Shown in pieces: positions 1 to 45,572 of a DNA stretch of 45,572 bases (positions within the stretch are counted from its first letter, which is position 1; each line of letters begins with the position of its first letter). The stretch is taken from the NCBI RefSeq assembly GCF_946404245.1, contig NZ_CAMJCX010000010.1, forward strand, positions 1 through 45,572, in the 5' to 3' direction. The notes beneath the pieces were generated by a model, which saw nothing but the letters and a program-made list of their open reading frames with translations, was not told where the DNA came from and did not search any database. Origin of the DNA: an uncultured Methanobrevibacter sp. Its GTDB lineage: Archaea; Methanobacteriota; Methanobacteria; Methanobacteriales; Methanobacteriaceae. Position numbers and translations under genes: made by a program.

Positions 1-76
1 GAGTAAGATTTCCAAGGGATAAAAGTGCAAGAATCAATCCGCTAATTGGTATTGGAATATTTTTAATCAGATTCAT
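1..76 (-). CDS. TDT/SLAC1-family transporter (TehA-like), N-terminal fragment
   Basis: Only the first 25 codons lie in the window; the gene runs off the left edge. The reading frame opens with ATG at 76-74 and encodes an N-terminus containing IPIPISGLILALLSLGN. This proline-rich entry into the first membrane helix with the LxLxxLGN ending is typical of the TDT family (tellurite-resistance/dicarboxylate transporter, TehA/SLAC1 fold), which moves organic or inorganic anions across the cytoplasmic membrane. No strong Shine-Dalgarno is visible; an AT-rich TATA-like stretch lies about 25-35 nt upstream, so the transcript may be leaderless. It follows the surface-protein gene on the same strand after 36 nt. 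The family call rests on a short motif and the substrate cannot be told. Confidence 0.6.
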   Translation of the reverse strand, partial: MNLIKNIPIPISGLILALLSLGNLT

Positions 77-112
77 AATTTTAATTTTGTTTTAATCAGT
101 TATAAAAATACT

Positions 113-760
113 TCATCCTCCATAACCATAAGTTATCACGTAACCGTTGTTATCAACAATACGGAAGTATCCGTCATCATATTTAATCTTTTGATTTCCA
201 TCTCCCATACTTTCACGTGAAACCTCATGTTCGCGAGGGTTCCAGCCGTCACTTGTCACTTCACTTTCATGATAAGGATTGTAACCCTTATAATTCGCAT
301 CATTGACAGGACGGTTTGCATCAATTGAATTGGTGCTGCTGCTTCCTGTTGATGCACCTGCTGTTGCGGCTATTTCGGAATCGTAAGTAAATTTCTTTTT
401 CGCACTAGTTGGTTTATAGTGATTATTTCCATCAAATGAACAATTGACGGTGTACTTGCCATCATCCAAATCGGTTAATTTTAATGTGGCTTTACCTTTG
501 CTATTGGTTGTAAGATTGTATTCTAATGTATCATTTCCTGATTTAAGTTTAATTTTTAAATTTTGATTTTTTATAGGGGTCTTATTTAAATCTGTCAATT
601 TTACTGTTATTTTTTCACCATTGCGCATAGTTTCGTTACAACTGATTTTTAAGCTACATTCCTCTTTCCCCATGTCTTGTAAAAGGATAGCTCCCAAAAT
701 AATTGCTAATAGGGCAATGATTATAATTAATAATAAAATAATTATATGATTGTTCTCCAT
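113..760 (-). CDS. membrane-anchored Ig-like surface protein, hypothetical
   Basis: A 215-residue protein. Residues 5-27 form one hydrophobic helix (signal anchor), and the rest is predicted outside the cell. Residues about 35-125 look like a bacterial-Ig-like domain: a regular beta-strand pattern with KITVKLTDLNKTPIKNQ, SKGKATLKLTDLDDGKYTV and a final strand ending in KKKFTYDS. This is the kind of module that caps methanogen adhesin-like proteins. A Ser/Thr/Ala linker (about 130-150) leads to a Tyr/Gly/Asp-rich tail ending GYVITYGYGG. Function is unknown; a role at the pseudomurein cell surface is inferred from architecture. It lies between the TatD-like gene (47 nt upstream) and the transporter fragment (36 nt downstream), all on the minus strand. 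Confidence 0.75.
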   Translation of the reverse strand: MENNHIIILLLIIIIALLAIILGAILLQDMGKEECSLKISCNETMRNGEKITVKLTDLNKTPIKNQNLKIKLKSGNDTLEYNLTTNSKGKATLKLTDLDDGKYTVNCSFDGNNHYKPTSAKKKFTYDSEIAATAGASTGSSSTNSIDANRPVNDANYKGYNPYHESEVTSDGWNPREHEVSRESMGDGNQKIKYDDGYFRIVDNNGYVITYGYGG

Positions 761-807
761 ATTATCACTATGATAACATTTGGTGTGTATTAGGTATATT
801 TTTTTCG

Positions 808-1563
808 CTAAATGTCAAAGAATTCCTGTGCGTTTTTATGGGAAATTTTTTCAATATCTCCTGCATCATGTCCCAATCTTTCCAGTTCACGAATTGTTTT
901 TGCAACAGAAAGGGGATCTGATGGCTTGTTGCTGATATCGCTGTTTAGGAGGAATCTGTCAAATCCGTATTCGTCTAAAATTGATATAGCTTCAGATTTA
1001 TTCATTTTTTGGGGCTGCACGGTCAGGCCAAGCATGCAATCGGTATCAATCGCATCACCTACAACTTCGGGATTGATATGGTCTATAACGGCCTGTTTTT
1101 CATCCAGATGCTGCGGTAAAATATTCAGGATTTCCTTTAAAACTTCCTTCTTGTTTTTTCTTGGGGTGTGGATAATGGCTTTTGAGTTTGTCTCGCTTGC
1201 AATGTCCAGCTGTTTTTTAAAGGTGGCAATTTCAGCATCGGTTAAGTCCTCAAGGCCGATTTCACCGATTGCAACTATCTGGTTGTTTTCAATCCATCTG
1301 TATAGGTTCTCATAAATAGGTTCCGGATTTTTGATTGTGTTTGTGGGATGAATTCCCAAGGCCACTTTCAAGTCAAGTCCGTATTCACTTGCCCTTTTGG
1401 TGTCGTATTCCAAAATTCTATTGAGATGATTTAAAAGGATGATTTCATGTTCAATCCTGTAAGGATAATAACTGCAGGTAATTGCGGTTTTAATTCCTGC
1501 AAGATACATCTTTTCAAAATCTTCGCTGCTTCTTGAGTCGGCATGCATATGTGTGTCAATCAT
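808..1563 (-). CDS. TatD-family metal-dependent hydrolase
   Basis: A TatD-related amidohydrolase of 251 residues. It begins with the metal-binding motif MIDTHMH, and further family marks are ALGIHPTN, AIGEIGLED (metal-bridging Glu), AIIHTPR, VIDH and LLNSDIS (the final conserved Asp). This is the TIM-barrel fold with a two-metal site. TatD proteins hydrolyse nucleic acids from the 3' end or related substrates; the substrate here is unknown. I start at the ATG at 1563 because AGGGG lies 8 nt upstream and the metal motif then sits at the N-terminus, as usual in the family; an in-frame upstream start at 1596 would add 11 unlikely residues. The gene is divergent from the FilR1-like regulator and may be co-transcribed with the downstream surface-protein gene. 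Confidence 0.82.
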   Translation of the reverse strand: MIDTHMHADSRSSEDFEKMYLAGIKTAITCSYYPYRIEHEIILLNHLNRILEYDTKRASEYGLDLKVALGIHPTNTIKNPEPIYENLYRWIENNQIVAIGEIGLEDLTDAEIATFKKQLDIASETNSKAIIHTPRKNKKEVLKEILNILPQHLDEKQAVIDHINPEVVGDAIDTDCMLGLTVQPQKMNKSEAISILDEYGFDRFLLNSDISNKPSDPLSVAKTIRELERLGHDAGDIEKISHKNAQEFFDI

Positions 1564-1749
1564 TATATTTCCCCTATATTTGTTATCTAAGTTCATTTTT
1601 CTTTGTTATATTTTAAAAAATTATCTGATTGGGGTCTTTATTTTTAAATCTTTTGGAAGTGTTATTAGGTGATTTGGTTCACTATGGTAGATTTTATATT
1701 TTTAGTAATAACAATATTAGTATAAGTAATACTACATAGGTGGTAGCAC

Positions 1750-2526
1750 ATGTTTAAAAATGATGAATATTTAGAAGATTTAGATACGATTTTTGAGGAA
1801 GTTAAATTCTCAGCAAACTCATTTGTACGATTGAAGATATTGGCCACTTTATTTGAAAAGCCGCAGAACATGAAAGAAATGACTGACCATACAGGCTTAA
1901 GCTATAGCTCCGTTTCAAGCAATATCCATGACATGGAACTGAAACATATGGCGTATAGGGAAAACAACAAGTATTATCTCACCAGCTCCGCAAAGGTTAA
2001 AATTCAAAATATTCTGGAATTGAAAAGGGTAATCTGTTTGTTGAATGAGTTTTTCAATATTCTGGATGGACACATTGTCGATGTCATTCCCAACGAATCC
2101 GTTGCAGAGCTATATCTGCTTGGAAAGGCAAACCTTATGGAATCAAGTGGTGTGGATGCCTATAGGACTTATAACTTTATTGAAAAATGCCTGCTGGATG
2201 CTGAGTCAGTAAAATGCATTATGCCGTTTTATCAGGAACAATTCTTTACAGTCTTGAGTGACTTGATTTCAAAAAACAGGGATGTTGAAATTCTTGTTCC
2301 AAAACGTGATTTGGAAGTTTTCGAGGAAAAATCAGGCATTGAATATTTGACTCCATTTAATGAAATGGATTCATTCTTATTGATTGTTACGGATTCTGTG
2401 ATGATTTTAGGGCTGTTTATGGAAAATGGATTCTTTGATCAGAACAGGTTGCTGACATCAAAAAATGAGGAATCTCTTGAATGGGCCAATAGGCTTTTTA
2501 AGAATTTTAAAAAGAAAAATAAATGA
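1750..2526 (+). CDS. FilR1-like winged-helix transcriptional regulator
   Basis: A 258-residue DNA-binding protein. Residues about 20-85 form an ArsR-like winged helix: RLKILATLFEKPQNMKEM, a recognition helix around SYSSVSSNIHDME, and a wing ending in YYLTSSAK. The C-terminal part (about 100-255) matches the archaeal methanogenesis-regulator domain (FilR1 middle domain, formerly DUF1724), with PFYQEQFFTVL, EILVPKRDLE and a final MILGLFMENGFFD strand. This domain is known in archaeal regulators and is thought to sense a ligand. The start has GGTGGT just upstream. A TATA-like sequence lies around 1710-1735 in the gap shared with the divergent TatD-like gene, an obvious possible target. It ends convergently with glyS inside a shared hairpin. 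Confidence 0.8.
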   Translation: MFKNDEYLEDLDTIFEEVKFSANSFVRLKILATLFEKPQNMKEMTDHTGLSYSSVSSNIHDMELKHMAYRENNKYYLTSSAKVKIQNILELKRVICLLNEFFNILDGHIVDVIPNESVAELYLLGKANLMESSGVDAYRTYNFIEKCLLDAESVKCIMPFYQEQFFTVLSDLISKNRDVEILVPKRDLEVFEEKSGIEYLTPFNEMDSFLLIVTDSVMILGLFMENGFFDQNRLLTSKNEESLEWANRLFKNFKKKNK

Positions 2527-2541
2527 GTTAAATACTCATTT
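2521..2541. terminator. shared hairpin carrying the stop codons of two convergent genes
   Basis: AAATGAG (2521-2527) pairs perfectly with CTCATTT (2535-2541) around a 7-nt loop. The stem holds the TGA of the plus-strand regulator and, on the other strand, the TGA of glyS. The plus side is followed by ATAATATTTTT. It probably ends transcripts from both sides. Confidence 0.6.
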
Positions 2542-4230
2542 ATAATATTTTTCCAGATAATCTGGTAATTCTGGAATGGCTATTCTTTCTTGCTCTTCAG
2601 TGTCTCTGTCCCTTACGGTAACCTGGTTGTCTTCAAGGGTGTCAAAGTCAACTGTAATTGCAAGAGGAATACCAATTTCGTCTGCTCTTGCATATCTTTT
2701 ACCGATGGTACCGGTTGCATCATATTCAACTGTAAAACCGGCCATTCTTAATTGTTCGGTTAAGTCCTGAGCTATTTCACGAGGGCCTTCCTTGTTTACA
2801 AGTGGGAAAATTCCAAGTTGTACAGGAGCAACTGACTTGTCGAATTTGAAGTAATCTTTTTCTTCGGTTTCGGTAAATGAATGTAATAGAACTGAGTATG
2901 TTATACGGTCAATACCGAATGAAGGTTCAATTACGTGAGGAACAACCTTTTCACCGGTGATTTCCTCTTCAACATCTTCGAATAAGAGTAAATCTTCAGT
3001 TATTTCGTAGGTTTTATCCAATTCCACGACATATTTTCCGTCTTTTTCGATTGCTGCTTTGATTTCTTCAACATCAGCATCTTCAATAGCCTGTTTTACC
3101 TTAGGGGAATCTCCTTTAAATATTGGTCCGAATTTGGATAGGTTAGGTTTGACGACTGTTTTTTGCACTTTTTTAGGTTCGTCATATTCCATGAACACGT
3201 TCAGTTCATCGTTACTGTATTTTGAATGTGATGTTAAATCGTAATCTCCTCTGTCTGCAATTCCGATAATTTCAACCCAGCCGTATTTGTCTGTTAAGAC
3301 TTCAACATCCCAGCAGTCAAGTGCATAGTGAGCCATTTCTCCTGCAAGGTGCTGTCTGAACCTTAAAACATCTTCAGGAATACCGATTTCAGTTAAGAAT
3401 TTACGAGCTAAGTATAATTGGTAGATTAACATTTCATTTGCGACAATGCCTTTGTCAAGTGCTTCACGTGCAGTGATTTCTAAAGGTTCAAGATTCTTTT
3501 CCTGAACTTCCTGTGAGTTTAGACGTAACACTACATCTTCTATTTGGGAGAACTTAGGATGTGTTTTGTCTTTAGGATTTAAAAAGATTTCTGCTTCTGC
3601 CTGTGTGAATTCCCTAAGTCTGATAACTCCCTGTCTTGGTGAAATTTCATTTCTGTATGCTTTTCCAAGTTGCACTGCACCAAATGGAAGTTTTCCTCTG
3701 AAGAATCTTTCAAGTCTTTTGAATAAGATGAATATTCCCTGTGCGGTTTCAGGTCTCATGTACCCTACTTTATCTCCTTTGGCACCGATTTCTGTTTTAA
3801 ACATCAGGTTGTAGTTCCAGATGTTTGACAGTTTGCCTCCGCACTCAGGACAGGTGATGTTATTGTCAATGACGATTTGGTCAAGCTCTTCATTTTCAAG
3901 GCTTTCCACATCTTCACCAATGACCTCTTCAATGATGTGGTCTGCTCTGAACACTTCTCCACACTCTTCACACTTACACATAGGATCAGTGAAGTTGTCA
4001 ACATGTCCGGATGCCTTTAAAACTTCTTTAGGCATTACGGTAGGTCCTTCAATTTCATAGAATCCTTCACCGGAAACGTATTGTTTTCTCCATTTTTGCA
4101 TGATGTTGTTTTTAAGGCTTGCTCCGAGAGGTCCGTAATCGGTAAATCCGGATACTCCTGAGTAAATCTCGAATGACGGCCATAAAAATCCTCTTTTTGC
4201 ACTGATATTTGACATTTTATCATGATTCAT
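2536..4230 (-). CDS. glyS: glycyl-tRNA synthetase (archaeal dimeric class II)
   Basis: Charges tRNA-Gly with glycine using ATP in the cytoplasm. At 564 residues it has the size of the archaeal/eukaryotic alpha2 enzyme. Visible features: the N-terminal RGFLWPSFEIYSGVSGFTDYGPLG, class II motif 2 around AYRNEISPRQGVIRLREFTQAEAE (with TAQGIF just before), a cysteine quartet CKCEECG...CPECGG that suggests a zinc site, and motif 3 as EPSFGIDRI. A C-terminal anticodon-binding domain begins near VAPVQLGIFPLV. The frame remains open to a TTG at 4245, but GGAG lies 9 nt before the ATG at 4230, so I start there; another ATG five codons on is also possible. It is the last gene of the tfrB-led operon, 15 nt after dcd. 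Confidence 0.96.
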   Translation of the reverse strand: MNHDKMSNISAKRGFLWPSFEIYSGVSGFTDYGPLGASLKNNIMQKWRKQYVSGEGFYEIEGPTVMPKEVLKASGHVDNFTDPMCKCEECGEVFRADHIIEEVIGEDVESLENEELDQIVIDNNITCPECGGKLSNIWNYNLMFKTEIGAKGDKVGYMRPETAQGIFILFKRLERFFRGKLPFGAVQLGKAYRNEISPRQGVIRLREFTQAEAEIFLNPKDKTHPKFSQIEDVVLRLNSQEVQEKNLEPLEITAREALDKGIVANEMLIYQLYLARKFLTEIGIPEDVLRFRQHLAGEMAHYALDCWDVEVLTDKYGWVEIIGIADRGDYDLTSHSKYSNDELNVFMEYDEPKKVQKTVVKPNLSKFGPIFKGDSPKVKQAIEDADVEEIKAAIEKDGKYVVELDKTYEITEDLLLFEDVEEEITGEKVVPHVIEPSFGIDRITYSVLLHSFTETEEKDYFKFDKSVAPVQLGIFPLVNKEGPREIAQDLTEQLRMAGFTVEYDATGTIGKRYARADEIGIPLAITVDFDTLEDNQVTVRDRDTEEQERIAIPELPDYLEKYYK

Positions 4231-4245
4231 AAATATTATCTCCAA

Positions 4246-4830
4246 TTATTTTTTCAATTCGTAATCTTGCTTGACTCTACTGCTTTCCGGGCGAGTCTGA
4301 CCCATATATTTACTATTTCTACTTGGGTGTCCGTATGGTATTTCTGAAGGGCTTGTCATTGTTTCAAAAACAATTTGACATACTCTTTGACCTGGATAAA
4401 GCGCTACAGGCATTGCTCCGATGTTTGAGATTTCCAATGTGATTTTACCTTCAAAACCAGGGTCTATAAATCCTGCAGTTACGTGCATGGTAACACCTAA
4501 TCTTCCCATGCTGGAACGTCCTTCAACTCTTGCAACCAAATCGTCAGGTATTTTAACATATTCCAGAGTGGTTGCGAGGGCAAATTCATTAGGGTGAATA
4601 ATAAATGCTTCGCCTTCACTGACTGTAGTTGATTCCATATATGATGAGACGTCCTCTTCATCTTTAGGGTCAATATAAGGTTTTCTAATAACTTTAAATA
4701 CTTTAAACTCATCTCCCAGTCTCATGTCAATGGAAGATGGCTGAATTTGTTTTTCATCTAAAAGAGGGTCAATGGTTATTTTTCCCTCATTTAAATATTC
4801 TTTTATGTCTTTATCACTTAAAATTGCCAT
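4246..4830 (-). CDS. dcd: dCTP deaminase (probably bifunctional deaminase/dUTPase)
   Basis: Converts dCTP to dUTP, and in archaeal bifunctional members on to dUMP and pyrophosphate, supplying dUMP for dTTP synthesis and keeping dUTP low. The 194-residue protein carries the signature RSSMGRLGVTMHVTAGFID followed by PGFEGKITLEI, including the family's nucleotide-binding Arg/Ser and catalytic Glu, and an IQPSSIDMRLG N-terminal motif. The HVTAGFIDPGF version and lack of a long C-terminal tail resemble the archaeal bifunctional enzyme; bifunctionality is inferred. I start at the ATG at 4830; an in-frame TTG at 4842 would add four residues and has no better ribosome site. The stop is 15 nt before the glyS start, and the gene follows the Fe-S protein after 27 nt. 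Confidence 0.93.
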   Translation of the reverse strand: MAILSDKDIKEYLNEGKITIDPLLDEKQIQPSSIDMRLGDEFKVFKVIRKPYIDPKDEEDVSSYMESTTVSEGEAFIIHPNEFALATTLEYVKIPDDLVARVEGRSSMGRLGVTMHVTAGFIDPGFEGKITLEISNIGAMPVALYPGQRVCQIVFETMTSPSEIPYGHPSRNSKYMGQTRPESSRVKQDYELKK

Positions 4831-4857
4831 TTTTTCACACAAGTAATTTTATAAAAA

Positions 4858-5685
4858 TTATAATTCCTTTTCAAAAAGGTTGTCAAGTCTGTTGACAACA
4901 TTGTCGATGGTTTTATCGCTGTAATCGATTGTAATCGCATCAAATTTACATGCATTAACGCAAAGACCGCATCCCTTACATTCATCGTAATCAATGGTTA
5001 TTCTGTCATTTTCAAAACTGATTGCATCAAACATGCAAACTTCATCCAGACACAGTTTACATTTTTTACATCTGTCCTCATGAAGTTTCACGTTAACTCC
5101 GTCGAGTTTTTCCAATTTATCGCTTATGTCATCGTCCAGATTAGGATAAACTTTCCACAGACAGCAGCATGGGCAGCAGTGACATATTGTCAAAAGCCCT
5201 TTTCCAGGTTTCACATTCATCCAAACTGTATCAATTTTATTTCTTCCGATAATGTGGCTTAATCCTGCGGCATCAGCCCTGTCCACTTGAGCCAAAGCTT
5301 CTTCAACGGTGGAAAGTTTACCGATGTGCTTTGGAATTTTTCTGGCGGTAGGTCCAAGGAAAATGCATCCTATGTCTTGAGGATAATCTGTACATTTGTT
5401 GGATGTTCTGCAAAGGCAGGAATTCATGATGACGATGTCGTCACATCTTTTGATGACTTCCTTGATAACATCTGTCGGCAGGAATTCAGAGCCTTCAGAT
5501 TCAATTTTCTTATTAACATTAATTGTATTTGGAACAACAACGATCTCATCATCTTCAAAAAGCATTTTATCGATTATTTTCTTGTAAATTTTAGATTTTT
5601 TGGTAATCTCCGCTATCCAAAATCTCCAATTGAAGATGTATTTGAGGGTAAAAATACTGATGTCTGCAAATCTAGGTCGTCTCAT
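4858..5685 (-). CDS. cysteine-rich 4Fe-4S ferredoxin-domain protein of unknown role
   Basis: A 275-residue iron-sulfur protein with no membrane helix or signal peptide. The C-terminal part is an ordinary two-cluster ferredoxin: C206xxC209xxC212...C217 and C236xxC239xxC242xxxC246. The N-terminal 200 residues are unusual. They hold a C90-x-C92 pair with C98 and C107, and then a dense cluster ICHCCPCCC (C168, C170, C171, C173, C174, C175), which could hold a further metal centre. The protein is presumably an electron carrier or small oxidoreductase in the cytoplasm; partner and reaction are not known to me. Its ATG overlaps the stop of the RNA methyltransferase by 4 nt (ATGA), and tfrB stands two genes upstream, so translation coupling and an anaerobic redox role are plausible. 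Confidence 0.72.
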   Translation of the reverse strand: MRRPRFADISIFTLKYIFNWRFWIAEITKKSKIYKKIIDKMLFEDDEIVVVPNTINVNKKIESEGSEFLPTDVIKEVIKRCDDIVIMNSCLCRTSNKCTDYPQDIGCIFLGPTARKIPKHIGKLSTVEEALAQVDRADAAGLSHIIGRNKIDTVWMNVKPGKGLLTICHCCPCCCLWKVYPNLDDDISDKLEKLDGVNVKLHEDRCKKCKLCLDEVCMFDAISFENDRITIDYDECKGCGLCVNACKFDAITIDYSDKTIDNVVNRLDNLFEKEL

Positions 5686-6590
5686 TGTTCACCAACTTTA
5701 TTTTTTAATCTTCTTAATATGCCTTTGAAGGTATGTGCCTCTCGTCCTGTTATGAATGCTCTGGAGATTATGTTGTTGAAAGTTTTAAGACCATTTCTTT
5801 TCTTATGGTTTGGAATGTCTAGACTGTCTATTAATTCTTTCATATCCTTGACTAAATACTCCTTTTCAAGAGGAGTGCTTTCGGACAGGCCTTCAACTCC
5901 ATATTCATGTCTGTTTTTAAACAGTTCATAGAATATTATTGCGGCGGCATGTGAAATATTCATTATTGGGTAAGTGGGATCTGTTGGAATGGATACGCAA
6001 ATGTCACAATCATCAATTTCCGCATTTGTAAGTCCATTTCCTTCTCTTCCAAACAAGATTGCTATTTTATTTGAAACATTCATTGCTTTACCGAGCTCCT
6101 CAGGTCTCAGGGGAATTCTTGATAAGTTATAGCTTCCTCCTGCCATCCCTGTTGAAGCCACCTTAAAATCAATTCTCTGTGATTGGTAAAACTCATCAAG
6201 GGTCTTGTAGATTTTTGCATTTTCCACAATGTATTTCCCGTGAGTTGCCTGATAATAAGCTTCATTGGTCAATGTCGGAGGGTTAATCAACACCAAATTC
6301 TTCAATCCGAAGTTAGCCATGGTTCTTGCAAGAAAACCGATGTTTCCTGGAGTTTCACACTCCACAAAAACTATGTAAATGTTGTCTTTAAACATTTTGG
6401 TTTCTTTTTCTTCCTGCTCTTTTGTAAGCTGCGCTCTTACGGTTCCTCTGGACTGTGCTTTCGGTTTTGATTTTTTTGTAGAAGTTGACTTTTTTTCTGC
6501 AGTGCTTTCTTCCTTTTTTTCATCTGAACTTATAGGTTGTGTTTCAACAACTTTCTGTTCATCAACGGCAGTGTCTCCTATTTTAATCAA
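5682..6590 (-). CDS. SpoU/TrmJ-type RNA 2'-O-methyltransferase with charged N-terminal extension
   Basis: A SPOUT-fold RNA methyltransferase that moves a methyl from S-adenosylmethionine to a ribose 2'-OH. The catalytic domain starts near residue 66 (IYIVFVECETPGNIGFLARTMANFG) and shows the knot motifs ILFGREGNGLTNAEID and PIMNISHAAAIIFYELF. This is the TrmJ/TrmH group 1 pattern; archaeal TrmJ modifies position 32 of tRNA, and the same target is inferred here. Residues 1-65 are a Lys/Glu/Ser/Thr-rich, probably disordered extension. The start is unsettled: the frame opens only at a TTG (6590) that directly abuts AGGAG, too close for normal initiation, while the first in-frame ATG is at 6395, where the catalytic domain begins, with only a purine-rich sequence upstream. 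The stop overlaps the next gene by 4 nt. Confidence 0.85.
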   Translation of the reverse strand: MIKIGDTAVDEQKVVETQPISSDEKKEESTAEKKSTSTKKSKPKAQSRGTVRAQLTKEQEEKETKMFKDNIYIVFVECETPGNIGFLARTMANFGLKNLVLINPPTLTNEAYYQATHGKYIVENAKIYKTLDEFYQSQRIDFKVASTGMAGGSYNLSRIPLRPEELGKAMNVSNKIAILFGREGNGLTNAEIDDCDICVSIPTDPTYPIMNISHAAAIIFYELFKNRHEYGVEGLSESTPLEKEYLVKDMKELIDSLDIPNHKKRNGLKTFNNIISRAFITGREAHTFKGILRRLKNKVGEQ

Positions 6591-6603
6591 CTCCTAATTT
6601 AAT

Positions 6604-8085
6604 TTATTCGTAAGCTTTATCTAATAATTCTAACAAGTGCATACACTTGATGTCTTCGCATCCTATTGCATCCAATCCGTCTTGAATGTTCAGCTGACAG
6701 AACGGACAGATTGTAATTACTGCATCAGATTCAGTATCTTTAATCATTTCAGCTTTTGATTTTGCGAGATCAAGTGCTATTTCAGGTTTTCCGGATTTTA
6801 TTCCTCCGCCTGCACCGCAGCATTGGCAAGGATACAGCATTTCTTCAAATTCAACTCCAGGAATCTTTTCAATTATGTCACGTGGAGCATCCTTGATGCC
6901 TTGGCCTCTGCCCAGGTGGCATGGGTCATGGTATGTTACTTTAATGTCCACTTCTTTTAATTTGTCAGTGTCCAGTTTATCCACTAAAAACTCACTTATG
7001 TCCATCACATTCAATTTTGAACCGAATTCAGGATGATTGTTTTTAAGTGTGGCTCCACAGCCGGAACAGATTGTAATGACAGTATCATAATCCTTAAAGA
7101 CTTCTTTGTTTTTATCCACTAATTCCTGAACGATATCGGTTTGTCCGGTTCTAAGCAACGGTGAACCGCAGCATACCTGACCTTTTGGAACGTCAACGTC
7201 AATTCCATTTTCTTTTAGGATTTTGACAAGCTTGTGTCCGAGTTCAGGGAACTTATAGTCAACCATACATCCGGTAAAGAATGCAATTTTTGATTCGGTA
7301 TTGTTTTCAGCTTCTTCAACAAATGGAGTTTTGCTTGTTTTAACTGACCTTCCAGTCTTTAGGATATTTTCCTTGAATGCAACATGCTCAGGCAGTGGTC
7401 CTGAACCGTTGGCAACTGCAATTGCTCTCATTTTCTCTATTGCATCTCCAAATGTATTGATGTTTTTAGGACATACTGAGAGACATTTTCCGCAGCTGGT
7501 ACATTTGTACAGTCCTTCATCAAGAGCCTCTTTAAGCCTGTCGTAGTTGTCTCTAGGGTCAGTTTCAAATTTGCGCATATACCTCATTAGGTATGGTCCG
7601 CCAAACTCTTCGGTTGCAATATTTACAACAGGACATGTTGAGTAGCATGAATAACATTCGATACAGCTTCTAACCTTTTTGGTGTCTTTTGTATCTTCTT
7701 TCGTAATGCTTGTGTCAAGCTCATCACTGCATGTGTGGTCACATTGAAGGGATAATTCCAAATCTTTAACTTTGGCTTCAATGCTGGATTTGTCAACTAT
7801 TAAATCTTTAATAACTGGGAATCTAAGCGGCTCTATAATTGCTCCGTCCTTTATTTCTTTCTGACAGGCCAGAGCACCATTTCCCTTAAATAAAATTCCA
7901 CAAGATCCGCATTGTCCCGCTCTACAGGAGCTTCTAAAACTGATGTCTGCATCATACTTGTCGTTTATGGCCTGCAGTGCATCAAGAACCTTCATGTGAG
8001 GAGTTTGTTCTATTTCATAACACTCCATATGCGGTTCCGTATCAGTTTCAGGGTTAAATCTTGAAACATATACTTTAATCATCAT
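6604..8085 (-). CDS. tfrB: CoM/CoB-dependent fumarate reductase (thiol:fumarate reductase) subunit B
   Basis: Iron-sulfur subunit of the methanogen fumarate reductase, which reduces fumarate with coenzyme M and coenzyme B and yields succinate and the heterodisulfide. The 493-residue protein is a natural fusion. The N-terminal half is SdhB/FrdB-like: a 2Fe-2S motif SCRAGQCGSCG...C and 4Fe-4S motifs CIECYSCYSTCP and CTSCGKCLSVCP. The C-terminal half is HdrD-like, with two cysteine-rich CCG motifs (CCGSPLLRTG and CCGAGGGIKSG). This fusion is known for methanobacterial TfrB. The flavoprotein TfrA is not in the window. GGAGGG lies just before two adjacent ATGs (8085, 8082); either could be used. 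It heads a minus-strand operon that continues 13 nt on to the RNA methyltransferase. Confidence 0.95.
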   Translation of the reverse strand: MMIKVYVSRFNPETDTEPHMECYEIEQTPHMKVLDALQAINDKYDADISFRSSCRAGQCGSCGILFKGNGALACQKEIKDGAIIEPLRFPVIKDLIVDKSSIEAKVKDLELSLQCDHTCSDELDTSITKEDTKDTKKVRSCIECYSCYSTCPVVNIATEEFGGPYLMRYMRKFETDPRDNYDRLKEALDEGLYKCTSCGKCLSVCPKNINTFGDAIEKMRAIAVANGSGPLPEHVAFKENILKTGRSVKTSKTPFVEEAENNTESKIAFFTGCMVDYKFPELGHKLVKILKENGIDVDVPKGQVCCGSPLLRTGQTDIVQELVDKNKEVFKDYDTVITICSGCGATLKNNHPEFGSKLNVMDISEFLVDKLDTDKLKEVDIKVTYHDPCHLGRGQGIKDAPRDIIEKIPGVEFEEMLYPCQCCGAGGGIKSGKPEIALDLAKSKAEMIKDTESDAVITICPFCQLNIQDGLDAIGCEDIKCMHLLELLDKAYE

Positions 8086-8119
8086 TTCCCTCCAAAAATA
8101 TCAAAAGCTTATAAAACAT

Positions 8120-8157
8120 TATAATATAATATTTGTATCTTAACAAATATATTATAC
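8120..8157. promoter_or_regulatory. AT-rich inverted repeat in the tfrB upstream region
   Basis: ATATTTGT (8129-8136) and ACAAATAT (8143-8150) form a perfect 8-bp dyad with a 6-nt spacer, extendable with a bulge. It lies 35-70 nt upstream of tfrB on its template and overlaps sequence that could serve as the TATA box. It is a candidate operator or simply the core promoter. Confidence 0.35.
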
Positions 8158-8280
8158 TTACTATTGTTGTTGAAAATGTATTACTTTTTAATTGTTTGAT
8201 AAAAATAGGGTTGGAAAATAATTAAATGGAGTTCTTAAAAAAATAAGTGTTGAGGAAATTAATTCCCCGTTATTTTAGTT

Positions 8281-9876
8281 CTATTTTAAAACAAATTTTC
8301 TAATGCCGATAATACTTAGGATAATGGCTATTATATAACCGATTAATGAGATTACTGGCATGTCGAATACTCTCGGTCCGAAGGAAACAACTGAAGAGCC
8401 AACTATGAGTGCTGAGATTAATGCAATAATTGAAACCTTGTCGGTAATGTCGACTTCAAATCGGAATTGCAGCTCTTCATTTTCAATCTTGTGGATTGTT
8501 TTTGTAAGAAGTTTTGGCAACGCCTGAAGCATGTGTCCGTAAAGGATTGCGCTGCTTTTTTTGCTGCTGATATATCTTTTTGGACTGAGTCTTTGCTTTG
8601 CAATTTGGCCTGCAACAGGTTTTAGTGATGCGAAAACATCAATTTCAGGATCAAGGTTTTTTGCAGTAGCTTCAATCATTGAAAGGCCTCTTGCCATTGT
8701 AACAACCTCATTTGGAAGAATGACTCCATACTCTTGCATAAGGTTAAGCAGTGCTTCTAAGACTCCATCAAAACGATTGAGCTGTACACCGAAGTACCTT
8801 CCAAACATGTCATTCAAGTCTCTTCTTAAAGTGGTTGTATCAATGTCATAATCAAGGATATCCATATACATTAATTGATTTATCAATCCGTCAACGTCCT
8901 GGTCTACAAACAGAAGCATTACTTCTGAAAGGTCACGTTTGAATTTTTCATCAAAGAATCCCATCATACCCAAATCAAGATAGCACAATACATTGTCCTC
9001 TAAAATCATGATGTTACCTGGATGAGGGTCCCCATGGAAGAATCCGTCAATGAACAGTTGCTGAAGATATGAATCGAGGACAGTTTTTGCTAAGAGTTTC
9101 TTGTCAAATTCATCTCCGGTACTTGCATAGACATCATTTAACTTTGTACCGTCTATGAATTCCATTGTTAAAACTTTTGATGAGCAATATCTGTCATATG
9201 TAGCGGGAATATGGACATTCGGGTTGTCAACAAAGTTCATTTCAATGCGTTGCATGTTCATGAATTCATTATTGTAGTCAATTTCCTTGTGAATGGAACG
9301 GTCAAACTCCTCCATTATTCCAGGCAGGTTTATTTTTCTAATACGATCATTCAATCTGTCTGCGCGAGCAGCTATAAATTTCAATATCCTTAAATCAAGG
9401 TCAATTTTATCTGTAATGCCTTCTTTTTGGATTTTAACTGCAACTCGTTCACCGGTTATCAGTTTGGCTTCATGTACTTGGCCGATTGATGCAGTTGCAA
9501 GGTGTTCTTTGGAAAAGTCTTCGAACAGTTCATCGATATTGCCGTGAAGTTCTCTTTCAACAATTGCTTTGACCTGTTCATAGCTTATTGCTGGATTATC
9601 ATCCTGTAAGTTGGCCAATTCATTTGCTATTCTTTCACCGACAACATCCGGTCTTGTACTTAACAGTTGACCTAATTTAATGAATGTGGTTCCTAATTCC
9701 TGAAGCATCAGTCTTAGCTTTACAGGTATTTCATCATCTAGTAAGGGACTGCTTGATTCATCATCGTCTGTTGAACGTATTTTACTTTTTGCGGTTTGCC
9801 CTAAAACTTTATCAAAGCCGTATTTTTTTAAGGCGGCTCTAATTTCGCCCAAACGTTGTTTGGTTTTTTTATCCAT
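8281..9876 (-). CDS. ABC1/UbiB-family atypical kinase, membrane-anchored
   Basis: A 531-residue protein of the ABC1 (AarF/UbiB/COQ8) protein-kinase-like family. It has the family's KLGQLLSTRPD (KxGQ motif), AVKIQKEG (the nucleotide-binding lysine), the GDPHPGNIMI loop with the catalytic-loop Asp/Asn, and YLDLGMMG in place of DFG. Two hydrophobic helices close the C-terminus (about 480-525), placing the protein at the membrane. Bacterial and mitochondrial members support quinone synthesis through an ATPase activity; methanogens of this group lack ubiquinone, so the client here is unknown, perhaps another isoprenoid lipid. The ATG at 9876 is preceded by AGGTGA at good spacing; a TTG two codons upstream (9882) is less likely. 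It stands alone, 129 nt from the adhesin-like gene. Confidence 0.88.
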   Translation of the reverse strand: MDKKTKQRLGEIRAALKKYGFDKVLGQTAKSKIRSTDDDESSSPLLDDEIPVKLRLMLQELGTTFIKLGQLLSTRPDVVGERIANELANLQDDNPAISYEQVKAIVERELHGNIDELFEDFSKEHLATASIGQVHEAKLITGERVAVKIQKEGITDKIDLDLRILKFIAARADRLNDRIRKINLPGIMEEFDRSIHKEIDYNNEFMNMQRIEMNFVDNPNVHIPATYDRYCSSKVLTMEFIDGTKLNDVYASTGDEFDKKLLAKTVLDSYLQQLFIDGFFHGDPHPGNIMILEDNVLCYLDLGMMGFFDEKFKRDLSEVMLLFVDQDVDGLINQLMYMDILDYDIDTTTLRRDLNDMFGRYFGVQLNRFDGVLEALLNLMQEYGVILPNEVVTMARGLSMIEATAKNLDPEIDVFASLKPVAGQIAKQRLSPKRYISSKKSSAILYGHMLQALPKLLTKTIHKIENEELQFRFEVDITDKVSIIALISALIVGSSVVSFGPRVFDMPVISLIGYIIAIILSIIGIRKFVLK

Positions 9877-10005
9877 ATTCAATCACCTAGTCTAACAGTA
9901 CATTTTGGTATATTAAATTAGTTTAATCAGCATTTTCTTTTTTTTAAAAATTAGTGTTCTATAAATAAGGGATGTAATAAAATAAAATAGTAAATGCTTT
10001 CGCAT

Positions 10006-11499
10006 CTACTTTTTAACTTTTGCAGTTTTTTTAGCAGTCAAACTGCCGTATTTAGCTAAATATTTTACGGTTTTACCCACTTTAAGTTTTTTCAATATGC
10101 TTTGTTTAATGGTAATTTTTGCAATACCTTTGGAGTTGGTTTTTGCTTTGTAAGTTTTTCCATTAAATTTGAAGTAAACCACTTTGCCTTTAAGTGGTGA
10201 GGAACCTTTTTTGAGTGTTGCCTGTATTGTTAGTTTTTTAGCTGATTTTTTAACAGTTACTGCTTTTATGGTAATTTTTGTATTTTTGTAAACACAGTTT
10301 TTGACTGTTCCACCATAGATATCTTTGCCTTTTGGAGCTTTATTATCACTAAAAGTACATTTTACTGCTTTTGCACAGTGGACAGTGTCTGAACTGGAAG
10401 TTCTGAATCCGTAGATTGCTCCTCCTCTTTCACCTGCAACATTGTTTGCAAAAGTTGATCCTTCAATGGAATTTGTGAAGTATTTGACACTGGAAACCCA
10501 TGTACCGTTTTCATAGTGTCCTGATTGCTCATGGCATTTGAAGTATACTGCTCCACCGTACATTGAGACCTGATTTTTACTAAATTTGGAATTTTTAATA
10601 AAGAGGTCTTTACATCCAAATACTGCCCCTCCTTTTTCGCCAGCCTTATTTGAATTGAATGTACATGAATTGATGTTTATATGTGAGAATGCATAAACTG
10701 CTCCTCCACCACGGCCGTTAGCTATATTGTTGGTAAATACGCAGTTGGTTATTGTGTCTTTTCCATGTTCAAGCAGTGCTTGCATTCCAATGGTGAAAAG
10801 AAGATTCATATCTTCAGTTGCATTTTTACCTTCAAAATAGGTGTAATAGAACTCCGGACTTTTTTTAAGTGTCAGTGAGAAAACCGCTCCGGCGTCCCCT
10901 CCAGCAGAATTCTTATTGAATTTTGAATTTTTTAAGGTTAATGCTCCTAATGAATTTACGGCTCCACCGGCAGTGCCTGCATTATTGTTTGTGAAATAAC
11001 AGTTATCAATTGTTAAATCTGCAAAGTTCAATATTGCACCACCATAGATTTTGGCGTTACCGTTTTTGAATGTGATGTCTTTCAATGTAACCTTGTGAAG
11101 TGATAATCCGTTCCCATAGTTGATGTTGAAAATTCTTGATTTGCCCATTGCGTCAATGACATGGCCATTACCGTTGATTGTTATGTCTTTGTTGATGAAA
11201 ATTCCAGTGGTAAGTTTAAATTCATCGTTATACTTGTAATCTTTTGTTAAGTTTATTTCACTTCCCTCTTTAGCAAGATTGATCTTTAATTGCAATGCGG
11301 TGAATGTTCCGTTATCCTCATCGCCAATTAAATCTCCGACATCTTCTAAAGGTTTATTCTCATCGTTACTAATTGCTTCTAAATTGTTCAAGCCACTTTC
11401 ATCGCTGGATATGGAAGTATCATTGTCAGCGGCAAAAACGCTTGAAGCGCTAAATAATATGCAAGCAACTAATAAGATAATAAATAACTTTTTTTTCAT
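10006..11499 (-). CDS. adhesin-like surface protein (beta-helix with C-terminal Ig-like domain)
   Basis: A secreted or surface-bound protein of 497 residues. Residues 1-23 form a clear signal peptide (basic MKKK, hydrophobic core, cleavage near SSVFA/ADND). Residues about 70-390 contain repeating GGAV/GGAI turns with N(N/K)A(G/P) and SxFxxNxA patterns, typical of a right-handed parallel beta-helix (polymorphic-outer-membrane-protein-like repeats). Residues about 405-497 are a lysine-rich Ig-like domain (KGKVVYFKFNGKTYKAKT, NSKGIAKITI). This is the adhesin-like protein architecture of gut Methanobrevibacter; contact with host, bacteria or polysaccharide is inferred. The start has a GGGAGCAAATAAC leader just before the ATG. 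It lies 52 nt after the YhgE/Pip-like gene on the same strand. Confidence 0.88.
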   Translation of the reverse strand: MKKKLFIILLVACILFSASSVFAADNDTSISSDESGLNNLEAISNDENKPLEDVGDLIGDEDNGTFTALQLKINLAKEGSEINLTKDYKYNDEFKLTTGIFINKDITINGNGHVIDAMGKSRIFNINYGNGLSLHKVTLKDITFKNGNAKIYGGAILNFADLTIDNCYFTNNNAGTAGGAVNSLGALTLKNSKFNKNSAGGDAGAVFSLTLKKSPEFYYTYFEGKNATEDMNLLFTIGMQALLEHGKDTITNCVFTNNIANGRGGGAVYAFSHININSCTFNSNKAGEKGGAVFGCKDLFIKNSKFSKNQVSMYGGAVYFKCHEQSGHYENGTWVSSVKYFTNSIEGSTFANNVAGERGGAIYGFRTSSSDTVHCAKAVKCTFSDNKAPKGKDIYGGTVKNCVYKNTKITIKAVTVKKSAKKLTIQATLKKGSSPLKGKVVYFKFNGKTYKAKTNSKGIAKITIKQSILKKLKVGKTVKYLAKYGSLTAKKTAKVKK

Positions 11500-11551
11500 G
11501 TTATTTGCTCCCTTTTTCTTTTAAAAATAATTAGAAGTTAATAATTAACTT

Positions 11552-13390
11552 CTAAAATAATCCACTTTCCTCCAATTTTTCCTCAAAGTATTTTGACGGT
11601 TTATCTGCTTTTTCCTTAATTGCAACTGCAACAATGACGGTGACTATTCCAATAGCTAACAGAATAATTAATGCCGGCCAGTAATTTGACCAAACAACAC
11701 CTAATTGTGCTTCCCGTATCAGTTTGATTGCATAGGTCATAGGCATATAAGGATATAATACCTGGAAGAACTTATGCATGATTTCGATTGGGTAGATTCC
11801 TCCTGTCGCTGAGATTTGAAGAACCAAAAGAACTACTATGGCTCCTTTTCCAACAGTTCCTATTGCCGAAATCACTGAATATATCAGAACCATGAACACT
11901 ACCGATACGAGTATTGCTGAAAATATAAACAATGGATAGTTATCCACGTGAACCCCTAAAAGATAAGCTCCAATCAAGGTTACGCAAGCCTGCAATATGC
12001 TCATAACCACATAGATTAACAGTTTACCGGAATACATTTCAAATGGGGAATATTTGGTTCCTATACTTGATTTAGGTTCCATCATTACACAGGTGATTAA
12101 AGCACCAACCCACATGGACAATACAATGTAAAACGGCGCCACATTGGATCCGTAGTCCGGTACTGAAAATACTTCATTTCTATCTAACTTAACTGGTGAG
12201 AAGAAGTAATCTCCAAGTATTGTTTCGTTGATACCTGTAATTGCTGAAAGCTGGTCTGCTGTCGCTCCAAGTGAACCTGCAGCGGTGAATAATGCCTGTG
12301 CAGCTGCATTTCCAAGTAACTCTGCACCTGCTGCAAGGCTTAATGAACCTTCTGCTAATTGTACTGATCCGTCTGCTAGGTCACTGGCTCCTCCTGCGAC
12401 CTTACCTGAACCTTCTGCTAATTGTACTGATCCGTCTGCTAGGTCACTGGCTCCTCCTGCAACCTGACTTGCTCCGTCAGCTACTTTACCGCTTCCTTTT
12501 GCAAGTTCTGATGTGCCTTCAACATAATCTTTTACAGGGCCGTCCGGAATTAATGATGGGTCCACTGCTGAGTCTAACTCTTCGGAACCTTGTTGTACCT
12601 GGCTTGCACCTTGCTGTACTGCACTTGAACCTTGTTGTACTTGGCTGGCACCGCTTTTAACGTCACCCACTCCCTGCTGTACTTGGCTGGCACCGCTTTT
12701 AACCTGGCTGGCACCGTCCTGAACCTGTCCGACGCCTGATGAAACTTGGCCCGCACCGGATGAGACCTGTGCCGCACCCGCTTGAAGCTGGGTTCCTCCG
12801 CCGGCTAACTGACTTGCACCTGCTGCAAGACCTTCCTGCAATTCTCCAAGTTTTCCATATGCTGCAAGGTTAATAATCTGAACAATTTTTGCATTAAGTG
12901 TTGTATAAACGGTGTTAGCTCCTGTATCTGTTAATTTGGTAGCTACCGGATTGGATTTAACATTTACAACATATTCCAGTTTTGCCTGTTGCGGATCATC
13001 ACCCGTAATCGAAATAATGTTCTCACTCAGGTTTTTGGGTATTACTATACCCGCATAATACTTTCCGCTATGCACTCCCTTCCGAAGTTCATCTTCTGTG
13101 ACAAATGTCCATTTGAATTTGTCATTCTTCTTTAAATCTTTAACCAGTTCATTTCCAATATTTAAAGGTGTTCCTTCAAAAGTAGAACCATTGTCCAGAT
13201 TGGCTATTGCAAATTCCACATTTCCTGTGTTTCCATAAGGATCCCAACATGCCTGTATGTTTAAAAGAGCATAAAGGGATGGAAGAATAATTATTCCAAT
13301 CAAAACAAGGGTTACAATAGGATTTGAAAATGCTGATTTGAAATCGTTTTTCATTATTTCAACGATATTTCCTATGTCTTTACTTCCCAT
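11552..13390 (-). CDS. YhgE/Pip-family membrane protein
   Basis: A 612-residue membrane protein of the YhgE/Pip family (phage-infection-protein-like, ABC-2-type permease fold). One helix near residues 25-45 is followed by an extracellular region of about 350 residues, then five or six helices from about 415 to 600. The outside region contains a long run of short repeats of the form GASQVQQG / GASQLADGS / GSGKVAGG, predicted as a long coiled or helical rod. In bacteria the family includes phage receptors and parts of type VII secretion systems; the role in archaea is unknown. I choose the ATG at 13390, preceded by GTGAGA at good spacing, over a GTG three codons upstream (13399). Downstream is an adhesin-like gene, so a role in surface assembly is possible but only inferred. 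Confidence 0.85.
   Translation of the reverse strand: MGSKDIGNIVEIMKNDFKSAFSNPIVTLVLIGIIILPSLYALLNIQACWDPYGNTGNVEFAIANLDNGSTFEGTPLNIGNELVKDLKKNDKFKWTFVTEDELRKGVHSGKYYAGIVIPKNLSENIISITGDDPQQAKLEYVVNVKSNPVATKLTDTGANTVYTTLNAKIVQIINLAAYGKLGELQEGLAAGASQLAGGGTQLQAGAAQVSSGAGQVSSGVGQVQDGASQVKSGASQVQQGVGDVKSGASQVQQGSSAVQQGASQVQQGSEELDSAVDPSLIPDGPVKDYVEGTSELAKGSGKVADGASQVAGGASDLADGSVQLAEGSGKVAGGASDLADGSVQLAEGSLSLAAGAELLGNAAAQALFTAAGSLGATADQLSAITGINETILGDYFFSPVKLDRNEVFSVPDYGSNVAPFYIVLSMWVGALITCVMMEPKSSIGTKYSPFEMYSGKLLIYVVMSILQACVTLIGAYLLGVHVDNYPLFIFSAILVSVVFMVLIYSVISAIGTVGKGAIVVLLVLQISATGGIYPIEIMHKFFQVLYPYMPMTYAIKLIREAQLGVVWSNYWPALIILLAIGIVTVIVAVAIKEKADKPSKYFEEKLEESGLF
12345..12470. repeat. two 63-bp direct repeats inside the YhgE/Pip gene
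   Basis: Units at 12345-12407 and 12408-12470 share an identical first 53 bases (starting GAACCTTCTGCTAATTG). Each encodes 21 residues of the extracellular repeat region. Degenerate shorter copies continue on both sides (about 12480-12790). The near identity suggests recent duplication by slippage or recombination, in frame. Confidence 0.9.
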
Positions 13391-13802
13391 TATTCTCACT
13401 TTTCAATTGATTTTTAGTATTAAGATAGAATTAAAAGTTCAAATTGATTCACAGATTGTAATTCATAATAACTTTTTATGATTAAATTATCCGTGAAAGG
13501 TAAACTTTTCTAATATATTATATATACATTTATAGTTTTAGTTAAAAATTAAATAAAAGTGTTTCTATTAATGTAAAATTTTACGGTCAAATTTTAAGGG
13601 CAATTTAATGTAGTTTTGACATTTTTTCATAATTTAAACAATAATAAGTAGCGACTATAACATATTGTCTTGAACAATTTTTAAAGTGTTGTTTTGCGGT
13701 CAAATCTGATTTTTTCTGCAGGCCTTTTTTCATTTTCAAAATAATATTTATACTTTGAAGTAGTAATATAAATTATATTAATGATTATTTTGAGGAAATA
13801 TA
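13391..13802. promoter_or_regulatory. 412-bp divergent intergenic region upstream of iorA
   Basis: No gene is visible in this gap between the YhgE/Pip gene and iorA. A TATA-like box (ATATTTATAC, about 13744-13753) is placed correctly for iorA, with GAGG before the ATG. Two copies of CGGTCAAAT (13584-13592 and 13697-13705) plus an inverted TTTTGAC (13614-13620) are candidate regulator half-sites. The rest is AT-rich, with a possible TATA for the leftward gene around 13510-13520. Confidence 0.4.
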
Positions 13803-15695
13803 ATGAATTTAAAAGAATTAGTCACAGGAGTGTCTGGTGATAAACAATTTTTACTAGGTAATGAAGCTGCTGTAAGAGGTGTTATAGAAGCAGGTGTTTC
13901 TATTGCAGCTACATATCCCGGAACTCCTTCTTCAGAAATTGGAAATGTATTGTCAGTATTGGCTAAAGATGCCAATATTTATTTTGAATTTTCTACTAAT
14001 GAAAAGGTAGCTATGGAGGTTGCAGCAACTGCTGCCGCTTCAGGTCTCAGGTCATTTACATTCATGAAGCATGTTGGTATGAATGTGGCGGCAGATTCAT
14101 TTATGACCACTGCATATTCCGGTGTCAATGGGGGAATGGTTATCTTATCAGCCGATGACCCTTCATTGTTTTCATCTCAAAACGAACAGGACACTCGTAA
14201 CTATGCTAGACTTGCCAATGTACCTATTTTGGAACCTTCAAACTGTCAGGAAGTAAAGGACATGGTAAAATATGCATTCGACCTGTCCGAACAAATTAAT
14301 TTACCTGTAATTGTCAGAACAACAACCCGTGTATCCCACATGAGAGGGGTTGTTGAATTCGGAGACGTTAAAGACAACTCTTCAAACAATGAAAACCACT
14401 GGAAGAGAGGCCACTTCAAAAAGGACCCTTCAAAATATGTTCCTGTTCCGGCATTTGCAGGAGATATGCATGTAAGGCTATGGGATAAGATTCATAAGCT
14501 TGAAGAAGCAACCAACAAAAGTGAATTCAACAGGGAAATTGACTTTGCAGGAGATAAGAAATACGGTTTGATTGCTTCAAGCAGTGCTTACAATTACGCT
14601 CATGATGTTGTAAAATTCAATGATTTGGATGTGGACATTTTAAAATTAGGATTTTCATATCCTTTCCCGCAGGAAAAGGTTGCGGAATTCCTAAGCGATT
14701 TGGATGAAGTGTTCATTGTAGAGGAAGTTGACCCGATTATGGAAAGGGAAACCTTGGCCACCATTGGAGCTAAAAACTTGAATGTCACTGTTCATGGAAA
14801 ACTGGATGGAACTTTCCCTCTTTACCATGAATTCAACTCAGATGTTGTTGCAGACGGTTTGAATAAGGTATTGGGCTTTGCTAATGACGAGGAAATGAAA
14901 TTCTCACAAAGTCTTGAGAAATTGTCCGAAGACATTCCGTCAAGAGCTCCTGTATTGTGTGCAGGATGCCCTCACAGGGCAATGTATTACGGAATAAACA
15001 AGGCTATCGAAGAGCTGGGCTTAAAGACCTCTGATGTAGTGTTCGCTTCAGATATTGGATGCTACACTTTAGGTATCAACCCGCCGTACAATGCTGCAGA
15101 TTACCTGTTGTCAATGGGTTCAAGCGTAGGGGACGGTTGCGGATTTTCAGTATCAACCGATCAGAAGGTAGCAAGTTTCATTGGAGATTCCACATTTTTC
15201 CACAGCGGTATTTCTCCGCTTATAAATGCAGTCCACAACAAGCATAACTTTGTCCTGACTGTTTTGGACAACAGAATAACTGCAATGACTGGCGGTCAGC
15301 CAAACCCAGGTATTCCAATCGATGGTATGGGGGATGAGGCTCCTGAAGTGTCAATCCGTAAACTGGCTGTTGCATGCGGCTGCGATTATGTGCGTGTAAT
15401 CAATCCGTTTAATTTGGAACAGGTCGTAAAGACTTATGTTGAAGCATTCCAAAGGGATGACACTGCAGTAATCGTTTCAAAAGCTCCATGTACATTAATT
15501 AAAGGTTTAACCAAAAAACCTCCGGTTAACTTAGTTGAAAAGAATTGTAATAATTGTGATAAATGTGTAAGTGAACTTGCTTGTCCTGCAATTTCAAAAA
15601 TCAATGGAAAAATTACCATTGATAAGGCGCAATGTGACGGATGTAACGTCTGTATTCAGGTATGTAAGTATGGTGCACTAGAGGCAGGTAGGTGA
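13803..15695 (+). CDS. iorA: indolepyruvate:ferredoxin oxidoreductase, alpha subunit
   Basis: Large subunit of the thiamine-diphosphate enzyme that oxidatively decarboxylates aryl pyruvates (from Trp, Phe, Tyr) to aryl-acetyl-CoA with ferredoxin, or runs in reverse to make aryl pyruvates from aryl acids. The 630 residues show an N-terminal pyruvate-oxidoreductase gamma/alpha-like domain (SIAATYPGTPSSEIG, TFMKHVGMN), a central C-terminal-type domain, the TPP-binding domain (CAGCPHRAMYY, SDIGCYTLG, GDSTFFHSG, VLDNRITAMTGGQPNP) and a C-terminal two-cluster ferredoxin with CNNCDKCV and CDGCNVCIQVCK. The length is normal for the family. GAGGAAATATA precedes the ATG. It is co-transcribed with iorB, 4 nt downstream. 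Confidence 0.96.
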   Translation: MNLKELVTGVSGDKQFLLGNEAAVRGVIEAGVSIAATYPGTPSSEIGNVLSVLAKDANIYFEFSTNEKVAMEVAATAAASGLRSFTFMKHVGMNVAADSFMTTAYSGVNGGMVILSADDPSLFSSQNEQDTRNYARLANVPILEPSNCQEVKDMVKYAFDLSEQINLPVIVRTTTRVSHMRGVVEFGDVKDNSSNNENHWKRGHFKKDPSKYVPVPAFAGDMHVRLWDKIHKLEEATNKSEFNREIDFAGDKKYGLIASSSAYNYAHDVVKFNDLDVDILKLGFSYPFPQEKVAEFLSDLDEVFIVEEVDPIMERETLATIGAKNLNVTVHGKLDGTFPLYHEFNSDVVADGLNKVLGFANDEEMKFSQSLEKLSEDIPSRAPVLCAGCPHRAMYYGINKAIEELGLKTSDVVFASDIGCYTLGINPPYNAADYLLSMGSSVGDGCGFSVSTDQKVASFIGDSTFFHSGISPLINAVHNKHNFVLTVLDNRITAMTGGQPNPGIPIDGMGDEAPEVSIRKLAVACGCDYVRVINPFNLEQVVKTYVEAFQRDDTAVIVSKAPCTLIKGLTKKPPVNLVEKNCNNCDKCVSELACPAISKINGKITIDKAQCDGCNVCIQVCKYGALEAGR

Positions 15696-15699
15696 GAAA

Positions 15700-16284
15700 A
15701 TGGATAATCATTATAGTATTTATATTTGTGGTGTAGGAGGTCAGGGAATCATCAAAACCTCCACAATCATCGGTGAGGCTGCGATGAATCAGGGCCTGGA
15801 AGTGGTAATGAGTGAAATTCATGGAATGTCTCAAAGGGGAGGATCTGTATCAACCGAACTTAAAATCGGAGGATACAATTCATCAATCATTCCGAACAGA
15901 GGGGCTGACATGTTGCTTGCATTTGAGCCTATTGAAACAATCAGGGGTTTGGATAAAGTAAACTCCGAGACAAAAATAGTTTATAACACTCATCCGATTA
16001 TTCCGTCTTCAACCGACAAGCCTTATCCTAGCGTGGACAGCATTACCAAAGTATTGAAAGAGAACTTCAAACATGTTCTTCCAATCAACGGTACTGAACT
16101 GGCTATTGAAGCGGGAAGTGTTTTGGCTTTGAACATGGTTCTTTTAGGTGCGGTGACCGCTGATGACAATTTCCCATTATCAAAAGAATCAGTCATCGAT
16201 GCCATGAAGAATAATCTGAAACCTAAATTCCATGACATGAACCTAAAAGCTATTGAAAGCGGATATAAATCTATCAAAGGTTAA
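15700..16284 (+). CDS. iorB: indolepyruvate:ferredoxin oxidoreductase, beta subunit
   Basis: Small subunit (194 residues) of the IorAB complex, corresponding to the gamma domain of pyruvate:ferredoxin oxidoreductases. It begins with the glycine-rich YICGVGGQGIIKTSTIIGEAA and contains SEIHGMSQRGGSVSTELKIG, the standard signature of this domain, which helps bind CoA and shape the active site. The Shine-Dalgarno GGTGAG overlaps the end of iorA, and the gap is 4 nt, so the two are coupled. Opposite, on the other strand, lies a phenylacetate-CoA ligase operon that could use or supply the same aryl-acetyl-CoA. Confidence 0.95.
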   Translation: MDNHYSIYICGVGGQGIIKTSTIIGEAAMNQGLEVVMSEIHGMSQRGGSVSTELKIGGYNSSIIPNRGADMLLAFEPIETIRGLDKVNSETKIVYNTHPIIPSSTDKPYPSVDSITKVLKENFKHVLPINGTELAIEAGSVLALNMVLLGAVTADDNFPLSKESVIDAMKNNLKPKFHDMNLKAIESGYKSIKG

Positions 16285-16339
16285 CTTATAAATAGTATTT
16301 TAAATATATTTTATAGTAGATAAAAAAGTAGTGGTTATT

Positions 16340-16618
16340 ATGGCTTACAAAATCGACAATGCAATCGTAAAAAAAGATATAGCAGGTAATTTAACATTGA
16401 TTGATCCGGATAATGTTTTTGAAGATGAAGATGCATTCATTGCTGTTAAAAGTGATGATTTAATTACTATTCAACTTTTAATCAATGGTATTTTGAAAAA
16501 TGATTTTAAAAGTTGGAGGGAATTGGGAGTAGTTCCAGAAACTGATCCTTTAAAAAGTCTTTTTGTACGTCTAGGTTATTCTAAAGAAGATATAGCTAAC
16601 ATGTTAAAAGATTTATAG
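16340..16618 (+). CDS. small conserved-type hypothetical protein
   Basis: A soluble 92-residue acidic protein with no domain I recognise. It begins MAYKIDNAIVKKDIAGNLTL and ends LGYSKEDIANMLKDL; the C-terminal half reads like a short helical bundle with DLITIQLLINGILKNDFKSWRELG. The ATG at 16340 has a purine-rich GTGGTT before it; a GTG three codons upstream is in frame but would leave no leader. A TATA-like TTTAAATATATTTTATA (about 16300) gives it its own promoter after iorB, so it need not be in the ior operon. A T-rich stretch after the stop probably ends transcription. Confidence 0.7.
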   Translation: MAYKIDNAIVKKDIAGNLTLIDPDNVFEDEDAFIAVKSDDLITIQLLINGILKNDFKSWRELGVVPETDPLKSLFVRLGYSKEDIANMLKDL

Positions 16619-16682
16619 CTATTTTCTTTTTACTCTTTTTTTATTTCTTATTTTTTTAAATTTTTATAGTTCTTCACTTTTT

Positions 16683-17378
16683 TTAGACATATCTTTTAAA
16701 TGTCAATCCTATCAATCGTTTTGTTGAAATTAATGAAAGTGGGGCTAAAAAGAAAGTCAATACCATTAGTACCGCATCTATAATTGTAAATCCTGGATTG
16801 ATATCCACTAAACATGAAACTACAAATGCCTGTCCGATAAGCATGCTGATTATTACGTAAACCAATTCTTTAATTTTGAACTTTTTATATAACATTACCA
16901 TTTCTTTCAAGTTGAAAGCTTTGCTGAACTTGCCGTTATGTAAAAATCTATTGATTATGCCTAGGCACATTAAAATAGTAACAACAATTATTAAAATGTC
17001 ACAAACAGAAGATTCTATGCTGTAAAATGGAAAATACTGTTCCAGTCTGTATAAGAGTATACAAATCAAACCGTAGAACACATAAATTACAGTCCTCTTA
17101 ACTCCTTCTTTAAGTAACTCTTTCGTAGGGATTAACTTTGGTGTTGTGTTCTGCCCATCATAACTTGTTTTAATAATTTCCGCACCATATCCAACTTCAA
17201 TAAAAATCAGTATGTATACTATGATTACAGATATTGGTGATATAATGTCTGAACGGATTTCTGAAACATTTACAAAAAATGAGATGGCAAGCATTAGGGT
17301 TGCAATCATAAGCACGTTCTTATAATCGCCGAAAGTATATTTTATTATATCTCTAAGAGTGATTTCAATAGTATTCAT
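16683..17378 (-). CDS. DUF4013-type polytopic membrane protein
   Basis: A 231-residue integral membrane protein with about five or six helices (around residues 20-35, 45-62, 90-110, 120-140, 165-185, 195-215). The order of a short N-terminal amphipathic segment (IIKYTFGDYKNVLMI), an EVGYGAEIIKTSYDGQNTTPK loop and a C-terminal hydrophobic pair resembles the DUF4013 family, which is numerous in Methanobrevibacter and has no known function. The call is from overall pattern, not a catalytic motif. It lies 36 nt downstream of the ACT-domain gene on the same strand and may be a read-through partner. Confidence 0.65.
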   Translation of the reverse strand: MNTIEITLRDIIKYTFGDYKNVLMIATLMLAISFFVNVSEIRSDIISPISVIIVYILIFIEVGYGAEIIKTSYDGQNTTPKLIPTKELLKEGVKRTVIYVFYGLICILLYRLEQYFPFYSIESSVCDILIIVVTILMCLGIINRFLHNGKFSKAFNLKEMVMLYKKFKIKELVYVIISMLIGQAFVVSCLVDINPGFTIIDAVLMVLTFFLAPLSLISTKRLIGLTFKRYV

Positions 17379-17414
17379 TTTTAAAAAAGGGATTAGAAAA
17401 GAATTAAATCTTTT

Positions 17415-17846
17415 CTATAAATTTTTAATGTCGTCTTCATCTAAGATTTTAACATTGCTTTCGTCTAAAGCTTCAATAGCTTTTTCCATGTTTTCCAATC
17501 TCATTACAACAATTGCTTCATCGGTTTTGCTGCTTACGAAAGCGTAAAGGTATTCTAAGTTAATGCCTTTTTCATCGAAAACTTCTAAAGTTGAGTTCAA
17601 TCCGTTAGGTTCGTCAGGAACTGCCAGGATGATAACTTCATTTTCCTTTACAATAAAACCGTCTTTTTCAAGAGCTTCTATTGCCTTTTCATTGTCTGAA
17701 ACAATTAATCTTAAAATTCCGTATTTTGTTGTATCTGCTATTGAAAGAGCACGAATGTTAATGTTTTCTTTTGCTAATGTGTCAATAGCTTTTTTAATTC
17801 TTCCTTCTTTGTTTTCTACGAAAATTGAAATTTGTTTTACTGCCAT
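17415..17846 (-). CDS. tandem ACT-domain amino-acid-binding regulatory protein
   Basis: A 143-residue protein made only of two ACT domains: residues about 3-70 (KQISIFVENKEGRIKKAIDTLAKENINIRALSIADT) and about 72-140 (VIILAVPDEPNGLNSTLEVFDEKGINLEYLYAF). The glycine and turn between the first strand and helix of each domain mark the usual amino-acid site. ACT pairs of this kind regularly accompany phenylacetate-CoA ligase genes in archaea and bacteria, and are thought to sense an aromatic amino acid. Here the ATG follows the ligase stop by 8 nt, so they are one operon. Binding of Phe, Tyr or Trp is inferred. Confidence 0.9.
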   Translation of the reverse strand: MAVKQISIFVENKEGRIKKAIDTLAKENINIRALSIADTTKYGILRLIVSDNEKAIEALEKDGFIVKENEVIILAVPDEPNGLNSTLEVFDEKGINLEYLYAFVSSKTDEAIVVMRLENMEKAIEALDESNVKILDEDDIKNL

Positions 17847-17854
17847 TTTATCAC

Positions 17855-19156
17855 CTAGTCAAAATTCCTTTCATCAATTACGCGAACAGCTTTACCTTCG
17901 CTTCTTGGAAGGGTTTCAGGTTCAACAATACTTACATCAACTCTTAAACCGGTCTCTGATCTGATTGATGCCTGAATTTGTTTTTCAACTCTTTCCATTT
18001 CCTTCATTTCATCTGAGAACAATTCTTTTGTAGCTTCAACCTTAACTTCAACCTCATCCAAAATGTCAGGTCTTGTTACGTGAATCATGTAGTTAGGGCT
18101 GATTCCGCTAACTTTGAGCAATGCCTTTTCAATTTGTGATGGGAATACCATAACACCTTTGATTTTTAACATGTCATCGCTTCTGCCTGTGATTCTTGTC
18201 ATTCTCACGGTTGTTCTTCCGCATTCACATTTGTCAGCGATGAGTGAAGTCAAGTCTTTTGTTCTGAATCTTAAAATAGGCATTCCTGTTTTGGTAAGGG
18301 AGGTTAAAACAAGTTCTCCTTTTTCTCCGTATCCTAAAGTTTCTCCGGTTTCGGAGTTGATGATTTCAGGATAGAAATGATCATCTTGTATGTGCATTCC
18401 GTTTTGGAAGTCGCATTCCTGAGCAACGCCCGGACCCATGACTTCTGTTAAACCGTAGATATTGTGGGTTTTGATTCCAAGGGATACTTCAATTCTTTTT
18501 CTCATTTCATCGGTCCACATTTCAGCCCCGTGAATTCCTGCTTTTAGGTTAATGTCTTCAAGAGGGATTCCTGCCTTTTCTCTGGACTCTCCAAGATACA
18601 TTGCATAGGAAGGGGTACATGTTAAGATGTCACTTTGGAAATCAACCATTGTGTCCAGCTGCCTTTGGGTATTTCCTGCTGAAATTGGGATTGTGATTGC
18701 ACCCATGCTGTTTCCGCCATGGTGGATACCGAATCCTCCTGTAAACAATCCGTATCCGTAGGCATTTTGGATGATGTAGTCTTTTTCAGCACCGGCCATT
18801 TTCAATCCACGTGCAATACATTCTCCCCAAATGTCCAAATCGTTTTGGGTATATGCAGTTACGGTTGGTTTTCCGGTAGTTCCGGATGATGCGTGAACTT
18901 CCACAATTTCTTCACGAGGAACTGCAAGCAATCCTAAGGGATAAGCTTCTCTTAAATCGCTTTTTGTGGTAAATGGAATTTTTTCAATGTCTTTTAGTGT
19001 TTTGATGTCTTCCGGTTTCAATCCGATTTCATCGAATCGTTTTTTGTAAAACTCAACATTTTCATATGCGAGTTTCACGGTTTCCTGTAGTCTTTCAAGT
19101 TGTAGTTTTTCCTTTTCTTCCTTTTCCATACATTCTGCTTTTTCATTCCAAAACAT
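17855..19156 (-). CDS. paaK: phenylacetate-CoA ligase
   Basis: An adenylate-forming enzyme (433 residues) that activates phenylacetate or a related aryl acetate with ATP and CoA. Typical marks are the P-loop-like [17 protein letters not shown], the motif [39 protein letters not shown] and the C-terminal hinge [22 protein letters not shown]. The length and the phenylacetate-type N-terminus ([21 protein letters not shown]) separate it from acetyl-CoA synthetases. Start ATG at 19156 with AGGGATATA before it. With the downstream ACT protein and the convergent iorAB, it could allow salvage of aryl acids into aromatic amino acids: ligase, then reductive carboxylation by IorAB. This is known as a route in methanogens and is inferred here. 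Confidence 0.93.
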
Positions 19157-19382
19157 TATATCCCTATTTTAAATTTTATTTTAACAGGTTAAGTTATGAT
19201 GTTTATTTCTTATAAAACTTTGTTGTACTGTTTAATTTTTATATCCAATTTTGCTTAATTTTCTATACTTCATAAGCAATAATGTTTTCTGCTTGTTTTT
19301 TTACAAATTGACATCAATACTTATTTTATTTTTTCAATAAACTATTTATAATCCTTTATTTATATTTTTACTTGGTGATAAT

Positions 19383-20177
19383 GTGAATTTTAAAATTACA
19401 AAAGGTAGAAATGAGTTTAATGATGAAAATTATGAAGAGGCGCTGAAATATTTTGATGAGGTCAGGGAAGATGATGAGGATTACATGTACGTTTTGATGT
19501 TCAAGATAACCTGCCTGATGGAACTGGAGAGGTATGACAAGGCATTGTTTTTAATAGAATCCCTGCTTGCCGAAGATCCTGAAGATGAGTTTCTTCTTTA
19601 TGAAAAAATCAGGTGCCAAATTGCATTGGGCGAAACTGAAAACGCCTTTAAAACATTGAAGACATTTGAAAAACTCATAAATTCAGACAATAAAAGAATG
19701 GTTCTGGCAATCTCCAAATTTTACAGGGTTCTGGGCGATTTGGATAGTGCATTGAAATATTGCAACGCTGCCCTTGAAATTGATGCGGCATTTGAGGAGG
19801 CAATAAATGAAAAGTCACTGATTGCCATTGACCTGGATGATAAGGCCATGATTGATTCCTGCGCAAATAACCTTTTGGAAGTTATTGAAAGCGGCAGTGT
19901 CCGCATGGTTTCGGCATTTCTTTTGAAGCTCTATGTCGGTAATTTTGATGACTGTTTGAATATCATCAGTTGTCTGGGCGATGACTTTGACGAGGAGTTT
20001 CGCCAGATGCTCAAATTTGTCGTGTTTAAGGAATTCAGTGAAAAATTGGGCGTTGAGATTCGTTTGAATGAAGAGGCTGAAATTCCAGTTGAGGAAGCGA
20101 TTTCACTGCTTAAGGATTATGATGAGTGCGGGGTTAACAACGGTGTGATTCATGGTGTCGGATTTATAATAATTTAA
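19383..20177 (+). CDS. TPR-repeat protein
   Basis: A 264-residue acidic protein. The N-terminal 150 residues hold about four tetratricopeptide repeats, with the small-residue pattern of NDENYEEALKYFDEVRED, MELERYDKALFLIESLLAEDP, ALGETENAFKTLKTFEK and VLGDLDSALKYCNAALEIDAAFEEA. The C-terminal part is helical without clear repeats. Such proteins are protein-interaction scaffolds in the cytoplasm; the partner is unknown. The start is GTG at 19383, set by GGTGATAAT immediately before it. A 226-bp AT-rich gap separates it from the divergent phenylacetate-CoA ligase; apart from TATA-like sequences I see nothing else there. A dyad overlapping its stop may serve as terminator or as operator of the next gene. 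Confidence 0.8.
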   Translation: MNFKITKGRNEFNDENYEEALKYFDEVREDDEDYMYVLMFKITCLMELERYDKALFLIESLLAEDPEDEFLLYEKIRCQIALGETENAFKTLKTFEKLINSDNKRMVLAISKFYRVLGDLDSALKYCNAALEIDAAFEEAINEKSLIAIDLDDKAMIDSCANNLLEVIESGSVRMVSAFLLKLYVGNFDDCLNIISCLGDDFDEEFRQMLKFVVFKEFSEKLGVEIRLNEEAEIPVEEAISLLKDYDECGVNNGVIHGVGFIII

Positions 20178-20194
20178 TGTACAAAAGTGTACAT
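20177..20194. promoter_or_regulatory. inverted repeat ATGTACA-N4-TGTACAT upstream of the symporter
   Basis: A perfect 7-bp dyad (20177-20183 and 20188-20194) followed by a degenerate third copy (AATGTATA, 20196-20203). It sits just upstream of a TATA-like TTTAAATATG (about 20215-20224) for the symporter and touches the stop codon of the TPR gene. It looks like a regulator-binding site rather than a terminator, since no T-tract follows. Confidence 0.5.
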
Positions 20195-20290
20195 CAATGT
20201 ATATAATAGTAATGTTTAAATATGCTCGCCGTTATAATAAATAATGGAAATATTAGTCAATTTAATATTTTTTTTTAGAGGTAATTATTT

Positions 20291-21904
20291 ATGGACGTCA
20301 TGATATTAGCAATTGTATTTATAATCTACATATTTGCACTTGTTTTTGTAGGTTATTATGCATACAAAAAAACTAATTCCTCTGAAGACTTTATGATTGC
20401 TGGTAAAGATACACACCCATTCATTATGGCAATGAGTTATGGGGCTACCTTTATTTCGACAGCGGCTATTGTTGGTTTTGGAGGAGTTGCTAGTGAATAT
20501 GGTATGAGTGTTTTATGGTTAGCATTCTTAAACATTATCATTGGTGTATTTATCGCATTTGTATTTTTAGGAAAAAGAACCCGTAGAATGGGGCATGCAT
20601 TGGATTCATTGACATTTCCTGAATTTTTGGGAAAGCGTTTTGACTCAAAATTTATCCATTATTTCTCAGGACTGATTATTTTCTGTGCAATGCCTCTCTA
20701 TGCAGCTGTAGTATTGATTGGAGCTGCAAGATTTTTAGAATCATCCTTATTAATAGACTTTAGTATAGCACTGTTAATTTTATCAATAATTATTACATTT
20801 TATGTATTGTTTGGTGGAATCCGTGGTGTAATGTATACTGATGCACTCCAGGGAACCATTATGGTTATAGCGATGGTGTTCCTGCTTGTATTCATATATT
20901 GGCTGCTCGGAGGAGTCAGCAACGCAAACACTGCGCTGACAAATATGGTTAATCTGTATCCTGCAGATGCTCTTGCAACAGGAGGTACGGGCTGGACGGC
21001 CTTCCCAGAGTTTGGAACACCGTTCTGGTGGTCACTTGTATCATCCACATTGATTGGTGTCGGTATTGGAGTACTTGCACAGCCTTCATTGATTGTAAGA
21101 TTCATGACAGTTAAATCAGATAAGGAGCTGAACAGGTCTGTTTTAATTGGAGGTATTTTCATTGCAATCATGCCAACAACCGCATATATCGTAGGATCCC
21201 TTTCAAATGTATATTTCTATGACAAATTGGGAAAAATTGCAGTTGATGTTGTCGGAGGAAACATCGATAAGGTAATTCCGACATTCATTACAATGGCTCT
21301 TCCTGAATGGTTCGTATATATCTTCCTGTTGTCCCTGATTGCAGCGGCAATGTCTACAATATCTTCACAATTGCACACTCAGGGAACTGCATTCGGTGTG
21401 GATATCTACGGAACAATAAGAGAAAAATCCAAACAAAAATTAGATCAGGTAAGCATTTCAAGAGTGGGTATTCTTATAGCTATTATCCTTGCATTGGTAA
21501 TGGCATTCTCACTTCCTGGAAGTGTAGTAGCATTAGGTACAAGCCTATTCTTTGAAATCTGCGCAGCAGCATTCCTGCCTGTGTTCCTGGGAGCATTATA
21601 CTGGAAAGGAATCACAAGACTTGGAGCTATTGCAGGAATAGTGTCTGGAACATTTGTAAGTCTGTTCTGGTTAATGTTCGTATTCAAGAAAACTGCAGTC
21701 GGTCTTGGAATCTGTAAATTCCTTTTAGGAGTAGAAACAATATTGCCTGCAGCACCTTGGCCGTTTATTGACGTAATGTTGATTGCAGTGCCTATATCCG
21801 CAATATTTACAATAGTAGTAAGTTTACTTACCAAACCTCCTGCGGATGAGGTTATCGAAAAGGCGTTTTCACAAATTGATACAAAAGGAAGTGATGCAAA
21901 ATGA
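20291..21904 (+). CDS. sodium:solute symporter (SSS family)
   Basis: A 537-residue transporter with about 13 membrane helices, of the SSS family (LeuT fold), which uses the sodium gradient to import a small organic solute. Typical features: an outside N-terminus with an early YYAYKKTNSSEDFMIAGKDT loop, SYGATFISTAAIVGFGG in the first bundle helix, RRMGHALDSLTFPEFLGKRF, and FGGIRGVMYTDALQGTIM, which carries the family signature region. The substrate cannot be read from the sequence; monocarboxylates, amino acids and pantothenate are all known for relatives. GAGGTAATT precedes the ATG. Its stop overlaps the ATG of a 37-residue accessory protein gene, so the two are translationally coupled. Confidence 0.92.
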   Translation: MDVMILAIVFIIYIFALVFVGYYAYKKTNSSEDFMIAGKDTHPFIMAMSYGATFISTAAIVGFGGVASEYGMSVLWLAFLNIIIGVFIAFVFLGKRTRRMGHALDSLTFPEFLGKRFDSKFIHYFSGLIIFCAMPLYAAVVLIGAARFLESSLLIDFSIALLILSIIITFYVLFGGIRGVMYTDALQGTIMVIAMVFLLVFIYWLLGGVSNANTALTNMVNLYPADALATGGTGWTAFPEFGTPFWWSLVSSTLIGVGIGVLAQPSLIVRFMTVKSDKELNRSVLIGGIFIAIMPTTAYIVGSLSNVYFYDKLGKIAVDVVGGNIDKVIPTFITMALPEWFVYIFLLSLIAAAMSTISSQLHTQGTAFGVDIYGTIREKSKQKLDQVSISRVGILIAIILALVMAFSLPGSVVALGTSLFFEICAAAFLPVFLGALYWKGITRLGAIAGIVSGTFVSLFWLMFVFKKTAVGLGICKFLLGVETILPAAPWPFIDVMLIAVPISAIFTIVVSLLTKPPADEVIEKAFSQIDTKGSDAK

Positions 21905-22014
21905 TGATTTTAGGAATTGAAGACCCATGGATTTGGGGAGTTTATCTCGGAATTATCTTATCCACACTTTTATGTATCGGTTACGGTATTGTAAACTGGA
22001 ATAAAGGAGATTAA
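21901..22014 (+). CDS. symporter small accessory protein (37 aa)
   Basis: A very short gene with one membrane helix: the protein opens MMILGIEDPWIWGVYLG, continues IILSTLLCIGYGI and ends VNWNKGD. The ATGATGA start overlaps the TGA of the symporter, which makes co-translation very likely. Small single-helix proteins with an EDPWIW...NWNKG pattern are known as accessory subunits directly downstream of SSS symporters in archaea and anaerobic bacteria; they probably stabilise or tune the transporter. A hairpin with a long T-tract begins in the last codons and ends this two-gene unit. Confidence 0.88.
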   Translation: MMILGIEDPWIWGVYLGIILSTLLCIGYGIVNWNKGD

Positions 22015-22040
22015 CTTCTCCCACTTTTTTTTATTTTTTT
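22006..22040 (+). terminator. hairpin and T-tract ending the symporter operon
   Basis: GGAGA (22006-22010) pairs with TCTCC (22017-22021) and is followed by CAC and a nearly pure T run (22025-22040). The stem overlaps the stop codon of the accessory protein. Confidence 0.65.
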
Positions 22041-22064
22041 ACAAAATTTTATATATAAATAAAA

Positions 22065-22089
22065 CGTATATTTGGATACAAAATATACG
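22065..22089. promoter_or_regulatory. perfect 9-bp inverted repeat in the 267-bp gap before the TM2-like gene
   Basis: CGTATATTT (22065-22073) and AAATATACG (22081-22089) are separated by 7 nt. No T-tract follows, so a protein-binding dyad is more likely than a terminator. The rest of the 22015-22281 gap is AT-rich, and I see no gene in it. Confidence 0.45.
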
Positions 22090-22281
22090 AAACTTGATTT
22101 TTCTTTAAATGAAATATGTTATATTTTCTCTTTTTTGTTAATTATTTTGCCAATGTTGTATCTAAACAATGTTTAAAACAAAAATCCTATCAAAAATTAT
22201 ATATTGGACAAAAGGAAAAAATATAAATGGATTATTTTCTATGTCAATAGTTATAATTATAAATTGAAGGGAGGTAAAATT

Positions 22282-22491
22282 ATGGCAAACCCAATTCTTG
22301 CTGCAATATTGTCTTTTATTATTCCAGGTTTAGGTCAAGCTTATGCTGGGGATATTAAAAAAGGAGTAATATTCTTTGTAATAGCAGTTATTTTAGCAAT
22401 CGTTGCATTTTTCACTGCTTTCTTAACAAGTATTCTCTGCTTAATATTTGCTATTTATGCAGCTTATGATGCATATAAATTGTCACAATAA
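22282..22491 (+). CDS. small TM2-like membrane protein
   Basis: A 69-residue membrane protein. It begins MANPILAAILSFIIPGLGQAYAG, the IPGLGQ(A/F)Y(A/N)G motif seen in TM2/DUF5683-like small proteins, followed by GDIKKGVIFFVIAVILAI, a second hydrophobic stretch and IYAAYDAYKLSQ. Two or three helices are expected. The role of this family is unknown. The ATG at 22282 is set by a strong GGGAGGT eight bases upstream; the frame is open further upstream, but codons there lack any ribosome site. A T-rich run just after the stop (about 22500-22525) probably terminates it. It is monocistronic. Confidence 0.85.
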   Translation: MANPILAAILSFIIPGLGQAYAGDIKKGVIFFVIAVILAIVAFFTAFLTSILCLIFAIYAAYDAYKLSQ

Positions 22492-22652
22492 GTTTAAATT
22501 AACTTATTTTTTTATTTTTTTTTATAAATTTATTATTTTCACTGATTTTAGTTTTTTTGAAGTCTATTTTTGTAATGTCATTGACCAGTTATTGTTGCAT
22601 ATGACAACATTTTTATATTTTAATTTTTAAAACTAATATTAAAGTGATGCTC

Positions 22653-23480
22653 ATGAATGATGTTGTACTTTTAACTGGTGCTGGCCAAATAGGCATGGCT
22701 ATTGCTAGGCGGATTGGTCATGGCAAGAAAATAGTAATTGGTGATAAGAACATTCAAAATGCTGAATCTATCTCTAAAATAATGACAGAAGCAGGTTTTG
22801 ATGTTGAAATTAAAGAATGTGATATATCCTCAAGGGAGTCAATTAAAGATTTAATAAATTTTGCACAGAAATTTGGACAAATAGCTTACTTCATTAACGC
22901 CGCTGGAGTTTCACCATCTCAGGCTCCGATTGAAGTCATCTTGAAAGTGGATCTGTATGGAACTGCAGTTCTTCTTGAGGAAGTTGGAAAAGTCATAAAG
23001 GAAGGCGGTGTTGGCGTAACCATATCTTCCCAATCAGGCCACAGGATGAAGCAGTTGGGGGCAGTTATTGACGAGCAGCTTGCAACCACTCCAACAGAGG
23101 AATTGCTTGAACTGGAGGTATTGCAGCAGGAAAACATTGACGACACACTGCATGCTTATCAGCTTGCAAAACGATGCAATGTGAAAAGGGTAATGTATGA
23201 GGCATGCAGATGGGGAGAAAAGGGAGCAAGAATCAACTCAATATCTCCAGGAATCATTGTAACACCACTGGCTATTGATGAATTCAATGGTCCTAGAGGT
23301 GACTTCTACAAAAATATGTTTGCAAACTGTCCTTCAGGAAGACCCGGCACGGCTGATGAGGTTGCAAATGTAGCAGAATTATTGATGTCTGATAAGGGTG
23401 CATTCATCACTGGCAGTGACATACTGGCAGATGGAGGTGCAACTGCATCATATTTTTATGGCAAATTAAGACCGGAATAG
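22653..23480 (+). CDS. short-chain dehydrogenase/reductase
   Basis: An NAD(P)-dependent oxidoreductase of 275 residues with the Rossmann motif VLLTGAGQIGMAIARRIG, the cofactor-domain motif INAAGVSPSQAP (NAAG), VTISSQSGH with the catalytic Ser region, YQLAKRCNVKRVM as a Tyr-x3-Lys active site (YxLAK), and the SISPGIIVTPL and DGGATASY C-terminal marks. Around residues 120-180 there is an insertion with many acidic residues before the Tyr, which is longer than usual. The substrate is unknown. The ATG at 22653 follows GTGAT; two earlier in-frame start codons overlap that ribosome site. It leads a same-strand group with a CMD-domain protein (32 nt on) and a glutamate-synthase-like FMN protein. Confidence 0.88.
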   Translation: MNDVVLLTGAGQIGMAIARRIGHGKKIVIGDKNIQNAESISKIMTEAGFDVEIKECDISSRESIKDLINFAQKFGQIAYFINAAGVSPSQAPIEVILKVDLYGTAVLLEEVGKVIKEGGVGVTISSQSGHRMKQLGAVIDEQLATTPTEELLELEVLQQENIDDTLHAYQLAKRCNVKRVMYEACRWGEKGARINSISPGIIVTPLAIDEFNGPRGDFYKNMFANCPSGRPGTADEVANVAELLMSDKGAFITGSDILADGGATASYFYGKLRPE

Positions 23481-23512
23481 AAATTATATATTTAAAAAAC
23501 TAAAGTGATATT

Positions 23513-24232
23513 ATGAATGATTTATTTGATAATTTCGAAAGAATCCAAAAAAATGACCCTGAATTTCATGAAATTTTTAAAAACTTTGCATATGGTGAAG
23601 TATTTGAATATTCCACATTGGATGAAAAGGACTCCGTTTTGGTAACATTGGCTTCATTAATGGCTTGTCAATCTCCAAAAGCATTTAAAAAGATTCTGCT
23701 TTCTGCAATTAATAAGTACATCGCACCTGAAGAAGTTAAGGAATTGCTTTACCAGTCAGTGCCTTATATTGGTTTTGGCCGTGCGCATAACTTCTTTGGT
23801 GTTGTCATAAAGGTGTTTGACAAAAAAGGAATTGATTTGCCTCTGGAAAACAGATCAAATACAACTTCTGAAAACAGGCGTCAAAAAGGACGCGAAATTC
23901 AAGACAGGTATTTCGGTGCTGAAATGATTCAGGCTATGAATGACAATGCTCCTGAAGGCCAAAAGCATTTCAATACATTTCTTGAAGGATATTGCTTTGG
24001 TGACTTTTACACCCGTGAAGGTTTAAACGATCAACAAAGGGAACTAATCACATTCACATTCATTGCAACTTTAGGAGGTTGTGAAAATCAGTTAAGAGGT
24101 CATACTCAAGGCAATTTGGCTGTTAGAAACACCAAAGAAAAACTTGTCTCAGCAGTAACAATTATGTTACCTTATATAGGTTTTCCAAGGTCCCTTAATG
24201 CACTGGCAATAATTAACGAAATCTGCGAATAG
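23513..24232 (+). CDS. carboxymuconolactone-decarboxylase-family protein (two domains)
   Basis: A 239-residue protein with two helical CMD/AhpD-like units: residues about 35-100 (STLDEKDSVLVTLASLMACQSPKAFKKILLSAINK) and about 150-235 (REGLNDQQRELITFTFIATLGGCENQLRGHTQGNLAVRNTKEKLVSAV). The second unit has a single Cys followed by Gln-Leu-x-x-His, not the CxxC of AhpD peroxidases, so a thiol-peroxidase role is uncertain. In gut microbes such double-domain proteins are often placed with SDR and aldo/keto reductases. Here they are also neighbours, 32 nt after an SDR. GTGATATT precedes the ATG. Function beyond a redox or decarboxylation role is not known. Confidence 0.85.
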   Translation: MNDLFDNFERIQKNDPEFHEIFKNFAYGEVFEYSTLDEKDSVLVTLASLMACQSPKAFKKILLSAINKYIAPEEVKELLYQSVPYIGFGRAHNFFGVVIKVFDKKGIDLPLENRSNTTSENRRQKGREIQDRYFGAEMIQAMNDNAPEGQKHFNTFLEGYCFGDFYTREGLNDQQRELITFTFIATLGGCENQLRGHTQGNLAVRNTKEKLVSAVTIMLPYIGFPRSLNALAIINEICE

Positions 24233-24283
24233 ATAACTATATATGGTACAATATTCACTTAGTAATTAAGTGAGTTGGTTACC

Positions 24284-25669
24284 ATGATTTACAAATGTAC
24301 AATTTGTGGGCATATCCACAATGAAGAAGCCACCGGAACACTTTTAAAGAATTTAGATAAATGTCCTATTTGCGGCCAACCAATATCTAAATTCGTAAAA
24401 GCTGAAAATTCACAGTCTAGTGAAAATCTAACACAAGAGGATTCTAATCTTTCTTATGACAAGAAATTTGCAAAAAGCGATAAGGATATACGACAAATGG
24501 ATGCAATTCACCAAATGGCGATTACAGGCAAATCATTAGTATCTGCAATGTATACTGATTTTCCTATGCCTAATTGGGATGACATACTAATTTTAGGAAA
24601 TCAATTGAACCCACAACCGTTGGAAAGTGATGTTGAGGTAAACACACAGACAATTATTGGTAAATATGCCAGAAAACCATTAATCATTGAAAGCCCAATC
24701 TACATCACTCACATGTCTTTTGGAGCTCTTTCAAGAGAGACTAAAATTGCACTTTCAAAAGGGAGTGCTGCTATTAAAACCGCTCAATGCAGTGGGGAAG
24801 GTGGAATACTTCCAGAAGAGATGAAAAATGCATATAAATACATTTTTGAATATGTTCCAAATCAGTATTCTGTCACTGAAAAAAATTTAAAAAATGCCGA
24901 TGCAATTGAAATCAAGATTGGTCAGGCAACCAAACCTGGTCTTGGAGGTCAGCTTCAGGGTGAAAAGGTCACTTCTGAGATTGCAGAAATCAGAGGAAAA
25001 CCTTTAGGTCAAGATATTCACTCTCCAGCAACAATTCCTGGAATTGAAACTAAAGATGACTTAAGGGAACTGGTGGATGATTTAAGAAAAAGGTCTCAAG
25101 GAAGACCAATCGGTTTGAAGTTTGCCGCCGGAAGAATTGAGGATGATTTGGAGCATGTGTTATATGCAGAACCAGATTTCATAACAATTGATGGTCGTGG
25201 AGGATCAACCGGCGCAAGCCCTAAATTAATTAGGGATGCTACATCTGTTCCAACCATTTATGCACTTTCACGTGCCCGCAAATTCTTGGATGAACATGAA
25301 AGCGATATTTCTTTAACAATAACCGGCGGTTTGAGAGTGTCTTCTGATTTTGTAAAAGCGTTGGCAATGGGTGCAAATGCAATAGCTATCGGCACGGCGG
25401 CTATGATTGCCGCAGCTTGTCAGCAGTATAAAATTTGCGATACTGGGGACTGTCCTGTAGGTGTTGCAACACAGGATGATGAGCTAAGGCAAAGACTAAA
25501 AGTAGAAATTGCTTCAAAGAGAGTTGAAAATTTCTTGAGGGTTTCAACTGAAGAACTGAAAACCTTTGCAAGAATCACTGGCCATGATGATGTACATAGT
25601 TTAAATATCAATGATTTATGCACAATCAATTCTGAAATATCAGATTATACTGATATTAAGCATGTTTAA
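24284..25669 (+). CDS. rubredoxin-headed FMN-binding glutamate-synthase-like protein
   Basis: A 461-residue protein. Residues 1-40 form a rubredoxin-like zinc/iron knuckle (CTICGHIHNEE...CPICGQPISKF). The rest is the FMN-binding domain of glutamate synthase: SPIYITHMSFGALSRETK, AQCSGEGGILPEE, IKIGQATKPGLGGQL, TIDGRGGSTGASP, ITGGLRVSSDFVKALAMGANAIAIGTAAMIA and the C-x5-C-x4-C 3Fe-4S motif CQQYKICDTGDCPVG. The glutaminase and C-terminal beta-helix domains of full GltB are absent. Such archaeal stand-alone proteins may pass electrons from rubredoxin or ferredoxin to make glutamate, or reduce another substrate. The ATG at 24284 follows GTGAG; a TTG at 24275 is in frame. It ends convergently at a long hairpin. 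Confidence 0.9.
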   Translation: MIYKCTICGHIHNEEATGTLLKNLDKCPICGQPISKFVKAENSQSSENLTQEDSNLSYDKKFAKSDKDIRQMDAIHQMAITGKSLVSAMYTDFPMPNWDDILILGNQLNPQPLESDVEVNTQTIIGKYARKPLIIESPIYITHMSFGALSRETKIALSKGSAAIKTAQCSGEGGILPEEMKNAYKYIFEYVPNQYSVTEKNLKNADAIEIKIGQATKPGLGGQLQGEKVTSEIAEIRGKPLGQDIHSPATIPGIETKDDLRELVDDLRKRSQGRPIGLKFAAGRIEDDLEHVLYAEPDFITIDGRGGSTGASPKLIRDATSVPTIYALSRARKFLDEHESDISLTITGGLRVSSDFVKALAMGANAIAIGTAAMIAAACQQYKICDTGDCPVGVATQDDELRQRLKVEIASKRVENFLRVSTEELKTFARITGHDDVHSLNINDLCTINSEISDYTDIKHV

Positions 25670-25679
25670 ATAAAACGGG

Positions 25680-25702
25680 TTTGAGTATTATTAATACTCA
25701 AA
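25680..25702. terminator. long palindrome between convergent genes
   Basis: TTTGAGTATTA (25680-25690) and TAATACTCAAA (25692-25702) are exact inverted repeats around one base. It lies between the stop of the FMN protein and includes the TAA of the leftward PNPOx-like gene. A bidirectional transcript end is likely, although no long T-tract follows. Confidence 0.55.
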
Positions 25703-26098
25703 TTCGTATGTTTCTTCAACTTCCATCATGTTTCTGATTTCAGCTGTGGCTTTGTCAAGGAAAAAGATTCCCATTTCCCATCCGTTTGCTTTGTATGCTT
25801 CGGCAATTTCCGGCATGAGTGCAAATGCTTTTTCAGCTATTTCTTCATTTTTAGTTAAGTCTGCAACACCATAATACCTTAAGAAGTGTTCACCGTCCCA
25901 TGCAGCAATTTCAACATTTGGGTTTGCTTCCATTTGTTTGTAAACATCTTTATAGGTTCCAACGCCAAAGTAGATTTTGTCGCCATCCAATAGGTGGAAT
26001 CCTAATGGTCTTACTTTTGGTTTGTCGCCGTCTACAGTTGCCAGGTAGAACTCTTCAGCTTTTGTTAAAATTTCGTTTACTTTTTCAATGTTTGACAT
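25691..26098 (-). CDS. pyridoxamine-phosphate-oxidase-fold flavoprotein
   Basis: A 135-residue protein with the split-barrel FMN-binding fold: FYLATVDGDKPKVRPLGFHLLDGDKIYFGVGTYKDVYKQMEANPNVEIAAW is the standard N-terminal pattern, with the Arg-Pro and Lys that contact the FMN phosphate. The small size and absence of PLP residues argue against true PdxH activity; members reduce or bind varied compounds. AGGTATTATT before the ATG gives a good ribosome site. Its promoter appears to lie about 26130-26145, in the gap shared with modA. The gene is monocistronic and convergent with the FMN-protein gene. Confidence 0.87.
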   Translation of the reverse strand: MSNIEKVNEILTKAEEFYLATVDGDKPKVRPLGFHLLDGDKIYFGVGTYKDVYKQMEANPNVEIAAWDGEHFLRYYGVADLTKNEEIAEKAFALMPEIAEAYKANGWEMGIFFLDKATAEIRNMMEVEETYEFEY

Positions 26099-26164
26099 AA
26101 TAATACCTCAGTTAATATTTAGTTTTACCTAAATAAATATATTTCATTATTTTTTAAACAGTAT

Positions 26165-26210
26165 CATCGATATGAATCTATTTACATCGATATGAAAATA
26201 TTTATATATC
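26165..26210 (+). promoter_or_regulatory. modA promoter with two direct repeats
   Basis: CATCGATATGAA occurs at 26165-26176 and again at 26185-26196, 20 bp apart and so on the same face of the helix. Immediately after comes a TATA-like ATATTTATATATC (26198-26210). A TSS near 26235 would leave a leader of about 115 nt before modA. The repeats are candidate binding sites for a molybdate/tungstate-responsive regulator. Confidence 0.55.
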
Positions 26211-26350
26211 AATATTATTAAATTTATAATTACTAATCATGACAATTGAATGAAGATTTAGGATTTTCAATGCATTTTTGAATAATCTAATATTATTAAT
26301 TTGATGTCTGATAGTAATATCCATTTAAAATAATTAAAGGGAGAATAATT

Positions 26351-27187
26351 ATGAAGTCAATGAAAAAATTAATGCTTATTGCAATTTTAGCAGCAATAGT
26401 TATTGTTAGTGCGGGTACCGTTTCTGCAGGTTGGTTTGACTTTTTAGGCGGTGACTCAGGTAACACTACTAATGCTAATTTAACAGGTCAAGAAGTAAAC
26501 TTAGCTGCTGCAGCTAGTTTAAAAAACGCTTTCGATGAAAAATTAATTCCAATGTTTCAGGAAAAATACCCTGGCGTAAAAGTTACTCCTACTTACGCTT
26601 CAAGTGGTGATTTGCAAACTCAAATAGAAAATGGTTTAGAAGCTGATGTATTTATGTCTGCTGCTAACAAACAAATGAACAAATTAGCTGAAGAAGGTTT
26701 AGTTGACAACAGTACAAATCTTCAATTCTTGGAAAACAAAGTTGTTTTAATTGTTCCTGCTGATTCCAATGCAAATATCTCATCATTTGATGATTTGAAA
26801 AACATCAGTGGTAACATCGCTATCGGTGATCCGGAATCTGTACCTGCAGGTCAATATGCTCAGGAAGTATTAAACAACACAGGCATCTGGAATGATGTGG
26901 AATCCAAATTATCCTTAGGTACTGACGTAACTGCAGTATTAAACCAAGTAGCACAAGGATCTGCTGAATGCGGTATTGTATACGCTACCGATGCTAAATC
27001 CATGCCTGATGATGTAAAAGTTATCTGTGAAGCTCCAGATGATGCTTTAAAAACTCCGGTTATTTATCCTGTAGCTGCTCTTAAAAATTCAACTGATGAC
27101 AATGCTACAAAAGCATTTATGGACTTCTTACAAACTAAAGAAGCTAAAGACGTATTTGTAGAATACGGTTTCACTATCCATGAATAG
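26351..27187 (+). CDS. modA: molybdate ABC transporter, substrate-binding protein
   Basis: Extracellular oxyanion receptor of 278 residues that catches molybdate (or tungstate) and delivers it to ModBC; the metal is needed for formylmethanofuran and formate dehydrogenases. An N-terminal signal sequence (KLMLIAILAAIVIVSAGTVSAG) is followed by a Asn/Thr linker, then VNLAAAASLKNAFDEKLIPMFQEKYPGVKVTPTYASSGDLQTQIENGLEADVFMSA, in which the Ser residues of AASL and ASSGDL are the usual anion contacts. GDPESVPAGQYAQEVL and CGIVYATDA complete the family pattern. GGGAGAATAATT precedes the ATG. A hairpin with T-tract stands between this gene and modB, which would make the receptor more abundant than the permease. 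Confidence 0.94.
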   Translation: MKSMKKLMLIAILAAIVIVSAGTVSAGWFDFLGGDSGNTTNANLTGQEVNLAAAASLKNAFDEKLIPMFQEKYPGVKVTPTYASSGDLQTQIENGLEADVFMSAANKQMNKLAEEGLVDNSTNLQFLENKVVLIVPADSNANISSFDDLKNISGNIAIGDPESVPAGQYAQEVLNNTGIWNDVESKLSLGTDVTAVLNQVAQGSAECGIVYATDAKSMPDDVKVICEAPDDALKTPVIYPVAALKNSTDDNATKAFMDFLQTKEAKDVFVEYGFTIHE

Positions 27188-27215
27188 ATTTTTCTATTCA
27201 TGAATTCTTTTTTTT
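27179..27215 (+). terminator. attenuating hairpin between modA and modB
   Basis: CATGAATAGA (27179-27188) pairs perfectly with TCTATTCATG (27193-27202) around TTTT, followed by AATTC and a T run (27206-27213). The stem holds the modA stop codon. It fits a partial terminator lowering modBC expression relative to modA; modB also has TATA-like sequences downstream (about 27235-27248). Confidence 0.7.
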
Positions 27216-27286
27216 AAATTTTTTAAATAAATTTTAATATAATATTGTTCATATCAATAATATAGTAATGTAATGGAGTTAAAAAT

Positions 27287-27961
27287 ATGATGGATTGGTC
27301 CCCTATTTTCATTTCAATGAAGACAGCAAGTTTATCAATTTTTATAACTTTTTTTGTTGGTTTGTTTGTTGCATGGGGAATTGTAAAGATGAAAAATGAT
27401 GCAATAAAAATAGTATTGGATGGAATTTTCACACTTCCAATCGTATTGCCTCCTACAGTTGTAGGGTTCTTTTTATTGTATATTTTTGGTGTTAGAGGAC
27501 CTATCGGTCAATTTTTTATAGACTTCTTTTCTGTAAAAATAGCTTTTTCATGGTCTGCAACCGTTATTGCTGCGGTAGTCATGTCATTTCCTTTAATGTA
27601 TCGCTCTGCAAGAAGCGCATTTGAGCAAGTCGATTCAAACTTGTTGGATGCTGGCCGTACACTTGGAATGTCCGAGTGGAAAATTTTCAGGAAAATTTTA
27701 TTTGCAAATGCGTTGCCTGGAATCATTGGCGGTGGAATTCTTGCTTATGCTCGTGGATTAGGGGAATTCGGTGCTACAGCAATGCTTGCCGGAAATATTG
27801 CCGGACAGACAAGAACATTGCCTATGGCAGTTTATTCTGAAGTGGCTGCAGGAAACATGGGAAGCGCTTTTGATTATGTAATATTCATTGTTGTCATAGC
27901 ATTTTTTGCAATTTTTATCATGGATTATGTAACTATACGTAAAGAAAAGCAATGGAAATGA
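27287..27961 (+). CDS. modB: molybdate ABC transporter, permease
   Basis: Membrane subunit of 224 residues with about five or six helices. The binding-protein-dependent transport loop is seen as DAGRTLGMSEWKIFRKILFANALPGIIGGGILAYARGLGEFGATAMLAGN, with EAA-type residues that dock onto the ATPase, and IVLPPTVVGFFLLYIFG in an early helix. The RGLGEFGAT sequence is characteristic of molybdate/tungstate/sulfate permeases. GGAG lies before ATG at 27287. It is 99 nt from modA and 23 nt from modC. Molybdate and tungstate cannot be told apart from this sequence. Confidence 0.93.
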   Translation: MMDWSPIFISMKTASLSIFITFFVGLFVAWGIVKMKNDAIKIVLDGIFTLPIVLPPTVVGFFLLYIFGVRGPIGQFFIDFFSVKIAFSWSATVIAAVVMSFPLMYRSARSAFEQVDSNLLDAGRTLGMSEWKIFRKILFANALPGIIGGGILAYARGLGEFGATAMLAGNIAGQTRTLPMAVYSEVAAGNMGSAFDYVIFIVVIAFFAIFIMDYVTIRKEKQWK

Positions 27962-27984
27962 GTCACAAATTAGAGGGATAAATC

Positions 27985-29019
27985 ATGGCTAAATTAAATG
28001 TGAATATCCAAAAGAAACTTAAAGAATTTGATTTGAATGTTGATTTTGAATTAAAAAAAGGATGTTTGGGTATTTTAGGTCCTTCAGGTTGTGGAAAAAG
28101 TATCACTCTTAAATCTGTTGCAGGAATAGTTGATCCGGATAAGGGAATTGTAAGTTTAACAACCGATAATGAAACTGTTTATTTTGATTCTGAAAGAAAA
28201 ATTAATTTAAAGCCTCAAAAAAGAAATGTGGGTTACTTATTTCAAAATTATGCATTGTTTCCCAATATGACAGTTGAAGAAAATGTTGCCGCAGGATTAT
28301 CTAAAGACGATGATAAAAAGATTGTTTCAGACATGATTAAACGTTTTCATTTAGATGGTCTTGAGAAAAGATATCCTAGGCAATTGTCTGGGGGTCAACA
28401 GCAAAGAGTGGCTTTAGCACGTATTTTGGCTTATAGTCCTGATGTCATATTGCTTGACGAGCCGTTCAGCGCTATGGATACTTTCCTAAAAGAACAGCTT
28501 CGTATTCAGCTTTCAAATATACTGAATGAATTTGACGGGCTTTCTATTTTAGTTACTCATGACCGTGACGAGGTGTTCCAGTTCTGTGATGAACTTATAA
28601 TCTTGGATAAGGGCAGGATTATTGCAAAAGGAGAAACCCATAACATTTTCGAAAATCCGAAAAAAGTTCAGGTTGCAAGGCTTACAGGTTGTAAAAACAT
28701 TTCCAAAATAGAAATTATTGATGATTATCATGTCAAAGCACTGGATTGGGGAGTCACATTTGAAGTTTCTCAAAAAATTTCACCTAATATTACTCACATT
28801 GGAATAAGGGCACACGATTTTTCTCCAGCTAGTGAAAATGATTTAAATTCTTTTGACACATCAAATTCAACAAAAATCGAAAAGCCATTTGAATGGGAAA
28901 TTTCTCTGGCTAACGGATTGTGGTGGAAACGGGATAAACAGATCCATCAGCATGAGTTTGAGATTCCTAAATATCTAAAAGTAAATCCAAAAAATATCAT
29001 TTTATTGGAAGATAATTAA
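27985..29019 (+). CDS. modC: molybdate ABC transporter, ATP-binding protein
   Basis: The 344-residue ATPase that powers ModAB. Walker A GPSGCGKSI (about 32-40), Q-loop LFQNYALFPNMTV, signature LSGGQQQRVALARILAY, Walker B VILLDEPFSAMD and H-loop VTHDRDE are all intact. Residues about 230-344 form a regulatory extension with TGCKNISKIEIID and IGIRAHDFSP, similar to the oxyanion-binding TOBE/MOP-like tail of ModC and WtpC proteins. AGAGGGATAAATC precedes the ATG. A T-rich stretch follows the stop. The order A-B-C on one strand makes a standard importer operon. Confidence 0.94.
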   Translation: MAKLNVNIQKKLKEFDLNVDFELKKGCLGILGPSGCGKSITLKSVAGIVDPDKGIVSLTTDNETVYFDSERKINLKPQKRNVGYLFQNYALFPNMTVEENVAAGLSKDDDKKIVSDMIKRFHLDGLEKRYPRQLSGGQQQRVALARILAYSPDVILLDEPFSAMDTFLKEQLRIQLSNILNEFDGLSILVTHDRDEVFQFCDELIILDKGRIIAKGETHNIFENPKKVQVARLTGCKNISKIEIIDDYHVKALDWGVTFEVSQKISPNITHIGIRAHDFSPASENDLNSFDTSNSTKIEKPFEWEISLANGLWWKRDKQIHQHEFEIPKYLKVNPKNIILLEDN

Positions 29020-29090
29020 CTGTTTTTTACAACTTTTAATTTTTCACAAAAACTATTTTTAAAAATGTCATCTTTTAGGTAACTGTATTT

Positions 29091-29645
29091 TTAGTATCTG
29101 AAGCAGTCTTCCTGATGGTTGTCAATGATTCCGATAGCCTCAAGATATGAATAAATTATGGTAGGACCTACAAATTTCATTCCGCGCTTTTTTAAATCTT
29201 TTGAAATTTGTTTGGACAAATCCGATTCGGTCAGGTATTCCGCTTTAATAATCTCACCGTCAGTAAATCCCCAGATATACTCGTCAAAGCTTCCAAATTC
29301 CTTTTGAATTTCGATAAATATCTGTGCATTGTTAATTGCAGCTGCAATTTTTCCCTTGTGTCGGATAATTCCAGCATTTTCCCTTAACTCATTGACTTTA
29401 GCATCATCGTAACCGGCTACTTTTTCAATGTCAAAATTATCAAATGCATCTTTGAAGTTTTCACGCTTTTTTAAGATTGTAATCCATGAAAGGCCTGCCT
29501 GAAAGGATTCCAACACTAAAAATTCGAACAGTTCCCTTTCATCATGTGTTGGAACTCCCCATTCCTCGTCATGGTATTTTACATAAATTTCTTCGACGTC
29601 TGTAGCCCAATTGCATCTTTTTTTGTTCATGGGGGTATTTTTCAT
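29091..29645 (-). CDS. tag: DNA-3-methyladenine glycosylase I
   Basis: A base-excision repair enzyme (184 residues) that removes 3-methyladenine from alkylated DNA. It carries the family motif YHDEEWGVPTHDERELFEFLVLESFQAGLSWITILKKRENF and the zinc staple: Cys in RCNW, His in YHDEEWG and a C-terminal HQEDC (His-x3-Cys). Two in-frame ATGs are possible, 29645 and 29630. Neither has a Shine-Dalgarno. ATTATATATAG lies about 14 nt upstream of the first ATG, so transcription would begin near the second; a leaderless mRNA starting at 29630 (179 residues) is quite possible and would match the short N-terminus of bacterial Tag. Confidence 0.93.
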   Translation of the reverse strand: MKNTPMNKKRCNWATDVEEIYVKYHDEEWGVPTHDERELFEFLVLESFQAGLSWITILKKRENFKDAFDNFDIEKVAGYDDAKVNELRENAGIIRHKGKIAAAINNAQIFIEIQKEFGSFDEYIWGFTDGEIIKAEYLTESDLSKQISKDLKKRGMKFVGPTIIYSYLEAIGIIDNHQEDCFRY

Positions 29646-29814
29646 TTAATTACTATATATAATTTTTAAAATTCTTCAACGGATAATATTATGTTTTCAA
29701 GTTCATGAGGTGTGGAAAAAATATATATCTTATAGAATTAATAGTAAATATAAACTTGTTGTTCAATCTAATGGCTTAGGATTGGATATTTTAAAATTAA
29801 TTGAGGAGAGAAAT

Positions 29815-30957
29815 ATGGTAAAATTGGGTATGGGGTTAATGAGACTTCCTCTGGTGGATGAAAATGACCAGACAAGCATTGACATTGACCAGGTAAAGAA
29901 AATGGTTGATAAATATATGGAAAGTGGATTCAACGTCTTTGACACAGCTTTCGTATATCATGAAGGAGTTGGCGAAGCTGCTTTCAGAAAGGCAGTTGTT
30001 GAAAGGTATCCTAGGGATTCCTATAAGATTTCAACCAAATTGCCATTGTTTGTAATCACTGAAGAATCACAGCTTGAGCCCCTATTCGCGCAGCAACTTG
30101 AAAACTGTGGCGCGGATTACTTTGATTATTATTTGCTGCATAACGTAAGCGGATTTACTGAAACTGCCTGGAAGAATGTTGACTTATACTCATTCATTCA
30201 AAAGAAAAAAGAAGACGGGTTCATAAAGCATATCGGATTGTCCACTCACGGCAATGCGGAATTTTTAGAGGAACTTTTATTTGAACATCCCGAACTGGAG
30301 TTTGTGCTACTGCAAATCAATTATCTTGACTGGGAAGATGAAGGAATCGAATCCCGTAAATGTCTGGAAGTTGCAAGAAAATATAATGTTCCTGTAATGA
30401 TTATGGAACCTTATAAAGGAGGTTTTCTTGCAGATGTTCCTGAAGAAGCTGAAAAACTCATGAAGGATTATAATCCTGACAGGTCTGTAGTTTCATGGGC
30501 TATGAGATTTGTGGCAAACTTGGATGGAGTTTGTGTAGTTTATACCGGTGCAAGCAACCTGGAACAGCTCGAAAGCAATATTCAAGAATTTAAGAATGCA
30601 GATCCATTGAACGATGATGAATTGAAAATCCTCGAGGACGTTTCAGAGATTATCAACAGCAACATCACAGTGGACTGTACCAAATGTAGATACTGCGTTG
30701 ATGCATGTCCTGAAGAAATCGACATTGCAAAGATTTTTGACTTGTACAATAAGGACAGGATGCTTGGCAGGGATGATTGGACACAGTTTGGAAATGCATA
30801 TCTGAATTATTCAAAGCTTCCTGATGTTGGTATCGCTTCAGACTGTTCAGAATGTGAATCCTGTATCGAAGAATGTCCTCAGCAAATCAATATTCCTGAA
30901 GTGCTTAAGGATGTTGCAAAAGTATTTGAAACTGAGGGTTATGGATTTACAAATTAA
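29815..30957 (+). CDS. aldo/keto reductase with C-terminal 4Fe-4S ferredoxin domain
   Basis: A 380-residue oxidoreductase. The first 270 residues are an aldo/keto-reductase barrel: KLGMGLMRLPL, FNVFDTAFVYHEG (with the Asp and catalytic Tyr), YFDYYLLHNV, KHIGLSTHGN, VLLQINYLDWED and VMIMEPYKGGFLADVP. The C-terminal 90 residues contain two Fe-S motifs, CTKCRYCVDACP and CSECESCIEECPQ. This Fe-S aldo/keto reductase type is common in anaerobes and may take electrons from ferredoxin rather than NADPH; the substrate is unknown. The ATG at 29815 follows GAGGAGAG; the frame is open 105 nt further upstream without a ribosome site. It is followed by a T-run terminator-like tail and by NAC. Confidence 0.93.
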   Translation: MVKLGMGLMRLPLVDENDQTSIDIDQVKKMVDKYMESGFNVFDTAFVYHEGVGEAAFRKAVVERYPRDSYKISTKLPLFVITEESQLEPLFAQQLENCGADYFDYYLLHNVSGFTETAWKNVDLYSFIQKKKEDGFIKHIGLSTHGNAEFLEELLFEHPELEFVLLQINYLDWEDEGIESRKCLEVARKYNVPVMIMEPYKGGFLADVPEEAEKLMKDYNPDRSVVSWAMRFVANLDGVCVVYTGASNLEQLESNIQEFKNADPLNDDELKILEDVSEIINSNITVDCTKCRYCVDACPEEIDIAKIFDLYNKDRMLGRDDWTQFGNAYLNYSKLPDVGIASDCSECESCIEECPQQINIPEVLKDVAKVFETEGYGFTN

Positions 30958-31009
30958 TCCATATTTTATTTTTTTTTAAAATCAACCAAATTTTTAATAA
31001 CAATTAAAA

Positions 31010-31026
31010 ATATATTTATAAATAGT
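31010..31026 (+). promoter_or_regulatory. TATA-box promoter of the NAC gene
   Basis: ATATTTATAAATAG at about 31011-31024 is a good archaeal TATA element with an A-rich BRE-like flank. It is close to the gene, predicting a leader of very few bases before the AGAGGATTAATT ribosome site. Confidence 0.5.
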
Positions 31027-31046
31027 TATTTTATAGAGGATTAATT

Positions 31047-31397
31047 ATGATACCTGGTATGAATAAGAAACAAATGAAACAGATGGAAAGGCAAATGAAA
31101 AAGATGGGCATGAAAATGGAAGAGTTAGAAGGTGTCCGTGAAGTCATTATCCGTTTCGATGAAAAAGAATTGATTATTGATGAACCTAGCGTAAGTTTAA
31201 TGAATGTGATGGGTCAGGAAACCTACCAAATTGAAGGTAAAGCACGTGAAGTAGAACTTGAATATGAAGTTGAAATCCCTGATGAAGATGTTGAAATGGT
31301 AGCTAACAGTGCTAACGTTTCAGAAGATGAAGCTAGAGCAGCACTTGAAGAATGTAAAGGAGATTTAGCTGAAGCTATTATGAAGTTAAATCAATAG
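31047..31397 (+). CDS. nac: archaeal nascent-polypeptide-associated complex protein
   Basis: A ribosome-associated chaperone (116 residues) that binds emerging nascent chains as a homodimer. The N-terminus is basic and Met-rich (MIPGMNKKQMKQMERQMKKMG) and touches the ribosome; the NAC beta-barrel follows (VREVIIRFDEKELIIDEPSV...MGQETYQIEGKARE); residues about 75-116 are a UBA domain (VEMVANSANVSEDEARAALEECKGDLAEAIMKLN). All parts have the usual length. AGAGGATTAATT precedes the ATG. A phosphoesterase gene starts 5 nt after the stop and is probably co-transcribed. Confidence 0.96.
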   Translation: MIPGMNKKQMKQMERQMKKMGMKMEELEGVREVIIRFDEKELIIDEPSVSLMNVMGQETYQIEGKAREVELEYEVEIPDEDVEMVANSANVSEDEARAALEECKGDLAEAIMKLNQ

Positions 31398-31402
31398 ATA
31401 AA

Positions 31403-32146
31403 ATGACAGTTATTGCACACATATCCGATTTGCACATAAGCAGAGCAGATTTTGACGAAGAAGTGTTTATGCAGGCTGTGGCTGAGATAAATCACCTGCA
31501 GCCGGACATGATCATACTTACAGGAGATCTTACCAATAATGGTTATTATAAAGAGTTCGAACAGGCAACCCGATACTTGTCACTGTTTGAAGCGCCGTTA
31601 TTTGCAATTCCTGGAAATCATGACTCACGTAATTTAGGTTATCAGACATTTGAAGAATTAATCGGTGAGAGAAGCTGGAAACTGACTTTAGGAGATGAGT
31701 TTACAGTCATCGGTCTTGACAGCAGTTCTCCTGATGAAAGCAGAGGTCATATTGGAACTCCTCAACATATGTGGCTGGAACACCAGTTGGATGAATGTGT
31801 AATTCAGGAGAATTTCGCAATCGTTGCGCTGCACCATCATGTAATTTCCATTCCTCAAACCGGAAGGGAGCGTAACGTTTTATCTGATGCAGGTGACATC
31901 TTGAAAACTCTGACAACTCATGAAGTTGATTTGGTGTTATCCGGGCATAAGCATGTTCCAAACATTTGGAAAATTAACAACACTCTTGTTGTCAATGCGG
32001 GATCACTGTGTTCCTGTAAGTTAAGAGGAAAAAATAAAAATTCCTATAATGTTTATAACATCACTGACAGTGAAATTGAGATATTTTTGAACACTGTCGG
32101 CGGAGAAAAAATGTTATTTGGAAAGTATTCAAGAAATTCCTTATAA
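31403..32146 (+). CDS. calcineurin-like metallophosphoesterase
   Basis: A 247-residue two-metal phosphoesterase. All five family motifs are in order: HISDLHIS (D-x-H), TGDLTNNG (GDxxxxG), GNHDSR (GNHD), ALHHHV (xxHH) and LSGHKHVP (GHxH). The size and the order resemble the cyclic-nucleotide phosphodiesterase (CpdA/3',5'-cAMP) class within the family, and the active site would hydrolyse a phosphodiester or phosphomonoester. Its gene starts 5 nt after NAC with no clear ribosome site, so reinitiation is likely. A palm-domain nucleotidyl-cyclase-like protein is encoded 1.1 kb further on; a link between the two is an attractive guess, no more. Confidence 0.9.
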   Translation: MTVIAHISDLHISRADFDEEVFMQAVAEINHLQPDMIILTGDLTNNGYYKEFEQATRYLSLFEAPLFAIPGNHDSRNLGYQTFEELIGERSWKLTLGDEFTVIGLDSSSPDESRGHIGTPQHMWLEHQLDECVIQENFAIVALHHHVISIPQTGRERNVLSDAGDILKTLTTHEVDLVLSGHKHVPNIWKINNTLVVNAGSLCSCKLRGKNKNSYNVYNITDSEIEIFLNTVGGEKMLFGKYSRNSL

Positions 32147-32217
32147 ATTAAATTTAAATATTAAAAAAATTAATATACTATACTGCATTAAATTTTATTA
32201 TATAGTTAGGTGATATT

Positions 32218-33243
32218 ATGAAAGTTGTCGTTGATGCTTCTAATGTAGCTTATTATGTGAAAAATGAAAATGGCCAACCTCAAATGGCTAATATTATTGC
32301 TGCTGTTAAAGCATTAGAGGAAAGCGAAGATGAATTTGTCATTATTGCAGATGCATCACTTCGTCATGATATTGATGATAAGCAAAAGTATTTGAAATTG
32401 TTGGAAAGCGAAAATGTTGAAGAAGTTCCAGCAGGAAACGACGCTGATCATTTTATTTTAGATATAGCTACCAGTGAAAAAGCTAAAATATTATCTAATG
32501 ATAAATTCAGAGATTACGCTGCTGAATTTAGAAATATTTCTTCATTTAGAATTCCATTTGTAATCGAAAATGGTAGATTAACATTTGGAAAACCAAACAA
32601 ACCTAAAAAGGACAAGAATATCCTTCAACATATCTGTGAGGAAGTCATCAAAGAATTGAACTTTAAAAAATGGGAGATTTATACCGGTAAGGAAGGATTG
32701 GAAATTTCTCCATTAAACATTGCTAAACAAGCTATCATACGCATTGATAATGAGAATAATGCCGAATCAAAGCTTGAAAACATATTCTCAAAAATACCTA
32801 TGTTTAACAAGATTGTAGAAATGGTTGACGATGTGGAAATTGCAGCTCCTTATGTTATTTTTGTATTGGTTCATCCTAAAGATTATAAATTAGCCGTAAA
32901 AAATGCAGGTAATATTTCAGTAACTATTGCAGATAGGTTAGGTCTTGAGAAAAAACCTTTAATTGCAGTCCGTAATGATTTATTCACAAAACCAGGTAAT
33001 TTTGAATTGAACATATTGCTTGCAGATGAAGTTACTGAAAACGCACCGTATAACATTTTGGTTCGTGTCAGCGCATATGATGAGGTATTTATTAAGAGAA
33101 ACTCAAGAAATATTGCAAGTACCATAGCGGGCAGACTTGGATCATGGAAGTTCCCATTCGTTTCCGTTAAGCCGGACATGCTTTTAGAAAAACCGGGCGA
33201 TTTTGAGATAGTTCTTGAGAAGGGAGATGCGTTCGATGACTAG
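32218..33243 (+). CDS. NYN/PIN-type ribonuclease with duplicated C-terminal domain
   Basis: A 341-residue protein. The N-terminal 120 residues fit the NYN / Zc3h12a-like branch of the PIN fold: VVVDASNVA (D6, N9), VIIADAS (D45), AGNDADHFIL (D75, D77) and ILSNDKF (D95) supply the acidic metal site of an endoribonuclease. Residues 128-200 are a basic helical linker. The C-terminal part is an internal duplication: residues 210-268 (APYVIFVLVHP...KPGNFELNIL) and 276-334 (APYNILVRVSA...KPGDFEIVL) share the pattern APY.I.V.V, NI..TIA.RLG, and KPG.FE. The repeat could bind RNA or a small ligand; it is new to me. GGTGATATT precedes the ATG. Its end overlaps the next gene by 8 nt, so the two proteins should work together. 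Confidence 0.78.
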   Translation: MKVVVDASNVAYYVKNENGQPQMANIIAAVKALEESEDEFVIIADASLRHDIDDKQKYLKLLESENVEEVPAGNDADHFILDIATSEKAKILSNDKFRDYAAEFRNISSFRIPFVIENGRLTFGKPNKPKKDKNILQHICEEVIKELNFKKWEIYTGKEGLEISPLNIAKQAIIRIDNENNAESKLENIFSKIPMFNKIVEMVDDVEIAAPYVIFVLVHPKDYKLAVKNAGNISVTIADRLGLEKKPLIAVRNDLFTKPGNFELNILLADEVTENAPYNILVRVSAYDEVFIKRNSRNIASTIAGRLGSWKFPFVSVKPDMLLEKPGDFEIVLEKGDAFDD

Positions 33244-34438
33244 TTTTTTAACTAAGTCCTTCATTAGGTTAACTACTAAGCTTAATCCTATTGCTGTGGG
33301 AACTAAATTTTTTCCAACCAATACTCTTGAAACTGAGTATGTTGAACTATTCAATTATACTCAGACAATATTGTTTGAGTTGGAAAAGGCAGAAATCACT
33401 TCAGATTCAATTTTAGAAAATCTTATTAGGGATGTGGGTGCTGAAAACATTCCTAAAGATTATGATTTTTATGAATTGACTCCTGCAGAAAATAGGGTTG
33501 AAGAATATGCTTTGGTAAGTAATATTGTTATGGGTAGTGACCGTTATTTTTACATTGAACTTAAGCAGCCTTCTAATTTAATTAACGTGTTTGTTAAAAT
33601 TATTCAAAATGAAAAAGGAGAGATTGTCGAAAAAACAGCTACAGAACTTGTTGCAAGGATGTTGAGCAAAAATGATGCGATACGTGTAGCTATTGAACTG
33701 ATTGGTATTGGCCTTTCAGAAGGTATTGAAGTCATCTCTGCAGTTGGTATGACAGGTGCCGCTTCAATTGAAAGGGCAATTCATTATACTCAAAATGTTG
33801 GAAGTTTCCCAGGCATTGCATTTACAAAACTTGGAGGGGAATATGCATTAGTGTTTGATTCTCCATTTTTACTTCAGGAATCTCGTCCTGTTAATTTAGA
33901 AAATTATTTATTCATTGATTTAATCGATTCCACCAAATTCATTGATAAAAACGGTAGGAATCAGCTTGTTGACCTTATGACCGGAATCAAAAATTTCATC
34001 GAAACTGAATGTGACGGTGAATTGGAAGGTTATAGGGAAGGTGGGGATGATTTTATAGCAAGATTCCCATCTAAAGATTTGGCTATTCGTGCAGGTCTTG
34101 ATGCTGCATGGTTTGCACTGGACAACGGTGCGAAAATAAGAGCAGGTGTCGGCAGAAGCAGACGTGAAGCTGGTGAGAGGGCACAGTTGGTTGATAGTTT
34201 GGAATCAACATCTCCGCTTTCATTGGTTGTTTTCGAATTAGCTAATGGATTATATGCTTATAACATTCCATCAGAATTCACAAGAACCCTGATTAATTTG
34301 GTTGAAAATGAAAAGGCCAAATTGATTGGAGTTTTTGCATTTGTATTCATATTTGTTTATGTCATGTCTATTTTAGGACTGGGCGTATTCGGATTCGTTG
34401 GAATAATTTTGGCTTTAGCATATGCATTTATTGCATGA
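33236..34438 (+). CDS. membrane-anchored palm-domain (GGDD) nucleotidyl-cyclase-like protein
   Basis: A 400-residue protein. Residues 1-215 form an uncharacterised N-terminal domain with many acidic residues. Residues about 222-345 look like a palm domain of the class III cyclase/GGDEF/Cas10 group: YLFIDLIDSTKFID puts two acids (D228, D231) on the first strand; YREGGDDFIARF (GGDD at 269-272) forms the metal hairpin; IRAGVGRSRREAGERAQLVDSLES resembles the last strand and helix. Two hydrophobic helices (about 362-381 and 383-400) anchor the C-terminus. Product, if any, is unknown (cyclic mono-, di- or oligonucleotide). The ATG at 33236 follows GGGAG at 9 nt; ATGs nine bases earlier and a TTG further up are less likely. 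It overlaps the NYN gene. Confidence 0.72.
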   Translation: MTSFLTKSFIRLTTKLNPIAVGTKFFPTNTLETEYVELFNYTQTILFELEKAEITSDSILENLIRDVGAENIPKDYDFYELTPAENRVEEYALVSNIVMGSDRYFYIELKQPSNLINVFVKIIQNEKGEIVEKTATELVARMLSKNDAIRVAIELIGIGLSEGIEVISAVGMTGAASIERAIHYTQNVGSFPGIAFTKLGGEYALVFDSPFLLQESRPVNLENYLFIDLIDSTKFIDKNGRNQLVDLMTGIKNFIETECDGELEGYREGGDDFIARFPSKDLAIRAGLDAAWFALDNGAKIRAGVGRSRREAGERAQLVDSLESTSPLSLVVFELANGLYAYNIPSEFTRTLINLVENEKAKLIGVFAFVFIFVYVMSILGLGVFGFVGIILALAYAFIA

Positions 34439-34460
34439 TGAATTGAAAGAGAAAAATAAT

Positions 34461-34907
34461 ATGGGAAGAAAAAAAGACGACAAGAGAGTGTTGAGAAGAG
34501 GTAATGGTCGTGATACCAAACAGCATCGCAGACCTACCAATATCATTAAAAGAAATAATAAAGGGCCTCGTAATAGAAACTCTTATCGCAGCAGAAATGA
34601 TAATTGGGATAGGAATAGAAAGCCTAAAAAACGTAGTCGAAAAACTGTACTGTTAATGATTCTTGTATTGGTTGCATTTATTATCGGTGCTGGAATCGGA
34701 GTCATGTTGAGTTTTGATAATGGAAATAGCGAAGAAAATGAAACTCACATTGAAAATGTTACAGTTGAGATGACAACTCATCTAAACGAAACTAAAGAAG
34801 TCGTCTTTGACGAGTCAGATGCAGTTGATTATAATGAAAACCAGACATCAGAGATATTGGGTGCTGAGAAAAATCCATATTACTATGATGACGGTTTGGG
34901 ACATTAA
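34461..34907 (+). CDS. small membrane protein with strongly basic cytoplasmic tail
   Basis: A 148-residue protein of unknown family. Residues 1-61 are extremely rich in Arg, Lys and Asn (RRGNGRDTKQHRRPTN, KGPRNRNSYRSRNDN, RNRKPKKRSRK) and are probably disordered; such tails bind RNA, ribosomes or acidic lipid heads. Residues 63-84 are one membrane helix (VLLMILVLVAFIIGAGIGVML). Residues 85-148 are acidic with several N-glycosylation-type sites (NET, NVT, NQT) and lie outside by the positive-inside rule. The ATG at 34461 follows an AGAGAAAAATAAT stretch and lies 22 nt after the palm-protein stop. Position suggests it belongs to the same complex as the NYN and GGDD proteins. Confidence 0.72.
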   Translation: MGRKKDDKRVLRRGNGRDTKQHRRPTNIIKRNNKGPRNRNSYRSRNDNWDRNRKPKKRSRKTVLLMILVLVAFIIGAGIGVMLSFDNGNSEENETHIENVTVEMTTHLNETKEVVFDESDAVDYNENQTSEILGAEKNPYYYDDGLGH

Positions 34908-34926
34908 TTGATTTTTTGTGATTTTT

Positions 34927-36150
34927 ATGAATAATATTAGAACTCTTGATGGTGGATTTTCAGTCATTGAAAATCTTAAAGTATCTGGGGCTCGTGAAGG
35001 TAAATTTGGAGTAAGTATCATACTTTGCCCAAACAGTAACGCTTCTGGCGTATTTACCTCCAATAAGGTTACTGCAGCTCCTGTTAAATATACTAAAAAT
35101 GTACTTAAGAATGGGAAGGTTTCCGCTGTTTTTGTAAATAGTGGTAATGCTAATTGTTTTACAGGCGATCAAGGATTTAAGGACTGTGAAACATTAGTGG
35201 AATTGGTTTCAAAGGATTTAAAAATACCTAAAGAAGAAATTGCAATCTCTTCAACTGGTGTTATTGGTCGTGAAATGCCAATTGACATTATTTCCAAAGT
35301 GGCTTATGAATCTCTATCTAAACTTGGAGATAAACCCGAAGATTCTCTTGCAGCTGCAAAAGCCATAATGACCACTGATACTTTTCCAAAGGAATGTGCA
35401 GTGGAGGTAACATTAACAACAGGAGAAACAGTAAAAATTGCAGGTATTACAAAAGGCAGCGGTATGATTGCACCGAATATGGGTACAATGCTGTCATTTA
35501 TTGTAACTGACGCAGTCATGCCTTCAAAAGAGATTAATGCTGCATTAAAACAGGCTGCCGATATCAGTTTCAACATGATTGTTGTTGATGGTGATGAAAG
35601 TACAAATGACACATGTTTGTTAATGGCAAACGGAGCATCAGGTGTCGAAGTCGTTAAGGATGGTAAAATCGATGCTAATTTCCAGGAAGCTTTAAATTAT
35701 CTTTGCATTGATCTGGCTAAAAAAATGGCTCGTGATGGTGAGGGAGCTACAAAATTCATTGAAGCTAATGTATGCGGTGCAAAAGATTTAAATGATGCAA
35801 GACTTGCAGCAAAATCCATAATTTCATCAAGCCTTTTTAAATCAGCAGTATTTGGTGGAGATCCGAACTGGGGAAGAATTGTATCTGCAATCGGATATTC
35901 AGGTTGTGATTTAAATCCGGATATTGTAACTATTGCAATTGCTGATGAGGTGGATGAAGTGAATCTTGTCAAAAACGGTGAAATATTGGCATTTGAAGAC
36001 ACACCATATCTTGAAAGGGCTGAAAAAATCATGCAATCAAAAAATGTAATTGTCAATATTGATATGGATTTAGGTGATGGTGAAGCAACTGCATGGGGTT
36101 GTGATTTAACTTACGATTATGTGAAAATTAATGCAGAATACACCACTTAA
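34927..36150 (+). CDS. argJ: glutamate N-acetyltransferase (ornithine acetyltransferase)
   Basis: Moves the acetyl group from N-acetylornithine to glutamate, closing the acetyl cycle of arginine synthesis; some members also use acetyl-CoA. The 407-residue chain is a self-cleaving Ntn-type enzyme. The cleavage motif KGSGMIAPNMGTMLSFIVTDA is present with the nucleophilic Thr of GTML (Gly-Thr in place of the usual Ala-Thr). VFVNSGNANCFTG, SSTGVIGREMP and DGDESTNDTCLLMANG are other family marks, and GGDPNWGRI is near the C-terminus. I start at ATG 34927, before which GTGA lies at good distance; a GTG at 34918 is in frame. The preceding gene ends 19 nt upstream. argB lies about 8 kb downstream. 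Confidence 0.95.
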   Translation: MNNIRTLDGGFSVIENLKVSGAREGKFGVSIILCPNSNASGVFTSNKVTAAPVKYTKNVLKNGKVSAVFVNSGNANCFTGDQGFKDCETLVELVSKDLKIPKEEIAISSTGVIGREMPIDIISKVAYESLSKLGDKPEDSLAAAKAIMTTDTFPKECAVEVTLTTGETVKIAGITKGSGMIAPNMGTMLSFIVTDAVMPSKEINAALKQAADISFNMIVVDGDESTNDTCLLMANGASGVEVVKDGKIDANFQEALNYLCIDLAKKMARDGEGATKFIEANVCGAKDLNDARLAAKSIISSSLFKSAVFGGDPNWGRIVSAIGYSGCDLNPDIVTIAIADEVDEVNLVKNGEILAFEDTPYLERAEKIMQSKNVIVNIDMDLGDGEATAWGCDLTYDYVKINAEYTT

Positions 36151-36239
36151 AGAAAACCTTTAAATATCTTGAAAACAAATATTTTTTTGTTATACAATAA
36201 TTCTAATTTTGTAATGATTAATTTTAAGGAGGGGAAAAT

Positions 36240-36344
36240 ATGGCAAAAGTTAAAGGAACTAACAGAAGAACCAGACAAAAAAGAAGTTATACTAAACCTG
36301 GTAGTAAAAGAGGAAGAGGAGTTAAACAAACTTGGAAAAAATAA
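36240..36344 (+). CDS. 34-residue very basic small protein, possibly ribosome-associated
   Basis: A short gene with an excellent Shine-Dalgarno (TTAAGGAGGGGAAAAT directly before ATG). The protein opens MAKVKGTNRRTRQKRSYT and ends KQTWKK, with 17 Lys or Arg in 34 residues, no acidic residues and no hydrophobic stretch. Codons are nearly all of the preferred AGA/AAA/GGA/ACT type, as in highly expressed genes. Such composition is typical of ribosomal or RNA-binding peptides. I do not recognise a named family. A longer overlapping reading frame exists in another register but has no ribosome site and an unusual composition. The gene stands alone between argJ and a methyltransferase and is followed by a T-rich tail. 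Confidence 0.75.
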   Translation: MAKVKGTNRRTRQKRSYTKPGSKRGRGVKQTWKK

Positions 36345-36457
36345 TCCTCTTATAACTTTTTTTATTATTTTTAACTATTTTTTAACCGATATTAACCTAA
36401 TATCATTTTGACAATAATTATATACTATTTTTGATAGACTATTATTAGGTGAATTTT

Positions 36458-37048
36458 ATGAATGGTCACAGAGCACACGGATTTTCAAGTGCAATGTTTT
36501 TAGATTCTGATGAAATATTGAGCGAATTGGATCTTAAAGGTAATGAAGTTTTCATGGATGCAGGCTGCGGAGACGGTCACAATGCCATCAAGGTGGTAGA
36601 GGAATATCTTCCTGAGGGCACAGTTTATGCTGTAGATATTTATGATGCATCCATTGAGGATATGGAAACATATAAAAAAGAAAACAATGTTGAAAATCTT
36701 ATTAACATCGAAGCTGACATCACAGAAGGAATTCCTGGGGTTGATGATGAATCAGTGGACGTAATTTTGATGGTTAATGTTTTCCACGGATTTAAGGCAT
36801 CCAGAAAGATAGATGAAGCTATCAGTGAATTTGCAAGGATTATAAAACAGGATGGTAAAATTGCCATTATGGATTATAAGGCATGGGATGTTCCAAAAGG
36901 CCCTCCAACACCTGTCAGAAGTTCTCCTGAAGAAATGGAAGAGTTCTTTGCAAAACATGGTCTTAAAAAGATTTATTTGAATGAGGACATTGGTGAAGAT
37001 ATTCCTGAAGGCAAATCCCATTATTTAATCATGTTTCAGAAAGAATAA
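36458..37048 (+). CDS. class I SAM-dependent methyltransferase
   Basis: A 196-residue Rossmann-fold methyltransferase with motif I EVFMDAGCGDGHNAIKV, motif II acidic end YAVDIYD, and motif IV DVILMVNVFHGF. A conserved MDYKAWDVPKGPP segment follows. It resembles the UbiE/arsenite methyltransferase-like group (Methyltransf_11/25), but the substrate is unknown. The ATG at 36458 is preceded by AGGTGAATTTT; a GTG three codons earlier overlaps that ribosome site. A hairpin with T-tract closes the gene. Neighbours give no pathway clue: a small basic protein upstream and a CDP-ribitol pair downstream. Confidence 0.9.
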   Translation: MNGHRAHGFSSAMFLDSDEILSELDLKGNEVFMDAGCGDGHNAIKVVEEYLPEGTVYAVDIYDASIEDMETYKKENNVENLINIEADITEGIPGVDDESVDVILMVNVFHGFKASRKIDEAISEFARIIKQDGKIAIMDYKAWDVPKGPPTPVRSSPEEMEEFFAKHGLKKIYLNEDIGEDIPEGKSHYLIMFQKE

Positions 37049-37057
37049 TGAATTCCT

Positions 37058-37092
37058 GTTTGAGAGTGAATAACTCTTAAACATTTTTTTTT
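37058..37092 (+). terminator. hairpin and T-tract after the methyltransferase gene
   Basis: GTTTGAGAG (37058-37066) pairs with CTCTTAAAC (37074-37082; one G-U pair) around a 7-nt loop, followed by AT and nine Ts. It is a clear intrinsic-type terminator. Confidence 0.75.
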
Positions 37093-37193
37093 AAAAATTA
37101 TTAAATACTATTTTTTAAAGATTATTATTATTGAAATTGTTACATTATAAAAAAATACATTTTTAAAATTTTTGTTATTGATGAGGTATAATA

Positions 37194-37904
37194 ATGATTT
37201 TTGCAGCTATTTTGGCAGGTGGAATCGGTTCCAGAATGGGCGGAACAGACACTCCCAAACAATTTTTGGATTTGGGCAACAAGCCTGTAATTATTCACAC
37301 TATAGAAAAGTTTGTAATCAACAATAAAATTGATAAAATAATTGTTTTAACACCTCAAAACTTCATAAATCACACAAATCACTTAATAAATGAATATATT
37401 GGTGAAAATGAGAATATTGTAGTTATTGAGGGTGGGGAAACCAGAAATGATACATTAATCAACAGTATTAATTATATCGATGAGCATTTTGGAATTGATG
37501 ATGATTCAATAATCATCACCCACGATTCTGTGCGTCCCTTTGTTACCCATAGGATTATTGAAGATAATATTGAAGCTGCAAAAAGATATGGTGCATGTGA
37601 TACCGTTGTACCGGCCACTGATACCATTGTGGAAAGTATAAATGCAAGGACTATTGAAAGCATCCCTGTGAGAGATTATTATTACCAAGGCCAAACTCCT
37701 CAGAGCTTCAATATAAAGAAACTTTTCAATCTCATCAGCAGTTTAACTGAAGAGGAAAGCAATATCTTAACAGACGCCTGTAAAATCTTCACACTTAAAG
37801 ATGAAGATGTATATCTTGTAGAAGGTGAAGTGACAAATATCAAAATCACATACCCTTACGATTTAAAATTAGCAAATACAATACTTGAGGATAGAAATGA
37901 TTAA
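37194..37904 (+). CDS. tarI: ribitol-5-phosphate cytidylyltransferase (TarI/IspD family)
   Basis: Couples ribitol 5-phosphate with CTP to give CDP-ribitol, the donor of poly(ribitol phosphate) and ribitol-decorated glycans. The 236 residues show the IspD/TarI nucleotide motif AILAGGIGSRMGG...PKQF, GGETRNDTLINS, THDSVRPFVTHRII, ACDTVVPATDTIVES, DYYYQGQTPQSF and LTDACKIF. Archaea use the mevalonate route, so IspD (methylerythritol phosphate) activity would make no sense; the RNDTLINS and YYYQGQTPQSF forms and the adjacent TarJ-like reductase point to TarI. AGGTATAATA precedes the ATG. The 3' end overlaps tarJ by 8 nt. The end product in this cell, perhaps a surface polymer, is inferred. Confidence 0.85.
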   Translation: MIFAAILAGGIGSRMGGTDTPKQFLDLGNKPVIIHTIEKFVINNKIDKIIVLTPQNFINHTNHLINEYIGENENIVVIEGGETRNDTLINSINYIDEHFGIDDDSIIITHDSVRPFVTHRIIEDNIEAAKRYGACDTVVPATDTIVESINARTIESIPVRDYYYQGQTPQSFNIKKLFNLISSLTEEESNILTDACKIFTLKDEDVYLVEGEVTNIKITYPYDLKLANTILEDRND

Positions 37905-38913
37905 TATTGTCTACAGATTAAAGTCTCCAAAATTCTTTGAGGAATCAATTGATGAAATTGAGTTGGATGGCGTTGTTGTAAGGCCAACCCATCTGTCAAT
38001 TTGTCAGGCTGACCAAAGGTACTATCAGGGATCAAGACCTGCTGAAATTTTGGATAAAAAATTGCCTATGGCATTGATTCATGAAGGAATCGGTGAAGTT
38101 GTCTTTGACAGTGAAAACAATTTGAAATCCGGTGACAAGGTAGTTATGATTCCGAACACTCCGTTTGGGGATGATGTATGTAGAGCCAATTATTCATATA
38201 AGTCAAAATTCAGGGGAAGCGGATTTGACGGATTCACTTCTGATTTGATTAAACTGGAATCTGACAGGGTTGTCAAGCTTCCGGACGATTTCAATAACAA
38301 TGTTTCTGCATTTATAGAATTGATTACCGTTGCATATCAGGGAATTTCCAGATTTAATGAAATGGCTATCACTCCAAAAGATAGGTTAGGTGTTTGGGGA
38401 GATGGAAATCTTGGATATATCACAGCATTGCTTTTAAAGGAAATGTGTCCCGAATCCAAGGTGATCGTTTTCGGAAAACATCAGGAAAATCTCAATTTAT
38501 TTTCATTTGCCGATGAAACATACAGGATACATGATGTTCCAAAAGATCTGGTAATTGACCACGGATTTGAATGTGTCGGTTCAAGTGCTTCACAATCAGC
38601 TATTGAACAGATTATAGATTTGATTAATCCTCAAGGAACCATAAATCTATTTGGTGTAAGTGAATATCCGATTCCAATCAATACAAGAATGGTTTTGGAA
38701 AAAGGATTGACTGTTCAGGGAAATAGCAGATCTGAAAGAGAAGATTTTGTTGGAGTGGTGAAACTCCTCACTGAAAATCCTCAACTCTTTGAATATTTGG
38801 AAAAGCTAATTTCAAATGTCTGTGAAATAAATTCTTTAAATGACTTAAAAGAAGCATTTGACAAAGATTCTATTTCAAAATTCGGCAAAACCGTTTTAAT
38901 ATGGAATAAATGA
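37897..38913 (+). CDS. tarJ: ribulose-5-phosphate reductase (TarJ-like, zinc-type dehydrogenase)
   Basis: A medium-chain alcohol-dehydrogenase-fold enzyme of 338 residues that reduces ribulose 5-phosphate to ribitol 5-phosphate with NADPH, feeding TarI. The TarJ-like opening is VVVRPTHLSICQADQRYYQGSRP and LPMALIHEGIGEVVFDS, in which the Cys, His-Glu pair form the zinc site; LGVWGDGNLGYITALLLKEM is the cofactor-binding stretch. The ATG at 37897 follows GAGG at 7 nt; the TTG at 37885 is inside the ribosome site. The 8-nt overlap with tarI shows translational coupling. Its stop (38911-38913) directly abuts the stop of the convergent nuclease-like gene. Confidence 0.85.
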   Translation: MINIVYRLKSPKFFEESIDEIELDGVVVRPTHLSICQADQRYYQGSRPAEILDKKLPMALIHEGIGEVVFDSENNLKSGDKVVMIPNTPFGDDVCRANYSYKSKFRGSGFDGFTSDLIKLESDRVVKLPDDFNNNVSAFIELITVAYQGISRFNEMAITPKDRLGVWGDGNLGYITALLLKEMCPESKVIVFGKHQENLNLFSFADETYRIHDVPKDLVIDHGFECVGSSASQSAIEQIIDLINPQGTINLFGVSEYPIPINTRMVLEKGLTVQGNSRSEREDFVGVVKLLTENPQLFEYLEKLISNVCEINSLNDLKEAFDKDSISKFGKTVLIWNK

Positions 38914-39438
38914 TCAGTAATATCTGTTCATAATTTTTAGGTATTCCAATCGATAATAATTCCTTTTGCTTTTTTCACACATTACCTGAAGATGGCGAAG
39001 ATTATGCCAGTCGTCTTCATCTAGAATTTCATTGTTTCTAATTTTATTTTTTATGGCTTCCAGGATTACTTCACATGAGTCAACTTGTGAGCATGCGAGC
39101 TTGATGGTGAATTCCGCTTCGGATAATATCTCTTCCTCTTTAACGAGAACATTAATTTCTTTAGGGCAGAGAATATATATTGAAACTTCTTTACCATATT
39201 TTTCATATAGGTGTTCTGCAAGTTCAATGTATTTTACAAGTTCGTATTCTGTAAAATCCACACTTTGGAATTCTAAATCAATTATCTCTCCGTTTGAAGT
39301 AATGAAAAAATCGCCTTCATGGTGGATTTCATCATCAATGCCCAATTCTTCAGCAGTAGCGTAGGCCACTATCTTTCTTGTGTCATTGAATGTTTCCTTA
39401 ATGATATTTGATCTAGTGTTGAAATCTTTCTTATTCAT
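38914..39438 (-). CDS. putative PD-(D/E)XK (Rpn-like) nuclease-family protein
   Basis: A 174-residue acidic protein. The segment HHEGDFFITSNGEIIDLEFQSVDF reads as a short PD-(D/E)XK core: an acid (Asp in GDFF), a strand and then EFQ in place of the ExK, followed by a helix YELVKYIELAEHLYEKYG and a strand VSIYILCP. This order is like the Rpn/YhgA-type nucleases, which carry ExQ, but the protein is shorter than most and the C-terminus (DDWHNLRHLQVMCEKSKRNY) is its own. Its first 40 residues mention no known domain. The assignment is tentative. GAGGTTATTAT is the ribosome site, which lies in one arm of a hairpin. It converges on tarJ with no gap. Confidence 0.5.
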   Translation of the reverse strand: MNKKDFNTRSNIIKETFNDTRKIVAYATAEELGIDDEIHHEGDFFITSNGEIIDLEFQSVDFTEYELVKYIELAEHLYEKYGKEVSIYILCPKEINVLVKEEEILSEAEFTIKLACSQVDSCEVILEAIKNKIRNNEILDEDDWHNLRHLQVMCEKSKRNYYRLEYLKIMNRYY

Positions 39439-39441
39439 ATA

Positions 39442-39473
39442 ATAACCTCAAATTTTTAATTTGTGTAGGTTAT
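39442..39473 (-). promoter_or_regulatory. inverted repeat covering the ribosome site of the nuclease-like gene
   Basis: ATAACCTCAAAT (39442-39453) pairs with ATTTG (39459-39463) and, after a 3-base bulge, AGGTTAT (39467-39473). On the mRNA the GAGGT ribosome site of the leftward gene lies in one arm. A TATA-like TTTATAAAAG (about 39488-39497) puts the transcription start near the outer arm, so the dyad may work as a DNA operator, an RNA hairpin, or both. The rest of the 39439-39635 gap holds promoters only. Confidence 0.5.
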
Positions 39474-39635
39474 ATTTATTTTAATCTTTTATAAATTAGT
39501 AAGTTTCAAATTAGGGCATTTTTAATGCTTAAAATCAGTTTTTACCTGTTAATATAAAATTTTAATTCAATTTCATTTTTACATCATGAATAATTTTTAA
39601 TATAATTAATGAAATAATTCTTAGTAGGTGATATT

Positions 39636-39962
39636 GTGGATTATGAAACAATCATTAGCGAAAAATTTCCAAATTGCAATGTGGAAGTTATAAAACCTGA
39701 TTTTTTCGAATTGGAAATGTTGGCAGAATACATTGCCGATGATATCGTGGTGTATAATCCTCATTCTATTATAGTTTACAGGCATTTGATTAGATTTCTG
39801 GTGAATGTGGGTGAAAAGGGCAAAATCTATTATTTGGATGGCTTTTCAGATGATGATTTGAAAGTAATCCATGCGGGGCTTCTGCAGGCAACCTGGAAAA
39901 GCGATACTAAAATCAATCTATATAAAAATGCAAATCCCGACAAGGATCTTTTAGGCTTATAA
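39636..39962 (+). CDS. small hypothetical protein with acidic N-terminus
   Basis: A 108-residue soluble protein I do not recognise. It begins MDYETIISEKFPNCNVEVIK and contains IADDIVVYNPHSIIVYRHLIRFLVN, a strand-helix alternation, then GKIYYLDGFSDDDLKVIHAGLLQATW and a C-terminal KINLYKNANPD. A small alpha/beta fold is likely. The start is GTG at 39636, set by AGGTGATATT directly before it. Its last codons overlap a 54-residue zinc-ribbon gene on the opposite strand by about 6 nt. A STAS-like protein gene lies 211 nt downstream on the same strand. Confidence 0.7.
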   Translation: MDYETIISEKFPNCNVEVIKPDFFELEMLAEYIADDIVVYNPHSIIVYRHLIRFLVNVGEKGKIYYLDGFSDDDLKVIHAGLLQATWKSDTKINLYKNANPDKDLLGL

Positions 39963-40121
39963 TTGGAAAAATTCATCACAATATTCGCAATAGTAATTGA
40001 ATTCACTTTCACAACAGTTTCCAAGTATTATCTCGCCATTCAGTGATTCGATGGCCATTTCATCTGTTGTGTCATGAAATACTTTTTTTAGTTTCCTTTG
40101 GCATTTTGGGCATTGCTTCAT
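39957..40121 (-). CDS. 54-residue zinc-ribbon protein
   Basis: A short leftward gene. The protein opens MKQCPKCQRKLKKVFHDTTD, continues EMAIESLNGEIILGN, and closes with CCESEFNYYCEYCDEFFQL. CPKC near the start and CEYC near the end give a zinc ribbon, with an extra CC pair between. The start ATG at 40121 has no strong ribosome site; a TATATAA element lies about 10-17 nt upstream, so the mRNA may be leaderless or nearly so. It overlaps the stop of the rightward 108-residue gene. Function is unknown; small zinc ribbons of this kind often bind nucleic acid or partner proteins. Confidence 0.65.
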   Translation of the reverse strand: MKQCPKCQRKLKKVFHDTTDEMAIESLNGEIILGNCCESEFNYYCEYCDEFFQL

Positions 40122-40173
40122 GTCTTTAATTTATATAACCTATGAATGTTAAATATTAGTGTAGGTGTAAATT

Positions 40174-40431
40174 ATGATGATTAATGTTGGTGCTGAATTT
40201 GGTACACATTTGGAATCAAGCGATATCGCAGTGGAATTGATAGAAATTTTAGACAAGTTGCCTGCGGACGAATTCATTATTGATTTTAAGGAAGTAATGT
40301 TTGTCACAATGAACTATGCTCAAGCTTATTATAATGCTAAAAACGAATCTTCTAAAAAGATTTCTGAAATTAACATTTCCGATGAGATTAGTGTTGTGAT
40401 GGGTGCCGCTGATGAGGCGTGCAATCCCTAA
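40174..40431 (+). CDS. STAS-like (DUF4325-type) small protein
   Basis: An 85-residue protein. The order GTHLESSDIAVELIEILDKLPADEFIIDFKEVMFVTMNYAQAYYNAK resembles DUF4325, a STAS-like domain: a helix, the strand FIIDFKEVMFV with its conserved Asp-Phe and a following loop, then a helix. Proteins of this type often work with a histidine-kinase-like ATPase, in signalling or mobile-element contexts; no such partner is next to it here. ATG ATG at 40174/40177 with GTGTAAATT upstream; the exact start is uncertain by one codon. T-rich sequence follows the stop. Confidence 0.65.
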   Translation: MMINVGAEFGTHLESSDIAVELIEILDKLPADEFIIDFKEVMFVTMNYAQAYYNAKNESSKKISEINISDEISVVMGAADEACNP

Positions 40432-40493
40432 TCTTATTTTTTTTACAAAATTTTTCCTAATAGTTAAATAATTTTAATTCTATAAAATGTAAT

Positions 40494-41609
40494 ATGGAAA
40501 TTACAAAAAAGCCTGTTGAACTAATTGAATTGTTTTATGATTTAATATTTGTCTATGCAATATCTCAACTGACAGGCCTTATTAATGAACCGATTGGTGG
40601 AATAATTCCCCCATATAATTTCATAGCATATCTGATTACTTGTTTTGTAATTCTGCAGGCCTGGCTTTATTTCACTAATTATGTTAACCGTTACGGCCAG
40701 TGGAAGTGGTATGAGTATGTGCTGGTCTGCATAAACATGATTGCCGTAATTTACATGGCAAACACCATTTCACTTGACTGGAATGCGATGTATTTCACAT
40801 TCGATATATCAATGCTGATAATTCTTCTGACTGTTGCAGTTATGTATTCTGTTCATGCGTACCGGGAGAAATCATTGAAGGGTGCTGCCGGCAATTCGAT
40901 TACAATCATTTCAACGGTTTGCGCAATATATCTCGTTGCAATTATCTGCTCATCATTCGGACTGCATCACTATGTTTTGCCTTTGAATGTTATTGCAGTG
41001 CTGGCCGGTGCATTCCTGCCGTTTTTCATAAGGGGAAACTTCAACAAAAACATTATCAATTTCCCCCATCTTGTTGAGCGGTTTGAACTTTTAACCATTA
41101 TCACATTCGGGGAGGCCATTGTAGGTTTAACACACTTTTTTGATGTGACAAATTTCAGTTTCATTCCAATTCTTGTGTTTTTCATCGTTTTGGCAATGTT
41201 CGGTTCATATGTTATTCAAATTCACCGATTGATGGAGCACATGAGGGTTGAGCGTGCATTACGGTTGATGTTTAGCCATTATTTTATTATTATAAGCATT
41301 AATCTTGGCACTGTCGCATTCGAATTGATTCATTCAGGTGAAGTAAATCATTACTTTGCCAGTGGCCTGATGATTGTTTCACTGATTGTGTTCTATGTTT
41401 CAATAATGGCAAATCGGGAATATTATAAGCAAAATATTAAATTAAATAAAAATGATATATTAAAAATGATAATAGTTTTCGTGGTAGGAATAGCTATTAT
41501 TTTAATATTCATTTCAAATTTATACTCCTTCCTAATTGGAAGTTTAGTTATAACTTTCGGCAATTTCTTAGTATTGCTGAAGAAATATAAAGGGTGTTTA
41601 AGTGAGTGA
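40494..41609 (+). CDS. LtrA-family (low temperature requirement A) membrane protein
   Basis: A polytopic membrane protein of 371 residues with about ten helices. It opens with the family motif KKPVELIELFYDLIFVYAISQLT (ExFYDLxFVxAxxxL), and has YFTNYVNRYGQWKWYEY and FELLTIITFGEAIVG, both typical of LtrA. The role of the family is unclear; it was named from cold sensitivity in Listeria. The start has no evident Shine-Dalgarno, and a TATA-like TTCTATAAAAT is so close that the mRNA may be almost leaderless. The final 8 nt overlap the SAP-domain gene, so the two are coupled. Confidence 0.9.
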   Translation: MEITKKPVELIELFYDLIFVYAISQLTGLINEPIGGIIPPYNFIAYLITCFVILQAWLYFTNYVNRYGQWKWYEYVLVCINMIAVIYMANTISLDWNAMYFTFDISMLIILLTVAVMYSVHAYREKSLKGAAGNSITIISTVCAIYLVAIICSSFGLHHYVLPLNVIAVLAGAFLPFFIRGNFNKNIINFPHLVERFELLTIITFGEAIVGLTHFFDVTNFSFIPILVFFIVLAMFGSYVIQIHRLMEHMRVERALRLMFSHYFIIISINLGTVAFELIHSGEVNHYFASGLMIVSLIVFYVSIMANREYYKQNIKLNKNDILKMIIVFVVGIAIILIFISNLYSFLIGSLVITFGNFLVLLKKYKGCLSE

Positions 41610-42531
41610 ACAAAAATTAGAAGTATTTAATGTTTTAAATTTTTTAAACAGTGGTTATGCACTTGATGAAATTTTAAACGAAGGAAATTTTGGAACTTTT
41701 GAATCCGGTGAAGAATGCATTAACTATTTGGTTAGTGAAGGATATCTTGAAGGAGACAGTCCGGTTTCTAAAGTCAGAGAAGAATTAACCGCTGAGGTAA
41801 TTTCCAAAAAACATACTGTGGCTGAGTTAAAAGAAATATTAAGAGATCATGGTTTAAAAGTATCCGGTAAAAAACATGAGTTGGTAGAAAGAGTTTTACC
41901 GGTGTTATCTCAAAAGGTATCAGACGGTTTGGATGCAATTGAGGAAATCACAACCGGAGAGTTACAGTTAACAGACAAAGCGCAAGAGTTTTTAAAAGAA
42001 AATGATTGGATGGATTTATACATGTTTGCTCTTGTCGCATTCAGATTTGAAGATTACGAAACATATGTTGCAGGTTCATCTGAAGGTAAAATCGAAACTG
42101 CACTTAATTTCTGTGATGAAATTCTGTCAAGAGCATTGGTTGCCAATCAATTCCTTGTATTTATCGATGCATTATCTGCAAAAGCACATGTCTATGCTTA
42201 TGACGGAGATTATGACTCCTTCCTAGACTATGACTTGCAACGCTACATCTTAGGATTGAATCCAATTGTTATGGATCCTCAAACCTATGCAACTTATGAT
42301 GTTATCAATGAAGCCAATATAATCAATTTAAGAAACGTATTGGAAAAACTGGAAATGGGCAGCTTAAAGAAAAGATTTGATAGAATCTGGGCCAAATCCC
42401 ATATTAAACATACTACTGTGCCTAAAAAGACAGCTTTTAAAGTATTACAAAAAGCTATTGGCGGTGCAGATATTGAAGAGCTTAACTTTGATTTAAAAGA
42501 AAAGTACTTCAATAAAAAATTTGGAATTTAA
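41602..42531 (+). CDS. SAP-domain protein
   Basis: A 309-residue soluble protein. A SAP motif (about residues 70-102: TVAELKEILRDHGLKVSGKKHELVERVLP) is a helix-turn-helix nucleic-acid or protein-binding unit. Before it lies a short acidic region with a GESV-like repeat (EECINYLVSEGYLEGD); after it comes a helical domain of about 190 residues (LTDKAQEFLKENDWMDLYMFALVAFRFEDYETYV, LDYDLQRYILGLNP) with no name known to me. SAP proteins of this size are frequent in Methanobrevibacter. The start is GTG at 41602 with GGGTG upstream, overlapping LtrA by 8 nt. It may be part of a unit with LtrA and DUF998. Confidence 0.85.
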   Translation: MSEQKLEVFNVLNFLNSGYALDEILNEGNFGTFESGEECINYLVSEGYLEGDSPVSKVREELTAEVISKKHTVAELKEILRDHGLKVSGKKHELVERVLPVLSQKVSDGLDAIEEITTGELQLTDKAQEFLKENDWMDLYMFALVAFRFEDYETYVAGSSEGKIETALNFCDEILSRALVANQFLVFIDALSAKAHVYAYDGDYDSFLDYDLQRYILGLNPIVMDPQTYATYDVINEANIINLRNVLEKLEMGSLKKRFDRIWAKSHIKHTTVPKKTAFKVLQKAIGGADIEELNFDLKEKYFNKKFGI

Positions 42532-42534
42532 ATT

Positions 42535-43134
42535 ATGAAGCGTAAAGTTGCCGGAATTGTCTTTATAATCGGAAGTTTATACTATATTATAGCTGAAGCT
42601 ATTTCCGCAACTTATTTCAATGCTTCTCTTTTTAATACTTATATTTTTCATACTATTTCTGAACTAGGCATTCCAAATGCAAATTCACCGTTGTTCTGGT
42701 TAATGAACTCTGCTTTCATATTAATCGGTTTGACATTGATATTCGGTGATTTTTACAAATTTAAAGATTATATAATTAAAAACAAAACTGTTTTCTACAT
42801 ATTGACATTAATAACTGGTTTGGGCGTTATTATTGTTGGTCTGATTCATGGGGGAAATCCGCTGACATCAGGTTATCACACTTTGGGTGCAGTGATAGCA
42901 ATACTTGGAGGAAATGTTTTGCTTATTCTGATTTCAAGATCAATGGCTGATTTCAAGGGCTTTCAAAAATTGACATTGGCCCTTGGAGTAGTGGGTTTTA
43001 TAGTTTTCTGGATAATGTTCTTTAATATAAAAAGTGTTTACATGCCTGTTTTTGAAAGGCTTTCTGTTTACACTCTGATAATATGGAGTTTTTCAGCAGG
43101 ACTTTATCTTTACGGAAATGCAAATAACGATTAA
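42535..43134 (+). CDS. DUF998-family membrane protein
   Basis: A 199-residue integral membrane protein with six helices, covering nearly all of the chain. The pattern KVAGIVFIIGSLYYIIAEAISATYF, a lumenal TISELGIPNANSPLFWLMNSAFILIGLTLIFG and GLIHGGNPLTSGYHTLGAVIAILGGNVLLI are typical of the DUF998 family, whose function is not known. The ATG is 3 nt after the stop of the SAP gene and has GGAATTTAAATT before it, so it should be expressed with the two genes upstream (LtrA, SAP). Confidence 0.88.
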   Translation: MKRKVAGIVFIIGSLYYIIAEAISATYFNASLFNTYIFHTISELGIPNANSPLFWLMNSAFILIGLTLIFGDFYKFKDYIIKNKTVFYILTLITGLGVIIVGLIHGGNPLTSGYHTLGAVIAILGGNVLLILISRSMADFKGFQKLTLALGVVGFIVFWIMFFNIKSVYMPVFERLSVYTLIIWSFSAGLYLYGNANND

Positions 43135-43209
43135 TTATTTGGATAGTTTTTATTAATTAACTCTATTTTATTAATCTTTATTTTTATTAAATTGATTTTA
43201 TTTTAATAA

Positions 43210-43263
43210 AGTAACTTTTATGTTACTGCCATCTACATTAAAGCACAAAGATTTATATAGTTC
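43210..43263 (+). promoter_or_regulatory. promoter of the small conserved gene, with dyad
   Basis: A perfect dyad AGTAAC-TTTTAT-GTTACT (43210-43227) is followed by a strong TATA box AAGATTTATATAG (about 43248-43260). The site lies about 25 bp upstream of the TATA. The TSS is expected near 43286, close to the GGTGATACT ribosome site. Confidence 0.5.
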
Positions 43264-43293
43264 GTACTTTAACTAATTAATTAAGGTGATACT

Positions 43294-43542
43294 ATGGCAA
43301 ATTTAGATAAAGCTATTGAAGAAGAAATTTTAGCGATTGTCGAAAAATACCAAAAAGAAAACACTAAACTTTTGAATTACCTTATCACTGATGATGAGAT
43401 TACCTTTTTCTCACCAATTGCAAACGGTAATTCAATAACTGCAGAAGACTTACAAAAAGTTGCAGATATTTTAAAAGGATCATTTGAAGGATTGGAAATT
43501 GTTAACCAAGAGTACAGATTCAAATTCAAATGCGGATTATAG
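43294..43542 (+). CDS. small conserved-type hypothetical protein
   Basis: An 82-residue soluble acidic protein. It starts with an amphipathic helix (MANLDKAIEEEILAIVEKYQ), followed by a strand TDDEITFFSPIANG, a helix SITAEDLQKVADILKGS and two strands LEIVNQEYRFKFKCGL. It resembles a small alpha/beta ferredoxin-like or BMC-like fold without metal ligands; I do not recognise a family. AAGGTGATACT gives a strong start, and it has a strong promoter of its own. A hairpin with T-tract overlaps its stop. Expression is probably high. Confidence 0.72.
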   Translation: MANLDKAIEEEILAIVEKYQKENTKLLNYLITDDEITFFSPIANGNSITAEDLQKVADILKGSFEGLEIVNQEYRFKFKCGL

Positions 43543-43573
43543 GAGTTTCACAACTCCTATTCTTCTTTTTTTA
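43541..43573 (+). terminator. hairpin and T-tract between convergent genes
   Basis: AGGAGTT (43541-43547) pairs with AACTCCT (43552-43558) around TCAC, followed by ATTCTTCTTTTTTT. The stem begins in the stop codon region of the small gene and includes the stop of the leftward Fe-S protein. Confidence 0.75.
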
Positions 43574-44237
43574 GATATTCCTGTGTGAGCTTACACTCGC
43601 TCATGCATTTTGTACATCCAAGACCTGATTTATACTGGTCGATAATGTATTCGGCACAAACTTCAATATCGATTATGTCTGAGCGATTCAGCCGGTCATT
43701 CCATTTTTGAGGGTTTATTGCATCAACAGGGCATGCGTCCTGGCAGTTTGTGCAGTCATCACACTCTGAGTCGGTTACTGGAGTTCCAAATTCAAGAGGC
43801 ATGTCAGTTAAGATACCTCCTAAAGCCACGGCTGATCCGTATTCTGGTGTAACGAATAATGCAGAGCGCCCAATCCAGCCGAGACCAGACTTGGTAGCCA
43901 TTGTTTTGTAAGGTAAAATGCTTAACAGTTTTTTCATGTCACATTCATTTCGGGTCATTGTAAGTCCGAATGCATCATATCCCAAATTTTTTATATATTC
44001 CTCCCCTTTGAGGGAGATTTCAGTTAACTTATCAATCTGTTTGTGAAAAGACGCCCAATACTCCTCATAGTTTTCATCTTTAACCAACTGTATGGTTTCC
44101 TTTGGAATTTTCATAACAATGCTTATGGCATTAGGTAAATCAATAAATTCGCTGGCTAAACCGTTAACATCTGCAAAACCGACTTTGCTTGCGCCTAAAC
44201 TTATAAGGTAATCTTTAATGTTATTCATCTCAGACAT
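43557..44237 (-). CDS. short QueG-like 4Fe-4S reductase-type protein
   Basis: A 226-residue Fe-S protein related to epoxyqueuosine reductase (QueG). It keeps the middle and C-terminal marks: GLTMTRNECDMKKLLSILPYKTMATKSGLGWIGRSALFVTPEYGSAVALGGILTD and the paired clusters CDDCTNCQDACPVDAI and GCTKCMSEC. Full QueG is about 350-390 residues; this one stops after the ferredoxin domain and lacks HEAT repeats, and its N-terminus is short. Archaea make archaeosine, not queuosine, so the substrate must differ. Start ATG at 44237 (or the second Met at 44228). It converges on the small gene at a hairpin, and is divergent from argB. Confidence 0.85.
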   Translation of the reverse strand: MSEMNNIKDYLISLGASKVGFADVNGLASEFIDLPNAISIVMKIPKETIQLVKDENYEEYWASFHKQIDKLTEISLKGEEYIKNLGYDAFGLTMTRNECDMKKLLSILPYKTMATKSGLGWIGRSALFVTPEYGSAVALGGILTDMPLEFGTPVTDSECDDCTNCQDACPVDAINPQKWNDRLNRSDIIDIEVCAEYIIDQYKSGLGCTKCMSECKLTQEYLKKEE

Positions 44238-44337
44238 AATAATGAGTTGATTTTTTGAACATTTAAACTTAAAGATTATTAAACATTTAACTTAAAGGTT
44301 ATAAATGATGAAACAAAATATTTAATGTAGTGATAAA

Positions 44338-45201
44338 ATGACAGATATTGATGTTTTAGTTGAAGCATTACCATTTATTAAGGAATTTCACTGTAAGAAA
44401 ATTCTGATTAAATATGGTGGACATGCAATGATTGATGATGAAGCAAAATCATCTACCGCTCGTGATATAGTATTGTTAAGATATGTTGGAATGGAACCTA
44501 TTATCGTTCACGGCGGAGGTCCCGAAATTTCAAGATCCATGGAAAAACTCGGTAAAGAGGCTAAATTTATCAAAGGTTTAAGGGTAACTGATAAGGAAAC
44601 CATGGAGATTATTGAAATGGTTCTTGCAGGTAAAATCTCAACTGGGATTGTTTCAGAAATTATCAAGCATGATGGTGATGCAATAAGTTTATCAGGTAAA
44701 GATTCAAGTTTAATTTATGCTCATAAAAAGCCAGCCAGTAAAATTGATGAAGAAATTGTCGATTTGGGACTTGTTGGTGAAGTTGAAAAAATCAACACTG
44801 AAATGTTGGAAATGTTCCTGGACTATGATGTAACTCCAGTAATTTCCCCTATTGGTATTGATAAGGATGGAAACAGTTTAAATTTAAACGCTGATACTGC
44901 AGCAGGCGAAATTGCAAGCGCATTGGATGCAGAAAAATTAATTATTTTAACTGATGTTCCAGGTGTTTTAAGAGACCCTTCAGATCCGTCAACCTTAATT
45001 CAAAAAATCAGGATTTCAGAAGTTCCAGGTTTAATAGAAGAGGGAATTATCACCGGAGGTATGATTCCAAAAATAGAAACCTGTGTAAAAGCAATTAAAA
45101 ATGGTGTAAAATCATGCCATATCATTGACGGAAGAGTAGAACATGCTCTACTTTATGAAATCTTCACCACCAATGGCATTGGAACCATGATTTTTGAATA
45201 G
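44338..45201 (+). CDS. argB: acetylglutamate kinase
   Basis: Phosphorylates N-acetylglutamate in arginine synthesis; its product goes through ArgC and ArgD to the ArgJ reaction (argJ is in this window). The 287-residue amino-acid-kinase fold shows [43 protein letters not shown], the [30 protein letters not shown] nucleotide/metal region and [14 protein letters not shown]. Length is normal. No N-terminal extension of the arginine-inhibited type (an extra helix) is evident beyond residues 1-12. GTAGTGATAAA precedes the ATG. A strong terminator follows. Confidence 0.95.
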
Positions 45202-45240
45202 TTCAATATAAAGAATCAATAGATGCCAGCGGAACATAAT

Positions 45241-45272
45241 AGGATGCATAGCATCCTCTATCTTTTTTTTTA
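45241..45272 (+). terminator. hairpin and T-tract after argB
   Basis: AGGATGC (45241-45247), loop ATA, GCATCCT (45251-45257), then CTATC and at least nine Ts. It is a strong intrinsic-type terminator for argB. Confidence 0.8.
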
Positions 45273-45300
45273 AATATTTTTTTTTACAAAGTTGAACTTT

Positions 45301-45572
45301 TTATTCCTTAAACATTTGTCTTAATTCTCTTCTAAGCAGTTTCCAACCGTTTACTCTTGGAAGCTCGTCAAGCGCAAATATCTTTTTAGGAACTTTGTAT
45401 CTGGATAAGTTTTCACGAGCATAATCTATTAATCCTTCATCATCAGATTCATTTTCCCAAACAACGGCTGCAACAGGAATTTCTCCTCTGTGACAGTCAT
45501 TGATACTGAATATGGCAATTTCCTTAACTGCAGGATATTTTATCAGAACCTCTTCCACTTCTGTTGGATAGA
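45301..45572 (-). CDS. acyl-CoA/AMP-dependent ligase, C-terminal fragment
   Basis: The gene enters from the right edge; only the last 90 codons are present, reading in frame to the window end. The visible part begins YPTEVEEVLIKYPAVKEIAIF, the usual start of the AMP-binding C-terminal domain after the hinge, and continues with NDCHRGEIPVAAVVW and an ending RYKVPKKIFALDELPRVNGWKLLRREL. In the last segment the catalytic lysine position of acyl-CoA synthetases (PRxxxGKxxR) is present as NGWKLLRREL. The family joins a carboxylic acid to CoA or a carrier with ATP; substrate unknown. The internal GTG at 45558 is not the start. Confidence 0.85.
   Translation of the reverse strand, partial: YPTEVEEVLIKYPAVKEIAIFSINDCHRGEIPVAAVVWENESDDEGLIDYARENLSRYKVPKKIFALDELPRVNGWKLLRRELRQMFKE

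Follow-up and report, generated by a model that had tools for sequence, protein, structure and literature searches.

In a screen for genes of pseudomurein archaea, Lupo et al. 2025 listed as cluster D a Zc3h12a-like NYN protein (OG0001213) and a nucleotide cyclase with at least two transmembrane segments (OG0001214), with a range of Methanobacteriales plus Methanopyrus (PMC11915815). Their main text, which covers the cluster in table rows and one clause, reads it as nucleic acid metabolism or signaling, probably unrelated to the wall (PMC11915815). Two palms are also found in Cas10 (PMC11346440), and MK0296 of Methanopyrus has been named as an archaeal GGDEF relative (PMC2904730). Methanothermobacter is one of the archaea in which cAMP was detected in 1986, and the adenylate cyclase of most archaea probably belongs to a class not yet recognized (PMC8646023).

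Here, a 45,572-nucleotide stretch from an uncultured Methanobrevibacter sp. (the window) was found to carry an NYN-palm gene pair that is almost certainly cluster D, given the same domain calls, number of transmembrane segments, adjacency, and range, a match drawn from these features and not from sequence identifiers. Both the pairing and the term “nucleotide cyclase” were in print before and are not a new discovery; what goes beyond the cluster D listing is the tandem arrangement of the palms, the lack of an NYN domain in Methanopyri, the repeat-bearing C-terminal domain (CTD) of the NYN protein, the linkage to genes for NAC and a phosphoesterase, and the conservation of individual residues. 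The literature searched yielded neither the layout of one active and one degenerate palm in tandem, nor the CTD as a constant partner, nor the link to archaeal cAMP, nor any assay of the P0002 family, and guessed locus names of the Methanothermobacter orthologues led to no relevant paper. In the Methanopyrus-like genome G163, the palm gene lies at 101-103 kb, and no MK0296-like protein was found at 275-315 kb, the guessed position of that number.

The first-pass annotation had described three genes on one strand, the first two overlapping by 8 nt (P0001 and P0002) and the third following after a gap of 22 nt (P0003), and this layout was confirmed by the open reading frames and their coordinates (Table 1). 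Elsewhere in the window, the reverse strand (11552-13399) encodes a predicted membrane protein whose membrane segments are separated by a long run of GASQVQQG-like repeats.

Table 1. Coordinates of the gene cluster and of the protein parts discussed in the text
Feature	Position	Strand	Basis or remark
NAC (nascent polypeptide-associated complex) gene, first in conserved cluster	31047..31397	+	PF01849 E 1.7e-15, PF19026; synteny
Calcineurin-type (CpdA-like) metallophosphoesterase	31403..32146	+	PF00149 E 6.5e-20; synteny
P0001, NYN-CTD protein	32218..33243	+	341 aa; ORF check
NYN nuclease domain of P0001: D6, N9, D45, D77, N94, D95	32218..32610	+	Pfam, Foldseek, alignment
CTD of P0001, two tandem modules	32842..33231	+	Repeat comparison; conserved with Methanopyri
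P0002, tandem-palm cyclase-like membrane protein	33236..34438	+	ATG 33236, 400 aa
Palm 1 of P0002, residues ~98-212	33527..33871	+	AlphaFold2 model, alignment, repeat comparison
Palm 2 of P0002, residues ~218-346; D228, GGDD 269-272, R/K 267	33887..34273	+	Profile match, model, alignment, repeat comparison
Two C-terminal hydrophobic helices of P0002 (361-379, 383-399)	34316..34432	+	Predicted membrane location, AlphaFold2 model
P0003, small membrane protein	34461..34907	+	ATG 34461, 148 aa

No match to P0002 was obtained from the Pfam scan, from NCBIfam, or directly from a PDB sequence search; in the Pfam scan the cut-off of PF00211 was not reached (a genome search gave sub-threshold matches only), and PF05165 (GTP cyclohydrolase III) and PF00990 were without a match. 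A profile of 22 homologues, in contrast, matched the cyclase domain of Rv1900c (E = 1.3e-4) and, weakly, Ma1120, and the Rv1900c alignment placed D228 and G270-D271 of P0002 on the FTD and GD metal sites. Structure prediction, which the first-pass annotation had proposed as a check, gave a palm fold: the AlphaFold2 model (41 sequences; mean pLDDT 83.5, pTM 0.76) has a small N-terminal part, two palms with the same order of strands and helices, and the two C-terminal membrane helices that had been claimed. Compared with the PDB by Foldseek, the model matched the class III adenylyl cyclases AC9, Ma1120, and Rv1900c at the top of the list and GTP cyclohydrolase III (2qv6) lower down, with modest TM-scores (target-normalized, ~0.5 for one palm). 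Together, profile match, model, and Foldseek bear out the palm fold that had been claimed for the second protein and relate it to nucleotide cyclases. That claim had been of a single palm, however, and although the palm with GGDD is there, the protein has two, of which only the second keeps the motif. A comparison of the two palm profiles gave E = 1.4e-13 (best of 30 column-shuffled controls, 0.003), by which sequence measure the palms are an internal duplication.

Residue conservation was read from 68 distinct P0002 sequences, including five from Methanopyri (~26% identity). D228, S232, and G269-G270-D271-D272 of palm 2 were invariant (68/68), and with D228 and D271 palm 2 holds the two aspartates of the class III metal site. 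Of the residues that the first-pass annotation had singled out, all were present, but D231 proved variable (57 D, 5 N, 4 G, 2 E). The residue after GGDD is F, L, V, or I in the homologues, which departs from the GG(D/E)EF motif. As for the class III base-specifying pair (Lys plus Asp/Thr), only the first candidate lines up: position 267, which is R or K in 68/68 sequences and aligns with a lysine of Ma1120. An alignment read by eye contained no conserved Asn-x3-Arg after the GxG strand, a region in which P0002 resembles GTP cyclohydrolase III more than it does class III cyclases. Palm 1 lacks the DxxS and GGDD motifs in the alignment and has invariant residues of its own (R103, Y104, K145, E179, R180, K198, and E202); the charged ones among them would fit an active site shared by both palms, as in C1/C2 cyclases.

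Residues 1 to ~130 of the partner protein P0001 form a Zc3h12a-type NYN domain (PF11977, E = 8e-16; 58.6 bits versus a cut-off of 23), for which matches above cut-off were also found in relatives, and Foldseek returned ZC3H12C/Regnase matches (target TM ~0.6-0.7) that place it in the PIN-like fold. Among 63 sequences, D6, N9, D45, D77, N94, and D95 were invariant or nearly so. The acidic site first described from D6, D45, D75, D77, and D95 is thus retained with the exception of D75, which is variable (50 D, 9 N, others). The NYN site is intact, and P0001 is likely an RNA-cutting protein. One genome has an in-frame TAG inside its NYN gene (G003:C1:142944-143960), which may reflect an assembly error, a pseudogene, or readthrough. 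The CTD of P0001 comprises two modules of ~65 residues each (~208-273 and ~274-338; repeat comparison E = 2.6e-12, best shuffled control 0.012), with R252, R297, and R306 as invariant basic residues. The Pfam scan had no match for the CTD, and structure searches gave no convincing match to a solved structure outside the NYN part of P0001.

Homologues of P0002 were found in 148/152 genomes of the phylum, including 90/91 good ones, in one copy each with a few fragments, and homologues of P0001 in 146/152, again including 90/91 good ones; P0001 is likewise absent from the four genomes in which P0002 is missing. The NYN-palm pair is therefore a single-copy core feature rather than an accessory one, a pattern at odds with a mobile signaling module. 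In a spread of 297 archaeal genomes, P0002 was limited to Methanobacteria and five genomes taken as Methanopyri (G057 and G163-G166), with an overall identity of ~26% between the two groups. The gene order in Methanobacteria is NAC, CpdA-like phosphoesterase, NYN-CTD, and palm, and it extends to the most distant Methanobacteria genome (G049, locus L091). Gene co-occurrence in relatives, for which the first-pass annotation had also proposed a survey, is near-universal and tight: the NYN and palm genes were neighbors on one strand in 65/65 loci compared, which argues against chance, and were separated by -11 to +38 nt (median, -8), with an overlap in most loci. Outside these 65 loci, the gap widens to ~0.5 to 2.5 kb in four genomes (G075, G152, G153, and G155), and in two (G087 and G156) the genes lie on different contigs. 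The spacing between phosphoesterase and NYN genes is 0.3 to 1.2 kb in several loci.

All five Methanopyri encode a CTD gene adjacent to the palm gene, yet the Zc3h12a NYN domain (PF11977) had no match anywhere in their genomes, and no phosphoesterase adjoins the pair. CTD and palm thus form the conserved unit, and neither the NYN domain nor an adjacent phosphoesterase is needed for the core function; an NYN domain as the obligate partner of the palm protein was rejected. The NYN domain was either gained in Methanobacteria or lost in Methanopyri. At each of the five Methanopyri loci (L092 and L124-L127), an aspartokinase-like gene points away from the CTD-palm operon on its other side, and downstream of the operon come a thiC-like gene and then a gene that looks like an RNA ligase, with a KLDGTN motif clear in 4/5. 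A phosphoesterase homologue (30% identity, E = 8e-26) is present at ~281 kb of G163 (L129:6159-7031), unlinked to the palm gene.

The calcineurin-type phosphoesterase that had been noted just upstream of P0001 stands, and its linkage is conserved in Methanobacteria. Against the NCBIfam CpdA model (PRK11148) it scored 64.9 bits, below the cut-off of 225, so that by sequence it is related to CpdA but short of that model's threshold for the 3',5'-cAMP phosphodiesterase family. P0003, for which Pfam and NCBIfam searches gave nothing, consists of a K-, R-, and N-rich stretch of ~60 residues, one hydrophobic helix, and an acidic Asn/Thr-rich C-terminus. Relatives also have a small membrane protein at this position, with a variable N-terminus. 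The basic tail described earlier is present here but is not general to the locus, with only ~8 residues before the helix in Methanothermobacter-like loci. Across 34461-34907 and the same place in six loci of relatives (L070, L071, L086, L087, L090, and L095), the third-gene product keeps the helix (about AFxxGxGxGI) after a tail of ~8 to 60 residues and has an Asn/Thr-rich C-terminus.

Taken as a whole, P0002 may be a membrane-bound and probably active palm cyclase with an RNase-bearing partner, a reading, predicted catalysis and product included, to which we give somewhat less than an even chance. P0002 would be a membrane-anchored nucleotide cyclase-like enzyme of two fused palms, in which the two metal-binding aspartates (D228 and D271) would come from palm 2 and the opposite face of the active site probably from the degenerate palm 1, an arrangement known from pseudo-heterodimeric class III cyclases. 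The enzyme would probably convert an NTP to a cyclic or otherwise modified nucleotide, and cAMP is the guess that lends itself best to testing. The constant partner of P0002 would be the CTD of P0001, presumably in contact with the palms, and as this partner carries the NYN RNase in Methanobacteria, the RNase would be brought to the membrane there and may be governed by P0002 or its product. The CpdA-like phosphoesterase of the cluster could remove that product.

P0002 is, in that regard, a concrete candidate source of the cAMP reported in Methanothermobacter. The report of cAMP in the lineage, the class III-like site, and the CpdA-like neighbor speak for this candidate; the missing Asn-x3-Arg speaks against it, as do two results from 17 genomes, Methanopyri included. 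PF00027 cNMP-binding proteins were found in none of them; the resulting lack of a classical cAMP receptor weighs against classical cAMP signaling. CYTH-domain proteins were found in 17/17 (e.g., G000:C8:3439-3933) and are a rival source of cAMP, or a triphosphatase. A search of the same number of genomes with PF00211 gave no cyclase over cut-off, and one of its two sub-threshold matches was P0002 itself. A bolder extension, which we think unlikely, is that P0002 founds a new class of nucleotide cyclase with fused active and degenerate palms, that it is the source of cAMP or a new signal in pseudomurein methanogens, and that the repeat CTD reads this signal and, in Methanobacteria, switches the NYN RNase.

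Alternatively, P0002 might bind a nucleotide without converting it and serve as a membrane scaffold that anchors the NYN-CTD RNase near translating ribosomes, as part of a small RNA-decay complex with a housekeeping role and a link to NAC. NAC is a ribosome-associated factor, and its place in the gene cluster, the near-universal single-copy core distribution, the intact NYN site, and the two predicted membrane helices all agree with such a complex; nevertheless, a scaffold would have no need of D228 and GGDD, which are invariant across the ~26% identity split, and Methanopyri retain the palm protein without a detected NYN domain of the Zc3h12a type. We think the scaffold unlikely. A metabolic enzyme of some lineage-specific pathway that, like GTP cyclohydrolase III, hydrolyzes or opens a nucleotide and makes no signal seems decidedly unlikely. 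Palm 2 aligned with palm 2 of GTP cyclohydrolase III at E = 4.4e-5 when eight sequences of the latter, two of them near-identical, were used (five near-identical ones had been uninformative); the motifs GGDD and GGDN coincide, and the segments after them are alike; 2qv6 is in the Foldseek list, and the Methanopyri operon continues into the thiC-like gene. Palm 1, however, failed to align with palm 1 of that enzyme, such a role would not usually involve a membrane anchor or an RNase partner, and a gene of its own encodes the true GTP cyclohydrolase III in 48/61 genomes searched, on which ground P0002 as that enzyme itself was rejected.

Control of pseudomurein wall synthesis from the membrane would account for the restriction of P0002 to Methanobacteria and Methanopyri among the 297 archaeal genomes and for the recovery of the pair in the screen of Lupo et al. 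(PMC11915815). Shared ancestry of the two groups would explain this distribution equally well, no recognizable wall genes adjoin the pair here or in Methanopyri, and in the view of Lupo et al. themselves cluster D probably has nothing to do with wall synthesis (PMC11915815); we consider a role in the wall improbable. The clustering of a nuclease with a GGDD palm and membrane helices also recalls defense modules of the Cas10/mCpol/CBASS type, but a single-copy core gene with a conserved neighborhood in nearly all genomes is a poor fit to these, PADLOC models did not match the palm protein and matched the NYN protein only weakly and in part, and no known effector was recognized beside the pair in the window. 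The phyletic pattern already nearly refutes the defense reading, which is barely credible, and a mobile or defense module was rejected on the core distribution and the lack of PADLOC support.

The cyclase reading makes the P0002 family a near-universal single-copy cyclase candidate for Methanobacteria, with specific residues to mutate. An active P0002 would tie RNA turnover to a membrane cyclase in methanogens common in the gut and rumen; an inactive one would remain an uncharacterized membrane protein in the core of the whole Methanobacteria group.

Each of the known systems that P0002 and its partner resemble differs from them in turn. With Cas10 and mCpol, P0002 shares a GGDD palm, but it has no PADLOC match, no recognized CRISPR or 2TM-beta context, and a core rather than mobile distribution. 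P0001 has the NYN fold and acidic site of Zc3h12a/Regnase and of CRISPR-associated NYN RNases (PMC11346440), with a lineage-specific repeat CTD in place of a zinc finger and no CRISPR linkage. GTP cyclohydrolase III (PF05165, MJ0145) likewise has two tandem palms per chain, GGDN where P0002 has GGDD, and a similar segment after the GxG strand, yet it is a separate gene in the same genomes, lacks C-terminal hydrophobic helices in the sequences read, and has a palm 1 that is unrelated to that of P0002 at the sensitivity used. The class III cyclases (Rv1900c, Ma1120, and mammalian AC9) share with P0002 the palm fold and the metal-binding Asp pair, a basic residue of P0002 near the base-specifying position is a candidate counterpart of theirs, and AC9 also has two palms in one chain. 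P0002, on the other hand, has no PF00211 match over cut-off and no clear Asn-x3-Arg, carries GGDD in place of xxGD, and combines its palms with two C-terminal membrane helices and an NYN-CTD partner.
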